Shown: positions 1 through 64,000 of the stretch, piece by piece
How positions within the stretch are numbered: position 1 is the stretch's first letter
Layout of the letters: each line of letters begins with the position of its first letter
Origin: Diaphorobacter sp. HDW4A
GTDB taxonomy: Bacteria > Pseudomonadota > Gammaproteobacteria > Burkholderiales > Burkholderiaceae_C
Assembly: GCF_011305995.1 (NCBI RefSeq)
Contig: NZ_CP049910.1
Span: 2,356,001-2,420,000 of the forward strand
Length of the DNA: 64,000 nt
Direction: 5' to 3'
Made by a program: the position numbers and the translations under genes
The notes under the pieces: model-generated
Database searches by the model: none
What the model saw: the letters and a program-made list of their open reading frames with translations, nothing else
What the model was told of the DNA's origin: nothing

Positions 1-2
1 AC

Positions 3-3000
3 TTGCTGTTCAGCGGCATCGGCCGCATCAAGGACGCGGTCGAGTCTCAGCGCAAGAATTCCGATGTGAGCGACGAGGTGCTGGAGCTGCAAAGCCGCTT
101 CTCCACCGCCGCTAAGACGCTCAAGGATATGCGCGTCGAAGGCAAGTCGCGCAACGGCGTGTGGGGCCGTAAGTTCATCTACGAGCTGCCTTGGTACATC
201 ATCGTGGGCGCTCCGGGTTCGGGCAAGACGACCGCTCTGGTGAATTCGGGCCTCGATTTCCCGCTCGCCGGGCAATACGGCAAAGCCGCGCTGCAGGGCA
301 TTGGTGGCACGCGCAACTGCGATTGGTGGTTCACCGATCAGGCCGTGGTGATCGACACCGCAGGCCGCTATACCACGCACGACAGCAACGAGGACGTCGA
401 CAAGATCGAGTGGCAGGGCTTTCTCGGCCTGCTCAAGAAATACCGTCCGCGCCAGCCTGTCAACGGCGTGGTGTTGACGCTCAGCGTCTCCGATCTGCTG
501 ACCTTCACCGATGAAGAGCTGGTAGCCCACCTCACCGCGCTGCGCGAGCGGTTGAACGAGTTGCAGAGCGCCTTTGCCATTGAACTGCCTGTCTACCTGT
601 GGGTGACCAAGGTCGATTTGCTTGCGGGCTTCAACGAGTATTTTGGCGGCTACAGCAAGGAACAACGCAACCAGGTCTGGGGTTTCACCTTCCCGTATTC
701 GGACAAGGCCAAGACCAATCGCCCGACCAAGGCCGCGTTTGAGCAGGAATGGGCGGCGCTGCAGTCGTCGTTGTTCAGCGTGCAGGATTCGCACCTCGCA
801 CACGAACAGGACCTGCGCCGCCGCAACTACATCTACGCTTTCCCGCAGCAGTTTGCGGGCCTGCAGAGCCGCTTGTCACGGGCGGTGGATTTCGTCTTTG
901 CCGAATCCCGCCTCACCCAGCAGCCACTGCTGCGTGGCGTGTACTTCAGCAGCGGCACGCAAGAGGGCACGGTGTTTGACCGTGTGCTGGGCAGTCTGCG
1001 CCGCCAGTTCTCGACCGCCGGCAAGGTGCCGACTGCACAGAACACCGATAGCGGCAAGAGCTACTTCCTGCACGATCTGCTGGTGAAGGTGATCTTTGCG
1101 GAATCACACCTCGCGGGCCGCAACGTGAAGTGGGAGCGCCGCACCCGCGCGCTCACCTACATGGGCTATGCGCTGTCGGCACTGCTGCTGGTCGGGGCCA
1201 TCGGCGCCTGGGTGGTCAGTTACGGCAACAACAATCGCTACCTCGCTCAGACGGAGGAGAACGCCCAGAAGGTCTCCAAGTCGATTGCGCACTACGACAG
1301 CAATACCGCCAACCTGAGCGCGCTGCTCGGCCTGCTCGGCCAGGTCAAGGGCATTGCCGACACCGACGCGTTCCCAAGCAACGATCCGCCGATGAGCTAC
1401 CGATACGGTCTCTATCAAGGCGAGAAGGTGACGGCCGCCTCGGACGCCGCGTACCAGCGCATGCTGGAGAACGGGCTGCTGCCTTTCGTCTCCAAGCGTC
1501 TCGAAACGCTGCTGCAGAACCCGCCGGTCAACAACCTCGAGTATCTTTACGAGGCGCTCAAGGCCTATCTGATGCTGCAGCAGTCCGAGCGTTACTCGCC
1601 CAAGGGCGTGCGCGATTGGGTGATCACGGACATCAAGACCTTCTTGCTGCCCGATGCCGACCCGGCCACCGCCGAGAGCATTGAAAAGCACGTAGGAGCG
1701 CTGTTCGCCGATGACCGTGTGGTGAGCTCGCCATACCCGATCAACGAGCCGTTGGTGAGCAGCACGCGCCTCAAGCTGTCGACGCTGTCCACTGCTCAGC
1801 GCGCTTATTTTCGGCTCCGCAGCCGACTGATGCTCAAGGACATGCGGGAGTTCAACATCATGGACGTCGCGGGTCCGCAAGCGGCCAACGTGTTCATGCG
1901 CAAGAGCGGTTTGCCACTCAATCGCGGCGTTCCGGGACTGTTCACTTATCAGGGCTATTGGGATCTGTTCGACAAGTCGGTGAACAGTGTGGTCACCGAG
2001 GTCAGCGATGACGAGGGTTGGGTGCTGGGCCTGCCTGCTCAGACCCTGAAGACACAGGCCACCGATGCCCTGCAAGGCAAGCTGGTGCGTGAGGTGCGCC
2101 TTTTGTTTCTGCGCGAATACCAGCAGACCTGGTCGCAGTTGATGCAGGACGTGCAGTTGATTCCCAGCGATTCGCTGGCCACCTCGATCCAGCGCATGAG
2201 CGTGCTCTCGGCACCGGATTCACCGCTCCCCCTTTTTTTGCGTGCGGTGGTACGCGAGACCACCTTGCTGCGCGAGCCAGACAAGGGCCAGCAGACGGTG
2301 GTCGACAAGATGGCGCAGAAACTCAAGAACACGCGTGACGATTTCGAACGCGTAGTCGGTCCGGTGCCGGGCGCGCACACCACGCGCGAGAACCGCGACG
2401 AGCGCATCGTCGATGACCACTTCGAGCCCCTGCGCCGCCTGGTCGGCGCACCGGGTCAGCAGACGCAGGGCAACATGCCCATCGACTCGCTGATCAAGAC
2501 GCTCGACGAATACTACGGTACGCTGATCGCCGCCGATGCGGCACATCGCTCGGGCGGCACGCCGCCGCCCAACGACATGGCGCTGCGCCTGAAAACCGAG
2601 GCCTCGCGCTTGCCCGCGCCGCTCGGCCAGATGCTGGGGGGCATCGCCAACACCACGAGCCGCTCGATACAGGCCATGGCCAACGCCAAGATCGACACCG
2701 AACTGCGTGCCAACGTAGGCGATTTCTGCCGCAAGGCGGTGGCGGGGCGCTATCCGCTCAATCGCGGTGCGACCAATGATGTGACCCCTCAGGACTTCGC
2801 GCGGCTTTTCGGTCCAGCCGGGCTGATGGACGACTTCTTCAACCGCAATCTCGCGCAGAACGTGGACACCACGACCTGGACCTACAAGAAGAACATCGAC
2901 GGCAGCACCACGGGCGGCGGTGCGAGTCTGGGTTCGTTCCAGAAGGCCAGCGTGATCAAGAGCGTGTTCTTCTCGGGCGACTCCATGCCCAAGCTGCGCA

Positions 3001-3371
3001 TCGAGATGAAGGTGGTGGAGATGGATCCGTCGATCTCCAACATGGCGCTTGACATTGATGGCACGGTGATCCGCTACGCACATGGGCCTCAGATGAGCCA
3101 GCCGGTGATCTGGCCCGGATCGCGTGGGCGTCAGCAGGTGTCGCTGCAAATCACCGACAAGAACGGTGGTCAGGGCGCGATGACGGCGGACGGCGCCTGG
3201 GCGTTGCATCGCTTCTTCGACAAGCTCACGCTGGCGGCGGGCTCCAGGCCTGAATCGTTCACGGCCACGGCCATGGTGGGCGACAAGAAGGTAGTTTTTG
3301 AGGTGACGGCAGGGAGCGTGCAGAACCCGTTTCGCCTGAACCAGTTGCAGACCTTCAGTTGCCCGGGCTGA
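3..3371 (+). CDS. tssM: Type VI secretion membrane complex protein TssM (IcmF), 5' partial
   Basis: Inner-membrane ATPase-like subunit of the type VI secretion envelope complex, which joins TssJ and TssL and spans to the periplasm. The visible 1122 residues hold a Walker A motif GAPGSGKT at about residues 69-76, a Walker B-like VVIDTAGRY at about 114-122, a membrane helix at about 383-405, and a long periplasmic C-terminal domain ending in a TGA at 3369. The usual N-terminal pair of membrane helices is missing, so the gene begins upstream of the window and position 3 is only the first in-frame codon. tagF, a kinase and a lipoprotein gene follow on the same strand, as expected for a T6SS cluster. 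Confidence 0.95.
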   Translation: MLFSGIGRIKDAVESQRKNSDVSDEVLELQSRFSTAAKTLKDMRVEGKSRNGVWGRKFIYELPWYIIVGAPGSGKTTALVNSGLDFPLAGQYGKAALQGIGGTRNCDWWFTDQAVVIDTAGRYTTHDSNEDVDKIEWQGFLGLLKKYRPRQPVNGVVLTLSVSDLLTFTDEELVAHLTALRERLNELQSAFAIELPVYLWVTKVDLLAGFNEYFGGYSKEQRNQVWGFTFPYSDKAKTNRPTKAAFEQEWAALQSSLFSVQDSHLAHEQDLRRRNYIYAFPQQFAGLQSRLSRAVDFVFAESRLTQQPLLRGVYFSSGTQEGTVFDRVLGSLRRQFSTAGKVPTAQNTDSGKSYFLHDLLVKVIFAESHLAGRNVKWERRTRALTYMGYALSALLLVGAIGAWVVSYGNNNRYLAQTEENAQKVSKSIAHYDSNTANLSALLGLLGQVKGIADTDAFPSNDPPMSYRYGLYQGEKVTAASDAAYQRMLENGLLPFVSKRLETLLQNPPVNNLEYLYEALKAYLMLQQSERYSPKGVRDWVITDIKTFLLPDADPATAESIEKHVGALFADDRVVSSPYPINEPLVSSTRLKLSTLSTAQRAYFRLRSRLMLKDMREFNIMDVAGPQAANVFMRKSGLPLNRGVPGLFTYQGYWDLFDKSVNSVVTEVSDDEGWVLGLPAQTLKTQATDALQGKLVREVRLLFLREYQQTWSQLMQDVQLIPSDSLATSIQRMSVLSAPDSPLPLFLRAVVRETTLLREPDKGQQTVVDKMAQKLKNTRDDFERVVGPVPGAHTTRENRDERIVDDHFEPLRRLVGAPGQQTQGNMPIDSLIKTLDEYYGTLIAADAAHRSGGTPPPNDMALRLKTEASRLPAPLGQMLGGIANTTSRSIQAMANAKIDTELRANVGDFCRKAVAGRYPLNRGATNDVTPQDFARLFGPAGLMDDFFNRNLAQNVDTTTWTYKKNIDGSTTGGGASLGSFQKASVIKSVFFSGDSMPKLRIEMKVVEMDPSISNMALDIDGTVIRYAHGPQMSQPVIWPGSRGRQQVSLQITDKNGGQGAMTADGAWALHRFFDKLTLAAGSRPESFTATAMVGDKKVVFEVTAGSVQNPFRLNQLQTFSCPG

Positions 3372-3431
3372 CCGCATGGCGGCCCGGAATGGAATGAGAG
3401 AGAAAGACCAAACATCGAGCACCACAGCAGC

Positions 3432-4199
3432 ATGATGAACAGCAGCAATGATCTACCCGCAGTGGAAGTCATCTGGGGCGGCAAACTGCCGAGCCATGGG
3501 GATTTTCTTTGGAGCAATCCCCGCAGCGCCGTTCGCGCACGCTTCGAGGAGTGGCTGCAGGCGGGCATGATTCAGGGCCGCTCGCAATTTGGCGATGGCT
3601 GGCGCGACTTCATGGCAGGTGCCCATCTGTGGAATTTTCTGGTGCCATTCGATGCACTGAACATGCCTTATGTGGTGGCCGGAAGCCTTGCGCCGAGCGT
3701 GGATCGGGTGGGGCGCCAGTACCCCTTCATGGTGGGTTACGTGTTTCAGCGCGAAATGCTGTTGCGCTCGACCGAACTGGTGATGGAGTTGCCGATGTTG
3801 CTGCATCTGACCGGCCAGCAACTGCACACCGCCATTCGCCGCGCCTTACCGCGTGCGGTGCTCGACTCGATCTGGGCCAACGTGCTTGCGCAGTGGCGCC
3901 AGAGCTGGGCACCGCATGTGCATGTCCGGTCGGGGCCGCTCACCAGCAGCGGCTCTGACATTCTGGATGTGCTGGGCAATGGGTTGCATGGCACGAACGA
4001 AGCCGACATGAGCACACGCCCAGCCACGCGCGAGTCCGCCTATCCGTGGCCCGACATCATGCCCAGCCTGCACTCGGCCAACAGCCCGAGTTTCTGGTGG
4101 ACGCACCCGGCAGGCGGCGCGCCGCTCAAGGCGCTGGCCTACGAATCCCCGCTCGACGGGCAGCTCATGACCTGGCTTTTTGGCCGGGCAGGGCGTTGA
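3432..4199 (+). CDS. tagF: Type VI secretion-associated protein TagF
   Basis: 255-residue TagF-family protein. In Pseudomonas, TagF acts with the threonine-phosphorylation pathway as a post-translational repressor of T6SS firing. The family hallmark near the N-terminus, a W-G-K-L-P-x-x-G-D-F pattern (here WGGKLPSHGDF), is at residues 14-24. Two ATGs lie in tandem at 3432 and 3435; the first is used. It starts 60 bp after tssM and is followed 51 bp later by the Ser/Thr kinase gene, so the regulatory module is physically linked. No PP2C-type phosphatase gene is visible in the window. Confidence 0.9.
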   Translation: MMNSSNDLPAVEVIWGGKLPSHGDFLWSNPRSAVRARFEEWLQAGMIQGRSQFGDGWRDFMAGAHLWNFLVPFDALNMPYVVAGSLAPSVDRVGRQYPFMVGYVFQREMLLRSTELVMELPMLLHLTGQQLHTAIRRALPRAVLDSIWANVLAQWRQSWAPHVHVRSGPLTSSGSDILDVLGNGLHGTNEADMSTRPATRESAYPWPDIMPSLHSANSPSFWWTHPAGGAPLKALAYESPLDGQLMTWLFGRAGR

Positions 4200-4250
4200 G
4201 ATACAAGGAGCGACCGATGACACGGCGTCCCCAACAAAGAGAACAAGTCT

Positions 4251-6362
4251 ATGGTGCAAGAATCAGCTGATAACCATTCTGGCGCGATCCCAGGCGCAGG
4301 GGCTCCGATGAGCCTGCCGCTGCACACGCGGTTGGGCGAGTTCGAGATCATTTCCGTCATCGGCGAAGGCGGTTTTTCCATCGTCTATCTGGCGCACGAC
4401 CACCAGCTTGAGCGCACCGTTGCGATCAAGGAATACCTGCCCGGTGCCATCGCGTATCGCGCGGCGGACGGCACGGTGCAGCCGCGCTTCGAGAAGTATG
4501 AAAGCACCTTTAAGACAGGTCTGCAGAGCTTTCTGAAAGAGGCGCGCATCCTCGCGCAGTTCGAGCACCATTCGCTGATCCGCATTCACCGGTTCTGGGA
4601 GCAGAACGGCACGGCCTACATGGTGATGCAGTACTGTCAGGGCAAGACCATGCGCCAGCTGCTGCAAAGCGATCCGGCGCGCGGCACCGACGAGGTCTGG
4701 CTCAAGCAGGTGATGACGCCCGTGCTCGATGCCCTGCGCGTGCTGCATGCGCGCAGCTGCTACCACCGCGACCTTTCGCCCGACAACATCATGATCCTCG
4801 AGTCCGGCGCGCCCATGCTGCTGGACTTCGGTGCGGCGCGGCAGGTCATCGGGGACATGACGCAGGCGCTCACGGTGATTCTCAAGCCCGGCTTCGCGCC
4901 CATTGAGCAGTACGCCGACGATGAGTCCATGCGCCAGGGTCCGTGGACCGACATCTATGGCGCGGGCGCGGTGCTGTACTTCGCGGTCACGGGCAAGGCA
5001 CCGACCGCATCGGTCGCGCGGCTGGTCAAGGACCCGCTCAAGAAGCTCTCCGCACAAACGACCCTGTCGTTGTCGCCACAGTTTGCGCAGGCAGTCGATC
5101 ATGCTCTGGCGCTGTTCCCGGCGGACCGTCCGCAATCGGTCGACGATTTCGCCAACGAGTTGCTGGCGCAGGATGGTCCGCTCTCGCACTTCCAGGTATT
5201 CCCGACGCTGAGCGGCGCAGCCGTAACGGCATCCGCCGTCGCAGCACGTCAGCAGGCGATGCTCGAGACTCAGGTCGAGGAAGAGGCTCAGGCCCAAGCG
5301 CTGACAAATGCACAGGTGCAGGCTCCGCCGCCGCCCGAGCCTGTCCAAGACTATCCCGCCACGGTCATGGCACCGAAGGTCAATGAGCTGCTTCAGCCCG
5401 CGCACGAAGAGTGGAAAACGTCCACGCATGCAGCGCCAGCGCCAGTCGTGGAGCCCACTCCGGTCGAGCATTCAGTGCGCCATTCGCAGCGACTGCCTTC
5501 AGCGGCTGAACAGGCTGTGGCAGCGCCCGTGCCCGAACCGGTCGTTGAAAAGGCAATGCCTGCCGAAGTACCCGTCGCGCCACCACGCGCCCCACAGCCC
5601 GCGCCGCGCCCACCTGTGCCCACCGCCAAAAAGCCATTGGCACCTGCGGCTCCGCGCGTTCGCGTTACGGAGAAATCCGGTGGCAAGAAGCGCACGTGGG
5701 GGCTGTATGCGGGCGGCGGTGCCGCGGGACTCGCGGCGCTTGTGGCGGCTGCGTATTTTCTTGGCGACAGCGGACAGCACACGGCCATCCCACCCGTGGC
5801 GCAGGGCGAGCGGAACATCGAGATTCCACCCGCACCGCCGCAGCCTCCGAGCGAGCCGACGCTGCCACCTGCACAGGTCGCACCAGAGCCCGCGCCACTA
5901 TCGCCTCCTGCGGTGGTCAATGATCCTGCGCCGGTGCCCGCACCGCCGCCGCCTATCATTCCACCTCCGATTCAGCCGCCCGCGCCCGCTCAACCGCCCA
6001 TCGCGGTTCCGCCGTCGCCAGCGCCGCCCGCATCCCTGCCAGGACGCCCCAACGGTACGACGCAGCCGGGCGAGACCAATACTGGCAGCCCGGTGCCCCC
6101 CATCGAACCGCCGAACAACAAGCCGGTGGTGGTCGCACCGTCGAACAAGCCGGGCGCCTTTGTGCGGTTCTCGATCAAGCCATGGGGCAAAGTGATCGTG
6201 GACGGCGTCGAGAAGGGCGTTTCACCGCCGATGGTGAGAATGTGGCTGCCCGAAGGCGAGCACAGCATCGTGATCGAAAATGCGGGTTTCCCGAATTTCA
6301 GCACGCGCCTGAAGGTGGAAGACAAGAAAGACAGTTCGCTGAGTTACCGCTTCGGCGGTTGA
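4251..6362 (+). CDS. T6SS-linked transmembrane Ser/Thr protein kinase (PpkA-like)
   Basis: 703-residue Hanks-type kinase, probably the threonine kinase controlling the adjacent T6SS. Kinase landmarks: glycine loop GEGGFSIVY at 38-46, ATP-binding lysine in AIKEY at about 60, catalytic HRDLSPDN at about 171-178, and DFGAA at about 192-196. After the kinase domain there is an Ala/Gln/Pro-rich linker, a single membrane helix at about 484-505, a very proline-rich periplasmic stalk (about 510-625), and a PEGA-like domain at about 640-695 (GKVIVDGVEKGVSPP, PEGEHSI). An internal ATG at 4308 would still leave the kinase intact. The orientation implies cytoplasmic catalysis with a periplasmic sensor or anchor. 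Confidence 0.88.
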   Translation: MVQESADNHSGAIPGAGAPMSLPLHTRLGEFEIISVIGEGGFSIVYLAHDHQLERTVAIKEYLPGAIAYRAADGTVQPRFEKYESTFKTGLQSFLKEARILAQFEHHSLIRIHRFWEQNGTAYMVMQYCQGKTMRQLLQSDPARGTDEVWLKQVMTPVLDALRVLHARSCYHRDLSPDNIMILESGAPMLLDFGAARQVIGDMTQALTVILKPGFAPIEQYADDESMRQGPWTDIYGAGAVLYFAVTGKAPTASVARLVKDPLKKLSAQTTLSLSPQFAQAVDHALALFPADRPQSVDDFANELLAQDGPLSHFQVFPTLSGAAVTASAVAARQQAMLETQVEEEAQAQALTNAQVQAPPPPEPVQDYPATVMAPKVNELLQPAHEEWKTSTHAAPAPVVEPTPVEHSVRHSQRLPSAAEQAVAAPVPEPVVEKAMPAEVPVAPPRAPQPAPRPPVPTAKKPLAPAAPRVRVTEKSGGKKRTWGLYAGGGAAGLAALVAAAYFLGDSGQHTAIPPVAQGERNIEIPPAPPQPPSEPTLPPAQVAPEPAPLSPPAVVNDPAPVPAPPPPIIPPPIQPPAPAQPPIAVPPSPAPPASLPGRPNGTTQPGETNTGSPVPPIEPPNNKPVVVAPSNKPGAFVRFSIKPWGKVIVDGVEKGVSPPMVRMWLPEGEHSIVIENAGFPNFSTRLKVEDKKDSSLSYRFGG

Positions 6363-6450
6363 TCGGTGATTCAGCCATCAGTGAAGTAAAGCCAAGGTGA
6401 GCGGGCGTCAACGCACGCCGACTTGCCGGTTGCAAGAGTTGGAAGAAGGA

Positions 6451-6969
6451 ATGAACAAGATGTCGAAACGAATCTATTTTCTCGCGCCCCTGATGGTCGC
6501 TGTATTGGCCGTGACTGGTTGCGACACTGCCCCGAAGAAGGTCGAGCCACCGCCACCGCCGCCCGTTCAGGCGGTCGAACCGGAGCCGGTCGCGCCTCCC
6601 GCATCACGTGCGGAACGCGTCGAGGCTGAGCCCACCGCCACCAACAACACAGAAGCGCTGACGGGCGTGGAGCGCCGCTTTGCCGAAGGCCTCAATCAGT
6701 ACAACGATGGCAACTACCCGAATGCCATCCGCATCTTCCGCGAGCCCATCTTCAGCCGCGCCTGGCCTGAGTTGCAGGTGAAGTCGCTGAAGTATCTGGC
6801 GTTCAGCTTCTGCCTGAACAACAACCCCGGCCAGTGCCGCAGCACTTTTGTGCAGCTCCTCAAGCTGAAGCCCGATTTCGATCTGAGCGAGGCCGAGAGC
6901 GGCCATCCCGGCTGGGGCCCGGTCTTCAAGCAGGCCAAGGCCGATGTGGCCAAGTCCGGCGTGAAGTAA
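6451..6969 (+). CDS. TssQ-like type VI secretion-associated lipoprotein
   Basis: 172-residue lipoprotein. The start is set at 6451 because a purine-rich ribosome site (GGAAGAAGGA) immediately precedes it; an upstream in-frame ATG at 6397 would bury the signal peptide. The signal sequence ends in a lipobox, VLAVTGC, so the mature protein would be lipid-anchored. A short Pro/Val-rich spacer follows, then a TPR-like helical segment (RFAEGLNQYNDGNYPNAIRIF). Small lipoproteins of this kind (TssQ family) sit beside tagF and kinase genes in Burkholderiales T6SS clusters. The family assignment is from resemblance and context. Confidence 0.72.
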   Translation: MNKMSKRIYFLAPLMVAVLAVTGCDTAPKKVEPPPPPPVQAVEPEPVAPPASRAERVEAEPTATNNTEALTGVERRFAEGLNQYNDGNYPNAIRIFREPIFSRAWPELQVKSLKYLAFSFCLNNNPGQCRSTFVQLLKLKPDFDLSEAESGHPGWGPVFKQAKADVAKSGVK

Positions 6970-6987
6970 GAGCATCCACAAAAGATC

Positions 6988-7008
6988 AGGGGGCCTTGCG
7001 GGCCCCCT
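6988..7008 (+). terminator. Hairpin terminator after the T6SS operon
   Basis: AGGGGGCC (6988-6995) pairs perfectly with GGCCCCCT (7001-7008) across a 5-nt loop. It lies 19 bp after the lipoprotein stop codon and 36 bp before the convergent MBL gene ends, so it may serve both directions. The T tract after it is weak. Confidence 0.7.
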
Positions 7009-7043
7009 TGTGTTTGATCGCAGAAATCCGAGATTTCAGCCTG

Positions 7044-8114
7044 TCACTTGCCGCCCGCCGGTTGGCGTTTGTCGGAATCCATCATCGCCTGCGAGTAGTC
7101 GATGGGCAGCCAGCGGTAGCTGGTCTTTCCTGCCGCCTGCACACGGCCGATGGCGGGGAAGGGCAGATGTGATCCTGCGATCCATTCGCCGGATTGCGCG
7201 GCGTCCTTGAGCACCTTGGCACGCGTCGCACGCGCCTTGGCCTGGTCCAGATCGAACTCGACTGTGATGGAGGGATCGGCGAACTGCGTGGCCACGTTGT
7301 GCACCACATCGCCCCAGATCAGCATGCTCTCCTTGCCGGAGCGAATGCGGTAGCCCGTATGGCCCGGCGTGTGACCGGGCATAAGGACCGACTGGATGCC
7401 GGGAATCGGTGATGTGCCCGCCTCGAACTGCTGGAATCGACCTGCTTCCTTGTAGGCGGCAAGCGATGACTGCACGCCCTGATAGACGGGCAGATTGTCC
7501 TTGTTTCGCTCGCTGGCCAGCCAGTAGGCCGCCTCCTGCTCGGGCAGGTAGACCATGGCGTTAGGGAAGGCCATCTTGCCGTCCGCGCTCAGGCCGCCGT
7601 CGTGATCAGGGTGCAGATGCGTGAGAAACACGTAGCGCACGTTCTCGGCCTTGTAGCCCGACATCTGCAGGCTGCTCGCCAGCTTGCCCATGCTCGCCCC
7701 CAGCGCCTGTGCAGCACCGGTGTCGATGAGGATCACGTTCTCGCCGTCGTCGAGCAGAAACGCATTGACGGAGGTGCGCACGTCGCGCGGCTGCTTGGAG
7801 AGCTTGAGCAGGTTGATGATGTTGGCCTGCGTGCGGCCCTTCATCAGCTTGCTGTTGATCTCAAAACTGCCGTCATACAGCACGGTGACGAGGTATTTTC
7901 CCATCTTCATGCGGAAGAATCCGGGCGACTGGTCATTGCGGTTGTAGGCAGACGCGGCCTGCTCCGCAGCCTCGGCGGCCTCAGCCGAAGGGGTGGCCTG
8001 ATCGTCAGCCTCGCCTGTCAGCAGGGGCCAGTTGGCGCAACCGGCAAGCAACAGGGGAACACTCAAAACGCCCAGAGCGCGCACTCCCCGCGCTCGCCAG
8101 ATTTGCAATGCCAT
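7044..8114 (-). CDS. MBL-fold metallohydrolase with lipoprotein signal
   Basis: 356-residue metallo-beta-lactamase-fold hydrolase. The zinc motif HLHPDHDGG lies at about residue 166, with a further metal histidine in the GHTPGHTGY segment (about 243) and a later GSHLPFP histidine near 315. The N-terminus has a signal peptide with a lipobox-like LLLAGC (residues 21-26), so the enzyme is probably anchored facing the periplasm. An Ala/Glu-rich segment separates signal and catalytic domain. The substrate cannot be told from sequence; relatives include lactonases and quorum-quenching-like hydrolases. It stands alone, converging with the T6SS operon. Confidence 0.85.
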   Translation of the reverse strand: MALQIWRARGVRALGVLSVPLLLAGCANWPLLTGEADDQATPSAEAAEAAEQAASAYNRNDQSPGFFRMKMGKYLVTVLYDGSFEINSKLMKGRTQANIINLLKLSKQPRDVRTSVNAFLLDDGENVILIDTGAAQALGASMGKLASSLQMSGYKAENVRYVFLTHLHPDHDGGLSADGKMAFPNAMVYLPEQEAAYWLASERNKDNLPVYQGVQSSLAAYKEAGRFQQFEAGTSPIPGIQSVLMPGHTPGHTGYRIRSGKESMLIWGDVVHNVATQFADPSITVEFDLDQAKARATRAKVLKDAAQSGEWIAGSHLPFPAIGRVQAAGKTSYRWLPIDYSQAMMDSDKRQPAGGK

Positions 8115-8221
8115 GGCTTGACCAAATGATTGAAGACCGCACGATGATAGCCATAGTCTTCGATATTCACCATGTCAATTGATGCTGAAAAAAGTTTGCA
8201 ATTGAAACTGTTGTCTGCGGC

Positions 8222-9229
8222 TCACTTGTTGGTGATGCCGCGCGCCTTGATCATCGGCCCCCAGCGGTTTTGCTCCTCACGCACATAGGCGGTCATGGCA
8301 TCGGACGTGCTGGGGATGGCTTCCATGCCGAGTTCTTCGAGTTTGCGCACGACCTCCGGGTTGGCGAGCGAGGTCTTCAGCGCCGAGGCGATCAGCTGCA
8401 CACGGTCCGGAGCGGTGTCCTTGGGCACCACAAGCCCCTGCCAGGCGTAGACGGCTTGCGTCGACAGATTGAGCTCCTTGAGCGTCGGAACATGGGGCAA
8501 CTGCGGCAGGCGCTTGTCACCGGTGACGGCCAGCGGAACCAACTTGCCTTCCTTCACGAACGGCAGGGAGAGTGATGGCGCGAGCGCCGCCACCTTGATT
8601 TGGCCGCCGGCCAGATCTTGCAGTGCGGGCGCGTCGCCCTTGTAGGGCACGTGGTCGGCCTGCGTCTGGGTGTTGCCGAGCAGCATTTCCATCGCAAGGT
8701 GATGCGGCGTTCCCACACCCGCCGTGCCATAGCCGATGCTGCCCTTGCGGATCTGCTCCATCAGCTCGTTCATGTTCTTGATGCCGCTTTGCGTGGACGC
8801 GGCGATCAGGATCGGAAAGCGGCCCATGAGCCCGACGGAGGTGAAGCTCTTCTGCGCGTCGTAGCGGATGTTGGAATAGATCGCGGGATTGAACGCGAGG
8901 ATGGCGACATCGGCGGTCAGCAGGTTGTAGCCGTCGGGCGCGGCGTGCGAGATGGCCTCGGCGGCGATCATGCCGGCCGCGCCCGCGCGGTTGTCGATGA
9001 TGACCTGCTGCTTGAGATGCTTGGACAGCTCCACACCCACGGTGCGCGCAAGCACATCGGTGCCGCCGCCTGCGGGAAAGCCGACGGTCCATTTGATGGG
9101 CTTGTTGGGATAGGCTTCGGGCTGCGCCGCCAATGAGGGCAGGGCGGCGGCCAGCGCCAGGCCGCAGATCAGGGCACGGCGCGGGAGCGAATGGAGGATG
9201 GATGGCTTGAAGATGGATGGCTTGGACAT
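8222..9229 (-). CDS. Bug/TctC-family tripartite tricarboxylate transporter receptor
   Basis: 335-residue periplasmic solute-binding receptor of the Bug (TctC) family, which is greatly expanded in Burkholderiales. The start at 9229 is preceded by a good AAGGAGAC ribosome site; the longer reading frame to 9592 is an overlap artefact. A signal peptide (residues about 1-35, ending SLAAQP) precedes the mature sequence YPNKPIKWTVGFPAGGGTD, the standard family opening. It is probably co-transcribed after the FAD hydroxylase gene (gap 41 bp) and may bind the aromatic or carboxylate substrate of that pathway. The ligand is unknown. Confidence 0.92.
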   Translation of the reverse strand: MSKPSIFKPSILHSLPRRALICGLALAAALPSLAAQPEAYPNKPIKWTVGFPAGGGTDVLARTVGVELSKHLKQQVIIDNRAGAAGMIAAEAISHAAPDGYNLLTADVAILAFNPAIYSNIRYDAQKSFTSVGLMGRFPILIAASTQSGIKNMNELMEQIRKGSIGYGTAGVGTPHHLAMEMLLGNTQTQADHVPYKGDAPALQDLAGGQIKVAALAPSLSLPFVKEGKLVPLAVTGDKRLPQLPHVPTLKELNLSTQAVYAWQGLVVPKDTAPDRVQLIASALKTSLANPEVVRKLEELGMEAIPSTSDAMTAYVREEQNRWGPMIKARGITNK

Positions 9230-9270
9230 GGTTTGTCTCCTTGTTGTGATGTCTGAAAAAGCGTGGCGAA

Positions 9271-10974
9271 TCAGGCCGATACTTGCGCGAGCGCGGCGCG
9301 TGCGTCCATCACGCCGTGGCTCAGGTCGGCAGCCGCGTCCGGCTGGTCGAACAGGTCCTTGGCGGCTCCGGCGATCAGCGACTTGAGCTCCTGCACCGAG
9401 TGCGCGACGCCGTAGAGGTAGTGGTCCGGTCGCACCAGCACGGCCACGCCGTTGTATTGCGCGAGCCAGTGGGTGAACAAGGTGTCCTGCTCTTCCACAT
9501 GCAGTACCTGCGGATCGCCATTGCCTGGTTTGCTGGGCGCGGTGAACGCGTTGTCGTGCACGACCACGGTGCGGCCGTTCATCTGGCGCCATTCAGGCAA
9601 CTGACTCCATTCGTGCGCGGGCATGTCCGGCGTGGTCACTATCCAGAAACCACAGGGCATCACGTTGTCCATGCGCGTGAAGCCGTCGCCGTGGCGCACC
9701 CAAGGCTGCACGAAGAGATCGCCCGCGCCGGTCAACAGCGAGCCATCCGCATTGCGTGCGAGCGCGCCGGTCTCCAAGCCGGGAATGAACTTCTGGCGCA
9801 CGGTCTCCGACTTGCCTGCGCGCAGCAGCTCGCCGAGTTCTTCGTCACGCCTGCGGGCCTTGGCCTCGTCGAGTTCGCCGATGATGAGACCGAACGACTT
9901 GGCATGGCCGACCACGGTGCGCACATGCTTCTTGCGCTCGTGGCCGTAGGTGTCGAGGATGCGCTGGCTGTAGCCTTGGCGTTCCACACCGTCGATTTTC
10001 CAAGCAAGGTTGACGGCATCGCGCACCGCGGCGCACAGGCCCTGCCCGAGGAACGGCGGCATCTGGTGCGCACTGTCGCCGAGCAGAAACACGCGGTCAA
10101 AACGCCAGTCGTCCACCACTACCGCGTGAAAGCGGTAGACGGCGATGCGGCACAGCTCCAGATGCGTGGTGTCCACAAACGAGGACAGCGCCTTCATCAC
10201 CAGCGCCGGGTCCTTCATGAACTCCTGCGGGTCTTCGCCGGGCAGCATCTTCATCTCCCAACGGCGCAGATTGTCTGGGCCAACGATGTAGGTGCCGGGG
10301 CGCGATGGGCGGCAGTACTGCACGCAGCGCTCGGGCAGCTCGATAGGGCCGCGAATCCACAGGTCGACGACGATCCACCATTCATCGAACGCGAGGTCCT
10401 CAACGCTGGCGTTCTCGCGCAGACGGATCGGGCTGTTCGCACCTTCGCACGACAGCAGATAGCGGCCGGTCAGCTGAACGGTCTGCTGATCGGCAAGACG
10501 CAGCAGCTCGACCTTCACGCCGTCCGCGCGCTTTTCGTGGCGCACCAGTTGGTGGCCGAGCAGCTCGGTCACGTTGTCAAAGCGCGCCACGCCCTTGCGC
10601 AACGTGGCTTCAAGTTCAGGTTGAATGAACATCCACGTTGGTTCCCACGCCAACTGATTCGGCGGCGGGGCAGGGTAGAAGCGCTTGATCACCTGTCCGT
10701 CCATGCCGACGAAGTCCGTACCCGGATGCGGCGAGCTGCTCGCGTTGATCTCGTCGGCGAGGCCGATCTCCTGGAACACCCGCATCACCTCCTGGTCGGC
10801 GGTGATGGCGCGCGGCTTGTCGAAGATGGCATCAAACTGGTCGATGACCGCGACGCGGTAGCCGCGCTGGCCCATGAGATTGGCGATGGTCGCGCCCGCC
10901 GGGCCGTAGCCGGAAATGATGATGTCGTAGTCCGTCGGGTGGACGACGGATGGAATACCGCGCGTTTCGCTCAT
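9271..10974 (-). CDS. FAD-dependent aromatic hydroxylase, MhpA-like
   Basis: 567-residue class A flavoprotein monooxygenase resembling 3-(3-hydroxyphenyl)propionate hydroxylases. The N-terminal FAD motif is seen in IIISGYGPAGATIA (residues about 18-31), and the second FAD site GDSAHQMPPFLGQG is near residue 294. Such enzymes use NAD(P)H and O2 to hydroxylate a phenolic ring ahead of extradiol cleavage. It lies between the VOC protein gene (21 bp upstream) and the Bug receptor gene, and is divergent from an IclR regulator. This is the layout of a small catabolic operon. The exact substrate is inferred from family only. Confidence 0.87.
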   Translation of the reverse strand: MSETRGIPSVVHPTDYDIIISGYGPAGATIANLMGQRGYRVAVIDQFDAIFDKPRAITADQEVMRVFQEIGLADEINASSSPHPGTDFVGMDGQVIKRFYPAPPPNQLAWEPTWMFIQPELEATLRKGVARFDNVTELLGHQLVRHEKRADGVKVELLRLADQQTVQLTGRYLLSCEGANSPIRLRENASVEDLAFDEWWIVVDLWIRGPIELPERCVQYCRPSRPGTYIVGPDNLRRWEMKMLPGEDPQEFMKDPALVMKALSSFVDTTHLELCRIAVYRFHAVVVDDWRFDRVFLLGDSAHQMPPFLGQGLCAAVRDAVNLAWKIDGVERQGYSQRILDTYGHERKKHVRTVVGHAKSFGLIIGELDEAKARRRDEELGELLRAGKSETVRQKFIPGLETGALARNADGSLLTGAGDLFVQPWVRHGDGFTRMDNVMPCGFWIVTTPDMPAHEWSQLPEWRQMNGRTVVVHDNAFTAPSKPGNGDPQVLHVEEQDTLFTHWLAQYNGVAVLVRPDHYLYGVAHSVQELKSLIAGAAKDLFDQPDAAADLSHGVMDARAALAQVSA

Positions 10975-10995
10975 GTTGTCTCTCTCAACTCTTTC

Positions 10996-11547
10996 TCAGC
11001 CGCGCTGGTAGCCGGTGGCCGCGCCGAAGACTTTTTCGCGCTGTGACCAGTCATGGGTCTGGGCCCACAGGTCGAGCACGGCGGGCGCTTCCTTTTCAAA
11101 CTCCGCATAGCGCGCGGGATCGCAGGTGCGGGCCGTGAGTTCGAGCCGGTGGCCGGACGGGTCGAAGAAGTAGATCGACTCGATGAAGTCGTCATGGTTG
11201 GTCGGGCCGACGACCTTCAGACCCTTGGCCTCGAGATCCTTCTTGGCCCGATGCAGCACGTCGAGGCTTTCCACCTCGAACGCGAAATGCTGCACCCAGC
11301 CGGGCGTCTTCGCATCACGGCCGGATGGCTCGCCTTCATCCTGCGGGCATTCGAAGAAGGCGATGTTGCTGCCGTCTTCCATCTCGAAAAAGATGTGCAC
11401 GTGCGGGCTGTACTTGCCGGTGGACGGCACATGGTCCTCGCCCATCGCGTGGGCAAACTTGAGACCGAGCACCTCGGTGTAGAAGCGCGTGGTTTGCGCG
11501 GCGTCCTTGCAGCGGAAGGCGGCGTGGTGAAGTTTCTTGCACAACAT
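10996..11547 (-). CDS. VOC-superfamily protein, probable ring-cleavage or isomerase-type metalloenzyme
   Basis: 183-residue vicinal-oxygen-chelate protein. The start at 11547 follows a strong GAAGGAGAA ribosome site. It has the paired beta-alpha-beta modules of glyoxalase and extradiol dioxygenase proteins: LHHAAFRCKD near the N-terminus, a central WVQHFAFEVES, and a late glutamate in HRLELTA, which together supply the typical His/His/Glu metal ligands. It is the first gene of the operon containing the FAD hydroxylase. It could be a small extradiol dioxygenase or a glyoxalase-like isomerase; sequence alone does not decide. Confidence 0.82.
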   Translation of the reverse strand: MLCKKLHHAAFRCKDAAQTTRFYTEVLGLKFAHAMGEDHVPSTGKYSPHVHIFFEMEDGSNIAFFECPQDEGEPSGRDAKTPGWVQHFAFEVESLDVLHRAKKDLEAKGLKVVGPTNHDDFIESIYFFDPSGHRLELTARTCDPARYAEFEKEAPAVLDLWAQTHDWSQREKVFGAATGYQRG

Positions 11548-11669
11548 GTGGTTCTCCTTCGGTTGTGGGATGGGCTCTGCATAAAATGTCCGGTGATCGG
11601 ACATGCCTGCAGGTGCATGGATTGATTGTTTTCTAATGCCTTCACTGATAAAAGGCTTCTGTCCATTAA
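11548..11669. promoter_or_regulatory. Divergent promoter region with IclR operator candidate
   Basis: The 122-bp gap between the VOC gene (minus) and the IclR gene (plus) holds a perfect palindrome, ATGTCCG (11586-11592) and CGGACAT (11598-11604) around a 5-bp spacer. Size and position fit an IclR-type operator serving both transcripts. Assignment is by inference. Confidence 0.5.
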
Positions 11670-12473
11670 ATGAACTCGAAAATTGCCACTGATGCCGGCT
11701 CACTCAAGCGCGGCGTAGCGCTGCTCAAAATCCTGGCGACCGCCGGCAATCGCGGTCAGGCGCTGACCGAGGTGGCCGAGAAAGCAGGCATTCCGCACCC
11801 CACGGTGCACCGCATCCTCAAGCAGCTCATCACCGAGGGCCTCGCGATCCAGCATTTCGAGACGCATCGCTACAAGCTGGGGCCGCTGGTGTTTGAGCTG
11901 GGCCTCGCCGGATCGAGCCTGCATGACATCCGAGACCTCTGCGAACCCTCGATGCGCGACCTCGCGCAGACCACCGAGGACACGGTCTATCTGGTGCTGC
12001 GCAGCGGTTTCGAGGCGGTCTGCATGCACCGCTGCGAAGGCCCGTTTCCGATCCGCGCGCTGGTGCTGGAGGTGGGCAGCCGCAGGCCGCTCGGTGTCGG
12101 CGCGGGCGGCCTTGCGATTCTTGCGGCGATTGAGCCCGACGAGCGCAGCGCCATCATCGAACGCGTGGAGCCTTACCTGGCAGGCTTCGGCAATATGAGC
12201 GTAGTTCAACTCCGCGATGCCTGCGACCAAACCATCGCTGAAGGCATGGCGCTGGTGCAGAACAAGGTGAGCATGGGTGTGACGGCTGTCGGCATTCCGT
12301 TCCGCAACTCCGTGGGCTCGCCCATTGGCGCGATCAGCGTGGCCGCGCTCACCCAGCGCATGCCCAACGCACGCATCCAGAAAGTCGCCGCCGAACTGCG
12401 CCGAGAGGCAACGAACATTGAGGCCCGCCTGCGTAAGAGCAATTGGAGCCAGGCCAACCCGGCGCAGCGCTGA
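11670..12473 (+). CDS. IclR-family transcriptional regulator
   Basis: 267-residue regulator with an N-terminal winged helix-turn-helix (residues about 10-65; SLKRGVALLKILA, HPTVHRILKQL) and the C-terminal IclR effector domain (about 85-260), including the AVGIPFRNSVGSPIGAISVA core. It is divergent from the VOC/hydroxylase/Bug operon and is its likely effector-controlled regulator, responding to an aromatic or carboxylate ligand. Family proteins commonly act as repressors or activators on the adjacent divergent promoter. It converges with the large metalloprotease gene. Confidence 0.92.
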   Translation: MNSKIATDAGSLKRGVALLKILATAGNRGQALTEVAEKAGIPHPTVHRILKQLITEGLAIQHFETHRYKLGPLVFELGLAGSSLHDIRDLCEPSMRDLAQTTEDTVYLVLRSGFEAVCMHRCEGPFPIRALVLEVGSRRPLGVGAGGLAILAAIEPDERSAIIERVEPYLAGFGNMSVVQLRDACDQTIAEGMALVQNKVSMGVTAVGIPFRNSVGSPIGAISVAALTQRMPNARIQKVAAELRREATNIEARLRKSNWSQANPAQR

Positions 12474-12507
12474 GCTGCGCCGAGGCCTTCAATCCATTCA
12501 ACCACCC

Positions 12508-12538
12508 GAGCGCAAACGCTGCCTCTGCGTCTGCGCTC
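12508..12538. terminator. Possible bidirectional hairpin between convergent genes
   Basis: GAGCGCA (12508-12514) and TGCGCTC (12532-12538) form a 7-bp stem with a 17-nt loop in the 77-bp gap between the IclR gene and the metalloprotease gene. No clear T tract is present, so its terminator role is tentative. Confidence 0.35.
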
Positions 12539-12550
12539 AGGCAACGCTCA

Positions 12551-15500
12551 TCATGCGGAGCGTTCCTTGCGTCCATTGCTGAACGCGAAGCCCAGCCAGC
12601 CCAAACCCATCGACAGCATCACCAATGCCCAGCCGGAGAGAGAAGACACGGGTGTGAAGGTAGTTCCGCCTGTCACCGGTGGCACTGCAGCGGCCAACGC
12701 CAAACCACCCGGATCGGTGATCGTGCCGTCGGCCGTGCCATCCGAGTCACCTTGTGCGCCGTCGGTCAGCGTGATGTCCACCGTGTCGCTCGCGACCATG
12801 GTCATGGGGATTCGGTACCACTGCGCTTGGCCGGTCGGGCTGGTCTTGCCGTACTTCCAGTATTCGGCACCTGCCGGGATGGGCGCTGGGTATTTGATGC
12901 GCAGCGTGACGGCGTTGCTTGCTCCGACGTTCTGTAGCTTGAAGCCAACCAGGCCAAACGGGAAACCGTAGCCCGCCAGCGTGGGCACGGCCAACCCGGA
13001 TTCGCTGCCGAACTGGTCGTTGGCGAATTGCGCTGAGGTCGGCAAAGCCGTGGTGGAGCCGTTCACGGTGATTGTGACGGTGCCTTGGCCGTTGGGCGAG
13101 GGGCCGCTGATGGAAAGCGTTGTACCACCAGTGCCACCGCCTGGATTCACTGGAGCAGCCGTATTGGTCAGCGCGAACTGGCTGCCGACGCCGATGGCCG
13201 TGGCGGTCACGATGTAGTTGCCTGCGATGCTGTTGGCGGTCGCGGTCACTTGGGCGTAGCCATTTGCGTCGGTCTGCACGGACGTGGATGACAGCGTCGC
13301 GGAGGCTCCAGTGGTTGGCGCGGCAAAGCTGACGGCCGTGTTGGCGACAGGTGCACCGCCCGCATACAACAAGCGCACGCGCAAAGGCTGGGTAAAGGCT
13401 GTGTTGACTTGCGCTGTTTGCGAGTCGCCGCTGATGATGCTGAGGGCGGGGCTGCCAGCGCAGGTTTGTGCGTCTGTGACGACCTTGGGGAAGGGCGTGT
13501 TGGTGATGCCGGTGATGACGATGTCATCCACTTCCCAGCCTTCGGTTCCCACATACTGATCGGTCTGGATCACCCAGGCGAGTCGCACGGTCTGCCCGCT
13601 GTAGGCGGAGCCCAAGTCGACGGTCACGGATTGCATGGCCGGCCAGTTGGCGCTGCCTTGCACGAATGCCCGTTCGCCTTTGGCTGGATTGAGGCCCTCG
13701 TCATCGATGAACAGCGTGCCGTTGTAGGCACTGTCAGCGACGCGCGTCCATGAAGTACCCCCATCAGTGGAGATCATCAACTGCCCGCCGTCGTAGTTGG
13801 CGCCGCCACTGTAGTATTCGAACTTGAAGCGGTGCTTGAACGATATGGTGAAGTTTTCGCTTGTCGATACTTGGAGCGCGGGCGTGCGCATCCAGTGCGA
13901 GCCATAAGTGCCCGGAGCCGCCGCGGTATAGCGGCGATTGAGCGGCTGACCCGCTTCATCATGCAGGCGTGCAGCCCAGGTGTTAGCGTAGGCCGGTTTG
14001 CTGCTGCCGAATTCCATGACGCTGGGCAGCGCTTCGGCGTCATCGGATTTCAAGCTGTCGGCCACGCGATCACGGTGCAATGGAACGAAGATCATGCGCT
14101 CCTTGGCTCCTCCTTGCTGCCCCGTAAATGTCAGGCTGGCAGAGATGCGCGAGCCACTCGGCGCGGTCAGGCCCGCGACCTGCACGCGTGTGCTGACCGA
14201 GATCGTATCGCCAGCCGCGATGGACGGAACGGCAAGGGTGTTGCCATCCGGAAAGCTCAGGTTGGAGAGATCGGCTGAAAGCGCCAGTTGTGCGCCGCCC
14301 ATGGCGGAAAAGCCGTTGTTGCGCACGGTGAAGGTCAGCACGCCGGTTTCGCCGCTGTCCAGCACCTCGTCGGCGTCGCACCGCTGGGCTGTCGCACCGC
14401 TCATGGACAGCTGCATGTTGTCGAGCGCTAGGTCACCGCTGGTGGCGTTGCTCTCGATCACGCCCGCATTGGTTTCAGAATAGCGGTCCGGAATCACGGC
14501 GAAGGTGCCCGCGCCACGTTTGACAAACCCTGCGCTGCAGCGTGCATAGTCGGCCGGATCATTGCTTGCCATGGGGGCAAGCAGCGCGTCCCGGGCTTCC
14601 GTCAACGTGGGGTTGATGGGCGTGAGCTTGTAGCCCGCAACGAGATAGTTCTTCATGCGCGTTTGCGCTTCGGCAAACGGGTGCGCATTCAACAGCGACG
14701 CATAGCACTCCCACAGCATGGTGGTCCAGACTTCGCCGGCATTGTGGATTTCGGCGTTGACGCCGGTGTTGCCGTTGATCGGTACGGTCGTTGGCAACGC
14801 TACACCATTCACGATATGCCGCAACGACAGTGGATTCTTTGTCATGTCCGTCGAGTAGGGATAGCGGCGAATGCCGAACAAGGCGGTGTTGCCGCTATCT
14901 TTGGCCGGATCGGCTACTGAACCCATGGCATAGCTCGCGCTGGAGTAGGCCCCTTCGAACGTGCTGTTCCCGGGGCGATTGCGATCGTCGTCTCGCACGA
15001 GCATCAGCAGGGAATGGAAATCTCCCCAGCCTTCACCCAGTCCGTCGGAATGATTGGTGGTGAGTCCGTTGCCATCACCGATCAGGCGATTGCTGATGTA
15101 GTGGCCCCACTCATGGGCGATGATGCCGTTGTCCAGAGCGCTGCTGCGTTGGTCGTCGTGCGGTACCCTCTTGATTTGCAACGTGATGGACCCTCCGGCA
15201 TCCAGTTCCGCTTTCAATGCATCTCCGTCGGTCTTCGACACGCTGATAGCCGGAATCGTCGGCACAATTCCGGGGGTATTGCTGGCACCCATAGCGGGCG
15301 CGGCACCCGGTAGGTTGTTCACTACCACAATGGCGACGGCTCCCGCATCCTGCACATATTTCGCCTTGACATCGAAGCTGCAGGTTCCGCGGTACACCAG
15401 TGCTATTTTTCCAACAAGCGATCCGGCTGGCAGCGCAGCGCAGGCCTCATTCGTGGGCCACGCAGTGCCGGGCGCGACGAGCATTGCAACGGGAGAAGTG

Positions 15501-17113
15501 ATATCGAACTGCGTTGGACCAAACGAAGCACTGTTCACGCCAAAGGTCAGCGTCAGCGTCGCGGGCGAAACCACGTGTGCTTCCAGCAATGTCGAGTAAT
15601 TGACGAAGCGGTACATGCGCATCCGGGGCGATTCGCCATCCGCTGGCGTGGTCATGTTCGCGTTGTTGAGGTTGTACGCTGGATTCGGGTCGCTGTTGTC
15701 CAGCGCCTGAGCGATCAGTGCATCGTTGCCCAGACCTGCAGTGTCGTAATTGACCTTCTGCGCATTGCCGGCCGCTTCATCGAAGCCTGAGTCATAGAAC
15801 CAGTCGTGCAGCCAATTGGTGGTGTAGAACATGTTGACCACCGAGGCAGACACCTGCGCCGTGTCCGCCAGCGGCGAGCTGCTGTGGTTGTAGCCATGGT
15901 CGAACGTAGTGGGCGCGGTGATACACGCGATCATGTCGTGGCCAGTGGCCAGGCTGCAGTTGTTCTGGTCAACCGCTGCAAAGTCGTCTCCTGGGCCTTT
16001 GATGTTGGCAAAGGCCAGTACGTTGTTGCCCGAGGTGACGGTGGCATTGTCATCCAGCCAAGGCGCGTTGGTGCGAGCGAGCGAGCTGTTCATCGTCACC
16101 AACTGCGCTGCCTCGAGCGGCGCGGCGTAGCCGTCGGGCAACCCCGTGGGGTGGGGCGTTCCGTTACGCCCCTGCGGACCGGACATCGGCACGCCGGTGG
16201 CCGGATCAGCCCAGACGCGGTATTTGAAATCGGCGGCATGCGACGTGAGGCTGTGGCGCAACAGCAGACGCGCGTCATCGGCCGCGATCACGTAGGCGTA
16301 GGCAAAGTGCTCGCCGTCTTCCGTGCCTTGCACTTCCACATAGAAGGCGCTCACCAATCCCTCGGGCAGGCGAAACCACACGGGCTTCACCCGCGCCGGG
16401 ATGGCCAGCGTTGCACCGGCATCGCCAGTCACCCCCTGTGGCAGAGTCAGTTGCTGATAGGCCCCCGCCTTTTGCTTGGCATCCGGAGCTAGGGCCTGCA
16501 ACTGCCCGGCGACCTGCACGGAGAAACCGAAATCCTGCAGAACCCGGGCCACCGCGCCAGCAGCATCCACGCGATTGGCCGAAGCCGCCTTGGTGGTCGA
16601 CTGCAGCGTTGTCTGGGTACTGCCAAGATATCCGCCGATGGCCGTCGCCTTCATGCGGGCGTTGAGCAGCACGGTGGCTCGTTCACGAAACACCTCAATG
16701 CCGTCGCGTTGATTGGTCAGGCGCACCAGCCGCCCGCCGCCCGGCAACGTCTGCACATGATGGAGCGGCGCGGCATCCACTTCGCTGTCGGTGAGTCCGT
16801 ACAGGCTCGCGAGCTGCTTGAGCTCCTTGCGGGCAGCCGTTTCCGGTGTCCCCATGTCGGCTCGGGATAGCGTCGCGGATTTCGTGATCGGCTTGATTTG
16901 CACAAAGGTCGGTAGACCTAGCCGCTCTTCACGTGAGACGCGCTCCACGCCTGCGGGCAGGGGCAATGTACTGGACTTGCGCTGCACGGCGAGCGGGGCA
17001 TCGCCCAGCGCATCCACCGTGGCCAGTTCACGGGCATGAAGGATGCCCGGCAGAGCCAGAACGGTGGTACAGATCAGCGCTCGCTTGATCCAACCAGGGG
17101 ACGGTAATTGCAT
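12551..17113 (-). CDS. Secreted M36 (fungalysin-type) metallopeptidase with PA, Ig-like and choice-of-anchor U domains
   Basis: 1520-residue exported zinc protease. In order: signal peptide (about 1-28); FTP/PepSY-type propeptide (about 75-180); M36 catalytic domain with HEWGHYISNR near residue 666 and a downstream EGWGDFHS supplying the third zinc ligand; an inserted protease-associated domain (about 520-640; GKIALVYRGTCSFDVKAKY); CARDB-like and MAM/immune-inhibitor-A-like beta domains; a Big_1-type Ig domain (about 1250-1330); a choice-of-anchor U domain (DGAQGDSDGTADG); and a C-terminal hydrophobic sorting tail (SLSGWALVMLSMGLGWLGF) plus basic end, like IPTL-CTERM. The tail suggests exosortase-dependent surface processing by an enzyme not in this window. 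Confidence 0.9.
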   Translation of the reverse strand: MQLPSPGWIKRALICTTVLALPGILHARELATVDALGDAPLAVQRKSSTLPLPAGVERVSREERLGLPTFVQIKPITKSATLSRADMGTPETAARKELKQLASLYGLTDSEVDAAPLHHVQTLPGGGRLVRLTNQRDGIEVFRERATVLLNARMKATAIGGYLGSTQTTLQSTTKAASANRVDAAGAVARVLQDFGFSVQVAGQLQALAPDAKQKAGAYQQLTLPQGVTGDAGATLAIPARVKPVWFRLPEGLVSAFYVEVQGTEDGEHFAYAYVIAADDARLLLRHSLTSHAADFKYRVWADPATGVPMSGPQGRNGTPHPTGLPDGYAAPLEAAQLVTMNSSLARTNAPWLDDNATVTSGNNVLAFANIKGPGDDFAAVDQNNCSLATGHDMIACITAPTTFDHGYNHSSSPLADTAQVSASVVNMFYTTNWLHDWFYDSGFDEAAGNAQKVNYDTAGLGNDALIAQALDNSDPNPAYNLNNANMTTPADGESPRMRMYRFVNYSTLLEAHVVSPATLTLTFGVNSASFGPTQFDITSPVAMLVAPGTAWPTNEACAALPAGSLVGKIALVYRGTCSFDVKAKYVQDAGAVAIVVVNNLPGAAPAMGASNTPGIVPTIPAISVSKTDGDALKAELDAGGSITLQIKRVPHDDQRSSALDNGIIAHEWGHYISNRLIGDGNGLTTNHSDGLGEGWGDFHSLLMLVRDDDRNRPGNSTFEGAYSSASYAMGSVADPAKDSGNTALFGIRRYPYSTDMTKNPLSLRHIVNGVALPTTVPINGNTGVNAEIHNAGEVWTTMLWECYASLLNAHPFAEAQTRMKNYLVAGYKLTPINPTLTEARDALLAPMASNDPADYARCSAGFVKRGAGTFAVIPDRYSETNAGVIESNATSGDLALDNMQLSMSGATAQRCDADEVLDSGETGVLTFTVRNNGFSAMGGAQLALSADLSNLSFPDGNTLAVPSIAAGDTISVSTRVQVAGLTAPSGSRISASLTFTGQQGGAKERMIFVPLHRDRVADSLKSDDAEALPSVMEFGSSKPAYANTWAARLHDEAGQPLNRRYTAAAPGTYGSHWMRTPALQVSTSENFTISFKHRFKFEYYSGGANYDGGQLMISTDGGTSWTRVADSAYNGTLFIDDEGLNPAKGERAFVQGSANWPAMQSVTVDLGSAYSGQTVRLAWVIQTDQYVGTEGWEVDDIVITGITNTPFPKVVTDAQTCAGSPALSIISGDSQTAQVNTAFTQPLRVRLLYAGGAPVANTAVSFAAPTTGASATLSSTSVQTDANGYAQVTATANSIAGNYIVTATAIGVGSQFALTNTAAPVNPGGGTGGTTLSISGPSPNGQGTVTITVNGSTTALPTSAQFANDQFGSESGLAVPTLAGYGFPFGLVGFKLQNVGASNAVTLRIKYPAPIPAGAEYWKYGKTSPTGQAQWYRIPMTMVASDTVDITLTDGAQGDSDGTADGTITDPGGLALAAAVPPVTGGTTFTPVSSLSGWALVMLSMGLGWLGFAFSNGRKERSA

Positions 17114-17383
17114 GGCTTGACTCGAATAATTGGATCGGGAAATGGATCGGCACGTGTGCGGTCGATTCAGTTAACAATCAATTACATCAGGTAAGCAAGA
17201 GTTTGTATGTCCCCTAAATAGGTGAATTCGCAGGTCGCAGGAACGCAAAACAACACAAATCCGCTGAATTTGAGATTGATTGATATACGTTGCTTGCGCG
17301 GTGATCAGGTACGTGCGCGACTGAGCTTTTCACGCTGTTCGCTACCGCGTCCGTTCCTGCCGATTCCGATGCTCAAAACCGTC
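17114..17383. other. 270-bp intergenic region, protease promoter side
   Basis: This gap separates the metalloprotease start from the recombinase stop. It must contain the protease promoter, but no confident box was found. I looked for a tRNA end or direct-repeat attachment site beside the recombinase and saw none. Confidence 0.4.
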
Positions 17384-18463
17384 TCAATCCAGTAACTTGG
17401 CCGCCTTGCTCATGCCCGAAGGGCGGAAGTAGCCCAATACACTCGCCACACTGCGGTGCCCGGTCATCGCCATGGTGTCCGCAAGTGGCACGTTCTGCGC
17501 AGCGGCCTCGGTCACGAAGCCGCTGCGCAGCGAGTGGGCCGAGTAGCTGTCAGGCAACCCAGCCAGTTCGGCGCGGTACCTGACGATGTCGCGCACAGCC
17601 GATGGAGACAGGGGGCCACCCAAGGTTCCGCTTTTCCCCACCCTTCTAAAGATGCGTCCATCCACCACACCTGAGGCTCCTAGCCAGGCCTGAAGCGCCT
17701 CGGCAGCCTTGCCTTCGATGGGCTTCTGGTTTTCAGGGCGATCTGCGGCGGTCTGATTGGTCTTGGAGAACGCAAGCGTGAACACATATGCGTCGCCACC
17801 GGTGCGTCTGAGGTGCTTCATTTCGGCGCTGGTGACTTCCGAGCGTCTGCGGCCGCCCGTTGCAAAGGCAAAGAGCAGCAGGGCGCGGTCGCGCAAACCC
17901 TTCATGCTGGCGTCACAGGTCTCAAGCATGGCCATCAGCGGTTCGCGCGTGAGCGCATCTTTCTTCTGTGGCAGATCGCCTCGCTTGCCATACGTCCGGC
18001 GCGTTCGGGAGAGTAGTTCCCGCACCTTCGCGTCCTGACAGGGGTTGTCCAGCTGCCGCAGCTGATGCGCCTTGGATAGGACCGACACGCGATGCGTTAG
18101 TGTGCTGAGCGTCATCGGGCCGGTCTTGCCTTTGAATTTCAACTTCACCAGCAACGCATCGATCACGTCAGGCAGCTCGTGCTGCAACCCACCAGCCGTA
18201 GTGCGCTGAGCGTGGTCGACGATGAACTGCATCACCACGCTCGGCTGCAAGGGCAAGGCAATGGCCTGCCCAAACCGCAGTTGGTACCAAGCAGCCCAAT
18301 AGCGCAGCGCGCTGCGGTAACTTGCCAGCGTATTGGCCGATTCACCTTCGCGAAGCAGTTCTTCTACGGCCTGAGACGCGATTTCGGACAGCTTTTGAGG
18401 ATCCAGCAGTGGAGAAAGTCCCAAGCCCGAGGTTTGTAGTGTGAAAACTGGCAGAATTGTCAT
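17384..18463 (-). CDS. Tyrosine-type site-specific recombinase/integrase
   Basis: 359 residues from the chosen ATG at 18463; in-frame upstream starts exist (for example ATG at 18505), and none has a clear ribosome site. It has an N-terminal SAM-like core-binding domain (TLASYRSALRYWAAWY) and a catalytic domain with the expected tetrad: Arg in TGGRRRSEV, HSLRSGF, and GHRSVASVLGYFR, where the C-terminal Tyr is the nucleophile. It could belong to the nearby conjugative element, but a LysR gene and an RNase H gene lie between it and traI, and no att site is evident. It may instead be a resident chromosomal recombinase. Confidence 0.85.
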   Translation of the reverse strand: MTILPVFTLQTSGLGLSPLLDPQKLSEIASQAVEELLREGESANTLASYRSALRYWAAWYQLRFGQAIALPLQPSVVMQFIVDHAQRTTAGGLQHELPDVIDALLVKLKFKGKTGPMTLSTLTHRVSVLSKAHQLRQLDNPCQDAKVRELLSRTRRTYGKRGDLPQKKDALTREPLMAMLETCDASMKGLRDRALLLFAFATGGRRRSEVTSAEMKHLRRTGGDAYVFTLAFSKTNQTAADRPENQKPIEGKAAEALQAWLGASGVVDGRIFRRVGKSGTLGGPLSPSAVRDIVRYRAELAGLPDSYSAHSLRSGFVTEAAAQNVPLADTMAMTGHRSVASVLGYFRPSGMSKAAKLLD

Positions 18464-18664
18464 ATTTAATATGTGGTATGTATTGTTTATTACACAAATG
18501 GCCATGAGATGGCGATAATCTTCATTTATCGTTGGTAATTTAAGAGACGTACAGGTAAAAGGCAAATGAAACGTGCAAGAAGTGCGCGCGTAGCGCAGTT
18601 CAGCCACAAAGCACCGCCAAGAGGGGAAGCGGTGGGCCAAAAGTCGAAGGCAGGAGCCAGTTGC
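18464..18664. other. Gap between RNase H-like gene and recombinase
   Basis: 201 bp with a notably AT-rich stretch (about 18461-18545) just upstream of the recombinase start, suitable for a promoter or recombinase-binding DNA. No clear terminator or att repeat was recognised. Confidence 0.3.
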
Positions 18665-19105
18665 TCAGGCCAAGGCCGTAGCTTCGACGGCGCCAAATCC
18701 TGCGCCTTCCCAATCCCCGCGCGCCAAAGCATCCGCAATCGGGTTCTTGTGGCGGGGGATCCAACTGACCCGCATGCTGTCAAAGCGCTTCGCCAGCGTT
18801 CGCGCCTTGTCATAGACAGCGGCAAGCCGTTCGATTTGCTTGGGCTCCGCTAGGCTCAACTGCGCAGCCAGAATGCTGTTGTCCGTATACATCCATACAT
18901 GGCGGGCCTTTTTCGCAAGCAGCCACTCGAATGCATGGATAGCCGCACGGGCCTCGGCCTCGTTGTTGCAGCCGATTCGCGGCAACGGGACGCTGAACGC
19001 ATCCACGCAGCCATCTGGCGCGTAGACGACCCCGCCAATGCCGAGTTTGCCGGGATTGGGCAGGGCGCTGCCATCAATGAAGACCATCCACGTCTGCGAA
19101 TCCAT
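18665..19105 (-). CDS. RNase HI-type protein
   Basis: 146-residue RNase H-fold protein. The four acidic catalytic positions are visible: Asp in FIDGSALPNPG, Glu in NNEAEARAAI, Asp in YTDNSIL and Asp in NPIADALARG. Such proteins cleave RNA in RNA/DNA hybrids. The start is uncertain: ATG at 19105 gives MDSQTWMVF, and an in-frame ATG at 19117 adds four residues; neither has a strong ribosome site. It lies 26 bp after the LysR gene on the same strand, suggesting co-transcription, though the functional link is unclear. Confidence 0.82.
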   Translation of the reverse strand: MDSQTWMVFIDGSALPNPGKLGIGGVVYAPDGCVDAFSVPLPRIGCNNEAEARAAIHAFEWLLAKKARHVWMYTDNSILAAQLSLAEPKQIERLAAVYDKARTLAKRFDSMRVSWIPRHKNPIADALARGDWEGAGFGAVEATALA

Positions 19106-19131
19106 GGCGGCCAGCATAGCGGATGCAGCGC

Positions 19132-20019
19132 TCAGTTTCCGTATTCAGTGATCACCGCAAGCACGCTCTCGACAGCAGGATTGGGATGCGTAGTCACCCG
19201 ATGCGCAATCGCCATCGGACGCATGAGTGCCGGCGACAGATGGCGGATCACCAGATGCTCGGGCAGTTGCTGCTCGTCAACGATTTCCAGTGGCAACAAC
19301 GCAGCGCTTTGGCTAGCCACCGCCATGCTGATCAGCGCGCCCGGATAGCTCATCGTGAGAAATGGTCGCGGCCGTTGACCCGCCTGCGCAAACCAGCTTG
19401 AAATCAACCCATGCATCTGCGTCGCTGGAGCAAACGAGGCCCAGCGCCGACTTGCCAGCCACGCGGGAGTGATGCGCTCGGGAGGATTCCAGGAGGAGGG
19501 CAGCACCGCCACCATAGGATCGTTGCGCCACGGAATCATCTTTACCTCGGCAGAGGCCGCCTGCGGGCTGGCGACGATGCCAATCTCGAGCGCCCCCGCC
19601 TGCAGCCGTTTGATCGACTCGCCCGTACCAAGAGCCTCGAGGCGCACTTCGACGCCGGGACTTCTTGAAATCAACGTCTCCAGCATCAGCGGCAACAAGC
19701 GCGTGCTGACCCCGGCGGACATTCCCACGCGCACCACGCCTTCACGCCCCGTAGCGCGGCGCTTGACCAACTCCATCAGATCGTCGCTCGCCAGCAGGAG
19801 CTTGCGCCCCTCATCCACCAATGCCCGCCCGGCAGGCGTGAGCTCGGCATGCCGCCGACCACGCACCAGCAGCGCGGCGTCCAGTCGCGTCTCCAGCTCC
19901 TTGATATGCAGGCTGACGGTAGGCGCGGCCAGATGCAGCGCCTGCGCAGCCGCCGCAAAGGTTCCCAGATCCCCAATGGCGATCAGGGTTTGAAGTTGGT
20001 CGAGGTTTAGGTTACGCAT
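19132..20019 (-). CDS. LysR-family transcriptional regulator
   Basis: 295-residue LysR regulator. The N-terminal winged helix-turn-helix is classic (LNLDQLQTLIAIGDLGTFAAAA and TVSLHIKELETRLDAALLVR, residues about 4-60), followed by a periplasmic-binding-like effector domain (about 90-290). The target is unknown: its divergent neighbour at 20093 is only a doubtful small ORF, and the RNase H-like gene follows it. It marks the last apparently chromosomal gene before the conjugative-element block. Confidence 0.9.
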   Translation of the reverse strand: MRNLNLDQLQTLIAIGDLGTFAAAAQALHLAAPTVSLHIKELETRLDAALLVRGRRHAELTPAGRALVDEGRKLLLASDDLMELVKRRATGREGVVRVGMSAGVSTRLLPLMLETLISRSPGVEVRLEALGTGESIKRLQAGALEIGIVASPQAASAEVKMIPWRNDPMVAVLPSSWNPPERITPAWLASRRWASFAPATQMHGLISSWFAQAGQRPRPFLTMSYPGALISMAVASQSAALLPLEIVDEQQLPEHLVIRHLSPALMRPMAIAHRVTTHPNPAVESVLAVITEYGN

Positions 20020-20092
20020 CAGCTTTTCTGATGTTAATAGTCAGTCAATTCAACTTTACAGATGGTATCCGGACGCAGAGCATTGAAACCCT

Positions 20093-20287
20093 ATGGAAAA
20101 CGACAGCAAACCTCCGAACTGCCAAAGCGGCGATCCGTTGGGCAAAAACACCATCTCACACTGCGAGCCTCGCGAACGCGACAAGGTCTCGACGTGGTGG
20201 CTGCGCTGGGTTGCCCAAGCCTCAAATTGGTTGGACCGAGCCGAGCAGCGCATCACGGAAAACTTTCGCGTGCCGCCAAGTGGGTGA
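20093..20287 (+). CDS. Possible small hypothetical protein, 64 aa
   Basis: Short ORF divergent from the LysR gene with a protein-like, polar and amphipathic composition (STWWLRWVAQASNWLDRAEQRI in the middle, split here only as a description). No ribosome site is obvious before the ATG and no family is recognised. Its divergent placement from a LysR gene is the best argument that it is real. Confidence 0.35.
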   Translation: MENDSKPPNCQSGDPLGKNTISHCEPRERDKVSTWWLRWVAQASNWLDRAEQRITENFRVPPSG

Positions 20288-20667
20288 ATGTGTTTGATCG
20301 AGCGCTATGAGCTTAGCGGTGCATCGCATCGCTGGTTGAATTCTGGAATTGCGGAAGTCCAGGGGGAATCAACGTTGGGGGATGAAGATGGCGGATGGAC
20401 TTAAGGCCTTCACACGAAGGCCTGATCTCTGTATTTGATATTTAACATAATATACATCGTATCTAATTGCTATGAAGATCGCTTCACCGCACTTACGCTT
20501 CTTGAATCCAGTGAATTCCCAGTGGAAATACCCGCTCTACGCCTGTATTTCCGCCCACATTGGCCCGTCACACTCTTTGAAATGAATGGAACTGCACCTT
20601 TTTTTGGACGTTATCACGCTGACAGGAACGTGTCAAACAACGACAGCGTGTTACATAGCCATCCAGA
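20288..20667. other. AT-rich junction between LysR locus and traI
   Basis: 380 bp without a convincing gene. It contains a hairpin, AGGCCTT (20404-20410) and AAGGCCT (20417-20423), followed by an AT-rich tract at about 20430-20475. An open frame from 20435 runs into antisense traI and is not credible throughout. This is the most likely neighbourhood of the left boundary of the conjugative-element DNA, inferred from the composition change. Confidence 0.4.
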
Positions 20668-23367
20668 TCAAAGAGCATGTTCGTTCTCCAGTTTGAGCAC
20701 CGGATTGGCTGGCGGCACGGGTAAAACGAAGCGATCCGGATCAAGCAGAACCACGGCAGACAACCTGGCCACGGCGACGTTGCCGCGGCCTATCACCTGG
20801 TAGCGAAGGATGTTCACTTTGCCGCTGCCGGAGGCTGCGGCCATGCGGTGCCATCCGGCCTTGATGACTTCGCGCTGGACCTGCAGGCCCATCGCATCAG
20901 CATCTTCTTCAGGGCCGATGCTGTGTGCGTAGATCTTGAAGATCACGGGCGACACGAGTGCCATGCCTTCCTCCACAAAATGCACAGGAGCTCCTGTTTC
21001 GTTGTATTTGATCTCCCGGCTGGCCAAGCCTTGCTGAACCCACTGGATGAAGCCCAGAGCTGTTTCGCTGGGTTCCTTCTTCTTGGCGGTCGTTGCATGT
21101 GGCAACGCTGGAAGGCTCGGTGTGAGTACGACCGGTGTCGTGCCGCTGCTCGAGCCTGCGCCAGCTTCCTGACGGGTGAACAGGCGCTGTGCTTTGGCGG
21201 AGTTTGTGGGTTGCGCGCAGGCTTCCAAAGGTCGTTTGTTGGCGGCTTGGTTGGCTGGAGTGGCTCTGGAGATCGGTGTTGATGCAAGCAGCTGTTCTGC
21301 CAGTCCTGGAGGGATCTGCGAAGAGCCATCGCAAGGCATTGGCGCAGCTTCCTGGTGACTGGATGCAGCCACGTTTGCCGCAGTCTTGGCGGGGGTTGGT
21401 GCTGGGCGCTTTACTGGTGCAATCGATGGTTGTTTTGTGATATTCGATATCGATGATTCGTTACGTTTATATTTAACATATTGAGATTCATCCTCTGGAT
21501 CCAGCCATTCATCATCCGTCGCGTCAAAGCCATCAACCTCTTGCTCCAGAGGTGGAAACACCGGGTCATGGCGGTTGTCGCGGTCGTCGTCCCTGTTTTG
21601 TGACGATGTCGTTGACGGTGTTTGCACCTTGCGTTTCTCGGGAGATGACTTGATTGCGGCAGATTGCTGACCGCCCGGATTTGCGGCAGTTGTGGGTGCC
21701 AGTGTTGTCACAGGTCTGGCGGATGGCTGCTCTGGCCCAGGTTTGGGTTTGGGCTTGTTGAAGCTCGGTGCTGGCAGCCCTGCAGCTTTGGGTCCAGATG
21801 GTCTTGGAACAGGATGGGCACCTGAAGGCTGGCCAGATGTTCCAGCCGGTTGGCTGGCTGGTTTGGTTGGGATTGCTTCAGATTCCAATGGCGTTGCAGA
21901 CATTGCTTCTTGCGTTGCTTCAGCTCCTGTTCCCTGTTCTGCATCCTGATCACCGGGCGAATCTGCTTCACGCTTTTGCCGGACCACGATCTTTCCGGCC
22001 ATGGCCGGGGGATACCGGGACGCATCCTCGTAAAGTCGGTTCAGCGGAAACCGCAGCATCGACAAGTTGTGGCTGTACTGGTGCGCTGCTTCATCTGTCG
22101 GCGTGCCACCGCCCTCTTCCTCTTGCCCGCTGGCGCCCTGCCCCTCCCCCCTCTCCTGAACCTGGCCGATCACCTGAACCAGCCAGATGGCTTGCCCGGT
22201 GTGCGGGTTGGCCTGCAGGATTCCGTATTCCTGCCAGGTGTCGAACAGCCGGTCATTCTTGGCTTCGCCGGGAATTGACTCTTCAGGTGCGTGGGCCTTG
22301 ATCCATGCACGCGTTGTGTCGGCCAGCCGCTTGGCCACAAACCAGATGGAGCCGTCAAACACCCAGCCTGCAGCGCCGCTGCGATTGAGCGGCAACTCCG
22401 TTCCGGAAACGAGCATGGTCTTGACGGCTTGCATCAGCAGATCCACCAACGGGACGGCGTTGGCAGTCGCAAACCTCGCCTTGTTGCCCTTGAGCAGCGC
22501 ATTGCTGGTCGACGCCCGGTCTGCTCGCTGAATGATTTCGGCGAGCAAGCCGCTCTTGGTGCCGGAGAGATACTGCGTCAGCGCATCAAATGCGTGCGGG
22601 GTGCGCGACAGAAACGTGAGTGCGCTGCCCGGTGCTATCTGCGACAGCAGCGTGAGCGCCAATCGGCTGTGTGCCTGGTAGTCCCGTGCGACCTTGGGCT
22701 CGAATTCGACGCGGTATTCCAGTTGGGCGCGTCCATCGCCCACTTCAGCCAGTGAACCGGCAATGGGTTTCCAGCGCAGTGGCTCGCTCATCGTTCCGCC
22801 GCGCCAGAGGATGCGCAGATCGGTCATCGGTTTGGCGATGTCATGCAGCAGCGCGGCGAAGAACACCACATACGTCCATTGATCGCGCTCGGCATCGATC
22901 TGCTCGACCGGTGCGCTCGTCGGCAGAAAATGCCCGTTGCGCCAGGTCATCGCGGCAAGCACCATCTCCAGCGTGTGCGAAAGCAGCCCGCCCGCGTGGG
23001 CGTGATGGTGCGCCTCGGACGCAGGCATGAGCTGGACGTACTCGGCGTAGCGATGGATGGCAGGAAGCAAGTCCCGCTCGAATACGGGTTGGGCCAAGCG
23101 AGACTGGTGCCACATCTGGCGCACGGCCTTTTGCGCCTGAACCATCTGAATGAGATCTTCGGCCCGCAGCACACGCAGCCATCCTTGTTCCCGGCCAGCG
23201 ATCTGGATGGATGACTCGACCGGCGTGACTGATGATGGTACTTCAACCGAGGATGCGCCGGGATGAGGACGCCCGGATGAGTCGATGGACGATGATGAGC
23301 TGCCAGCCGCAGATGACGCAAGCTGCCACAGCGCTTTGACACGGCCGAGCCACGCAGGCATCTTCAC
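20668..23367 (-). CDS. traI: ICE relaxase TraI, MobH family
   Basis: 899-residue relaxase of the PFGI-1/SXT type (MobH, TraI_2). MobH relaxases nick oriT using an HD-like metal site rather than a tyrosine/HUH fold. Seen here: an N-terminal domain with REQGWLRVLRAEDLI, EAHHHAHAGGLLSHT (about 115-130) and the HD signature LLHDIAKPMTD near 172; a long low-complexity Pro/Gln/Ser-rich linker (about 420-770); and a C-terminal TraI_2_C domain (about 780-870; GFIQWVQQGLASREIKYN). It starts 11 bp after a hypothetical gene on the same strand. It is the only transfer gene pointing left. Confidence 0.9.
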   Translation of the reverse strand: MKMPAWLGRVKALWQLASSAAGSSSSSIDSSGRPHPGASSVEVPSSVTPVESSIQIAGREQGWLRVLRAEDLIQMVQAQKAVRQMWHQSRLAQPVFERDLLPAIHRYAEYVQLMPASEAHHHAHAGGLLSHTLEMVLAAMTWRNGHFLPTSAPVEQIDAERDQWTYVVFFAALLHDIAKPMTDLRILWRGGTMSEPLRWKPIAGSLAEVGDGRAQLEYRVEFEPKVARDYQAHSRLALTLLSQIAPGSALTFLSRTPHAFDALTQYLSGTKSGLLAEIIQRADRASTSNALLKGNKARFATANAVPLVDLLMQAVKTMLVSGTELPLNRSGAAGWVFDGSIWFVAKRLADTTRAWIKAHAPEESIPGEAKNDRLFDTWQEYGILQANPHTGQAIWLVQVIGQVQERGEGQGASGQEEEGGGTPTDEAAHQYSHNLSMLRFPLNRLYEDASRYPPAMAGKIVVRQKREADSPGDQDAEQGTGAEATQEAMSATPLESEAIPTKPASQPAGTSGQPSGAHPVPRPSGPKAAGLPAPSFNKPKPKPGPEQPSARPVTTLAPTTAANPGGQQSAAIKSSPEKRKVQTPSTTSSQNRDDDRDNRHDPVFPPLEQEVDGFDATDDEWLDPEDESQYVKYKRNESSISNITKQPSIAPVKRPAPTPAKTAANVAASSHQEAAPMPCDGSSQIPPGLAEQLLASTPISRATPANQAANKRPLEACAQPTNSAKAQRLFTRQEAGAGSSSGTTPVVLTPSLPALPHATTAKKKEPSETALGFIQWVQQGLASREIKYNETGAPVHFVEEGMALVSPVIFKIYAHSIGPEEDADAMGLQVQREVIKAGWHRMAAASGSGKVNILRYQVIGRGNVAVARLSAVVLLDPDRFVLPVPPANPVLKLENEHAL

Positions 23368-23378
23368 TGCAGCAGCGC

Positions 23379-23933
23379 TCAGTCTGCCGAGTGCAGAAGA
23401 AATGCCCGCAGCTCTTCTTGCTTGGTGCGTGGGAGCGTGCCCATGATCCAGATGTGAAGTCCCTCACGCGGATCGTCGGGATTACCGTCCTGCAGGAAAT
23501 TGAACCAGCTTTGCTCCAGCGGATTCCACAGGCGCGAGTGGGCGTCGGCAACCAGATCCTTGCCCCAGTGCGCGCGGTAGCGCACGAACTCAAGGCGCAT
23601 GATGTCTTCGACGATCTTGCATCGGGTCTGCTCTGCAGACTCGTTTGGAGGGGAGCCGATGCGCGTGCGGTGCCTGAGCAGGAGTTGCCGCATGCACACA
23701 TGCTGGTCTTCCTCCTCTTCGGCATACAGCTCCAGACCATCGTACTGGGCCAGCCAGGATGTCAGGCGCGGGACCCAGTCTCGGAGGCCCAGCGCATTCA
23801 GGTGCTCGATGATGATGTACAGCGCATGATTGCGGTCGAGCGCATCGCGTCCGAAATGCGGGAACTCGGGCGCTGGTTCATGTGCTTTGAACTGCGATTG
23901 CAGGCACGGTGGGTGGGAATCAGATGAGGACAT
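23379..23933 (-). CDS. Hypothetical protein upstream of traI
   Basis: 184-residue protein of unknown function, rich in charged and aromatic residues, with no signal peptide or membrane helix. It ends 11 bp before the traI start and is probably in the same transcript, so it may be a relaxosome or transfer accessory, which is inference from position only. An acidic run (LYAEEEEDQH) and paired W/F segments are the only distinguishing features. The ATG at 23933 lacks a clear ribosome site; a later start is possible. Confidence 0.65.
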   Translation of the reverse strand: MSSSDSHPPCLQSQFKAHEPAPEFPHFGRDALDRNHALYIIIEHLNALGLRDWVPRLTSWLAQYDGLELYAEEEEDQHVCMRQLLLRHRTRIGSPPNESAEQTRCKIVEDIMRLEFVRYRAHWGKDLVADAHSRLWNPLEQSWFNFLQDGNPDDPREGLHIWIMGTLPRTKQEELRAFLLHSAD

Positions 23934-24099
23934 GGTGCGGTCACTTTAGGGAAGTGACCACAGATGCCACAAGCGCAAACCTCAGGTGAACTGACGTTGG
24001 GTTCTCGCTTGCTTGGCGGCGCAGGTTCTGGTAGCTGCGAAGGGCCGTGAACTGACGCTTGCGGCCATGAGCCGTCGCTGATGGAAACAAGAAGCAGAC

Positions 24100-24168
24100 A
24101 TTCAACGTTTGACATGAAGGGGCGAGCTGCAAAGCCGCTTGGGCATTGGCTCAATAGAATGGTTAGAA
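24100..24168 (-). repeat. attC-like recombination site E
   Basis: Read on the minus strand, this 69-bp site opens with TTCTAAC and closes with GTTGAAT, which fits the integron core GTTRRRY. It begins 46 bp after the stop of the DUF559 gene, where a gene cassette should carry its attC. The internal palindrome is imperfect. Confidence 0.5.
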
Positions 24169-24214
24169 GCGCGCAAAGCCCGTCGCCCCACTTTCGACCA
24201 ATCCTTTAACACGC

Positions 24215-25165
24215 TTAAAGTTCGTAGAGCGAAAGCCCCATGGAAGAGCCAATGGCGTAGCAAACGTCTTGCCAGCGGACATGAGCCAAATCGCTACCAG
24301 CGAAAGACGTTTCGTGATTACCTAGACGTAAGAGCTTTCCGTTAGCAAGATACTTGAGCGTGTAAGCCCCAAGCCGCTCCTCGGCGAATTCCTCTGGCAA
24401 AACCGAACGTAACGGATGCACATAGACAGGATCGTCCGCCACCAAGAAAAACTCATCGAACAAATGGGAGAAGCTTTGCATATGAGAGCCGAGTTCTAAG
24501 GAATATAGCTCGTCTTCCATGAGATTTATCCTCACCTCACCCTTATCGTACTCCTTAACGTATCCGTCCAAGTGCTCTATTTTATGAGCATATTCAGGCG
24601 GGAGAAATACAAACGCAGTGATAAACGATTTTTCGTGAAGCCATTCGACAGCATAAGGCACAAACACCTCAAGGGATGCCCGCGAAAGGTCTTTAGTAGG
24701 ATACAGTTCCCTGTAGAGCTTCAGGGCCCTCGTTGATTCGCGAACAAAGAAGGGGTAGTCGATATACATCACGCGGTGTTTAGCAGGAGCGCGCTGCATA
24801 CGTTCTCTATAGATCTCCCCAACTTCCGCAACGCAGTCGGCAGGTGCTCTGTTGACTTCTCTCCCGGTGAAGCGCACCACTGTATATCCTGCGCGGGACA
24901 GGTAACGTTGACGCAAGGCATCTTTTTCAAGTTGCTCTTTCGTGGAGTGGTACTCGTGACCATCCAGTTCAACTATCAAGCGGACATCCTTCAACAAAAA
25001 ATCAACCCGATAGCGGCTGTGATTGTTGGCGTCGCCAAACCAGTGTTCACGTTCAATAGCATCAGCCAAGTCACCTAGCTCGCTAGAAAACGCCTTCTCT
25101 ATGTGTGACTGGCCTCTATCCCTATACCAACTAGGTGGTTTTTTCGGCTGACCGGGGTATTTCAT
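24215..25165 (-). CDS. DUF559-type PD-(D/E)XK nuclease-fold protein in a cassette-like unit
   Basis: 316-residue protein with a DUF559/very-short-patch-like nuclease domain at about residues 45-115: RVDFLLKDVRLIVELDGHEYH followed by a Lys/Arg-rich helix and YTVVRFTGREV, matching the D-ExD/E pattern and conserved R-F-T/W-xx-V. The C-terminal 190 residues are unfamiliar. Composition is more AT-rich than the transfer genes. It is flanked by attC-like sites at 25190 and 24168 and oriented away from the integron-integrase fragment at 26616, as an integron cassette gene would be. Roles in DNA repair or defence are plausible but unproven. Confidence 0.72.
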   Translation of the reverse strand: MKYPGQPKKPPSWYRDRGQSHIEKAFSSELGDLADAIEREHWFGDANNHSRYRVDFLLKDVRLIVELDGHEYHSTKEQLEKDALRQRYLSRAGYTVVRFTGREVNRAPADCVAEVGEIYRERMQRAPAKHRVMYIDYPFFVRESTRALKLYRELYPTKDLSRASLEVFVPYAVEWLHEKSFITAFVFLPPEYAHKIEHLDGYVKEYDKGEVRINLMEDELYSLELGSHMQSFSHLFDEFFLVADDPVYVHPLRSVLPEEFAEERLGAYTLKYLANGKLLRLGNHETSFAGSDLAHVRWQDVCYAIGSSMGLSLYEL

Positions 25166-25189
25166 TTGATCCTTTTAATCTGAGAGTAG

Positions 25190-25260
25190 ATCTAACGTAA
25201 TGTAGGCCGTACCAAGCCCCAGGCCATATCTGGCGCTTGCGGCCTAAATTGGTACTGTTG
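25190..25260 (-). repeat. attC-like recombination site A
   Basis: On the minus strand the site ends in GTTAGAT, a perfect GTTRRRY core (plus positions 25190-25196). Inside are stem arms TAGGCCG (25203-25209) and CGGCCTA (25240-25246), with nested CAAGC/GCTTG and CCAG/CTGG pairings and unpaired bases, as in folded attC sites. It is homologous to site B at 26472. Confidence 0.6.
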
Positions 25261-25420
25261 ATGACATTTGCGAGACATGGGCTCCAGGAAATAGAAGTTT
25301 TTTAACCATGCTAAACAACGAGTGACGGCTTTCGAGCTTCTAGCTGGATGGCGGCTCTGGGTCGCGTCCAGCCTGTCACTGTCGGCCATGAGCCGCCGCT
25401 GGTGGGATCAAGAAGCAGAC
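25261..25420 (-). other. Short cassette-like segment without a credible gene
   Basis: This 160-bp segment lies between attC-like sites A and D and would be an ORF-less cassette. A 65-codon reading frame (25192-25389, minus) overlaps site A and looks spurious. Its end nearest site D shares a stretch of about 45 bp with DNA next to site E (about 24058-24106). Confidence 0.4.
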
Positions 25421-25427
25421 ATTCAAC
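25373..25427. repeat. Dispersed repeat copy 2, adjacent to attC-like site D
   Basis: About 45 bp near-identical to about 24052-24106: both contain CGGCCATGAGCCG, then CGCTG, then AAGAAGCAGACATTCAAC. Both copies end exactly at the ATTCAAC core of an attC-like site, so they are the starts of two related downstream cassettes or part of an extended site. Confidence 0.6.
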
Positions 25428-25490
25428 GATCTAAGTTCAGCCGAGGCCGGAGGCGGTCGGCTTCGACGAAATTTTAGAAAATCGTAATTC
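25421..25490 (-). repeat. attC-like recombination site D
   Basis: The minus-strand terminal core is GTTGAAT (plus 25421-25427). The inner hairpin has AGCCGA (25439-25444) pairing with TCGGCT (25457-25462). It lies just downstream of the 25516-26007 gene. Confidence 0.5.
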
Positions 25491-25515
25491 CATCGATTTT
25501 TAAATAAATGCTCTA

Positions 25516-26007
25516 TTATTTGGCAACCTCAATAATTGCAGGTGCCTCGAATCGATTCCCTTTTGTGGAGATGGCGAATATTTTTGCATTTTTCTCATCG
25601 CCTAACCTGATGTCATCAATGAGCTGACGTTGGATTTTAAGAAGATCTGCGATCTTAAATATCGCTTGCTCCCCGGGGGATAGATTCTTTGCATCCTTTG
25701 GGCCTGAGTAAAAAGCATGTTTTGGCAAATCAAAATCCTGATACCCAACCTCAAGAATTTTTATGGGTGTATTTCCGATATTTGTTACCAGGATGGCTGA
25801 TTCAAGTAGCCCCCGCTCCTCTACTCCGCTAATCATCCGTAAATCCAATGGACTTAATGGGTGTTCATCCTGCGCCATCTTTAGTTCAATCTTTACTCTT
25901 TCCTCGACAGTGTCCTGTCTTATTTGGTATTGAACATAGCCGGTGGCAACTGAGGCTGCCAAAGCAAGAGCAGACATTCCAAGAGAGAGTGCTTGATATT
26001 TATCCAT
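25516..26007 (-). CDS. Hypothetical membrane-anchored protein, cassette-like
   Basis: 163-residue protein with one N-terminal membrane helix (about 7-25; LSLGMSALALAASVATGYV), followed by a soluble, mostly beta-looking domain (ILVTNIGNTPIKILEVGYQ). No family is recognised. It is AT-rich compared with neighbouring transfer genes and is bounded by attC-like sites C and D, with its orientation away from the intI fragment. The ATG at 26007 has no strong ribosome site visible, which is common for cassette genes. Confidence 0.6.
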   Translation of the reverse strand: MDKYQALSLGMSALALAASVATGYVQYQIRQDTVEERVKIELKMAQDEHPLSPLDLRMISGVEERGLLESAILVTNIGNTPIKILEVGYQDFDLPKHAFYSGPKDAKNLSPGEQAIFKIADLLKIQRQLIDDIRLGDEKNAKIFAISTKGNRFEAPAIIEVAK

Positions 26008-26038
26008 TATTCTTTTCGAAAATTACTGGACACAGATT

Positions 26039-26098
26039 TTCTAACGACTGAGGTAAGCCGATCGCCTTGGGTGGGTCGGCTTGACCGATGGGGTAGCT
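26039..26098 (-). repeat. attC-like recombination site C
   Basis: The minus-strand end is GTTAGAA (plus 26039-26045), close to GTTRRRY. The hairpin has AAGCCGA (26055-26061) with TCGGCTT (26076-26082). It fills the whole gap between two minus-strand genes, as a cassette attC should. Confidence 0.5.
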
Positions 26099-26100
26099 TA

Positions 26101-26451
26101 TTAACTTGAAAGTTGAGTCTGTAGTGGTTTGATCGGATTATCAATTCGCTTTACCTCTGCAGGAGGATCGATAAAACACGTTTCGGGCACTGCTATACCA
26201 TCTGTTCCAGCAAATAGGCGCAGGTCCTTCATGGTTATATCACCAAATGCATCGGTGTTGTATTCAAGCCCTAATTTCTCGAAGGCTGCCTTGATAGCAG
26301 TTTCGCAGTCAGATGCTAGAGCCCCATCCGCTTCTGGTGAAGGGTAATGACGCCTTATCCATAGACATATCCCTAGCGCATCATCGTGGCCCAGAGGGAT
26401 GAAAATCCACGGAACATTTACATCAATTGCTTGGTAAGATTCAGAGCTCAT
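26101..26451 (-). CDS. Hypothetical protein, cassette-like
   Basis: 116-residue protein from the ATG at 26451; an in-frame TTG at 26460 would add three residues. It has no signal peptide or membrane segment. Readable segments are VPWIFIPLGHDDALGICLW, then an acidic helical region (DCETAIKAAFEKLGLEY). No domain is recognised. It is the cassette closest to the intI fragment, with attC-like site C starting two bases after its stop codon and site B upstream. Confidence 0.6.
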   Translation of the reverse strand: MSSESYQAIDVNVPWIFIPLGHDDALGICLWIRRHYPSPEADGALASDCETAIKAAFEKLGLEYNTDAFGDITMKDLRLFAGTDGIAVPETCFIDPPAEVKRIDNPIKPLQTQLSS

Positions 26452-26471
26452 TTTTATCAATAAGATTGCGT

Positions 26472-26540
26472 TGCTAACGTAATGTAGACCGCACCAAGCC
26501 GCATGCCATCTCTCGCGCGTGCGGTCTAAATTGGTACGAA
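26472..26540 (-). repeat. attC-like recombination site B
   Basis: A perfect 10-bp stem, TAGACCGCAC (26485-26494) with GTGCGGTCTA (26519-26528), sits inside flanks shared with site A (TAACGTAATGTAG and TAAATTGGTAC). Arm differences from site A are compensatory (TAGACCG/CGGTCTA against TAGGCCG/CGGCCTA), so the structure rather than the sequence is conserved. The core is GTTAGCA, one base off consensus. Confidence 0.6.
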
Positions 26541-26585
26541 AAAACCGCGGGTAGGGTATTGCAGACTGGATTCTCTGCAGTTTTA

Positions 26586-26601
26586 CTGTATATAAACACA
26601 G
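26586..26601 (+). promoter_or_regulatory. LexA box upstream of the integron integrase fragment
   Basis: CTGTATATAAACACAG fits CTG-N10-CAG exactly and resembles the best SOS boxes. It lies 15 bp before the intI reading frame. SOS control of intI through LexA is established for many integrons, so both parts support each other. Confidence 0.75.
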
Positions 26602-26615
26602 TATTAAATTCAGCC

Positions 26616-26693
26616 ATAAAACCCGCCTCCCCTCCTGTGTTGCGCGCTACACGGTTGCTGGACCAAGTCCGTGAGCGAATTCGTTATAACTGA
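26616..26693 (+). pseudogene. intI: 5' fragment of an integron integrase gene (intI)
   Basis: In frame from 26616 (ATA where an ATG is expected; GTG at 26637 is also in frame) the DNA reads KPASPPVLRATRLLDQVRER then IRYN and a stop at 26691. This matches the N-terminus of IntI proteins (compare IntI1, MK..., LDQLRERIRYLHYS), and resemblance ends after the IRY. Only about 25 residues survive, so no active integrase is encoded. Its direction is opposite to the cassette-like genes to its left, the standard integron layout, and a LexA box precedes it. Confidence 0.65.
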
Positions 26694-27092
26694 GCTTGGA
26701 ATTGGCCCGTGCCTAGTGAACTTCATACATCATAGATGACAGCTTTGCGAGTCTTGTCTGCAGGACCGCTTGGGGTCGGGAGCTGACCGCTATGGCCGAA
26801 CATCGACATGCCTCATTCATCGTTCACATGAAACTGCCCCAGCGCCTTTGACCAGAATGCAGGCGCCCTCGCCTGCATTCTGGTCGTAGCCCGTAGAGCG
26901 CCCTTTCCCGTCCCCGTAGGCCATTTCCCGCTGCTCACCGGAAATTTGGAGGTGAGCAGCGGCCCTTTGAATAGGGCCCCTGACCTGTAGAGAGCCTTTG
27001 CCGGTACGACAGCCGCCCCGGCTGGAGCGCGCTTTTCCTTTTCGGTTTGAAGCGCCTTTGCTCACTGCCGATGCTCGGTTAGCACACCCCAA
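26694..27092. repeat. Hairpin-rich non-coding region before the transfer operon
   Basis: About 400 bp without a credible gene. It holds a perfect 16-bp inverted repeat with a 4-nt loop (GACCAGAATGCAGGCG 26850-26865; its complement 26870-26885), a 12-bp one with an 11-nt loop (26928-26939 and 26951-26962), and a 5-bp one (26961-26965 and 26974-26978). GCGCCTTTG-like motifs recur near 26842, 26898, 26959, 26992 and 27051. The single open frame here (minus, 26817-27092) is explained by these repeats. This is a candidate cis-acting region, such as oriT or a regulatory leader. Confidence 0.5.
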
Positions 27093-27198
27093 TCTTGATT
27101 GTCAAGCGTAAACCTCGTGGTGCGTGCCCCGAGGTTTCGTCGCGACATCTGCGTTGCCTTTCGCAAAACTGCCTTCAGTGATTTTGCAAAGGATGGCT
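27093..27198 (+). promoter_or_regulatory. Promoter/operator region of the conjugation operon
   Basis: Two inverted repeats precede pilL: CTTGA-TTG-TCAAG (27094-27106) and AAACCTCG with CGAGGTTT (27110-27117 and 27130-27137). They are plausible operators for the long transfer operon that begins at 27199. No -35/-10 pair is convincing. Confidence 0.4.
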
Positions 27199-27741
27199 AT
27201 GCGTTGGATCGGGTTTTCAATACTCACGTGGGCAGTGCTGGTGGCGCAGACCAACGCTTACGCGCAGCAGGTGGGTGATACCTACGACAAGGGCTCGCAG
27301 GTCCGCATCGGTCAGTACAGCACGCAGGCAAGCCGTCCTTCGGATAGCGAGATCGAGCCGCTTGACGTGTTTGTCGAGCTGAATTTTCCTCGGCAGTCGG
27401 TGGCTACGGTTGGCGATGCCGTGAACTACACGCTGATGCGCACGGGGTGGGTACTGGACAAGGCCCAGCTGGGATCGGACGCGGTCGCATTCCTTGCGTT
27501 GTCATTGCCTGAGTCGCAGCGGCGGATCGGCACGTATCGCGTGCGTGATGTGTTGCAGACGCTTGTGGGCAGTTCCTGGAACTGGAAGGAAGACCCCGTT
27601 CACCGGCAGTTGTGGTTTGCGCTGGTGGCACCGCCCTCTTCCGCTGTGTCCGTCGCGCCCGCCCCGACTGCCCCAATCGTCCAGCCCATTCGTCGCGCAC
27701 CCATCCCCTCGCGATTGACGCAACAGGTGGTGAAGCCATGA
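27199..27741 (+). CDS. pilL: PilL N-terminal-type ICE protein (PFGI-1 class)
   Basis: 180-residue exported protein matching the PilL family that opens the transfer region of PFGI-1-class ICEs. The start at 27199 is preceded by AAAGGA at 5 bp; an ATG at 27193 overlaps that site. There is a signal peptide (about 1-23, ending NAYAQQ) and a STN/secretin-like domain (DVFVELNFPRQSVATVGDAV, VRDVLQTLVGSSWNW). The C-terminal tail is Pro-rich. The stop overlaps the next start (ATGA at 27738), indicating translational coupling. Confidence 0.8.
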   Translation: MRWIGFSILTWAVLVAQTNAYAQQVGDTYDKGSQVRIGQYSTQASRPSDSEIEPLDVFVELNFPRQSVATVGDAVNYTLMRTGWVLDKAQLGSDAVAFLALSLPESQRRIGTYRVRDVLQTLVGSSWNWKEDPVHRQLWFALVAPPSSAVSVAPAPTAPIVQPIRRAPIPSRLTQQVVKP

Positions 27742-28973
27742 TGAATGCGCAAGAGCAGATGACTCCACCGTGGCCGGATGTGCAGCCTGTGAATGATGTG
27801 CCAGAGCCGATGCTGGATACGGTCTCCTTGTCTGAGCAGGTGCAGGCAGACCAGCGTCCCTTGGAGGATCTGCAGGAATTTGTACCGGAGTTCAAACGTA
27901 CGGCGCAACCGCAATTCACGGAAGAGAAGCCTCGCAAGTCGGAGCCAGGCATCTGGAGTTCGCTGTTCACGAAGTCGGCAAACACCAAGGCCCATGCAGG
28001 CCGCAAGCCTACGCATACTGCTCCGGCGCAGGCGGTGCGCGCGGAACCTCGGATGACGGTTGCCCGGCCTGTTCCGAACAAGTCCCGTCGTTTGGTTTTG
28101 CTGGTGGCGTTGCTGGGATGCGCCTGGGGTGGCTACGCGATCACGGCAGACAGGTTTCCGGGTATGGAGGGCCGAATCCGCACCGCGATCAGCTCCGCAG
28201 TGTCGACGGTCGTTGCCATGGCGAAGACGAAGCTGTCGGGCGATTCGTCAGGTCACCCTAACGCTGCATCAGTGGTTGCAGCCGTGACGGTACCCGAAGC
28301 CACCGCCGCATTGCCGGAGGAAGCCGGTGCGACCGTCGAGCCAGAATCTTCGGTCGATACTGGCTTGGCTGCACCACAGATCGCAGCGTCTGTACTAGGA
28401 CAACCAACCGCTGCCCCAGTGTCAGATGCTCCGGTGTCTGCAGCTTCTACTCCTGATCCGGTGACGACTCTGGGCGAGGAGGCAATCCCCGCCGCGCCCA
28501 TCGTGACCGAACCGTCGCCAAAGGCTTCCGTCATCGCCCCCGTGCCAGACACGCAGGACGTGCGCATCAAGACGTTGGAGGAGGAACTCCAGAGGCTCAA
28601 GGACAAGCTGTCTACTGCTCCGCAGGAGCAACCACAGCCTCATCCGCAGACGGTCAAGACGACGAAGTTCGCCTCTCACACGGCCAAGCGTGTTCTGCCT
28701 CGCACGCCAAAGCCGGAGTCCGAGCCACGTGAGGAAGTGATCGAGGAGGCCCCTCGATACAACGGACGCGTGTTGTCGGTCGACATGTGGGATGGCAAGC
28801 CGTCGGTGATGGTGATCACCGGGGATCCAACAGACAAGCGCACGGTCGTCCTGCAGCCGGGGGATTCGGTCAACGGCGTGACCCTTCGCGAGGCCAGTGT
28901 GAAGGAGCGCAGTGCCTCGTTCGACGTGGGCAACGGCAGGGTCATCAAGCTGACCGCCGGAGAGGAGCGCTGA
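27738..28973 (+). CDS. ICE membrane protein with C-terminal beta domain
   Basis: 411-residue protein coupled to pilL by a 4-bp overlap. It has a charged cytoplasmic N-terminus (about 1-115), one membrane helix (about 117-135; RLVLLVALLGCAWGGYA), a long Ala/Pro/Thr-rich periplasmic linker, a short coiled coil (IKTLEEELQRLKDKL), and a compact C-terminal domain (about 330-411; GRVLSVDMWDGKPSVMVITG) reminiscent of PilP/VirB10-adjacent beta domains. The exact function is unknown; its place implies a role in the pilus or transfer channel. Confidence 0.7.
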   Translation: MMNAQEQMTPPWPDVQPVNDVPEPMLDTVSLSEQVQADQRPLEDLQEFVPEFKRTAQPQFTEEKPRKSEPGIWSSLFTKSANTKAHAGRKPTHTAPAQAVRAEPRMTVARPVPNKSRRLVLLVALLGCAWGGYAITADRFPGMEGRIRTAISSAVSTVVAMAKTKLSGDSSGHPNAASVVAAVTVPEATAALPEEAGATVEPESSVDTGLAAPQIAASVLGQPTAAPVSDAPVSAASTPDPVTTLGEEAIPAAPIVTEPSPKASVIAPVPDTQDVRIKTLEEELQRLKDKLSTAPQEQPQPHPQTVKTTKFASHTAKRVLPRTPKPESEPREEVIEEAPRYNGRVLSVDMWDGKPSVMVITGDPTDKRTVVLQPGDSVNGVTLREASVKERSASFDVGNGRVIKLTAGEER

Positions 28974-29542
28974 TGAACCGCACTATTTCTACATGCCTCG
29001 TAGTGGTGGGCCTTCAATTTGGAGTGGCGTTCAGCGCGAATGCTCAAGGGGCGACTGCCACCGCCGCTACGGCGCAGCGCAAAGTGCAGGAGGCCGCCAG
29101 TGCCGTGGCTTCGCAGGACGGCTCTGCCACTCGGCTGAGTGCCACGGAGACGCTGAGCGCCACCATCTGGGGATTGAGTGTCGACGAGATGATCCGCGCC
29201 CGCGTGCTGCTGCAGGGGCCGCGCAAGTCGTTCTCGGTGGAGAACCTCTCGCCCATCGAGGCCTTGGGCATTCATGCCCGCGACGAGAGCGAGCGGCGGC
29301 GGTATGCGGAGATGTTCGCCCGCGCATTCCACGCGGATGTCGAACGTTCGCTCGCTTGGAATCGCGCCTTCACCGAGGCGATGGCGCGGCTGTATCCCGA
29401 TGAGCCGGTGGTGGACTTCAGCCGCGCGCCGAAGGTGGAGGCGTCCGTCGGGGCAGCCGACACGCTGAATGTGCCGCGCTCACGGATCGTTGAAAAGCCG
29501 CCAGCGGCCACGGGCACGCTGCCCCGGCGCGGTAGCCGATGA
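28973..29542 (+). CDS. ICE protein, PFL_4693 family (TIGR03759)
   Basis: 189-residue exported protein with a signal peptide (about 1-25). It shows the family core: WGLSVDEMIRARVLLQGPRKSF, PIEALGIHARDESERRRYAE, then an E-rich helix and ARLYPDEP. It starts inside the stop of the previous gene (TGATG at 28971). It is found in the same order in PFGI-1-like elements and its role in conjugation is not defined; the periplasmic location comes from the signal peptide. Confidence 0.82.
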   Translation: MNRTISTCLVVVGLQFGVAFSANAQGATATAATAQRKVQEAASAVASQDGSATRLSATETLSATIWGLSVDEMIRARVLLQGPRKSFSVENLSPIEALGIHARDESERRRYAEMFARAFHADVERSLAWNRAFTEAMARLYPDEPVVDFSRAPKVEASVGAADTLNVPRSRIVEKPPAATGTLPRRGSR

Positions 29543-29555
29543 GGAGCACACACGC

Positions 29556-30269
29556 ATGATGCAACGCCGAATGCTCCTGGCCTCTTCGGCCCTGATGGGT
29601 CTGGCAGGCGCCGCTGGATCGGGCCTCGCCATGGCGATGGACAGTCCATGGTGGCCCTACTCCGCGGATGCGGCGCGCCGCATTGAGCCGGTTATCACCG
29701 ACAAGGTGATCCGCCGAAACGCGGAGCCTCAGGTTCTGGCTAAGGCTGCGCCGCCCAAGGCCTATGACGAAGCGGCTCGGGCGAGCAATGTCGACTCCTG
29801 GGTGCTCTATGGCATTGCGCTGCAGGAGTCCAACATGAAGTTGGGCGAGCACACGCTGCCCTATCCGTGGACGCTGTGCGTCGCGGGATCGGCCAAGCGC
29901 TATGGCGGGTATGAACAGACCGTGCAGGCATTGCGCAGCTTCGTGAACGAGCGCGGGATCCGCAATGTCGATTGCGGCGTGATGCAGGTGAACTGGCGTT
30001 GGCACAACGACAAGCTGCAGAGCTTTGAACGTGCGCTGCAGCCGCTGGCCAATCTGGCGGTGGGCGCGCAGATCCTGCGTGAGCACTACGAGCGATCGGG
30101 CTCGTGGATGCGTGCAGCCGCGCTGTATCACACGGGCTCGGATGCGGATGGTGCCACCGTGGCGCGCGGTCAGCGTTATGCGAGCGGCGTGTTCCGGCGA
30201 TTGGGGCGCATGGGTCTCAAGGTGGACGAGCTTCAGGCGTCGACGGGCTGGAGGCGGTATGCGGTTTAG
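29556..30269 (+). CDS. Transfer-associated lytic transglycosylase (SLT domain)
   Basis: 237-residue protein from the ATG at 29556, preceded by GAGGAG. It has an N-terminal signal (about 1-28), then a goose-lysozyme-like SLT domain: catalytic glutamate in WVLYGIALQESNMKLGEH (about residue 91), DCGVMQVNWRWH and ALYHTGSD. It would open the peptidoglycan locally for assembly of the conjugation channel, the job of VirB1-like enzymes. Its stop overlaps the next gene's start region (30259). Confidence 0.85.
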   Translation: MMQRRMLLASSALMGLAGAAGSGLAMAMDSPWWPYSADAARRIEPVITDKVIRRNAEPQVLAKAAPPKAYDEAARASNVDSWVLYGIALQESNMKLGEHTLPYPWTLCVAGSAKRYGGYEQTVQALRSFVNERGIRNVDCGVMQVNWRWHNDKLQSFERALQPLANLAVGAQILREHYERSGSWMRAAALYHTGSDADGATVARGQRYASGVFRRLGRMGLKVDELQASTGWRRYAV

Positions 30270-30849
30270 TTCACCCACGTACCACACGGCACGTCGTCCT
30301 GCAGTTCACCGGATTGCCGCCGTATTGGGTTGTGCAATCCAGTGCACCGCTGCTTATGCGGGCACCGAAGACACCGTGCCCGCTGCCCCTTACTACTCGG
30401 CCATCGTGCAGGGCGACGGGCAGGAAGGTGTGCTCCATGGAGTGCGTTTCCCATTGCGCCCCGCCCTGCTTCGTCCGGGAGTTTTGCCATCGGAGGGCAT
30501 CCCGGTCTTTGGCGGCAAATGGATGACCCAGAGCCTTGCATTGGTGGGGGACGACGCCGCTTCTCGCCAGTGGCTTGCCCTGCATCTGGAGCGCCTGCTT
30601 TCGCTCGGCACCGCCGTAATTGTGGTGGCGGCGGCATCTGAGGGGCAATTCAAGGAGCTGCAGCGGCAAGTCGCCGGGCTTGCCATCGCACCTGATACGG
30701 GAGTATGGCTCCAGCAGCGCTTGGCTACGGCGGGTGCGGGGGTCTATCCCCTCTTCATCGGGGTGGATGGCCTCGCTCGCCAGCACATCTTCTCGCTTGG
30801 CTCAGCCTCCGCGCCGCCACAAACCTCGCCCTCGGAGGCACACCCATGA
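30259..30849 (+). CDS. ICE protein, PFL_4695 family (TIGR03765)
   Basis: 196-residue exported protein overlapping the transglycosylase end by 11 bp; GGAGG lies just before its ATG. The signal peptide ends near AAYAG. Family-typical segments are visible: SAIVQGDGQEGVLHGVRFPL, SEGIPVFGGKWMTQSLALVG, and a C-terminal GVYPLFIGVDGLARQ. It resembles TraN/TrbC-like thioredoxin-fold periplasmic proteins only loosely. It is coupled to traD by a 4-bp overlap. Confidence 0.8.
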   Translation: MRFSSPTYHTARRPAVHRIAAVLGCAIQCTAAYAGTEDTVPAAPYYSAIVQGDGQEGVLHGVRFPLRPALLRPGVLPSEGIPVFGGKWMTQSLALVGDDAASRQWLALHLERLLSLGTAVIVVAAASEGQFKELQRQVAGLAIAPDTGVWLQQRLATAGAGVYPLFIGVDGLARQHIFSLGSASAPPQTSPSEAHP

Positions 30850-33122
30850 AGAACGATTCCGTCCTCGAGGCGCTGCTGCGCCCGCCCATCGAGATCTGGA
30901 GCGCGGCGGCGAGCTGGGGCGTGGCGCTGATTGCCGTTGCCGCGCCTTGGGCGCTCATGATGCCGCCGGTCATCGGCTGGGTGGCGGGCTTGCTCGCCGG
31001 GTACTTTGGGTGGATGCGGTTTCGGCAGGCGCTTCGGGTCATGCGTTATCAGCACGCCCTCAAGTACTACAAGGTCACCAGGATGCTGCCCACGCGCATG
31101 CCCGTGGGCCCGGGGGAACTGTATCTGGGCGAAGGTTTTGAGTGGACGCAGACGCACACCCAGCGCAAGCGTGATGCCCTGCAGCCGCAGGCGCGGCCCT
31201 TCGTCAAACCTTCGCCGCGGGAGACGCTTTTGCGGGACTGGGGTGCGAACCTCATCAAGCTGTCGCAGGCACCCGAGACCTGCACGCCCATGGTCAAGGC
31301 CATGGCCGATCTGGCGCGGGAAGACCGCTGGTTCAACCCGTTCCATCCGCATCCCGATCTGGGCGGATCGCCCATCATGCACGGGGTCGGCAGTCTGGAC
31401 GAGGGCCCGGTGTCGATGCGCCAGGCGTCTCGCAACGGCCACATGCTGGTGCTGGGCACCACGCGGGTGGGCAAGACGCGGCTCCTCGAGATGCTCGCTA
31501 CGCAGGACATCCATGCCGGTCACGTCACCATCGTGATCGACCCCAAGGGCGATGCGGACCTGATGCTGCGGATGTACGCCGAGTGCGCCCGCGCCGGACG
31601 GCTGGAGCAGTTCCACATGTTCCATCTGGGCTACCCGGACGTCTCGGCGCGCTACAACGGCATCGGCAACTTCGGGCGGATCACCGAAGTGGCAACGCGG
31701 GCGACGAACGCGTTGCCCAGCTCCGGCAACTCGGCCGCGTTCAAGGAATTCTCCTGGCGCTTCACCAATATCGTGGCCCAGGCCCAGGTGGCGCTTGGCC
31801 GGGTGCCGACCTACGAGTCGCTGCTCAAGGATGTGACCGGCATTGACGGATTGCTCCAGGACTACGCCCGCATGATGTTCGCGCAGCAGGCAGAGCAAGG
31901 CCGGCTCGTGAACTGGAAAGAGCGTCTGGCCACGCTGGAGGCACAGCTCGGCGACCGGAAGACCGCGCCGCCGGTGCCTCGGGCGCTCAACGACCGGCCC
32001 GCCGATCTGGTGGCGATCTTTCTGCTGATCAAGGAAAGCAAGATCACGGACACGGTGCTCAACGGTCTGGCGGCGGCCTTCAGCTACGAGCGTTCCTTCT
32101 ACGAAAAAATCATCGCCTCGCTCGGCCCTTTTCTGGAGAAGCTCACCACCGGAGCGGTCGGCAAGCTGATCTCGCCCGACTACTACGACGAGAGCGACCA
32201 GCGTCCGATCTTTGACTGGATGAGCGTGATCCGTCAGGGCGGTGTGGTCTATGTAGGTCTCGATGCGCTGTCGGATGCGGTGGTCTCGTCAGCGGTGGGC
32301 AACTCCATGCTGGCGGATCTGGTGAGCGTGGGCGGCAAGCTCTACAAGAGCGGGCTGGATCCACATTCGACCGACAGCAAGCTCCAACTGCCCACGGTGT
32401 GCTGCCACTTCGATGAGGTCAACGAAATCGCAGGCCCGGAGTTTGTGCCGATGGTCAACAAGCTCGGCGGCTCGGGCTTCCGGATCACGGCGTATACGCA
32501 GTCGCTGTTCGACATAGAGGCCAAGGTCGGAGACAAGGCCAAGGCGGGCCAGATTCTGGACAACTTCAACCATCTGGTGATGCTGCGTGTGCGCAGTCTG
32601 ACCACGGCCAAGGTCTTGACTGAGCAAGTGCCCGAGGTCGACGTGGTGCATCTTACCCCCATGTCTGGCGTGACGGACACGGCCGCCCAAGGCACGGGCG
32701 TGGACTTCACGAGCCGCAACGACGATGTGTGGAGCGTCACCAAGGTGCCGCTGATCCAGCCGGCCGATGTGCTCGAGCTGCCGCAGGGGCAAGCCTTCGC
32801 GCTGCTGGAGGGCAATCGCCGATTCAAGCTGCGCATCCCGCTGGCGGATTCGGCCAACGATCCGTTTGTGCCCGAATCGCTGCAGAAGGTGGCCGCCGAG
32901 ATGAAGGCGCGGTATCGCACGAGCGAGCAATGGGCCAGGGAGACGGACTGGTTCAGCGACGACTGGCTGCGCGGACAGCCACTGGGTGCGGCGGGGGCGG
33001 GTCTCATCAATACGGAGTTGGCGGACAGCGATGCGGACGGCAGTGACGATGCCGGACGCGACAGTTCCTCCACCACGCTGAGCGCTGACATGGTCGGCTT
33101 CATCGCCAGGAGCCACGCATGA
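30846..33122 (+). CDS. traD: Conjugative coupling ATPase TraD (SXT/TOL subfamily)
   Basis: 758-residue type IV coupling protein that brings the relaxase-DNA complex to the transfer channel and pumps DNA. There are two membrane helices at about 18-60 (VALIAVAAPWALMMPPVIG), Walker A LGTTRVGKTRL at about 203, Walker B-like TIVIDPKGDADLM at about 229, and a second conserved block CCHFDEVNEIAG near 520. The C-terminal tail is acidic. The start at 30846 overlaps the stop of the PFL_4695-family gene; the next gene overlaps its stop by 4 bp. Confidence 0.92.
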   Translation: MKNDSVLEALLRPPIEIWSAAASWGVALIAVAAPWALMMPPVIGWVAGLLAGYFGWMRFRQALRVMRYQHALKYYKVTRMLPTRMPVGPGELYLGEGFEWTQTHTQRKRDALQPQARPFVKPSPRETLLRDWGANLIKLSQAPETCTPMVKAMADLAREDRWFNPFHPHPDLGGSPIMHGVGSLDEGPVSMRQASRNGHMLVLGTTRVGKTRLLEMLATQDIHAGHVTIVIDPKGDADLMLRMYAECARAGRLEQFHMFHLGYPDVSARYNGIGNFGRITEVATRATNALPSSGNSAAFKEFSWRFTNIVAQAQVALGRVPTYESLLKDVTGIDGLLQDYARMMFAQQAEQGRLVNWKERLATLEAQLGDRKTAPPVPRALNDRPADLVAIFLLIKESKITDTVLNGLAAAFSYERSFYEKIIASLGPFLEKLTTGAVGKLISPDYYDESDQRPIFDWMSVIRQGGVVYVGLDALSDAVVSSAVGNSMLADLVSVGGKLYKSGLDPHSTDSKLQLPTVCCHFDEVNEIAGPEFVPMVNKLGGSGFRITAYTQSLFDIEAKVGDKAKAGQILDNFNHLVMLRVRSLTTAKVLTEQVPEVDVVHLTPMSGVTDTAAQGTGVDFTSRNDDVWSVTKVPLIQPADVLELPQGQAFALLEGNRRFKLRIPLADSANDPFVPESLQKVAAEMKARYRTSEQWARETDWFSDDWLRGQPLGAAGAGLINTELADSDADGSDDAGRDSSSTTLSADMVGFIARSHA

Positions 33123-33901
33123 CGCAAGCTCCTGCACGTCCCATCAGGCCACCCACACGCGGGCCGGTATTGCTCGCGTTCGAGCTGGTCATGGGCCTGG
33201 TGATGGTGTCGCTTTCCTCGGTGGTGCTCGGCGTGGTCATCGAGATCGTGGGGACGTACACGATCTGGAAAACCACCGATGCACAGGGCGACGAACAGCA
33301 AAGCGCCCAGCATGCGCGTGGCATCGTCGAAGAGGATCTGGCGTATATCGCAGCGGCCCCGAAGAGTCTGTTGGTCAGAGATACGGTGGCCTTCAGTCAA
33401 CGTATGACGCACTGGATCGCGCTGCCTTATCGCCGATTCGGGCTGCTGCAGTGGTACTCCAACGTGCATTCGAATGCGAGCGAGAGCGCGCCAGCCGCGC
33501 CGGGACAGAAGTCGCTGACCGGCTCGCTGCGTGAGACCTCCGTGGACATCGGCAAGGTGGCGAGCACCTGGATGCTGATGTCGATGTATGTCGCGATGGA
33601 CGTGGCGCTGCGGCTGTCGATTGCGCTTTTTGCCCTGCCCGCCTTTGTTCTGGCGTGTCTGTTGGGGGCCGTCGACGGGCTCGTGCGCCGGGACCTGCGC
33701 CGCTGGAGCGGCGGGCGCGAGTCCTCGTTTGTCTACCACCACGCCAAGCGCTACACGGCCTGGTCGCTGTCGGGCGGATTCGGGCTCTACCTGATGTGGC
33801 CGTTCGGCGGCTTCAACCCAGCCTACATGGTGCTGGTCTTCACGGTGCTCGTGGCGGCCACGCTTTCCACCACGATTGCCGCATTCAAGAAATACGTCTG
33901 A
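33119..33901 (+). CDS. ICE membrane protein, PFL_4697 family (DUF4400, TIGR03747)
   Basis: 260-residue integral membrane protein with about four hydrophobic segments: near 20-45 (LAFELVMGLVMVSLSSVVLG), about 145-175, about 215-235 and a C-terminal one at 238-255. The order after traD and the length match the DUF4400 family of PFGI-1-type elements. It probably supports the coupling protein or mating channel in the inner membrane; direct function is unknown. Confidence 0.83.
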   Translation: MTQAPARPIRPPTRGPVLLAFELVMGLVMVSLSSVVLGVVIEIVGTYTIWKTTDAQGDEQQSAQHARGIVEEDLAYIAAAPKSLLVRDTVAFSQRMTHWIALPYRRFGLLQWYSNVHSNASESAPAAPGQKSLTGSLRETSVDIGKVASTWMLMSMYVAMDVALRLSIALFALPAFVLACLLGAVDGLVRRDLRRWSGGRESSFVYHHAKRYTAWSLSGGFGLYLMWPFGGFNPAYMVLVFTVLVAATLSTTIAAFKKYV

Positions 33902-33922
33902 AACAAGGATTGGAAATTCGCC

Positions 33923-34264
33923 ATGGAACACAAGACAACGGTGCCCTTAACGCCATCGCCCCGCATCCGCAAGGCATGGATGTTGGCGTTGCTCATAAGC
34001 GCTTCGGCCATTGCGGGCGTGGCCCATGCAGGCGATGAAGAAAGCGAACGCGCCAACCTCGCCCGTATCGAGAACGAGCTCGCGCAGGTCCAGCAGATGG
34101 TGGCCGCAGCCTCCAAAGATGCGCCCGCCAATGCGCGGGTGAACTTCCGCTACGAGTGGCTCATGAACGATCTGGACATCATGCGCCGGGGTATCAGCCA
34201 GCACCTGGCCGCGCCGCGCCAGGCGCGTGCCGTGGAGCCGCTGCGCGGTGACTACCGCCAGTAA
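33923..34264 (+). CDS. RAQPRD-family ICE protein
   Basis: 113-residue exported protein with an AAGGA ribosome site before 33923. The signal peptide ends near AHAGDE, followed by a helical region (NLARIENELAQVQQMVAAAS) and the family C-terminus. The name-giving RAQPRD motif is diverged here: the corresponding stretch reads APRQARAVEPLRGDYRQ. Otherwise size, signal peptide and neighbours fit the family (TIGR01690). It is a periplasmic component of unknown role. Confidence 0.75.
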   Translation: MEHKTTVPLTPSPRIRKAWMLALLISASAIAGVAHAGDEESERANLARIENELAQVQQMVAAASKDAPANARVNFRYEWLMNDLDIMRRGISQHLAAPRQARAVEPLRGDYRQ

Positions 34265-34282
34265 GGCCTTGAGATTCACACC

Positions 34283-34534
34283 ATGAGCCTCGGTCTTCCC
34301 CAACTCTCCGGCACTTTGCGCGAAGCCTTCACCGCCGGCTCCGGCGTGGACTCCAGCCGCCTGAAGCTGGTGCTCACCGCAGCCACCGTGTCATTGGTCG
34401 CCGCGTTCTTTGGCTGGTTGATCTCGGTGACGCTGGACAACTACCGCAATGGCCGCATCCGGCAGGAGCAGGTGGTGGAGGCCTGCATCCGTCTTGGAAT
34501 TTTGTTCTCTCTGATCGTGTGGGTGCTGGTCTGA
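34283..34534 (+). CDS. Small ICE membrane protein, PFL_4701 family (DUF3262)
   Basis: 83 residues with two membrane helices (about 28-50 and 64-82) and a short basic loop between them (YRNGRIRQEQVVEA). Size and location between the RAQPRD gene and the PFL_4702-family gene match the DUF3262 family. Small proteins at this point in related operons may be pilin-like or VirB3-like subunits; this is inference. Confidence 0.75.
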   Translation: MSLGLPQLSGTLREAFTAGSGVDSSRLKLVLTAATVSLVAAFFGWLISVTLDNYRNGRIRQEQVVEACIRLGILFSLIVWVLV

Positions 34535-34586
34535 CGACTGCACGGTCATTCCCTTTTATCAGACCAAAACAAAGGATACGAACTCT

Positions 34587-35000
34587 ATGGAATTTCTTCT
34601 CAAACAACGACTGCAGGGGGCCAAGACCCGATTGCTGGGCGCGAGGGAGTTTGCGGCCAAGGCGCTGCTGCTGCCTGCCGTGATGGTGATGAGCTCACCC
34701 GTCATGGCGGCGCTGCCCACCATGACGACACCCACGGCGGGCATCGGCGGCGAGACGGTGGCCGAGGGCGACTGGCTCGGCGCTGTGGGGGCCTGGTGGA
34801 AGAAAGGCATCACGATTCTGGCGCTGATCTTCGTGGGCTACTTCTTCCTCAAAGTGGTGATGGGCGCCATCGGCAAGTGGGGCCAGTACGCCAAGGGTCA
34901 GGCGGACATTGCTGACCTGAAGGAATACGTCATCTCCGGCACGGTGCTCGCCGTCGCGCTGGTGCTGCTCGCCTCCTACGCCATGAAAACGCTGGAATAA
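34587..35000 (+). CDS. ICE membrane protein, PFL_4702 family (DUF2976)
   Basis: 137 residues with an AAAGGA ribosome site. An N-terminal signal-like helix ends near PVMAALP, and two further hydrophobic segments lie at about 72-92 and 113-130. Two-helix mature architecture plus a cleavable leader is the pattern of VirB2/TraA-type pilins, which makes this a candidate pilin of the element, although the family is annotated only as a membrane protein. Confidence 0.75.
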   Translation: MEFLLKQRLQGAKTRLLGAREFAAKALLLPAVMVMSSPVMAALPTMTTPTAGIGGETVAEGDWLGAVGAWWKKGITILALIFVGYFFLKVVMGAIGKWGQYAKGQADIADLKEYVISGTVLAVALVLLASYAMKTLE

Positions 35001-35012
35001 GGAGCCCGAGCG

Positions 35013-35519
35013 ATGGCAACCAGAAAGAACGAAACGCCGGAGCATTTGCGACTGGCCGACATGTCGTCGCGCGAGGGCGCTGCTGCACCGATCACGGACC
35101 GCGTGAACGTGGAGCCCGCGATTCTCAACGGCATGACGGCGAGCGAGGCGAAGCTGATCGGCCTCGCCGCGTTCGTGCTCAGTCTTTTGCTGGCCAGTCT
35201 TCTGGTTGCCGCCACGGGCTTCTTGCAATGCTTGCTCGTCACGCTGTTCCTGCCGCTGGTCATCCTGTGGTTCGCCTCGAAGTATCTCGCAAAGATCAAG
35301 CGCAACCGGCCAGATGGCTACTACGGACAGGCGATGCATCTGTGGATGTCGCGGCGTGGACTCACCAGCTGTCGCTACCTACAGCACGACGGCTACTGGA
35401 GCCTCGGGCGCACCCTGCCCTTTGGCCTCACAAGCCCGTTCAAGGTGACGTCCAACGAGCCGCCACTCAGCTCCCCTCTTTCCCACTCCCCATCAAATCT
35501 CACGGCGGATCCCTCATGA
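35013..35519 (+). CDS. ICE membrane protein, TIGR03750 family (DUF3487)
   Basis: 168 residues with AAGGAG before the start. The N-terminal 45 residues are hydrophilic, followed by two closely spaced membrane helices (about 48-90; GLAAFVLSLLLASLLVAATG), then RPDGYYGQAMHLWMSRRG. The segment and its position resemble TraL/VirB3-like proteins. The last 20 residues are Ser/Pro-rich. Its TGA overlaps the next start (ATGA at 35516). Confidence 0.78.
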   Translation: MATRKNETPEHLRLADMSSREGAAAPITDRVNVEPAILNGMTASEAKLIGLAAFVLSLLLASLLVAATGFLQCLLVTLFLPLVILWFASKYLAKIKRNRPDGYYGQAMHLWMSRRGLTSCRYLQHDGYWSLGRTLPFGLTSPFKVTSNEPPLSSPLSHSPSNLTADPS

Positions 35520-36292
35520 GCAAGGTCTATCTGGACGCCCTCGCGACCGCGCGGTCGGCCAATGAGTCGATGCGCACGGCCATGGCCATCATTGCCGTGA
35601 TCGGCATCGGCGGCATCTTCGTGGCGGCGCGCACGCCCAAACACATCGAGGTGCATCTGGCGCCGCACATTCAGGGCGGGGACGTGATATCCGCCGTGGA
35701 CGGCGAATCGGACGTGCCCCCCGTGAACGTGTACGGCTTTGCCTACTACATCTGGCAGCAGCTCAACCGCTGGCAGGCCGATGGAGCCGCCGACTACGGC
35801 AAGCAGATTTATCTCTACCAGTCGTACATCACCTCGTCGTGCCGCTCCCAGCTGGAAAACGACCTGCAAGTGCGCAGCGGCGGCGGCGAGCTGCGCGGGC
35901 GCACCCGCATCATGAGCGAGATCCCCGCGTTTGGATACGCACCGAATCGCGTGATCGCTGAGGGCACGAGCGCCTGGACGGTGCTGCTGGACATGCAGAT
36001 CCAGGAGGCCTACAAGGGCCAGCCGGTGAAGGACGTGTTCATCCGCTATCCCATCCGCGTGGTGCGCTACGACGTGGACCGCGAGCGCAATCCGTGGCGA
36101 CTGGCGATTGACTGCTACGGCGGCAACCGGCCAGGGCGCCTTGCGGCGGCTGAGGTGACTGCCGTGCAAAAGGGCCAACAAAAGCCAAGCCTGCCCGCAT
36201 CGGTGGTGCCCGCGACGCTGCCCGGGGCGGCTGCGCAGGCGCCGGTGACAGCGGCTAGTGCAACCCAATCCACAGCGAGTACTCCGCAATGA
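35516..36292 (+). CDS. VirB8/TraE-like ICE protein, PFL_4703 family (DUF2895)
   Basis: 258 residues: an N-terminal membrane helix (about 20-40; TAMAIIAVIGIGGIFVAAR) and a periplasmic domain (about 45-215) with NVYGFAYYIWQQLNRWQ and SYITSSCRSQLENDL. The layout equals VirB8/TraE, the inner-membrane scaffold of type IV secretion. The C-terminus is a low-complexity Ala/Thr/Ser tail. Its stop overlaps the next gene's start (ATGA at 36289). Confidence 0.82.
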   Translation: MSKVYLDALATARSANESMRTAMAIIAVIGIGGIFVAARTPKHIEVHLAPHIQGGDVISAVDGESDVPPVNVYGFAYYIWQQLNRWQADGAADYGKQIYLYQSYITSSCRSQLENDLQVRSGGGELRGRTRIMSEIPAFGYAPNRVIAEGTSAWTVLLDMQIQEAYKGQPVKDVFIRYPIRVVRYDVDRERNPWRLAIDCYGGNRPGRLAAAEVTAVQKGQQKPSLPASVVPATLPGAAAQAPVTAASATQSTASTPQ

Positions 36293-37323
36293 TCAAACGA
36301 TATGGTCTCATTCCGGCTCTGGCCTGCGCTTTGTTAGTGACTGCACCCGCTGCGTGGGCCCAGCAGGTTCAAGACCTTGGGCCCAGCATCGCGAGCGTGC
36401 CCGCAGATCTGATTCCTGCCAACGCTGCAGCAGACAACGGCACCGCATCCACATCTGAATCGGATGGTGCAGCCGCGCAATCATCTGCTGCCACTGTTCA
36501 GCCCAGCCGTGTGGATCAAGCGATCTCGGGTGCGAAGAGCATCCGCAAACCCGCGCAAAGCAAGGAACTCACGGGTCACGGAACGGAGCGCGCCGTGTTC
36601 GAGCGTGCGCCAGTGCGGGTGCCGCTGCCGGTGGGTGCAGAGCGTCTGATCGCCCTGCCCGCGCCCGCCGCGCTGCATGTGCCGTCGGACATGGACAAGG
36701 TGGTGCGCATTGAAATCATCGACCGCACGATCTACGCCACGGCCAAGATCGCGTTCACGCCGCTTCGCGTGATTGCGGAGCTGATCGACACGGGCCAGCA
36801 GATTCCGCTCGATCTCGTGGCCGATGCCAGCACGGCGAGCGCGCGATCCGAGCTGGAGGTCTTCGTCACCGAGGCCTCTCCGCGTTCCGGGCCCGCCACT
36901 CAAGCAGCTGCGCAAGCTGCAGCACAAGCATCGCCGGATGCACAAATGCCCGAGGTTGCGTCTCCCGACATGGTGCAGCTCACGCGCTATGCGGCGCGCC
37001 AGCTCTATGCCCCCAAGCGCCTGGCCACTCCAACGAGTGGCATCCAGCAAGTTGACGTGGCGAATCAGTCGCTGACCGACCTGTTCCGTGGCGCGAACGT
37101 TCTGTCGACTCCGGTGGGCCAATGGCGCGCGGGCCCGTTGTATGTGACGGCGGTGCTCGTCAAAAACCGTGCGCGCACGCCTCTGGAGATCCCGCTCGAG
37201 CAAGTGCGCGGCTCGTTTGTGGCGGCGACCGCGCAGCACGGGCGCATTGGCGCGGCGGACTCCGAGACGGATACCACGGCGGTCTATCTGGTGTGCGAAC
37301 GCCGGTTTGAGGCGTGCCGCTGA
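36289..37323 (+). CDS. VirB9/TraK-like ICE protein, PFL_4704 family (DUF3438)
   Basis: 344 residues with a signal peptide (about 1-25, ending AAWAQQ). After a low-complexity spacer it has a beta-rich domain (VRIEIIDRTIYATAKIAF, VYLVCERRFEACR at the end). By order and architecture it corresponds to the VirB9/TraK outer-membrane core subunit. An Ala/Gln-rich insertion is seen near residues 200-225. Confidence 0.8.
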   Translation: MIKRYGLIPALACALLVTAPAAWAQQVQDLGPSIASVPADLIPANAAADNGTASTSESDGAAAQSSAATVQPSRVDQAISGAKSIRKPAQSKELTGHGTERAVFERAPVRVPLPVGAERLIALPAPAALHVPSDMDKVVRIEIIDRTIYATAKIAFTPLRVIAELIDTGQQIPLDLVADASTASARSELEVFVTEASPRSGPATQAAAQAAAQASPDAQMPEVASPDMVQLTRYAARQLYAPKRLATPTSGIQQVDVANQSLTDLFRGANVLSTPVGQWRAGPLYVTAVLVKNRARTPLEIPLEQVRGSFVAATAQHGRIGAADSETDTTAVYLVCERRFEACR

Positions 37324-37375
37324 AGCGCTGCATGTCTGTCCGTGATTGAACAAAACAAAGGGAGGAAAAAAGAAC

Positions 37376-37663
37376 ATGACCCATCTACTGTTTGGGGAGG
37401 CCGGACGTAACTGTTCGGCATGTGCAGTCTGTGCCAGAGCGCTGGGCCAACACGCGGATCCGATGTCACTCGACTGCGGCGGCATTTGCTGGGGATGCCA
37501 GGGCGAAATAGGTGCGGCTGCGGGCGATCCGGTCGATCTGGCGCAGGTGCGCGTGGAGGCTGCGCAAGGCTTGCGGCCTGATTGGTGCGAGAAGGTGCCG
37601 AAGGTGTCGAATGCGCGTACTCGCAGATCCTTGCTCGTCGATCACGCTCCATCGGAAGCCTGA
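37376..37663 (+). CDS. Small cysteine-rich protein inside the transfer operon
   Basis: 95-residue protein from the ATG at 37376, preceded by a strong GGGAGG site 10 bp upstream. It has two cysteine clusters, CSACAVC (residues 13-19) and CGGICWGC (34-41), plus one later Cys, suggesting zinc binding or disulfides. It has no signal peptide. It ends 2 bp before the VirB10-like gene. I do not recognise a family, and I do not recall it in the standard PFGI-1 order, where the VirB9- and VirB10-like genes are normally adjacent. Confidence 0.6.
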   Translation: MTHLLFGEAGRNCSACAVCARALGQHADPMSLDCGGICWGCQGEIGAAAGDPVDLAQVRVEAAQGLRPDWCEKVPKVSNARTRRSLLVDHAPSEA

Positions 37664-37665
37664 GC

Positions 37666-39312
37666 ATGGCCACCATCAGCAGCAACAAGTTCATCCCGGT
37701 GCTCGGTGTGCTCACCGTGGCCATCGTGGGCGCGGTGATCTATATGCAGTTCTCGGGCGGCAAGCAGTCCGAGGGCAAACCGCTCACCGCCATACCCGCG
37801 CCCACGCCAGCGGCGCAGTTGCCTGCCGCTTCCGGCGCCGATAACGACAACCCCAACGAGACGCTGCGCACGGTCGTCGTGAGCAATGAGACGCTTCGCA
37901 AGGACGTGGCCCGCATCGTGGAGGCCAACGACCGGCTCATCGAAGAGAACCGCCGTCTTCGCGGTGGCAAGGCCGATTCTGCAGAAACTGCGCCTGTGTC
38001 GAACTCCACGGGCAAGGCTGGTACCACGCTGGACGGCGTGTCCGCACAGACCATCGACCCCGCAGGTGACAGCGCTGCGCCATCCGGTGCCAGCAACAAG
38101 CCGGCCGGCAACAGCTCGTTCGACAAGGCCGTGCGCAGCTCCACCGATGCCGTGGACACGTTTGCGAAGGCGTTTCATTTTGATGGCGGGCGCACCGTGC
38201 GGGCACCGACAGAAACGGAGCTGGCCAACGTGCGCGCGACGAGTGCGCCGCCGCCGAAGTCCAGCGTTGGTGCGGGCTCTGCGGGCCAGCTCGGGGAGTT
38301 CTCGACCGAAGATTCCCGAGCTGGTGAAGGCCACGTCACGCTGGCCCCGATGGGCTACAGCGCGATCACCGAATCCCTGCCCAACGCGAAGTCCAAGAGT
38401 CCTGCGATGACGCGCTACGTGCGTACCAGCGGCGCGGACGCCTACAACAATGCCATGGGCGGGACGGCGTCCGCCGCACTTGCATCGCAGGCCGCGACCC
38501 AGGCAGTGGCCACCAATGCCAATGCCAATGCCAAGGCGACGCTGCCCGTTCCCTTCTTCACCGTGCCGGAGAACGCCACGCTGGTCGGAGTGACCTCGAT
38601 GACCAGCATCATCGGCCGCGTGCCCATCGACGGACGGGTCACCGATCCGATGCAGTTCAAGGCCATCGTGGGCCGGGACAACCTCGCGGCCAATGGTTTT
38701 GAGCTGCCTGCCGATCTGGAAGGAATGATCGTCACCGGCATCGCCGTGGGCGACATGGCGCTGTCGTGCTCCGAGGGCAAGGTGCGCTCGATCACGTTCG
38801 TGTTCAACGACGGGACGGTGCGCACCACCAGTGCCCGCAGCCGCAATGGATCATCGGGCGGATCGAGCGGCGCGGCTCAGGATCTGGGCTTTATCTCGGA
38901 CGAGCATGGTAACCCCTGCATCCCGGGAAAGTTCGTCACGAACGCTCCATCCTATCTCGCCGATCTCGCGATGCTCAAGGGCCTCGATGTGGCGGCGCAG
39001 TCCTATGCGGAGGCGCAGCGCACGATCAGCAGCAACCTGCAGTCGGGCAACACCACCAGCCGCGTGACCGGGAACATGGGCGGCTACGCCATGGCGCAGG
39101 CGGCCTCCGGTGCGACCGACGAGGTCGTGCGCTGGATGATGTCCCGCCTCAAGAGCTCGTTCGATGCCGTGATCACGCCGTCGGGCCGCCAGCTCGTGGT
39201 GCACATCGACCAGGAGCTGCAGATCGACAAGCTGCCCACCGCCAGAAAACTCCAGTACCGCCAGCAAGGCGGCGCACAGACCGCACGAGGAGAACACCAT
39301 GGACTTGAATAA
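37666..39312 (+). CDS. VirB10/TraB-like ICE protein, PFL_4705 family (TIGR03752)
   Basis: 548 residues: an N-terminal membrane helix (about 9-27; FIPVLGVLTVAIVGAVIYM), a Pro/Ala linker, a coiled coil (about 70-100; LRKDVARIVEANDRLIEENR), and a C-terminal beta-barrel domain with PFFTVPENATLVGVTSMTS and KAIVGRDNLAANGFELP. This is the TraB/VirB10 energy-transducing core subunit. The start at 37666 was chosen over an in-frame ATG at 37582 that lies inside the cysteine-rich gene. Confidence 0.85.
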   Translation: MATISSNKFIPVLGVLTVAIVGAVIYMQFSGGKQSEGKPLTAIPAPTPAAQLPAASGADNDNPNETLRTVVVSNETLRKDVARIVEANDRLIEENRRLRGGKADSAETAPVSNSTGKAGTTLDGVSAQTIDPAGDSAAPSGASNKPAGNSSFDKAVRSSTDAVDTFAKAFHFDGGRTVRAPTETELANVRATSAPPPKSSVGAGSAGQLGEFSTEDSRAGEGHVTLAPMGYSAITESLPNAKSKSPAMTRYVRTSGADAYNNAMGGTASAALASQAATQAVATNANANAKATLPVPFFTVPENATLVGVTSMTSIIGRVPIDGRVTDPMQFKAIVGRDNLAANGFELPADLEGMIVTGIAVGDMALSCSEGKVRSITFVFNDGTVRTTSARSRNGSSGGSSGAAQDLGFISDEHGNPCIPGKFVTNAPSYLADLAMLKGLDVAAQSYAEAQRTISSNLQSGNTTSRVTGNMGGYAMAQAASGATDEVVRWMMSRLKSSFDAVITPSGRQLVVHIDQELQIDKLPTARKLQYRQQGGAQTARGEHHGLE

Positions 39313-39838
39313 GCGCACTGCCGCCAGTTTGAATGCCGCCTTCTGGCTGATGCTGACCGCGATCACCTCGGCCTGCACCGTGATGACCGACCGGGAGTCC
39401 CCGATCAATGCCGCCACGCGCGGCTCGCCCTCGGTGCTCGACGTGTACCGGGGCACGGATGGCCCAGCGAGTCCGGAGCGCAAATCAGCACGGGAGCGCA
39501 TGCGCGAGAGTACCAGCGTCCGTCCGGTGAAGCCCGGAGACGAGCAGACCCAGAAGTATTGGTCTGCCCTCGATCCCATGAACCAGCGCTTTGCCCGCAT
39601 CCCCAACCCGGATCTGGTGATGGTGGTGTATCCGCATCTGGCCAAGGGCCAGTACCCGGTGCCGGGCTATGTGACGGTGTTCCCGATGTACGAGCAGACG
39701 CAATACGCGCTGCCCGGCGAGGTCAGCACGGATTTGCTGGCCTGGCGCAGTGAGTATGTGGAGAGCCAGACCCGGGCAACAGAGAAGCCTCGCACCACCC
39801 GCAGCAGCAATGCAGCAGGAGGTTCAGATGCTCGATAA
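39299..39838 (+). CDS. ICE conjugative transfer lipoprotein (TIGR03751 family)
   Basis: 179-residue lipoprotein with AGGAG just before the start. The signal helix ends in a lipobox, ITSAC (residues about 22-26), followed by VMTDRESPINAATRG. The conserved C-terminal part (FARIPNPDLVMVVYPHLAKG, VPGYVTVFPMYEQ) identifies the family. It is a probable VirB7/TraV analogue anchoring the outer-membrane core complex. It overlaps the VirB10-like gene end by 14 bp. Confidence 0.84.
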   Translation: MDLNKRTAASLNAAFWLMLTAITSACTVMTDRESPINAATRGSPSVLDVYRGTDGPASPERKSARERMRESTSVRPVKPGDEQTQKYWSALDPMNQRFARIPNPDLVMVVYPHLAKGQYPVPGYVTVFPMYEQTQYALPGEVSTDLLAWRSEYVESQTRATEKPRTTRSSNAAGGSDAR

Positions 39839-42779
39839 GCTCACTTCGGCACTGGGATTCAGGTCTGCGGATACCGTGAATCCGGACTCCGTTACCGCCA
39901 CCATTAACGCCACCATTAACGCCACTCCTCAACCCCTTAGATCTCCTCAAACCGTCGCCGATCGCCGTCGCATGGCGCTGCGTCCGCCCTCGTTCACCGA
40001 CATGCTGCCCTACATCAGCTATGCGCCGCAGGAGCGGGTGTTTGCGCTCAAGGACGGCGATTCGCTCGGAGCCATGTTCGAGCTGACGCCGATCCCGACC
40101 GAGGCGCAGCCGCTCGACATCCTCGAGGAGCACACCCGCAAGATCCAGGAGTGCCTGCAGGCGATTCCCTCTTCCGACGCGTCGCCGTGGATCCTGCAAT
40201 TCTTCGTGAACGATGACCGCAATCTCGATCACCTGAACGAGGTGTTCCGCGACTACATCCTGGAGCAGCACAAGGAGGATGCGGGCAAGGGGGAAGCGAT
40301 CCTGCATTCACCGTACACGCAGGCGGTGCTGGGTGAAGTGCGATCGCACCTTGCCAATGTCTCCCAGCCGGATGGCTTGTTTGTGGACACTCAGGTCACA
40401 GGCCAGATCTGGCGTGGGCAGATACGGCGGGTGCGCTGCTGTATCTACAAGCGGTTTGCCCACACAGCAGAAGACCCGCAGACACCGCTGCAGCATCTCG
40501 AATCGGTGGCGGACACGCTGTGCGCGACGCTCAATGAAGCAGGCGTGCGCGTGGTGCGCTCCACCGGCAAGGATCTGTATGAATGGCTGCTGCCGTTCTT
40601 CAACCGCGCAGTGCCTTGGGCACCGGACACCACCCAGCTGCTCAAACAACTGCCCTACCCCGGCGACACTTCCACGTCTTCTTCCACTTCAAGCTCCACC
40701 GCTGCCCAAGACGATGTCCCGATCTTTGGTTGGGACCTCTCGGAGCTCCTGAGCATCAACGAGCCGCGCTCGGATGTGGAGCGCGGGTTCTTTGCGTTTG
40801 ACGGTGTGCCGGTCAAAGCGCTCACGTTGCAGAACCTGCGCAAGCAGCCGCAGATGGGGCACTTCACGGCCGAGCTGGAGAATGGCTCGGAGCGGTTCGC
40901 GCGCTTTGACCGCCTGCCGCCGGGCTCGATGCTGTCGGTGGCCGTCACCATCCAGCCGCAGCACGAGGTCGAGTTCCGGATAGAAAAAATCCGTGACGCC
41001 TCGCGCGCCAAGACTGCCGCCGCGATGGAAACGTACAAGGAATGCACCAACGTGCTGCACGAGATCGTGCGCGGCAATCACCTGTATCCGATGCTGGTGA
41101 CGCTGTATGCGACGGCGGCATCGGTCGACGAGCTGGACAGCCATGTGAATGCCATCAACGCCCTGCTGATCCCGAGCGGCCTCAAGTTCGTGCATCCCCA
41201 GCATGATCTGGTCTCGCTCGACTCGTTCATGCGGGCGCTGCCGTTCAACTTCGACCCGGCGTTCGACAACAAGGCGCTGCGCCGCTCGCGTCTGACCTTT
41301 GCCTCGCAGATCGCACGCATTCTGCCGCTGTTCGGACGCGCACGCGGCACGCCGCATCCGGGCATGTGGTTCTGGAACCGGGGCGGCGAGCCGCTGTTCA
41401 TTGATCCGCTCAACAAACGCGACCGCAAGAAGAACGCGCACATGCTGGTGCTTGGCCCCACGGGCGCGGGCAAGTCGGCCACGCTCAACTACCTCTCGAT
41501 GATGATCATGGCCATCCACCGGCCACGCCTCGTGATCGTGGACGCGGGCAAGTCCTTTGGCCTGCTGGTGGACTACTTCCGGCACATGGGCCTGTCCACG
41601 TACCAGGTGGAACTCACCAACAACGCGGACGTGTCGCTGCCGCCCTTCGTGCATGGCTACCGGCTGCTGGAAGATCAGGAGGTGATGAACAGCTTTGTGG
41701 CCGCCGAGCAGCAGGCGCGCAGCAATGCGGGACTTCCGGACGATGACCTGATGAATGCGCTGCTGCGCGAGTCGCATTCTGGAGGTGACGATCCAGCCAC
41801 TGTGTCAGGTGTCGATGATGACGATGACCCCTCCGACATGGACAAGCGCGACCTGCTCGGCGAAATGATGGTCGCCGCAATCATGATGATCACGGGTGGC
41901 GAGAAAGAGGAAGTGGCCCGGATGAGCCGGGCCGACCGCTACCTCGTCAGCCGCGCCATCATCCGCGCGGGCATCCAGTGCAAGAAGGATGGCGCGGTGC
42001 ATCCGCTCACGCAGGATGTGGCCTTGCAGCTCATGCACATGCACCAGGATGAGACGCTCTCTGCAGCCCGCCAGGCGCGGGCCGAGGAGATGGGGCAGTC
42101 GATGATGACCTTCACCCAAGCGCTGCGCGGCAAGCTCTTCAACCGCCCGGGGCAGGACTGGCCGGACGTGGACGTGACGCTGGTCGAGATGGGCACGCTC
42201 ACGCAGGACGGCTACACCGACGCACTGGCCGTGGCCTACACGAGTCTGGTGGACTCGGTGCAATCACGGGCCGAGGCCAAGCAGCACGAAGGGCGGCCGC
42301 TCGTCTTCCTCACCGACGAGGGCCACCTGATCACCACGAACGATTTGCTCGGCCCCAAGATCGCCAAGGGCACGAAGATGTGGCGCAAGCTCAATACCTG
42401 GTTCTGGCTCGCCACCCAGAACCTCAAGGACTTCCCCGACAGCATGGAACGCGTGCTCTCGATGTGCGAGTTCTGGATGCTGCTCACGATGGACAAGGCC
42501 GAGATCACGGAGGTGGTGCGGTTCCGGTCGCTCAGCGACGAGCAGCGCGCGATGATGGAGTCGGCGCGCAAGGAGCCGCCCAAGTACACCGAGGGCGTAC
42601 TGCTGTCCGCCATCGGCCAGATGCTGTTCCGCAACGTCCCGCCAGCGCTTCCCATCGCCCTCGCCATGACCGAGGGCCATGAGAAAGCCCAGCGCCGCCG
42701 CCTGATGGAAAAACACGCCATCAACGAAATGCAGGCCGCCCAGATGATCGCCCAGGAGCTGGCAAGGAGCCGGTCATGA
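39828..42779 (+). CDS. traC: Conjugative transfer ATPase TraC/VirB4-like, PFL_4706 family
   Basis: 983 residues from the ATG at 39828, preceded by CAGGAGG; an upstream frame to 39750 is rejected. It has an N-terminal TraC-type domain, then the ATPase core: Walker A LGPTGAGKSATL near residue 543 and Walker B PLVFLTDEGHLI near 823, followed by WFWLATQNLKDFP. The middle of the ATPase core has an acidic insertion (about 640-680, DDDDPSDMDKRD). It powers pilus assembly and secretion at the inner membrane. The stop overlaps the next start by 4 bp. Confidence 0.93.
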   Translation: MLDKLTSALGFRSADTVNPDSVTATINATINATPQPLRSPQTVADRRRMALRPPSFTDMLPYISYAPQERVFALKDGDSLGAMFELTPIPTEAQPLDILEEHTRKIQECLQAIPSSDASPWILQFFVNDDRNLDHLNEVFRDYILEQHKEDAGKGEAILHSPYTQAVLGEVRSHLANVSQPDGLFVDTQVTGQIWRGQIRRVRCCIYKRFAHTAEDPQTPLQHLESVADTLCATLNEAGVRVVRSTGKDLYEWLLPFFNRAVPWAPDTTQLLKQLPYPGDTSTSSSTSSSTAAQDDVPIFGWDLSELLSINEPRSDVERGFFAFDGVPVKALTLQNLRKQPQMGHFTAELENGSERFARFDRLPPGSMLSVAVTIQPQHEVEFRIEKIRDASRAKTAAAMETYKECTNVLHEIVRGNHLYPMLVTLYATAASVDELDSHVNAINALLIPSGLKFVHPQHDLVSLDSFMRALPFNFDPAFDNKALRRSRLTFASQIARILPLFGRARGTPHPGMWFWNRGGEPLFIDPLNKRDRKKNAHMLVLGPTGAGKSATLNYLSMMIMAIHRPRLVIVDAGKSFGLLVDYFRHMGLSTYQVELTNNADVSLPPFVHGYRLLEDQEVMNSFVAAEQQARSNAGLPDDDLMNALLRESHSGGDDPATVSGVDDDDDPSDMDKRDLLGEMMVAAIMMITGGEKEEVARMSRADRYLVSRAIIRAGIQCKKDGAVHPLTQDVALQLMHMHQDETLSAARQARAEEMGQSMMTFTQALRGKLFNRPGQDWPDVDVTLVEMGTLTQDGYTDALAVAYTSLVDSVQSRAEAKQHEGRPLVFLTDEGHLITTNDLLGPKIAKGTKMWRKLNTWFWLATQNLKDFPDSMERVLSMCEFWMLLTMDKAEITEVVRFRSLSDEQRAMMESARKEPPKYTEGVLLSAIGQMLFRNVPPALPIALAMTEGHEKAQRRRLMEKHAINEMQAAQMIAQELARSRS

Positions 42780-43246
42780 GGATCCATCAACACCGCCGCT
42801 TCGTATTCGTGGCACTGGCTCTGGCACTTGCCTTGCCAGCAGGTGCGCAGACCCCACAGAATCTGCATGCAGGCGTCACCAGGGTGGAAGTCTTCGCCAA
42901 CATGGCGATGTCCGTCACGCCTGCATCGGCTCCGGACTACCGCCATCCCTACCAGCTTTCGATCTACCGGCTCGATGCGATGAACCAGATCCGCGACATC
43001 GCGAGCGCCGGGATGCCGCGCGACGAAGCCGGCGCGCGCCGCTGGCTTGCTGCGAACGAGGCACGCATCCGCCGCCAGGTGCAGCCCATGGTGGCGAGCG
43101 CCGTCAACGGCATTCTGCTCGCGCGCCGCTACCGCATCGACCGGCTCCCCGCCGTGGTCGTGAACCAGCGCTATGTGGTCTACGGACATACCGATGTGGA
43201 TCAGGCATTGGCTGCGCTTCGCATGTCTCGCCAACCGGGTCGATAG
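42776..43246 (+). CDS. ICE protein, PFL_4709 family (DUF1525, TIGR03757)
   Basis: 156 residues with a signal peptide (about 1-24, ending PAGAQT). It has the thioredoxin-like DUF1525 pattern: RVEVFANMAMSV, the YQLSIYRLDAMNQI block, and a C-terminal LPAVVVNQRYVVYG that resembles TrbC/TraW-type periplasmic proteins. No CxxC pair is present, so it is not an oxidoreductase. It is coupled to traC by ATGA. Confidence 0.83.
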   Translation: MRIHQHRRFVFVALALALALPAGAQTPQNLHAGVTRVEVFANMAMSVTPASAPDYRHPYQLSIYRLDAMNQIRDIASAGMPRDEAGARRWLAANEARIRRQVQPMVASAVNGILLARRYRIDRLPAVVVNQRYVVYGHTDVDQALAALRMSRQPGR

Positions 43247-43261
43247 AAGGCAGGAACACCC

Positions 43262-44656
43262 ATGCATCGCAACACAATCATCTCAGCAGCCGCAAGCCTT
43301 CTGCTCTCCGCCCTGCCCCCTGCAGCTCAGGCAGCGGCCAACACCACGACCATCCTCACAGCCACCGTGCAGGCCTACCCGAGCTGCATCCACTACGAGC
43401 CGCGCGGGATCTGCTTCTTCCTCATCTGTAAGCCGTATTGCAGCCTGGAAACTTCCATCCGGATCCGGCACTACGTGCCCGATGTGGTGGTCAGCACCTA
43501 CCACGACTCGAAGAACCATCCTTGGACGGAAGTAGGCAAGCCGCTCGCTAAGACGTTGCAGTCGGTGGGATCTTCTTTGATCGGCGCACAGACCGATTCG
43601 TCTGGCAGCAACCACCGCGAATCGACCGAGATGGCCACGTTCAAGAGCGCCGACGCCATCGGCAATCCGGCCGGGATGATCACCCAGATGATGTCGGGCG
43701 ACATGGGCAACTTCGGGGACTCGTTCTCGTTCCCGGGCTATGAAGAGCTCATGAAGTTCCCCACGCAGGAGCTGCCGAACATCATGCAGCAATGGGGCAA
43801 TGTGCCGCAGCAGGCGGGCAACCAGCTGATGGAGTCGGCACGGGGCCTTGCCAATGCGCCCGGTGCGCTGATGTCCTCCATCTCCAACTTCCAGTCTTCG
43901 CTCTCCACCATGCCCTCCGGCATGCAGGCCGGGCGCGACACCCCTGCCTATCTCGACAACACCGGCGGCAACACGTCGAACACCGAAGCGGGCAAGACAG
44001 GCGTCGGCACGATGGATGGCTTGTTCGGTGGCTCGGAGAGCACCAGCCTCACCGGCATTCAGCAGACCGACACCTCGACGGTGGATCTGTCGTCCATGAA
44101 GGAGATCGGGGCGATGGCCGAAGCGGCGGGCGGGGGCAATGACTACTTCTGCCCCGGCGCTGCGTCCACCTTCACCCTGCACTTCCAGAGCGACATGGAC
44201 ATCCTGTATTGGCGCGGCGTAATCCCGCTGGAGATGCTGTATCCGCAGTCCTGGATCCCGGGCATGGGCGAGGTGAGCACCGATGGGCTGACGCACACCT
44301 GGGGCCCCACGTACCCGCGCACGGGCGAAGTCATCCAGTCCCACCCGGTCAAGGCCTCGGCCGTGTTTGCGAGCCGCGTGGCCAGCATCATCACCCAAGA
44401 GGCCCAGCCTCACATTTACAAGTATTTGAAGCCCGGTGGCGGCTTCAAGTACCTCGCCAAGGCCGACAAGCAGCTCTGGCAGATGCTCTACCCCAAGACC
44501 GAGACGACCTGCGTGACCTTCGGCACCAACGATGCCGTGAGCACAGGCTCGTTCGGTGACTACAAGACGGATCTGGGCGACGCCTACATGTGGAACCTCT
44601 GGAACCGGTACGACTGCTGCCGCATCAAGGGCGCATTCCTGTTCTCTGTGCCATAG
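43262..44656 (+). CDS. TraU-like ICE protein, PFL_4710 family (TIGR03756)
   Basis: 464-residue exported, cysteine-containing protein. The signal peptide ends near AQAAAN; the mature start contains paired cysteines (YPSCIHYEPRGICFFLICKP, split in two here: CIHYEPRGIC and FFLICKPYC), typical of TraU proteins that mature with disulfides. A large central low-complexity region (about 120-270) precedes a conserved C-terminal half (FHLQSDMD-like segment, RYDCCRIKGAFLF). TraU is needed for mating-pair stabilisation and DNA transfer in F-like systems. Confidence 0.82.
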   Translation: MHRNTIISAAASLLLSALPPAAQAAANTTTILTATVQAYPSCIHYEPRGICFFLICKPYCSLETSIRIRHYVPDVVVSTYHDSKNHPWTEVGKPLAKTLQSVGSSLIGAQTDSSGSNHRESTEMATFKSADAIGNPAGMITQMMSGDMGNFGDSFSFPGYEELMKFPTQELPNIMQQWGNVPQQAGNQLMESARGLANAPGALMSSISNFQSSLSTMPSGMQAGRDTPAYLDNTGGNTSNTEAGKTGVGTMDGLFGGSESTSLTGIQQTDTSTVDLSSMKEIGAMAEAAGGGNDYFCPGAASTFTLHFQSDMDILYWRGVIPLEMLYPQSWIPGMGEVSTDGLTHTWGPTYPRTGEVIQSHPVKASAVFASRVASIITQEAQPHIYKYLKPGGGFKYLAKADKQLWQMLYPKTETTCVTFGTNDAVSTGSFGDYKTDLGDAYMWNLWNRYDCCRIKGAFLFSVP

Positions 44657-44675
44657 ATCGCCTCTGGAACTCACC

Positions 44676-46064
44676 ATGAACCTGAACCGTAAATCGCTTG
44701 AACGCAAGTGCCGTCTCGCGCTCAGCATTGCCTTCATCTGCTCGGTGCAATTGGGCATGTCCTCCAATGCACACGCCCAGCCGGTGCGCAACTCATCTCT
44801 CTACTACCGCATGGGAGGAGCCTCGCCCGGCGGTAGCGCCAACTACCGTGGCCAGGCCGCGCACAACCTGAGTCTGGGAGCGAACCTGCGCCTGAACTAC
44901 TCGTGCGGCAAGTTCGACATTGGCCTGTCATGGACGAACATCATGAACAACCTGTCCAAGCTCGGGCAGACGGTCACCAACGCCATCCAGTCGGGCATCG
45001 CCGCGCTGCCGATGTACATCCTGCAGCGGGCGCAGCCGGGTCTGTATCAGCTCTTCCAGAACTATTCGCAGAAGGTGGATCTGCTGACCTCCGCCGGCCT
45101 CAAGTCCTGCGAAGAAATGGAGGCCATGATCAAGGCGGGCAAGGACCCGTACGAGGACTGGATGAAGATGGCCAAGGGTGATGCCTGGAAGATCAAGGCC
45201 TCGGGCTCGGGCGACGTCTACCAGTCCAAGATCGACATCGAGAAGAACGAGGCCGGCAACAAGGCCGGTATTCCATGGGTCTTCGGCAAGCGCGCCGGAG
45301 GCGTGGACAGCAGTCCCATCGAGCCCATCAAGGACCTGTCGATTGCGGGCTACAACGCCACCATCAACAAGGCGGTCACGGCCTCGTCGGTGACGGACTA
45401 CAGCGCCTCCACGGCAGAAAAGAACTCGCGCTTGGTGCGGGCCTTCAGCACCCCCGAGACACTCGCCAAGTGGGCCACCGACGTGCTGGGCGACCAACGC
45501 GTCTACACCTGCAGCGAAGAGGATTGCCCCAAACCCACGACCGTGACCACCGCCAGCGGTCTGGGTCCCAAGTACGAGGCGGAGGTGGACACCGTGATGC
45601 CCAAGCTGCAGACGCTGGCCACCCCATCCACAACAGCCTCCTACGCGGAGCTGGCCGAGATCGCTGCTCCGGGATTCGGCGTGTCGCCCCAGCTGCTCGA
45701 TGCTGTGCGCCGCCTGCCTACGGAGACACGCAACATGGCGGTGAACCGGCTCGGACAGGAGATGGCCATGCACCGGGTGATCGACAAGGCGCTGGTGGCG
45801 CGTGCCGTGCTGCTCACCGGCCTGAGCCTGCCCGAGGTGATGGCCGCGGGCGACGCGCTGCGCACCACGCAGGATTCCATCGACCGTCTCACCCGCTACA
45901 TCGACGACCTGATGTACGAGGCCAAGATCCGCAAGGAGCTGACCTCCAACACGGCGCTGTCCATCATGAGCGACCAGTTCGTGACCGACAGCCGCGCCAT
46001 GCAGGTGCCGGACGGAACCCCCGCCGAGAAAGCGCCTTTGACAGGCGGACGGGTGAAGCCATGA
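44676..46064 (+). CDS. ICE protein, PFL_4711 family (TIGR03755), TraH position
   Basis: 462 residues from the ATG at 44676; the longer frame to 44556 overlaps the TraU-like gene. A signal peptide ends near NAHAQP. Conserved points are YRMGGASPGG, LNYSCGKFDIGLSWTN, and a helical C-terminal half. The place between TraU-like and TraG-like genes equals that of TraH in F/SXT systems, so a role in pilus assembly or mating stabilisation is inferred. Coupled to the next gene by a 4-bp overlap. Confidence 0.8.
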   Translation: MNLNRKSLERKCRLALSIAFICSVQLGMSSNAHAQPVRNSSLYYRMGGASPGGSANYRGQAAHNLSLGANLRLNYSCGKFDIGLSWTNIMNNLSKLGQTVTNAIQSGIAALPMYILQRAQPGLYQLFQNYSQKVDLLTSAGLKSCEEMEAMIKAGKDPYEDWMKMAKGDAWKIKASGSGDVYQSKIDIEKNEAGNKAGIPWVFGKRAGGVDSSPIEPIKDLSIAGYNATINKAVTASSVTDYSASTAEKNSRLVRAFSTPETLAKWATDVLGDQRVYTCSEEDCPKPTTVTTASGLGPKYEAEVDTVMPKLQTLATPSTTASYAELAEIAAPGFGVSPQLLDAVRRLPTETRNMAVNRLGQEMAMHRVIDKALVARAVLLTGLSLPEVMAAGDALRTTQDSIDRLTRYIDDLMYEAKIRKELTSNTALSIMSDQFVTDSRAMQVPDGTPAEKAPLTGGRVKP

Positions 46065-46456
46065 CCAGAGAAAACGGATCCCCAAAGCCTTGGAAGCGCA
46101 TGCGTTGGCTGGTAGTCGCCTGTGCTCTCGCCGTTCCATTGGTAAGCATGCTGCTCATCGCCGCCCTGCAGCACTTCGTGAGGGACGCCAGTGATCTCGC
46201 CACTGTGCAGCGCGTGAGCGGCATCGTGCATGCGCTGGGACTCGTTCTCCAGTGCATGGCCGTGGCAACTCTGATCTGGAAATGGCGAGCGCTCGTGGAC
46301 TGGGGCAAGAACAAAGGGTTTGTGCGCGAAGCCGAGTATGAAAGCGCCCTCGCCTACCGAGCCAAGGCCAGCACCTTCCTGCTGCTGTACCTGATCCTGA
46401 TCCCCATCGGCCCATGGCGGATCTGGGTGTTCTTCAAATTCTGGATGGGAGCCTGA
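46061..46456 (+). CDS. Small polytopic membrane protein of the transfer operon
   Basis: 131 residues with three predicted membrane helices: about 14-38 (LVVACALAVPLVSMLLIAA), 47-70 and 98-124. It starts in a 4-bp overlap with the previous gene and ends 1 bp before the TraG-like gene. No family is recognised with certainty. Tight coupling implies a mating-channel accessory. Confidence 0.72.
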   Translation: MTRENGSPKPWKRMRWLVVACALAVPLVSMLLIAALQHFVRDASDLATVQRVSGIVHALGLVLQCMAVATLIWKWRALVDWGKNKGFVREAEYESALAYRAKASTFLLLYLILIPIGPWRIWVFFKFWMGA

Positions 46457-46457
46457 C

Positions 46458-48095
46458 ATGCAGTTGGACAGCTATCTCGAACTCTTTACGACGTTCTACG
46501 GATGGGCGTTCGCCAACATCATCGGCGAGGTCGTCACCGGCACGGGTCTGATCGTGCTGCCCTTCCTGATCGCCATCCTGAACACCTGGAAGGAGGCCAA
46601 GGAGCGCGGGGAGGAAGATGTCGGTGTCATGGGCATCATCGGCATGGTGCAGACCCGGCTCATGGTGATGCTGTTCGTGATGTCGGTCTGTTTCTTTACC
46701 AGCCCCATCACCAGCCTGCACCATGCAAGGCTGAGCTACACACCGCCGCCCAGCATGGGGGAAGCCAGCCCCTCGGCAGCCCAATTGCCAGGAACCACCA
46801 ACTCCACCTACGACCAGGCGCTGCGCGATGCCACCGACGGCACCCTCAGCGACAGCGGCAATCTGGCCTATGTGCCAGCCTGGTGGTTCACCGTCATGGC
46901 CGTGAGCTCGGGCGTGAACAGCGGGGTGCGCAATGGCATCAAGAATTCGGGCTCCGACATGCGGGTGCTCGAAGACATGGCCCGAAACGCGACCATCGAG
47001 AACCCGGTGCTGCTGGGCAATGTGCAGCGGTTCTATTCTGAATGCTTCATCCCGGCGAGAAGCCAGTACCTGCAGGCCGACCCGGCCATCATGAGCGGAT
47101 CGGGTGCGGCCATCCTCGCCGAGGGCAACGGGGACTACGGCCCCACCGATGCGGACTGGATGGGCAGCCAGTTCCTGCGCACCGAGCCCGGCTACTACGA
47201 CACGCTGCGAAGCCGAGCCCCCGTAGCAGGATTCGCCATCGACTACCGCCGCGACACGGACTACTACGACCCGTCAAGCGGCATCGACCCGGAGATCACC
47301 GGAGCCTACAACCCCGAGTTCGGGCGCCCCACCTGCAAGGAATGGTGGGAGAACGACCTGCGAGAAAAGCTCATCTCCTCGAGCTCGATGATCCGGTCCT
47401 TCGCAACCGCCGCTGGCAGATCCTTCACCTACACGTCGCCCGACAAAATGAAGGACGAGGTCGCCCGCATCGCCTCCACTACGGCGAATCCCGTGTTCGT
47501 CGACAGCGAGAAGATCATGGGCGATCACTACGACACGGGCACCACCCTCGGGCGTGCTGCAACCGGCGCATTGAGCACGTTCGGGGTCGCCAAGGAATCG
47601 TTTCTGGCGAGCGCATCGATGCTGCCCCTCATGACCGCCCTGCCCATGATTCAGGCGCTGGTGCTGATGGGGATCTACACGTTCTTGCCGCTCGTGGTGC
47701 TGCTGAGCGGGTTTGATCTGAAGGTATTGTTCCTGGGCGCGGTGGCCATCATGACCGTGAAGCTCTGGGCCTCGATGTGGTACATCGCGACCTGGGTGGA
47801 CGGGCACCTGATCAATGCGATGTACCCCGGAGCGCTGGGCAACCACTTTGTGCAGGAGGCGATGATGATCGCCAAGGGGGCCGTGCCACCGACTTACAAA
47901 CGGATGATCTTGAATACGCTGTTGGTGTTCTTGTTCATCGGGCTGCCTGTGATCTGGTCGTCCATGATGGGATGGATCGGAATCAGGTTGGCTGAAGGAA
48001 CCGACAGACTTCTCAACCAACACGGCGGTGCTGCAGCCAATTCAGGGAAAAACGGCCTTGGAGTGGCTGGATCACTCGGAGGCAGAAAAAAGTGA
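46458..48095 (+). CDS. traG: TraG N-terminal-domain mating-pair stabilisation protein
   Basis: 545-residue inner-membrane protein. Membrane helices lie near 15-45 and 65-85, and a cluster at about 385-510 (MLPLMTALPMIQALVLMGIY, then LVVLLSGFDLKVLFLG). The sequence opening (LELFTTFYGWAFANIIGEVV) matches TraG N-terminal-domain proteins of ICEs. In SXT-type systems TraG mediates mating-pair stabilisation and is the target of entry exclusion. It is the last gene of the continuous plus-strand transfer operon. Confidence 0.87.
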   Translation: MQLDSYLELFTTFYGWAFANIIGEVVTGTGLIVLPFLIAILNTWKEAKERGEEDVGVMGIIGMVQTRLMVMLFVMSVCFFTSPITSLHHARLSYTPPPSMGEASPSAAQLPGTTNSTYDQALRDATDGTLSDSGNLAYVPAWWFTVMAVSSGVNSGVRNGIKNSGSDMRVLEDMARNATIENPVLLGNVQRFYSECFIPARSQYLQADPAIMSGSGAAILAEGNGDYGPTDADWMGSQFLRTEPGYYDTLRSRAPVAGFAIDYRRDTDYYDPSSGIDPEITGAYNPEFGRPTCKEWWENDLREKLISSSSMIRSFATAAGRSFTYTSPDKMKDEVARIASTTANPVFVDSEKIMGDHYDTGTTLGRAATGALSTFGVAKESFLASASMLPLMTALPMIQALVLMGIYTFLPLVVLLSGFDLKVLFLGAVAIMTVKLWASMWYIATWVDGHLINAMYPGALGNHFVQEAMMIAKGAVPPTYKRMILNTLLVFLFIGLPVIWSSMMGWIGIRLAEGTDRLLNQHGGAAANSGKNGLGVAGSLGGRKK

Positions 48096-48102
48096 GTTTT
48101 CT

Positions 48103-48318
48103 TCAGTCCTCCGAGTCACCCCAGTAATAGCGCCAGTTTGGATGACTCCAATCCGCGTAATCTGGTCGGTCAAAAGCAGCGACGTTATGTTCGTTGTTAC
48201 TCTCAGATTCGTTATCAACAGAGTTGAGCAAAACAGCAAAAGTGGCGCACCCCAGAATCCATCCTGTCCTCGCGACCAGGATGGTTCCGTGCCAAAGCAG
48301 TTTCAGTGCATATCTCAT
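48103..48318 (-). CDS. Small membrane protein opposite the traG end
   Basis: 71 residues with an excellent AAGGAG ribosome site 8 bp before the ATG at 48318. One membrane helix (about 11-30; TILVARTGWILGCATFAVLL), then an acidic, aromatic-rich tail (NWRYYWGDSED). No family is recognised. It lies next to traG, the position where SXT/R391-type elements often carry entry-exclusion proteins, but it is on the opposite strand, so that role is only a suggestion. Confidence 0.6.
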   Translation of the reverse strand: MRYALKLLWHGTILVARTGWILGCATFAVLLNSVDNESESNNEHNVAAFDRPDYADWSHPNWRYYWGDSED

Positions 48319-48469
48319 TTTGTGCTCCTTTCCTCAGTCAGTTTCTGAGCGTTCCTCTCGTCCAGAGCATGCACACACGCCCTGCCTCGCGCAACTCCAG
48401 ACATCAACCGTTGGATGGATTGTTCTGGCGTGGCGCTGAGATTGGATGGCGCAATACAATTTCTGAAGG
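48319..48469. promoter_or_regulatory. Divergent promoter region
   Basis: This 151-bp gap serves the small membrane protein (minus) and the SprT-like gene (plus). No operator palindrome stood out. Confidence 0.35.
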
Positions 48470-49285
48470 ATGAAGAAACCCGCAGCCCCCACCGAGCAGA
48501 CCTATGCGGAATTGCAGCAGGCCTACGAGCACTTCAACCGCACGCTGTTCGATGCTGGGCTTCCCGACTGCCTGATCACGCTGCAGCGAGAAAAGCGTTC
48601 CATGGGCTACTTCTCCAGCCGCCGGTTTGCGGATGCGCACGGGAACTTCACCGACGAAATTGCGATGAATCCGTCGTACTTCGCGGTCGTGCCCGTCCTG
48701 GAGACGATGCAGACCCTCGTCCATGAAATGTGCCACCTCTGGCAGTTTCACTTCGGCAAACCCGGGCGCGGCCGGTATCACAACGAAGAATGGGCAAGCA
48801 AGATGCAAAGCATCGGCCTCATGCCCTCCTCCACTGGCCAGCCCGGCGGAGCGCGCACAGGCGAGCGCATGTCCGACTACGCGCTGCAGGATGGCCGATT
48901 CGTACAGTCCTGCGGCCAGCTCCTCACCACCTCGTTTTGCCTGACCTGGTACGACCGCTTCACCGACGTGGGTGATCGCCCCAGAAGTCCGGCACACCAG
49001 ATGGATTCGTCCGTCGGTGGTGGCGAGCCGCCCTGCGTGGTCAATCCCGCCCTCACCCAGGCGTTGGTGAACTCGCGCAATACGGTAACGACAAACGGAG
49101 TTGGCGCGGGCGACACCAGTGAGAACACTGCGGGCACCGTCAAACAAACCGGGCCGTCGAATCGCTGGAAATACGTCTGCCCCTGCAATACGAACGTATG
49201 GGGCAAGCCCGGGCTTCAGATCATCTGCGGGGGTTGCAGCGGGACGTTCGTTGCCGCCCAAGGAATGGGCGCGACAGTGGCCTGA
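48470..49285 (+). CDS. SprT-like zinc metalloprotein
   Basis: 271 residues. The SprT domain covers about 12-115 with HEMCHLWQFHF near residue 85 (HExxH zinc motif) and a downstream HNEEW. A second part carries a C-terminal zinc ribbon (CPC near 236 and CGGC near 253). SprT-like proteins act as DNA-protein crosslink proteases in other organisms (SPRTN), so a role in removing relaxase or other proteins from transferred DNA is an attractive inference. Such genes recur at this end of PFGI-1-class transfer regions. Confidence 0.85.
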   Translation: MKKPAAPTEQTYAELQQAYEHFNRTLFDAGLPDCLITLQREKRSMGYFSSRRFADAHGNFTDEIAMNPSYFAVVPVLETMQTLVHEMCHLWQFHFGKPGRGRYHNEEWASKMQSIGLMPSSTGQPGGARTGERMSDYALQDGRFVQSCGQLLTTSFCLTWYDRFTDVGDRPRSPAHQMDSSVGGGEPPCVVNPALTQALVNSRNTVTTNGVGAGDTSENTAGTVKQTGPSNRWKYVCPCNTNVWGKPGLQIICGGCSGTFVAAQGMGATVA

Positions 49286-49294
49286 CTCCGCGGT

Positions 49295-49786
49295 TCATTC
49301 CTCGCGGTCACGCGGGTAGCCTGTGTCCGCCCAGCGCTGCGCAGAAGACCGAGTCAGGTTGTGATCCGGCCGCACTCGTACCTTGGCCAACTGGCTACCG
49401 TCAGCAGCGATCGCAGTGAGCGTCGCAGAGGGGTTCTCCTCATCGGGTTCGATGTCGAGAGCCACCGTCACGCGCAATCCACGAACTTCGATCTGGATTT
49501 CTTTGTGCAACATCGCTGCCAGGTGCTGCTCACTGCGACGTATGACTTCGCAGGCAGTCTTCACCAACGTGTTGAAGGCCGCCATGTCGAGTGGCTTGGG
49601 ACTCTTCTTGTCCCGCCCCATGGTCCATGGGCCAACCAGCGCTGGTTCCGCTTGGCCATCTTGCGTCATCGCCACCGCCCAGCCATCGTCGTCTTCATTC
49701 TTGATGACACGGGCTTCCCAGCCCCGGTGATGCCAAAGGCGATCTTCGAAGATGGAGTCATCTTCTTGTTCGAGTTCTACGGACAT
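49295..49786 (-). CDS. Hypothetical protein under a LexA box
   Basis: 163 residues from the ATG at 49786 (MSVELEQEDD). An N-terminal acidic segment is followed by a small beta-rich domain (WEARVIKNEDDDGWAVAMTQ, PALVGPWTMGRDKKSPKPLD) and a helical stretch (NTLVKTACEVIRRSEQHLAA). No family is recognised. The gene converges with the SprT-like gene with a 9-bp gap. A perfect CTG-N10-CAG lies 36 bp upstream, pointing to SOS control. Confidence 0.65.
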   Translation of the reverse strand: MSVELEQEDDSIFEDRLWHHRGWEARVIKNEDDDGWAVAMTQDGQAEPALVGPWTMGRDKKSPKPLDMAAFNTLVKTACEVIRRSEQHLAAMLHKEIQIEVRGLRVTVALDIEPDEENPSATLTAIAADGSQLAKVRVRPDHNLTRSSAQRWADTGYPRDREE

Positions 49787-49821
49787 GGTTGACCTTGTTG
49801 AGCTGCCAAGTCGCAAGTTTA

Positions 49822-49837
49822 CTGGTTTTTTATACAG
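49822..49837 (-). promoter_or_regulatory. LexA box upstream of the 49295-49786 gene
   Basis: On the minus strand the site reads CTGTATAAAAAACCAG: CTG, ten AT-rich bases, CAG. It is 36 bp upstream of the ATG at 49786, the usual place for an SOS operator overlapping a promoter. Confidence 0.62.
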
Positions 49838-50160
49838 TATTCGCATGCCTGGGTTCATGCCAAGACAGGAACTGGCACAGCATCTGTGTACGTCAGGTCT
49901 GCAGCGATTGCAGCCGCTCGCGCCGACGAGCAAGATCACGATGACTGCCTCTTTCCAGTCATTCAGCCTTAACTCACGTTGCACGCAACGGCCGCTGTGT
50001 CGAGTTATGCCAGCCATAGGTCTTACAAAGAACCATTTGCGCTATGTCTGTGACCGCGTTAACACCAATCGACATCGCAGGCTCAATTGCTGGCTTTTCC
50101 TGCGTTCCAATGTCGAATTCGCGCGCTCCCCCCTAGAACGTGCAATCTAGTCAGACTGGC
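49838..50160. other. Intergenic region between SOS-type gene and SIR2 gene
   Basis: About 320 bp in which I see no gene, hairpin or recognisable mobile-element end. Overlapping open frames exist, but none has a ribosome site or protein-like composition. Confidence 0.4.
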
Positions 50161-50210
50161 TGTCGTGTCGTGTCGTGTCGTGTCGTGTCGTGTCGTGTCG
50201 TGTCGTGTCG
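50161..50210. repeat. Pentanucleotide tandem repeat (TGTCG)10 before the SIR2 gene
   Basis: Ten perfect TGTCG units in 50 bp, ending 65 bp before the start of the Dsr1-like gene. The tract lies where promoter spacing or a 5' leader would be. Tracts of this kind can change length by slipped-strand mispairing. Confidence 0.95.
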
Positions 50211-50275
50211 TGAGTTTTTACAGTTTCGTCGGATGATGGCATGATCCTTCAAATTGTTAATTTACGTAGCCTAAG

Positions 50276-53200
50276 ATGCAGTTTGTTCGCCAAGGTCCTG
50301 ATATTCCTGAAAGGCTTTTGCAAGCACATGAAGACGGGCGGGTAGTTTTCTTCTGCGGTGCGGGTGTTTCCTACCCCGCACGGCTGCCCGGCTTTGCTGG
50401 TCTGGTGAACAGACTCTACGAAGCTCTCTCGATCACGCCCAGTCCGGTACAGCAGTCCGCGATCAAGGCCGGGCAGTTCGACACCGCCATCGGCCTGCTT
50501 GAAGCAGATTTCGTTGGTGGCCGAGGAAAAGTGCGCAGTGAATTGGCGAAGATCCTGACACCTAACCTCACGGCCCCAAATGCGACGGTCACACACGAGG
50601 CCCTGCTGACACTGGCACAGAACCGCGAAGGCCATACACGACTCATCACAACTAACTTCGACCGCCTGTTCGAGGAAGTCCGGGCAGCGAAATCGCTCTC
50701 GTTTCCGGACTTCAAGGCACCTCTGCTACCAGTACCGAAGACCCGATGGGACGGTCTGGTGTACCTGCACGGCCTGTTGCCCGTTATGGCAACGGCAGGC
50801 GATCTGGATCGCCTGGTGGTCTCCAGCGGGGACTTCGGATTGGCCTACCTGATAGAACGCTGGGCCGCTCGCTTTGTGAGCGAGTTGTTCCGCAATTTCA
50901 CGGTTTGCTTCGTTGGATACAGCATCAACGATCCGGTGTTGCGCTACATGATGGATGCACTGGCAGCAGACCGTTTGATGGGCGAAAGTCCACAGGAGGT
51001 GTTTGCCTTCGGCAGCTACTCCGAAGGCGAGGAAATTGCCAGTGCTAGTGAATGGAAGGCAAAGAACGTCGTACCCATTCTTTATCGCGATGACAACCAT
51101 CACAGCTACCTTCACGAGACCCTGCGCGCCTGGGCCCTCACTTACCGTGACGGCGTGCGCGGTAAGGAACGTATCGTCGTTGAATGCGCTATCGCCCGCC
51201 CGCTGGCAAGTACGAAGCAGGACGATTTCGTCGGGCGGATGCTGTGGGCATTGAGCGACCCTGGCGGCTTGCCCGCAAAGCGGTTCGCGGAACTTGACCC
51301 CGTGCCCTCACTGGACTGGCTGGAGCCGTTAAGCCAGGACCTATACCGCCACGCCGATTTGGGGCGATTCGGCGTTTCGCCCCAAGCCTCAGTGGACGAC
51401 ACGCTTTCCTACAGCTTAGTCAACAGGCCTGCACCGTACTCGCTTTCGCCGTGGATGACGATTGTCAATTCCGGGCCTCGCAACATCCGCTGGGATGCCG
51501 TGATGTCTCAATTGGTTCGTTGGCTGCTCCGTCACCTCGACGACCCAAAGCTATTGATTTGGATGATCAAGTGCGGCGGCCAACCGCACGACCAATTAAT
51601 GCGGTTGATTGAACATCGTCTCGACGAATTGGACGAACTCGCCAACGGCGGCAACACATCCGAATTGGATCGCATTCGAGCGAATGCACCTAACGCCATT
51701 CCTCGTCCCGCAATGCGGACGCTCTGGCGCTTGTTGTTCAACGGGCATGTGAATCCCGGGTGCCGTGATCTAAGCCTCTACCGTTGGCGCGATCAGTTCA
51801 AGCGTGATGGATTGACTGCCAGCGTGCGCTTAGCACTTCGGGAGATATTGACACCTTGCCTGTCATTGCGCGAGCCATTTCGTTGGTCTGATGGGGACCA
51901 TGACGACAAAGCGCATGATCGCATCATGGACATTGTGGAATGGGAAGTCGTACTGGCATCAGATCACGTTCACGCCGGCTTGAGCGACATACCCAAGAAT
52001 GAACAATGGACGGCGGCACTGCCGGAACTGTTGGACGACTTCACAGCCCTACTGCGCGACGCGCTTGACCTGATGCGTGAGCTTGGTGGCGTGGATAGCG
52101 AGAACGATCATTCGTATATCCATCAACCTTCGATTTCAGAGCACTCGCAAAACAAGGATTTTCACGATTGGACGGCGCTGGTTGAACTGGCCCGGGATGC
52201 GTGGTTAGCCACTGCAACGAAGTCGCCGGAACGGGCGCGTATCGTAGCCGAGACTTGGGCACACGGGGCGTATCCGGTATTTCGACGCCTCGCGCTGTTT
52301 GCCGCAACACAGGGGCAGGTCATTTCGTTTCGGCAAGCTCTCGACTGGCTGTTGGCGGATGATCGGCGGTGGCTTTGGTCGGAGGAGACCATGCGCGAAA
52401 CCATGCGCCTGCTGGTTTCTTTGGCACCGCAACTGGACACAGCAAAGCTGACCGAACTGGAGCAGGCAATTCTGTCGGGGCCGCCCCGCGAGTTGTACCG
52501 TGACGATGTTGCCCCCGATCGCTGGAACAATATCGTTGATCACGGCATATGGCTGCGGCTTGCGAAAATGGTCCAAGCAGGTGTGACTCTTAGCGAAGCG
52601 GGACAGTCGCGGCTCCATGCCCTCTCAGCACAGAATCCGTGCCAGCTAGCCGCCGACGAAAGTGACGAATTTCCCATCTGGATGGGAAGTGGCTGGGTCG
52701 GCGATCACGATCCGTGGAAGTCATTCACTCCGATTCCGCGCACGAGGCGCGGAGTGCTGAACTATCTGTCGGTGCACTCCATTCTGGATGACTCGCAGCA
52801 GGACGACTGGCGCAAGCGGTGCTCTGATATGTTTCAGGCAACGGCCTACGCCTTGTGCAAGCTCGCGCAGCAAAGCAATTGGCCAGTCGAACGCTGGCGC
52901 GATGCGCTGCAAGCCTGGGCGGAGGAAAAGCTGCGGGGCCGTTCGTGGCATTTCATGGCTCCAGTTATCGCTGGCATCCCTGACGACTTGCTGCGAGCTT
53001 TGTCTCACGGCATCGGTTGGTGGCTGCAAGCCGTGGCGAAAACTTTCAGTGGTCATAAAAACCACTTTCTGGCGATTGCTGAGCGCATCTTGGGCTTGGA
53101 TTTTGAGGATGAGGGCGACACTGACGATACGGTCTCCCGCGCCATCAATCATTCCGTTGGCCACGTGACGCAAGCATTGCTAGATTGGTGGTATCGCCAA

Positions 53201-54067
53201 GAACTAAATGATGGGCAGGGACTGCCCGAACTTATCAAGCCCATCTTCACGCGGCTTTGCGATACGCAGGTCGCTAAGTTCAGGCACGGTCGGATACTGT
53301 TGTCGACCCATGCCCTCTCTTTGTTCAGGGTGGACAGCGCTTGGTCCGAGCAGAACCTTCTGCCATTGCTTGACTGGAACCGTTCTGAACTGGAAGCACA
53401 GGCAGCTTGGGAGGGCTTCCTCCGGTCGCCACGGCTGTATCGTCCATTGATGGAAGCGATCAAGCCCGCCTTCCTCGATACGGTGAATCACTATGCGCAA
53501 TTGGGCCAGCACAATGAACATTTTGCGGCGTTCCTGACATTCGCTGCGCTCGACCCTGGCGACACTTTCACTAAAGAGCAGTTGGCCACTGCCTTCCGCG
53601 CACTTCCCGCTGATGGTCTGCGCGAATCGGCTAGGGCCTTAGTGCGAGCGCTGGAAGGTGCAGGTGATCAGCGCGAGGATTACTGGAGGAATCGGGTCTT
53701 ACCGTTCTGGGAAAAGATCTGGCCAAAATCCAACAATCGGGCTTCGAGCGCCAGCGCCGAGTCGCTGGCTCGCCTGTGCATCGCAGCAGGTAGTGAGTTT
53801 CCATCAGCCATGGCCACGATTGGAAACTGGTTGCGCGTTGTGCAGCATCCCGACTACGTAATTCATCGATTGCAGGAGTCAGGCCTATCCGCCCGTTTTC
53901 CCGAAGGCGCGCTGCAACTACTGTTCATTAGCGTAAGTGATCAGTCGCCGTGGCTATCGCCGAAGCTACGCCAGTGCCTTGATACCATCGCTCAAACAGA
54001 GCCCAACTTACTTCAGGACCGTAGATTCATGAGACTGGATGAGTTAGCAAGGGGAGCCAGGTCATGA
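50276..54067 (+). CDS. SIR2-domain anti-phage protein, Dsr1-like
   Basis: 1263-residue protein. The N-terminal SIR2 fold has the NAD-binding loop FFCGAGVS (residues 26-33), LITTNFDRLFE (about 122-132), a YLHGLLP histidine near 164, and CFVGYSINDPVLRYMMDAL (about 211-231). The remaining 950 residues are a large alpha-helical, probably repeat-like region without a recognised catalytic motif. Size and layout match defence-associated sirtuins of the Dsr1 type, which deplete NAD+ when they sense phage. No strong ribosome site precedes the ATG. A tandem repeat upstream and a coupled small ORF downstream are notable. Confidence 0.78.
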   Translation: MQFVRQGPDIPERLLQAHEDGRVVFFCGAGVSYPARLPGFAGLVNRLYEALSITPSPVQQSAIKAGQFDTAIGLLEADFVGGRGKVRSELAKILTPNLTAPNATVTHEALLTLAQNREGHTRLITTNFDRLFEEVRAAKSLSFPDFKAPLLPVPKTRWDGLVYLHGLLPVMATAGDLDRLVVSSGDFGLAYLIERWAARFVSELFRNFTVCFVGYSINDPVLRYMMDALAADRLMGESPQEVFAFGSYSEGEEIASASEWKAKNVVPILYRDDNHHSYLHETLRAWALTYRDGVRGKERIVVECAIARPLASTKQDDFVGRMLWALSDPGGLPAKRFAELDPVPSLDWLEPLSQDLYRHADLGRFGVSPQASVDDTLSYSLVNRPAPYSLSPWMTIVNSGPRNIRWDAVMSQLVRWLLRHLDDPKLLIWMIKCGGQPHDQLMRLIEHRLDELDELANGGNTSELDRIRANAPNAIPRPAMRTLWRLLFNGHVNPGCRDLSLYRWRDQFKRDGLTASVRLALREILTPCLSLREPFRWSDGDHDDKAHDRIMDIVEWEVVLASDHVHAGLSDIPKNEQWTAALPELLDDFTALLRDALDLMRELGGVDSENDHSYIHQPSISEHSQNKDFHDWTALVELARDAWLATATKSPERARIVAETWAHGAYPVFRRLALFAATQGQVISFRQALDWLLADDRRWLWSEETMRETMRLLVSLAPQLDTAKLTELEQAILSGPPRELYRDDVAPDRWNNIVDHGIWLRLAKMVQAGVTLSEAGQSRLHALSAQNPCQLAADESDEFPIWMGSGWVGDHDPWKSFTPIPRTRRGVLNYLSVHSILDDSQQDDWRKRCSDMFQATAYALCKLAQQSNWPVERWRDALQAWAEEKLRGRSWHFMAPVIAGIPDDLLRALSHGIGWWLQAVAKTFSGHKNHFLAIAERILGLDFEDEGDTDDTVSRAINHSVGHVTQALLDWWYRQELNDGQGLPELIKPIFTRLCDTQVAKFRHGRILLSTHALSLFRVDSAWSEQNLLPLLDWNRSELEAQAAWEGFLRSPRLYRPLMEAIKPAFLDTVNHYAQLGQHNEHFAAFLTFAALDPGDTFTKEQLATAFRALPADGLRESARALVRALEGAGDQREDYWRNRVLPFWEKIWPKSNNRASSASAESLARLCIAAGSEFPSAMATIGNWLRVVQHPDYVIHRLQESGLSARFPEGALQLLFISVSDQSPWLSPKLRQCLDTIAQTEPNLLQDRRFMRLDELARGARS

Positions 54068-54198
54068 GAACGGGATGCGTGGAATGGCGATCTCAAACTT
54101 GGATAGCAATGTGGGAGGGGAAAACGGGCTACATCTTTGGCCCAGGAGCCCTGCTAATTGAACTGGGTTTTGGTGCGCTTATCAACTCCAAGAAGTAA
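54064..54198 (+). CDS. 44-residue small protein coupled to the SIR2 gene
   Basis: This ORF starts in the last codons of the SIR2 gene (ATGA at 54064-54067) and ends with TAA at 54196. The peptide is aromatic at the start and hydrophobic at the end (YIFGPGALLIELGFGALI, then NSKK), suggesting membrane or protein contact. Its ribosome site would be AAGGGGAG within the upstream gene (54048-54055). No family is recognised; the overlap is the main evidence. Confidence 0.45.
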   Translation: MRTGCVEWRSQTWIAMWEGKTGYIFGPGALLIELGFGALINSKK

Positions 54199-54280
54199 GC
54201 ACACTCACGGAACAGAGGATGGCGCGGTTCACAACGGGATGCCTGTCAGCGAGCGCGCCTTTCCCAATTTAGACGCAAAA

Positions 54281-55150
54281 TCAGACCGTAGATCGCAGTG
54301 GCACAGCATCCCCCCACCTAACTTGGACCGCATGCGACAGTGATTGATATCGGGCACGTCCCATTGGTGTACTTTTCTCCAACTGGAAGAGCCAGAAGTC
54401 TGCATCCTCTTGCTTGAACCTACCTGTCGATTTGAGCATTTCGTTTAATTTCAGATCCTCATCCGTGTACAGGTGTCCAAATCTTTCCGTGCGAGTGCGT
54501 TGGTCACGCGCGGGGCCCGCCCCCCAACGCGTATCATCACTTTCGATCGGAAAAAAGTCACCGTTTAGCCACAGGTGAGTTGGCGTGGAGGGGGTCAGAA
54601 CCCTTAGAAGCTGTGTTGCTTGCAACAAGGACGTTGGTACGGATTTCCCCATGTATCGAAAGAACCTGTAGTTTTGCAAATCATTCAGCGCAATGGGCCA
54701 CAGCTCATCGCTTGTCATGGACTCCAGCAACGTTTTACTGGATTCACTTCTACGGTAGTGAATCAAAATTGGCCACAAATTTCTGGCGACGAGATACCAC
54801 GCATCGGCGCATTCCACGAAATCACTTGTTATCTCAAGTCTGGCTGCATCTATCACGTCCATCGCAAAGATGAATCCGTGAGCAAATGCTTTTTCCGTAT
54901 CACCCAAAGCAGGAACCCGGCTGCCCGCACTGTTTAGAGATTGAGCCAGCCATTGCGGAAGCATCGGAGAACTCTTGGATTTCACCGTTTGCGCGGCGCA
55001 CACCGTTACGTGCTTCCAATGGTCATAGCCGCTTTGCTGAGCTACAAAGTCTTGAGCCGAGGCCAAGCTTACGCATGAGCTCTTACGATGTTTCTTGGCT
55101 TGAAGATTAAGCTTTTCGACTGCCGTGGCAGTGGTGGCGATGAATCGCAT
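54281..55150 (-). CDS. Hypothetical protein with N-terminal short helical motif
   Basis: 289 residues from the ATG at 55150, preceded by AGGA; a longer frame to 55294 is unlikely. The N-terminus (LNLQAKKHRKSSCVSLASAQ, then YDHWKHV) resembles a short helical motif found in many plasmid- and ICE-borne hypothetical proteins of the form K-x-L-x-HR-x-x-G-x-S-x-A-x-A-(x)n-G-(F/Y)-x-(N/H)-W. The remainder has no recognised domain. It stands alone, convergent with the SIR2 locus. Confidence 0.6.
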   Translation of the reverse strand: MRFIATTATAVEKLNLQAKKHRKSSCVSLASAQDFVAQQSGYDHWKHVTVCAAQTVKSKSSPMLPQWLAQSLNSAGSRVPALGDTEKAFAHGFIFAMDVIDAARLEITSDFVECADAWYLVARNLWPILIHYRRSESSKTLLESMTSDELWPIALNDLQNYRFFRYMGKSVPTSLLQATQLLRVLTPSTPTHLWLNGDFFPIESDDTRWGAGPARDQRTRTERFGHLYTDEDLKLNEMLKSTGRFKQEDADFWLFQLEKSTPMGRARYQSLSHAVQVRWGDAVPLRSTV

Positions 55151-55464
55151 ATGTATTCCTATATGTCGTCGCGGATGTACTCGGTGCTCACTGCCGTGCT
55201 CCACGAAACATTGGAACAATCGGATCAAGATACTCATGTCGTCCCGGCGAACCAGGTGGGCTGAATAGTGAGCAGCAGGCGTCGACAAACGCACGGAAGC
55301 ATTCTATGTTGAAGACCGGCAATTTGTAAATCCCCCAAGGATTGGTTTCGAAGGTACGCACCAAAGTACTTTCGCCCTCATATTCTTAAAGCTCTTCAGT
55401 CACTCCTCACGCGCCTCGCGTCTTACAGTCCGGCGTATGTTCTCTTGGCAAACACCGCTGGGTC
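55151..55464. other. Gap between hypothetical gene and IS3 remnant
   Basis: 314 bp containing the promoter side of the minus-strand gene and the broken left edge of the IS3-like remnant. No terminal inverted repeat could be located at the left edge, so the IS copy appears truncated there. Confidence 0.4.
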
Positions 55465-55773
55465 GTGAAGAGCGCACATGGCTGGTTTGCGGACTTTGGC
55501 AAACTGCGTATCCGATTCGAGCACTTTTGTCTTTGGCCGCTGCGATCATCTGCTCATGGTTTGTGGATTGGCTGCGTGCCACAGACCTTGAACGACTGGG
55601 TCAAGAAGGCCGAGGTCGACAGCGGACAGCGCCCCGGCACCACCACCGCGGATGCGCAGCGCATCAAGGAACTGGAGCGTGAGGTCAAGGAATTGCGCCG
55701 GGCCAATGACATCCTGAAGACGGCCAGCGCGTTTTTTGCACAGGCGGAGCTCGACCGCCGTCTCAAGTCGTGA
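55465..55773 (+). pseudogene. IS3-family transposase OrfA remnant
   Basis: Only the 3' two thirds resembles an IS3-family Orf[21 protein letters not shown] followed by a leucine-zipper-like [20 protein letters not shown] and [13 protein letters not shown] at the end. The DNA before about 55566 no longer encodes the usual N-terminal helix-turn-helix, and adjacent frames carry pieces of it, which indicates a degraded or frameshifted 5' end. The OrfB frame starts inside its stop codon, the standard IS3 arrangement. Confidence 0.8.
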
Positions 55774-56252
55774 GGGCCTACATCGACCCCCACCGTGATG
55801 ATTACGGGGTCGAGCCCATCTGCAAGGTGCTACACATGGCCCCGTCGTGTTACTGGCGCCACGCAGCCCGGCAACGCAATCCGCAATTGCGCAGTGCGCG
55901 CGCCCTGCGTGATGAAGGCTTGAAGGCTGACATTCAGCGCGTGTGGCACGCCAACTGGCAGGTCTACGGAGCCGACAAGGTCTGGCTGCAGATGAACCGT
56001 GAGGACATCCCGGTGGCGCGCTGCACGGTGGAGCGACTGATGCGTGCCATGGGGTTGCAAGGGGTACGCCGTGGCAAGACGGTGCGCACCACCACGCCGG
56101 ACCCATCGGCGCCGTGCCCGCTGGACCACGTCAACCGGCACTTCAAGGCCAGCCGCCCCAACGAGCTGTGGGTGTCGGACTTCACTTACGTCTCCACTTG
56201 GCAGGGGTGGTTGTACGTGGCCTTCGTTGTGGATGAATCGCCCCGGTTTTGA
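55770..56252 (+). pseudogene. IS3-family transposase OrfB, truncated
   Basis: 160 residues from a GTG at 55770. It has the HTH_21-like region (VYGADKVWLQMNREDIPVAR) and the start of the rve integrase core, with the first DDE aspartate in ELWVSDFTYVST. The frame ends right after YVAFVVD, so the second Asp region and the Glu are lost. The break coincides with the end of a second IS element at 56250. It cannot encode an active transposase. Confidence 0.85.
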
Positions 56253-56290
56253 ACTGCCCCCCAGAAGTTGGACAAACTTCAAGGGGTTTC

Positions 56291-56385
56291 ATGAAGAAGT
56301 ACAAAACGGAGTTCAAGCTGGAAGTGGTCCAAAGCTTCTTGGCAGGCGAAGGCGGCGCGAAGCTTTTGGCTCGGCGGTGCTCGGT
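56291..56385 (+). pseudogene. OrfA 5' fragment of a second IS3-family (IS150-like) element
   Basis: From the ATG at 56291 the frame reads MKKYKTEFKLEVVQSFLAG then EGGAKLLARRCSV, the usual helix-turn-helix opening of IS150-group OrfA proteins. Similarity stops near 56385 and the frame runs on into unrelated DNA. Confidence 0.72.
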
Positions 56386-56850
56386 AAGCATCAGGGCCTT
56401 CGCATCAGCAGCCCGGTGCAGGCACTGGACCAGATCGACTATGAGTACGGCATGTTTGCCGGGCACCGCTCGCCGTACCAAGGGACGGGGCAGCGGCTGT
56501 TGGGAACGGTTTGCACCGATCTGGAACATCACAATTTTCCGCATGTGTTTGCGTCAGTGGATCTGGACCTGCCGCTGGTGATTTCCGTGGGGCGTTATTG
56601 GCCTGACATGAATAAGCTCTTTCTCGCGGATCTTTGGTTGCCGCGTGGCAAGGCGCTGTATGTGCCACCAAGGCCCAAACTAGCAGGGCAGCGTCACATT
56701 GATCTGCATGGCAACCGCAACTCGGCGCTGGCGTGTTGGAAAGATATTGAGCAAGACAGCGTCAGAACGCGTACATTGCTGCAAACCGATGGCGGATATT
56801 TCCATTGGTTCTGGAATGAATTGCCCACAGTACATCCTCTTCTGAAGTGA
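56386..56850 (+). pseudogene. 3' remnant of an unidentified gene
   Basis: A protein-like frame of about 150 residues (GLRISSPVQALDQIDYEYGM onward, through SVDLDLPLVISVGRYWPD and ALACWKDIEQDSVRTRTLLQ) has lost its start: on the left it runs directly into the IS150-like remnant. It ends at a TGA (56848) that overlaps a possible GTG start of the histidine kinase gene, so it was probably the upstream partner in that operon. I do not recognise the family. Confidence 0.55.
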
Positions 56851-56864
56851 CGGAAAAAACGCTC

Positions 56865-57926
56865 ATGTCCGATATACGTCCCCGCCTGCGCACGCTAGAG
56901 CCTGACTCAGACAATCGTCTGTATCAGACGTTGCTGGAGTCCACGCTGGCGATTCCGTTCAAGATCGATTGGGCGTCCAAGAAATACACCTATATCGGCC
57001 CACAGATCGAAGACCTTCTAGGGTGGAGCCCGGAGAGCTGGCATACAGTGAACGATTGGGCCGAGCGCATTCACCCGGAGGAGCGTGAGCAGACGGTGGG
57101 TCGCTGCGTGGAGCTTTGCCTCGCCGGCGTAGACCACGAGGCTGAGTATCGCGCGCAGACCAAGGACAACCGCTATGTCTGGGTACGTGAAGTGGTGCAT
57201 GTACTGTGCGACGAGGACGGGCAACCCACCGCACTGATCGGCTTCACGTTCGACATCACCGCGCAGAAGAAAACCGAGCAACTGCGTGCCGAGCTGGAGG
57301 AGCAGAGGCTCTCCAACGTGCGGCTGCAGGAGCGCCTGCGGCTCACGCAGGATCTGCATGACGGGCTGGGCGGCTCGTTGGTCTACATGATCGCGTCCGT
57401 CGAGCAAGGCAATGGCGCGATGGCCCGGCCGCAGGTGCTGTCCATGCTCAAGCTGATCCGAAACGATCTGCGCCAGACCATCGACAGCAATGCCTCGGCT
57501 CAGGTACGGGTTCCTGCATCACCGCAGGAATGGCTTGCACCGCTGCGTCACCGGTTCAACAGTCTGTTCGAAGTGCTGGATGTGGACTGCGATTGGGAGT
57601 TTGCGCGTGACTGGCGTACACCGCCCAATGCGATGCAGTATCTGGCGCTGACGCGACTGATCGAAGAGGCGCTGACCAATGTGATCAAACACAGCCAAGC
57701 CCGGCATGTGCGCCTCGCGTTCAAACAACCTGAAGACGACACGTTGCAGCTCGAGATCGAGGACAACGGCGTGGGCTTCGATGTCGAGCAGGTCAACGCG
57801 TCGGGTCTGGGCATAGGCATGCGCTCGATGTCAGTCCGCATCTCCCGCGTGGGCGGAGTGCTGTCCATCGAATCCAAGCCGGGCCGCACCCTGTTGTCAG
57901 CACGAGTGACGTTAAGCCCGAACTGA
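56865..57926 (+). CDS. PAS-domain sensor histidine kinase, NarL-type (HisKA_3)
   Basis: 353 residues from the ATG at 56865; a GTG at 56847 adds six residues and would be coupled to the upstream remnant. A PAS domain (about 20-140; TYIGPQIEDLLGWSPESW, WVREVVHVLCDEDG), a short coiled coil, the HisKA_3 dimerisation box with phospho-acceptor His in LTQDLHDGLGGSL (about residue 165), and an HATPase_c domain (about 250-345; EEALTNVIKHS, DNGVGFD, GLGIGMRSM). There is no membrane helix, so it is cytoplasmic. No response regulator gene is in the window. Confidence 0.88.
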   Translation: MSDIRPRLRTLEPDSDNRLYQTLLESTLAIPFKIDWASKKYTYIGPQIEDLLGWSPESWHTVNDWAERIHPEEREQTVGRCVELCLAGVDHEAEYRAQTKDNRYVWVREVVHVLCDEDGQPTALIGFTFDITAQKKTEQLRAELEEQRLSNVRLQERLRLTQDLHDGLGGSLVYMIASVEQGNGAMARPQVLSMLKLIRNDLRQTIDSNASAQVRVPASPQEWLAPLRHRFNSLFEVLDVDCDWEFARDWRTPPNAMQYLALTRLIEEALTNVIKHSQARHVRLAFKQPEDDTLQLEIEDNGVGFDVEQVNASGLGIGMRSMSVRISRVGGVLSIESKPGRTLLSARVTLSPN

Positions 57927-58078
57927 ATCCAGACCAAGCCTGCAGCCTACAAAACTGGCGCGCTCCTGACGAGGGCAGCCAAGCAGGGGCAGCCTCGCAG
58001 CAAGTACTGCGCCCCCTGCCCGCGTTGCGCAGCAATTCGAGAGCGGGGGAACGCGCGTGGCGCCTCAGGGGGTATTCC
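57927..58078. other. Convergent intergenic region
   Basis: 152 bp between the kinase stop and the acyl-CoA dehydrogenase stop. I see no strong hairpin plus T tract in it. Confidence 0.35.
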
Positions 58079-59260
58079 TTACCTCGGCATGCCGAGCGCT
58101 CTCTCTGCCATCAGGTTCATTTGAATCTCGTTCGTGCCGGCGTAGATCGTGTCCGCACGACTGACGAGCCAAAGCTGTTGAAGCGGGCGCAACTCGGGAT
58201 CGCTCTGCAGCAGTTCTCCCTCTTCCCCCAACACTTCCATCGCCAGCTCGCCCAAGTTGCGGTGCCAGTTGGACCACGCGTATTTGGAGACCGACGCCAC
58301 GCGCTGTGAGGTGCCTTCATCCGATGATCGCAGCGCGTGGCTACGCAGCGTCTGCAGGCCAAGCGCTGCCTTGGCCAGGCGCTGGCGCAACAAAGGGTTG
58401 CGGGCGGCGCCGTTCTTACGGGCAAGGTCGAGGATCAGGTTCAGCTCGTAGCGGAAATGCGCCTGTTGTCCGAGCGTGGACGCGCCGCGCTCGCAGCCGA
58501 GCAGATACATCGCGACCTTCCAGCCGTCGCCCACGGGGCCAAGATGCAGGCTGGCTTCGGTACGTGCGCCGTCGAAGAACACCTCGTTGAATTCAGATGT
58601 GCCGGTGATCTGGCGAATCGGCCGCACTTCCACGCCAGGCTGATTCAGGCGTACAAGCAGCAGCACCATTGCGCCGTGGCGACCACCACTTGCTGCGGGA
58701 GCAACAGCTTCATCGCAGCGTGCGAGCACGAAGATCCATTCGGATTCATGCGCCCACGAAGTCCAGACCTTCTGGCCTTCGATCACCCATTCGCCGGTCG
58801 CGGGATCGATGCGAGCCTTGGTGCGAATGGCAGCAAGGTCGGAGCCCGCGCCTGGCTCGGAGTAGCCCTGCGCCCAGTAGTCCTTGCCCGCCAGGATGCC
58901 AGGCAGAAAGCGCTCCTTCTGTTCTGGTGTGCCGTAATGCATGAGCGTGGGCGCGAGTAGTGTCTCGCCGATGTGGCCGATGCGGCCGGGGCCGCCGCAG
59001 CTCACGTACTCTTCATGATAGATCACCTGCTGTGCAAGCGTCGCGCCACGTCCGCCGTGCTCGGCCGACCAGCCGATGCCAGTCCAACCGCCCTTGGCAA
59101 GCTCCTGCTCCCATTCCTTGGCGAGCTGGGCGTCATAGCCCTCCGCACCCAGTCCGCTCGCGTGCTTGAGCGGCGCGAACTTGCCAGTGAGGTGTGCATG
59201 CATCCATTCACGCACCTCGGCGCGAAAGGCTTCGTTGATCTCGGTTTCTTGCACGTTCAT
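58079..59260 (-). CDS. Acyl-CoA dehydrogenase (subunit 1 of a pair)
   Basis: 393-residue flavoprotein. The N-terminal helical domain, the beta domain with YSEPGAGSDLAAIRTKA and VWTSWAHESEWIFVLAR, and the C-terminal helical domain ending in TIYAGTNEIQMNLMAERALG are all present. The classic catalytic Glu position (IYEGT in medium-chain enzymes) is Ala here (IYAGT), so the base must be elsewhere or in the partner subunit. It overlaps the second dehydrogenase gene by 4 bp. Such overlapping pairs form heterotetramers in steroid side-chain degradation; substrate here is unknown. Confidence 0.88.
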   Translation of the reverse strand: MNVQETEINEAFRAEVREWMHAHLTGKFAPLKHASGLGAEGYDAQLAKEWEQELAKGGWTGIGWSAEHGGRGATLAQQVIYHEEYVSCGGPGRIGHIGETLLAPTLMHYGTPEQKERFLPGILAGKDYWAQGYSEPGAGSDLAAIRTKARIDPATGEWVIEGQKVWTSWAHESEWIFVLARCDEAVAPAASGGRHGAMVLLLVRLNQPGVEVRPIRQITGTSEFNEVFFDGARTEASLHLGPVGDGWKVAMYLLGCERGASTLGQQAHFRYELNLILDLARKNGAARNPLLRQRLAKAALGLQTLRSHALRSSDEGTSQRVASVSKYAWSNWHRNLGELAMEVLGEEGELLQSDPELRPLQQLWLVSRADTIYAGTNEIQMNLMAERALGMPR

Positions 59261-60420
59261 GCGGCCTCCAGCGCAGCTGGCTGTTGTGTCTGTTGTGGTT
59301 CATCGTCGAGCAGAAGTCCAGCCACTTGCTCGTGCCATTGCTCCACCGTGCCCATGCGCTGGCTCAGCGTCTGCGCACGGCGGAAGTACAGATGCGGATC
59401 GAACTCCCAGGTGAAGCCCACGCCACCATGCAGCTGAATGCATTCGCGTGTGGAGAACAGCGCCGCCTCGGTCGCCTCGGTGCGTGACTGCGCGGCGTAC
59501 ATGAAAAGCGCATTGCCCACGGTCCCTGCATCGGCCGCCGCCGCCGCGCTGTAGACGGCAGAACGCGACATTTCAACGCCCACCAGCATCTGTGCCGCGC
59601 GGTGCTTGATGCCTTGGAACGACGCCACGGCCTTGCCGAACTGCATGCGCTCCTTGGTGTAGCTCACCGCGAGTTCCAACGCCCGCTCGGCTACTCCGAC
59701 CTGTTCCGCCGCCAGCGCAATCGCCCCAAAGCTGCGCAGCTCGGCCCACAACGCATGCAACGCATCACCTTGCACCAGCACCGCACTGCTCGCCAACGTC
59801 ACCTGCTTGGCGGTGATATGCGCGCTCGTGCGCGTACCATCGACCGTCACCAGGGCTTCGACCGACAGACCAGCCGCGTCCGCAGCGACCTCAAGCAAGG
59901 CCAGCGACCCGCAAGGCAGCGTCGCAGGAAGAATGAACACATCGGCCACCGCCCCCGACGCCACTTGCTGCCAACGGCCCTCAAGCAACAGAGAAGAGCC
60001 ATCGACCACCACACGCGCGCTGGCCGACAGCGCACCGCGCACCGTCATGCCCAGCACACACACCTTAGACGAAAGCGCCAACCGCTCCACCACGGCAAGC
60101 CCCGAATCGCTGGAGCAAAGATGCCGCCACAAAGGAGCAGGTGCCACCACCGCATCAAAGAACGGCACGCAAGCAAGATGCGCCCCCATTTGCTCGGACA
60201 GCAGCACCAGCTCCATGAGCCCAAGGCCCATGCCACCCGCGGCCTCGGGCAGCGCCACGGTGCTCCACCCCATCTCGCACACCTGCTGCCACAGCGCCCG
60301 GTCAAAACCGCCGTGTCGCTCTACCACCTCTCGCACCTGCGCGCTGGCACTGTTCTCCGCCAGGAAAACCGCCGCAGATTCCGCAATCATGCGTTGTTCG
60401 TCGTTCAAACCAAAGTCCAT
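59257..60420 (-). CDS. Acyl-CoA dehydrogenase (subunit 2 of a pair)
   Basis: 387 residues from the ATG at 60420; a GTG at 60429 is an alternative. The opening (MDFGLNDEQRMIAESAAVFL) and C-terminal LHGGVGFTWEFDPHLYFRRA are typical of the family. The central beta domain is diverged, with weak FAD-contact motifs compared with its neighbour. Its TGA overlaps the next ATG (59257-59260), so equimolar expression with subunit 1 is likely. It is probably the partner in a heteromeric dehydrogenase, which is inference. Confidence 0.85.
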   Translation of the reverse strand: MDFGLNDEQRMIAESAAVFLAENSASAQVREVVERHGGFDRALWQQVCEMGWSTVALPEAAGGMGLGLMELVLLSEQMGAHLACVPFFDAVVAPAPLWRHLCSSDSGLAVVERLALSSKVCVLGMTVRGALSASARVVVDGSSLLLEGRWQQVASGAVADVFILPATLPCGSLALLEVAADAAGLSVEALVTVDGTRTSAHITAKQVTLASSAVLVQGDALHALWAELRSFGAIALAAEQVGVAERALELAVSYTKERMQFGKAVASFQGIKHRAAQMLVGVEMSRSAVYSAAAAADAGTVGNALFMYAAQSRTEATEAALFSTRECIQLHGGVGFTWEFDPHLYFRRAQTLSQRMGTVEQWHEQVAGLLLDDEPQQTQQPAALEAA

Positions 60421-60527
60421 GATGCGCACTCAAATGGAATAGAGAAAAAGAGATGTGGCCCTGAACCTGCTCCGCGAAGCCAGCAGCCACCACAGCGTGC
60501 AGAGCCTTTCAACAGACCACCCTAACG

Positions 60528-60581
60528 CCAATACAGCCCTTCAGGTGAGGTGTCGCAACGACGCACGATGGGCTGTATTGG
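60528..60581. promoter_or_regulatory. 12-bp inverted repeat upstream of the dehydrogenase pair
   Basis: CCAATACAGCCC (60528-60539) and GGGCTGTATTGG (60570-60581) are exact reverse complements 30 bp apart, in the 218-bp gap between the SDR gene end and the dehydrogenase start. This could be a regulator site pair or a weak terminator for the SDR transcript. Confidence 0.45.
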
Positions 60582-60638
60582 TGCCTTGAAAAGACCCACC
60601 AATCGAAGCCACAAGGCTTTGAGACCCAACGTCAAACA

Positions 60639-61514
60639 TCAGGTCCCATAAACCTTCTGAGGCTTGCGCCCTTCAACAATCAATTGATCAACAACGGACG
60701 TCATTTCAGAAGGCTCCCAACGTGCCCCCTTGTCGCGGATGGTGCCGGTAAACCAACCGTCGGCCACGGAGATTTCTCCACCCTTGGCCTCAAAACACCG
60801 CCCCGTCACGTGAGCAGAAAGCGAACTCCCCAGCCAAACCACGATGGACGCCACATTCAACGGATCCCAGGCATCAAACCCCGACTCCGGCTTCTTCACC
60901 ATCTCAGGCATCGCCCCTTCGGTCATCGAAGTACGCGCAGCCGGAGCCAGACAGTTCACGGTAATCCCATAGCGAGCCAGCTCCGCCGCCTGCACCAGTG
61001 TCAGACTGGCAATGCCGCCCTTGGCCGCCACATAGTTGCTCTGCCCGATGGAGCCCTGCAGACCCGCGCCGGAGCTCGTGTTGACGATGCGTGCGTCCAC
61101 CGTCTTGCCCGCCTTCTTCTGCTCACGCCAGTAACGACCCAAAGTATTGGCCATGCAGAAGTGCCCGCGCAGATGCACACGCATCACCATGTCCCAGTCA
61201 TCTTCGGTGATGCTCAGGAACATGCGATCACGCAGAACACCCGCGTTATTGACCAGCACATTCACATCGCCGAACGCAGCTACGGCGGCGTCAAGAATCG
61301 ATTGCGCACCCGCCATCGTCGTGATGTCCCCCGCGTTTGCCAGCGCTTTGCCACCAGCAGCAATCACTTCGTCAGCCACCGCCTGCGCGGCATCGGCGCG
61401 GATGTCGTTGATCACCACGTTTGCACCTTCGCTCGCGAATGCGAGTGCATAGGCCCGGCCAAGGCCTCCGCCAGCACCGGTGATCACCACGGTACGTTGA
61501 TCGCAAATACCCAT
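60639..61514 (-). CDS. Short-chain dehydrogenase/reductase (acyl-CoA-linked, FabG/hydroxyacyl type)
   Basis: 291-residue SDR. The Rossmann motif TGAGGGLGRAY is at about 12-22, NNAG at about 88-91, and the active-site Ser and YxxxK in TSSGAGLQGSIGQSNYVAAKGG (Tyr near 158; quoted in part). A C-terminal extension beyond the usual 250 residues (about 245-291) contains WFTGTIRDKGARWEP. Similar longer SDRs act on 3-hydroxyacyl-CoA intermediates in fatty-acid or steroid degradation. The context with thiolase and acyl-CoA dehydrogenases supports a beta-oxidation role. Confidence 0.87.
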   Translation of the reverse strand: MGICDQRTVVITGAGGGLGRAYALAFASEGANVVINDIRADAAQAVADEVIAAGGKALANAGDITTMAGAQSILDAAVAAFGDVNVLVNNAGVLRDRMFLSITEDDWDMVMRVHLRGHFCMANTLGRYWREQKKAGKTVDARIVNTSSGAGLQGSIGQSNYVAAKGGIASLTLVQAAELARYGITVNCLAPAARTSMTEGAMPEMVKKPESGFDAWDPLNVASIVVWLGSSLSAHVTGRCFEAKGGEISVADGWFTGTIRDKGARWEPSEMTSVVDQLIVEGRKPQKVYGT

Positions 61515-61546
61515 TTTTCTATTTCCTTAGATTTGTGGTGTCGTCT

Positions 61547-63130
61547 TCAAGCTTTGAATCCGCTGAGGTCCGGCATGCGCTGCGCCCATGGGTGCGCCTG
61601 CTCGAGTTGTGCGGCAAGACGCAGCAATCGGCCTTCGCCGCCGAACGGGGCGACGAAGTGCGCGCCAATCGGCAGGTTCTCCGCCGTCCAGTGCATGGGC
61701 ACGCTCATGGCTGGGTGGCCGCTCAGGTTCAACAGCGACGTGAACGCCGACGACTTCATTGCCTCGCGTGCATAGCTTTCATACGGCTGATCGAGGCGCA
61801 GCGCGCCCAGCAACTGCGGCGGCACGGCCGTGACCGGCGAGAGAATCAGGTCGTATTGCGAGAGGAATCGGTCAAGCAACTGCCCTGCCCGGTCGAAACC
61901 CGAGCGCGCCAGGAACAGCTGCGCGGCAGTAGCGCTCTTGGCGGACTGCAGCATCGCCCAGTCGAGTGGTTCAAACTCGTCCTCACGCGCAACACGGCCC
62001 AGTTGCTTTTCGCGCGCCTGTACGGCCACCAGCATTCCAGCGCTCATCGCTGGGCCCATGCCCGCGTAGATTTCAGCGACCGGCAGCTCCGGCATCTTAT
62101 CCTCGATCACATGGCCCATGGCCTCGCAGGCCTTGGCAGCCTTGTCGAGCGCGACCAGACAGTCTGCATGCACGGGCAGACCGAAATAGTTGTTGCGCCA
62201 AATCGCAATGCGCAGCTTCTTCTCTGGCGCAAGCGACAGCGCCTGCAGATAGGTACCCGCCGCATCGCTGGGCGGGCGCACGCGCGAGCCCGCCTCGGGC
62301 CCCGCCGCCAGATCGAGCAGCAAGGCGCTGTCGCGCACCGTGCGGCTGATCGCGTGGCCAACCGACAGGCCAGCAGCGCCGTCGAGACTGAATGGCCCCG
62401 TCGGGGTGCGACCACGGCTGGGTTTGAGGCCGAACATACCGCAGTGCGAGGACGGAATGCGGATGGAGCCGCCGCCGTCAGTCGCGTGCGCCACCGGCAG
62501 AATGCCCGCCGCCACCACTGCAGCCGCGCCGCCGGACGAGCCGCCTGTCGTGTGTTTGGCGTTCCAGGGATTGGGCGTAATGCCGTAGAGCGACGATTCG
62601 GTCGTCGTCGTCATGCCGAATTCGGGCGCTGCAGTTTTGCCGAAAATATTGAGCCCGCCCACCTTGTGGCGCGCGACGATGGTGCTATCCACCGGCGCGA
62701 CCGCGTCCTTGAAGAAGCGGCAGCCATGGCTGGTGACGGTGCCCTGCATGGTCACGCCCAGGTCCTTGAGCAGAAACGGCACGCCCCAAAGCGGTGCGTG
62801 AGCCGTGGCTTCGGCACGAGCTGCCGCGCCGAGAGCGGAAAGCTGCTTCGCTTGATCGCGCGCCAGATCGAAGTCGCGCAGCACCACCGCATTGAGCTTG
62901 GGGTAAGCCTCGACGCACGCAATCGTGGCGTCCAGCGCCTCGAGCGGCGTGAGCGCACCGCTGCGCATCTGCGCCGCCCATTCGATGGCGTCGACCGGTG
63001 CCTTGGTGGCAGCCGACGCGCCGAATGTCGTGGTGCCGATGGAGCCTGCAACTGCGGTCATGGCCGCGCCTTTCAGAAAAGTGCGGCGATCAAGATGGCC
63101 GTGTGCGTTATCAACTGACTGGTCTTGCAT
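61547..63130 (-). CDS. Tat-exported amidase (amidase signature family)
   Basis: 527-residue enzyme. The N-terminus has a twin-arginine signal (DRRTFLKGAAMTAV, residues about 14-27) with a following hydrophobic stretch and ASA cleavage region. The catalytic Ser-cisSer-Lys triad is visible: Lys in PFLLKDLG near 124 and the GGSSGG motif with ATDGGGSIRIPSS near 193-225. It hydrolyses amide bonds, probably in the periplasm. It lies 32 bp upstream of the SDR gene and 43 bp downstream of the thiolase gene, so it may be in the same transcript, although an exported amidase is unusual among acyl-CoA genes. Confidence 0.9.
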   Translation of the reverse strand: MQDQSVDNAHGHLDRRTFLKGAAMTAVAGSIGTTTFGASAATKAPVDAIEWAAQMRSGALTPLEALDATIACVEAYPKLNAVVLRDFDLARDQAKQLSALGAAARAEATAHAPLWGVPFLLKDLGVTMQGTVTSHGCRFFKDAVAPVDSTIVARHKVGGLNIFGKTAAPEFGMTTTTESSLYGITPNPWNAKHTTGGSSGGAAAVVAAGILPVAHATDGGGSIRIPSSHCGMFGLKPSRGRTPTGPFSLDGAAGLSVGHAISRTVRDSALLLDLAAGPEAGSRVRPPSDAAGTYLQALSLAPEKKLRIAIWRNNYFGLPVHADCLVALDKAAKACEAMGHVIEDKMPELPVAEIYAGMGPAMSAGMLVAVQAREKQLGRVAREDEFEPLDWAMLQSAKSATAAQLFLARSGFDRAGQLLDRFLSQYDLILSPVTAVPPQLLGALRLDQPYESYAREAMKSSAFTSLLNLSGHPAMSVPMHWTAENLPIGAHFVAPFGGEGRLLRLAAQLEQAHPWAQRMPDLSGFKA

Positions 63131-63173
63131 GTTGTCTGTCTTCGTTGCTTTTTTTATCTAACGACCGCAAGGA

Positions 63174-64000
63174 TCACAAACGCTCGAGGATGGTCACGTT
63201 GGCCTGACCACCGCCCTCGCACATGGTCTGCAGACCAAAGCGCCCGCCTGTGCGTTCGAGCTCGTGCAGCAGCGTGGTCATCAGCTTGGCACCCGATGCG
63301 CCGAGCGGATGGCCGAGTGCAATCGCGCCTCCGTTCACATTGGTCTTCGCGTGGTCGTAGCCGGTCTCCTTGAGCCAAGCCATCACCACCGAAGCGAAGG
63401 CTTCGTTGATCTCGACGAGGTCGATGTCATCCAGCTTCATGCCCGCCTTCTTGAGCGCGTGTTCGGTCGCTGGAATCGGCGCAGTCAGGTGCCAGATCGG
63501 GTCGTCCGCGCGTACGCTCAAGTGATGAATGTGAGCGCGCGGCGTGAGCTTGTAACGCTTGAGCGCCTCTTCCGACACCACGAGCACGGCAGCGGCCGCG
63601 TCGCAGGTGGAGCTCGACACTGCCGCCGTGATCGAGGGGTATGCAGGGTCGACTGGCAACAGCGTCGCCATCTTTTCCAGCGTGGACAGGCGCGCGGTTT
63701 CGTCCATGCAGAAGTCGCCAAACGGCACGATCTCGCGGTCGAAGCGGCCTTGCGCAATCGCCTTGAGCGCGCGGTCGTGGCTTTCCTTGGCAAAGACCTC
63801 CATTTCCTCGCGCGACACATTCCAGTGGTCGGCAATGCGCTGCGCCGCATAGAACTGGTTGACCGGCGCATCGCCAAAACGCGCCTGCCAGCCCTTGCTC
63901 TCGGCGAACGGTGTGGTGAAGCCGAGCGGCTGCCCGGCCAGCATGGCCGACGAGATCGGGATGGCCGACATCGTCTGCACACCACCGGCCAGCACCACGT
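63174..64000 (-). CDS. Thiolase / acetyl-CoA acetyltransferase, 5' partial
   Basis: The visible 275 residues are the C-terminal two thirds of a thiolase. NEAFASVVMAW carries the conserved NEAFA, and NVNGGAIALGHPLGASGAK contains the active-site GHP histidine; the CEGGGQ near the end supplies the second catalytic Cys. The N-terminal domain with the nucleophilic Cys lies beyond the right edge of the window, so the start cannot be given. It would carry out the last thiolytic step of a beta-oxidation-like pathway with the SDR and acyl-CoA dehydrogenases. Confidence 0.93.
   Translation of the reverse strand, partial: VVLAGGVQTMSAIPISSAMLAGQPLGFTTPFAESKGWQARFGDAPVNQFYAAQRIADHWNVSREEMEVFAKESHDRALKAIAQGRFDREIVPFGDFCMDETARLSTLEKMATLLPVDPAYPSITAAVSSSTCDAAAAVLVVSEEALKRYKLTPRAHIHHLSVRADDPIWHLTAPIPATEHALKKAGMKLDDIDLVEINEAFASVVMAWLKETGYDHAKTNVNGGAIALGHPLGASGAKLMTTLLHELERTGGRFGLQTMCEGGGQANVTILERL

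Follow-up and report, generated by a model that had tools for sequence, protein, structure and literature searches.

Tandem integron units with internally deleted integrase genes and defined ends in the cargo slot of a conjugative element

Two integron units lie in tandem at 25383–26778 (unit 1) and 24062–25364 (unit 2) of the 64-kb window, the whole stretch of DNA analysed here (Table 1), and an integrase gene stub behind a LexA-type box forms the proximal end of unit 1. Each unit consists, in order, of an end sequence named D, cassettes with attC, attI, a remnant of the integrase gene intI and an end sequence named T. Functional intI is missing from both, as each copy is internally deleted. 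In unit 1, the 3′ end of the gene follows the stub and ends at 26778. The original prediction had described a fossil promoter with a truncated integrase. The truncated IntI and its box stand, but the gene has been deleted internally with its 3′ end kept and is part of a unit. With that 3′ end, attI and cassettes, a tandem neighbor and a deletion that unit 2 shares with other genomes, the locus is more than a one-off fossil promoter.

We somewhat favor the reading that the two units are non-autonomous mini-integrons that have spread as blocks and whose cassettes are exchanged at attI in trans. It builds on what is read directly from the compared sequences, namely the anatomy, the deletion joint shared by one type of unit (type A), the non-matching flanks and cassettes of that type, and the conserved T end. 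From these we infer block movement through the D and T ends and cassette exchange in trans after integrase loss.

The palindrome CTGTATATAAACACAG is the sole zero-mismatch match to CTGTNTNNNNNNACAG in the window, and starts 30 nt upstream of the intI start position, where unit 1 has ATA at the start-codon position of relatives. The short frame behind it had been proposed to be the N-terminus of IntI. It indeed matches the start of a full-length IntI encoded on contig C2 of this genome, whose N-terminus includes MKPASPPVLRATRLLDQVRERISY, and the match is specific to IntI proteins. Moreover, 26474–26689 is collinear with the stretch from attI to the intI start in related integrons, with 86% (G015), 84% (C2) and 81% (G026) identity over 216–220 nt, and full integrases stand at the equivalent point in related integrons. 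Just about 25 codons of the frame are left, which could suggest another tyrosine recombinase or a chance match. Because of this identity, a chance match is excluded, and an origin from another recombinase is likewise rejected by 216 nt of collinearity with both attI and intI starts, some followed by full IntI, making such an origin of the stub extremely improbable.

The box was surveyed upstream of the best 80 of 566 confirmed relatives of the C2 IntI (mostly Comamonadaceae and other Burkholderiales, fetched by name), 75 of which had enough upstream DNA, 5 being excluded. Both LexA half-sites are perfect within about 60 nt of the intI start in 46 of the 75, and match at 7 or more of 8 bases in 63, while a perfect pair occurs in 0.07% of shuffled upstream DNA. 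The predicted LexA box is confirmed. The closest named relatives are Comamonadaceae-type integrons and not Xanthomonadales, the other group proposed for comparison. Among deleted copies, the half-site score is perfect in 4 of 15 (unit 1 of the window, two G331 copies and G825), where the automatic choice of position may have missed the true place in G830, G796, G812 and G366. No sigma-70-type (Pc) promoter match was found in 26400–26800.

The surroundings are those of a MobH-type integrative and conjugative element with integrase, relaxase, coupling and transfer genes, a TraD-like gene among them. Genes of this element lie on both sides of the units, bearing out the earlier placement inside a conjugative element. 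The gap between the divergent traI and pilL operons measures 3,259 bases in the window, 2,717 of them taken up by the integron units, while in G113 (L120) the aligned parts of both operons are 648 bases apart. The integron units thus occupy a cargo slot between the two operons. Incidentally, the same slot in the Comamonas aquatica plasmid p1_SCLZS63 (L112 4508–9532) contains a nucleoside phosphorylase, DUF4231 and response-regulator cluster.

Table 1 Features of the two tandem units and of the surrounding element (positions in the window).
Feature	Position	Strand	Remark
Tyrosine integrase, probably of the conjugative element	17384..18640	-	
TraI/MobH-type relaxase	20668..23367	-	TraI domains
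Conserved gene beside traI, left slot border	23379..23933	-	
D end, unit 2; left limit of integron insertion	24062..24107	-	
Putative attC of cassette 3 (weak)	24101..24170	-	position and core motif only
Cassette 3 ORF, 316 aa	24215..25165	-	DUF559 / MTES_1575 restriction-endonuclease-like
attI, unit 2	25192..25255	+	88% identical repeat of 64-nt attI
intI remnant, unit 2, up to type A joint	25256..25319	+	
T end, unit 2 (intI 3′ end and tail)	25320..25364	+	
18-nt spacer between tandem units	25365..25382	.	17/18 identical to solo arm-pair spacer, G004
D end, unit 1 (distal)	25383..25428	-	starts at core of last attC
Cassette 2 attC-like site	25424..25480	-	at least 33 matching places in 26/399 genomes
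Cassette 2 ORF, 163 aa	25516..26007	-	no family above cut-off
Cassette 1 attC-like site	26040..26096	-	at least 24 matching places in 14/399 genomes
Cassette 1 ORF, 119 aa	26101..26460	-	no family above cut-off
attI, unit 1	26474..26537	+	same motif ~140 nt upstream of intI in many relatives
LexA-type palindrome, former intI promoter	26586..26601	+	same -30 offset in L015 and L017
intI 5′ remnant, unit 1	26616..26693	+	translation IKPASPPVLRATRLLDQVRERIRYN*; 25 codons
Deletion joint region of unit 1 intI (type W)	26694..26735	+	similar in G132, G116; less in G003
T end, unit 1 (intI 3′ end and tail)	26736..26778	+	28/43 to T sequence
PilL-like gene, right slot border	27193..27741	+	

The attI sites were assigned because their motif recurs at a similar place before intI in many relatives, and in both units the motif, starting at 26474 and 25192, adjoins the intI remnant. 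The copy at 25192 was also considered as a cassette attC or as a delta-attI cassette, both of which are rejected by its position upstream of intI and the adjacent intI 3′ end. Two attC-like sites were recognized by homology, and their places counted in other genomes, some of which fall in clusters, are lower bounds, as two candidates per genome were scored at first look. A simple structural attC scan missed both of these sites. The putative attC of cassette 3 was recovered neither by homology nor by the structural scan, and an Rfam search of 22000–30000 gave no match.

Cassette 3 is the only one of the three cassettes in the window that belongs to a known family, and defence-system models match the cassettes only weakly. 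From comparison of their sequences, cassettes 2 and 3 appear to be shared well beyond Comamonadaceae-type integrons. A 68% DNA relative of the cassette 3 gene (24237–25165) is found on an Aliivibrio wodanis plasmid, and a 66% relative of the cassette 2 gene (25517–25921) on an Acinetobacter wuhouensis plasmid; cassette 2 with its attC has a 70% match in G273.

Deletion joints were compared using coordinates measured on the G015 unit. The type A joint, 362/1156, with AANGAG joined to TGACGG, occurs in five genomes of another genus (G331, G828, G797, G796 and G830). Unit 2 of the window is also type A, bringing the joint to six genomes of two genera. Alignments of unit 2 across the joint show identity in 87 of 102 columns with G797 and in 90 of 109 with G796, and little microhomology is visible by eye. 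Joint 349/1153 is common to a second G331 copy and G787, and joint 337/1135 to G802 and G825. Other joints are found in G819, G812, G366, G336, G139, G803 and a third G331 copy. Two or more loci with intI or a remnant occur in each of G331, G269, G237 and G342.

Outside the shared parts, type A units do not resemble one another. The five units of the other genus match at E 1e-8 only in the platform, plus the D end for one pair, and unit 2 of the window matches them only in attI, the intI remnant, T and D. Neither the three cassette proteins nor the flanks of the window match the type A loci, and the 12-base stretches that flank attI towards the cassettes differ across the 11 copies listed, the attI edge being eroded in G787 and G819. 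Weighing against movement of the units, a 530-nt flank piece is common to two type C copies, on opposite sides. The plasmid collection gave no match for one type A platform (L226:2300–2700) or for 26690–27760 of the window.

These comparisons bear on plain decay, under which an integron, sedentary or carried by an element, lost its integrase like many others, similar deletions elsewhere arose independently, and the remnants are fossils. Inactivation of intI is common, affecting 46% of IntI proteins (PMC3108266) and seen also in Xanthomonas (PMC12444791). Several distinct deletions exist, many copies have eroded LexA boxes and starts, and attI has fared no better than the first half of the dead gene. 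On the other hand, one joint with little microhomology recurs in six genomes of two genera, yet cassettes and flanks differ, and the T end outlasts the gene. We regard plain decay as unlikely.

For unit 1, the joint is named type W. The G132 alignment runs through it for 146 columns at 73% with 11 gap columns. In global identity to the window, the type W tails score 0.81 (G116), 0.73 (G132) and 0.71 (G003), and unrelated tails 0.72–0.77, weakening the grouping of G132 and G003 by tail, as they are no closer than unrelated ones. Judged from these alignments, G116 probably shares a common descent with unit 1, and G132 and G003 may do so.

Conservation within deleted units was measured in several ways. 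Aligned among themselves, the five type A platforms of the other genus (10 pairs, gaps ignored) have an identity of 0.90 in the T end, 0.77 in the intI remnant (0.80 in its first half and 0.73 in its second), 0.79 in attI and 0.76 in the spacer that contains the promoter. When unit 2 is included, a gapped block comparison gives 0.90 for T, 0.64–0.70 for inner blocks, which are partly out of register, and 0.53 outside; the contrast between T and the dead gene is smaller in the five-platform alignment, which has none for attI. An ungapped count gives 0.72 for T versus 0.76 for the remnant in type A, and 0.69 for T over 11 copies. These T values are low because small indels shift some copies out of register, and gapped counts reverse the order. 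For attI, the comparison with the first half of the dead gene stands at 0.79 versus 0.80 in type A, and the 11 copies give 0.78 versus 0.74, so that extra conservation of attI is not borne out. By these alignments, the T end is kept better than the dead intI, and attI not clearly so.

D is a 46-nt sequence that starts at the last attC core and ends in GGCTCATGGCCG, and T is of similar length, extending from the intI stop to GGCTCAGGGTCG. The DNA beyond D differs in nine places compared, so D marks the distal end of the array, and was rejected as part of a cassette. Where both ends were found, the order is D, attI and T, with the ends reading outward. At the thresholds used, only T was found in G015 (array side cut by contig start), G366, G237 C18, G132 and G269, and only D in some other loci; no D, T or attI match was found in 600,000 shuffled bases at the same thresholds. 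In 17 units with both ends, including G811 that has no recognizable attI, D and T share 7–12 of their outer 15 positions, 9.9 on average, versus a mean of 3.9 and a maximum of 10 in 731 control comparisons. The terminal repeats of about 45 nt at the two extremities are thus imperfect inverted repeats. D and T also bound intact units. Both ends are found in C2, where intI is intact, and in L102, where intI lies in two frames, with D at 33/46. Extra D-like matches occur outside units in L102 and L192, which weighs against the mobile-unit reading.

In G331, an insertion sequence with a presumably IS30-like transposase starts exactly at the T end (L190 7543 onward). This DNA was considered and rejected as part of the unit, as the insertion sequence is present at unrelated sites.

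Several observations at the ends weigh against mobile units. There is no consistent target duplication, exact repeats of at least 5 nt flanking 4 of 18 placements, and searches for an empty site at the G819 unit and at one of the G331 units found none. Only the G787 placement of the 18 has a long flanking repeat (11 nt). Its spacers outside both ends (L229 5158–5191 and 4146–4194) share GGGACAGTCGC, which resembles a crossover core or a duplication. The end arms also resemble dispersed palindromic repeats of the carrier genomes, so the arms may be captured flanks rather than the units' own ends.

It is possible, though we hold it doubtful, that the integrons lie between two copies of a dispersed palindromic repeat of which D and T are the halves, and were moved by homologous recombination or by the repeat's own mover, as in MITE-flanked integrons. 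Like arms face each other across 17–19 nt where the two units of the window meet, at either end of the G787 unit and of the G797 unit, and at a solo site in G004, and repeats with like arms lie beside the G819 unit, which together suggest that the ends may be halves of a dispersed palindrome. However, a host-genome search with T, spacer and D gave, beyond known units, one 23-nt partial match at E below 1. Moreover, an excess of arm pairs at 17–19 nt is not clear in the DNA fetched, and full flanking repeats are not evident at most units.

Two of these sites have further features. The repeat that abuts the G819 unit (L230 5837–5982) is about 135 nt long, has D-like arms, ends in an arm like GGCCAGAAGCAGTC, and recurs at many places in sister genomes. 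The solo pair of end-like arms in G004 (L177 5523–5570) has an 18-nt spacer nearly identical to that of the tandem junction (Table 1), and is possibly an unoccupied site.

If the units are mini-integrons served in trans, an integrase has to come from elsewhere. Contig C2 (242,290 bases) of the same genome encodes an intact IntI of 335 residues with its own attI. It has Phage_integrase and Phage_int_SAM_4 domains, and is 68.7% identical to a class 3 integrase and 61.7% to a class 1 integrase of the plasmid collection. When it was used as a query in 30 genomes, an IntI-like stop-free frame aligned over at least 260 residues in six (G000, G015, G008, G342, G175 and G825); with internal stops counted, long matches were also found in G336, G269, G116 and G237. 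Intact IntI is absent in 13 carriers of deleted units in this search (G331, G828, G797, G796, G830, G787, G819, G812, G802, G803, G827, G132 and G003, with G003 and G812 being incomplete drafts), which gave only remnants, nothing, or a match of 57–58 residues that we take to be XerC/XerD. The host of the window has two intact IntI, both on C2. Integrase service in trans is possible in this host. In the other carriers, present-day supply is unproven because 13 of them have no resident intact IntI, which weighs against cassette exchange in trans.

The second IntI of C2 lies at 145903–146874 (L016 15904–16875), placing a native and a clinical-type integron on one contig. At least 5,000 plasmid records match the surrounding 1,501 bases, with 99% identity or higher in 4,998, and the top plasmid matches are annotated as intI1 with resistance cassettes.

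Integrons are held to move cassettes via their own integrase, and are themselves carried by transposons or plasmids. For the mini-integrons favored here, the course of events would be as follows. First, an internal deletion would have removed intI in an ancestor, with both extremities retained. Second, the shortened unit would have spread as a block via its ends to new places, including the cargo slot of the conjugative element in the window. Third, an integrase from elsewhere would have brought in or swapped cassettes at attI, either after the deletion or at about the same time. The block may have moved by site-specific recombination, through a transposase acting in trans or by recombination between repeats. 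More tentatively, the units may represent a family of mini-integrons in Comamonadaceae-type bacteria with inverted-repeat ends of their own, block spread between genera and into conjugative elements, and continuing cassette exchange in trans, an integron counterpart of MITEs.

If this is true, integrase-less units with ends and attI would explain cassettes in genomes without any IntI, and also arrays adjoining recurrent, similar intI stubs. A dead integrase stub, a common annotation nuisance, would then be the marker of a defined two-ended unit. Among the titles and abstract openings searched, none describes integrons that have lost intI through a common deletion while carrying different cassettes between conserved inverted ends.

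Decay of intI, CALIN and MITE-flanked integrons are already known from the sources cited below. In the Xanthomonas ilvD integrons, intI was lost by deletion or frameshift and cassettes remain (PMC12444791), as in the window. There, however, the same intI lesion usually goes with identical arrays downstream of ilvD (an earlier study, via PMC12444791), whereas here the copies that share a deletion are found at different sites with different cassettes, and retain the intI 3′ end. CALIN (PMC9024848) likewise have attC-like cassettes with no functional integrase nearby, and with two attC-like sites by homology the locus fits CALIN by content (at least two attC, no intI). Unlike CALIN as described there, the units of the window still have attI and defined ends, as well as the 3′ end of intI and pieces of the gene and its promoter.

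At first sight, the attI of unit 2 might look like a delta-attI gene cassette (PMC12901181), where an attI fragment lies within a cassette array, but this inner attI is that of the other tandem unit, which has an intI remnant and a T end of its own. As in SOS-controlled intI (PMC3108266), a LexA-type site precedes the gene; in the window the box outlives the gene, and 11 of 15 deleted copies show no perfect box. MITE-like elements flank class 1 integrons (Gillings 2009, cited in PMC8618304), and a Tn402-like integron has a 439-bp MITE at both ends (PMC3934969). These, as far as the cited texts describe them, resemble the units of the window in having inverted-repeat bounds that may allow movement as a block, but the ends in the window are only about 45 nt long, lie directly at the intI stop and at the core of the last attC, and enclose a unit whose integrase is deleted.
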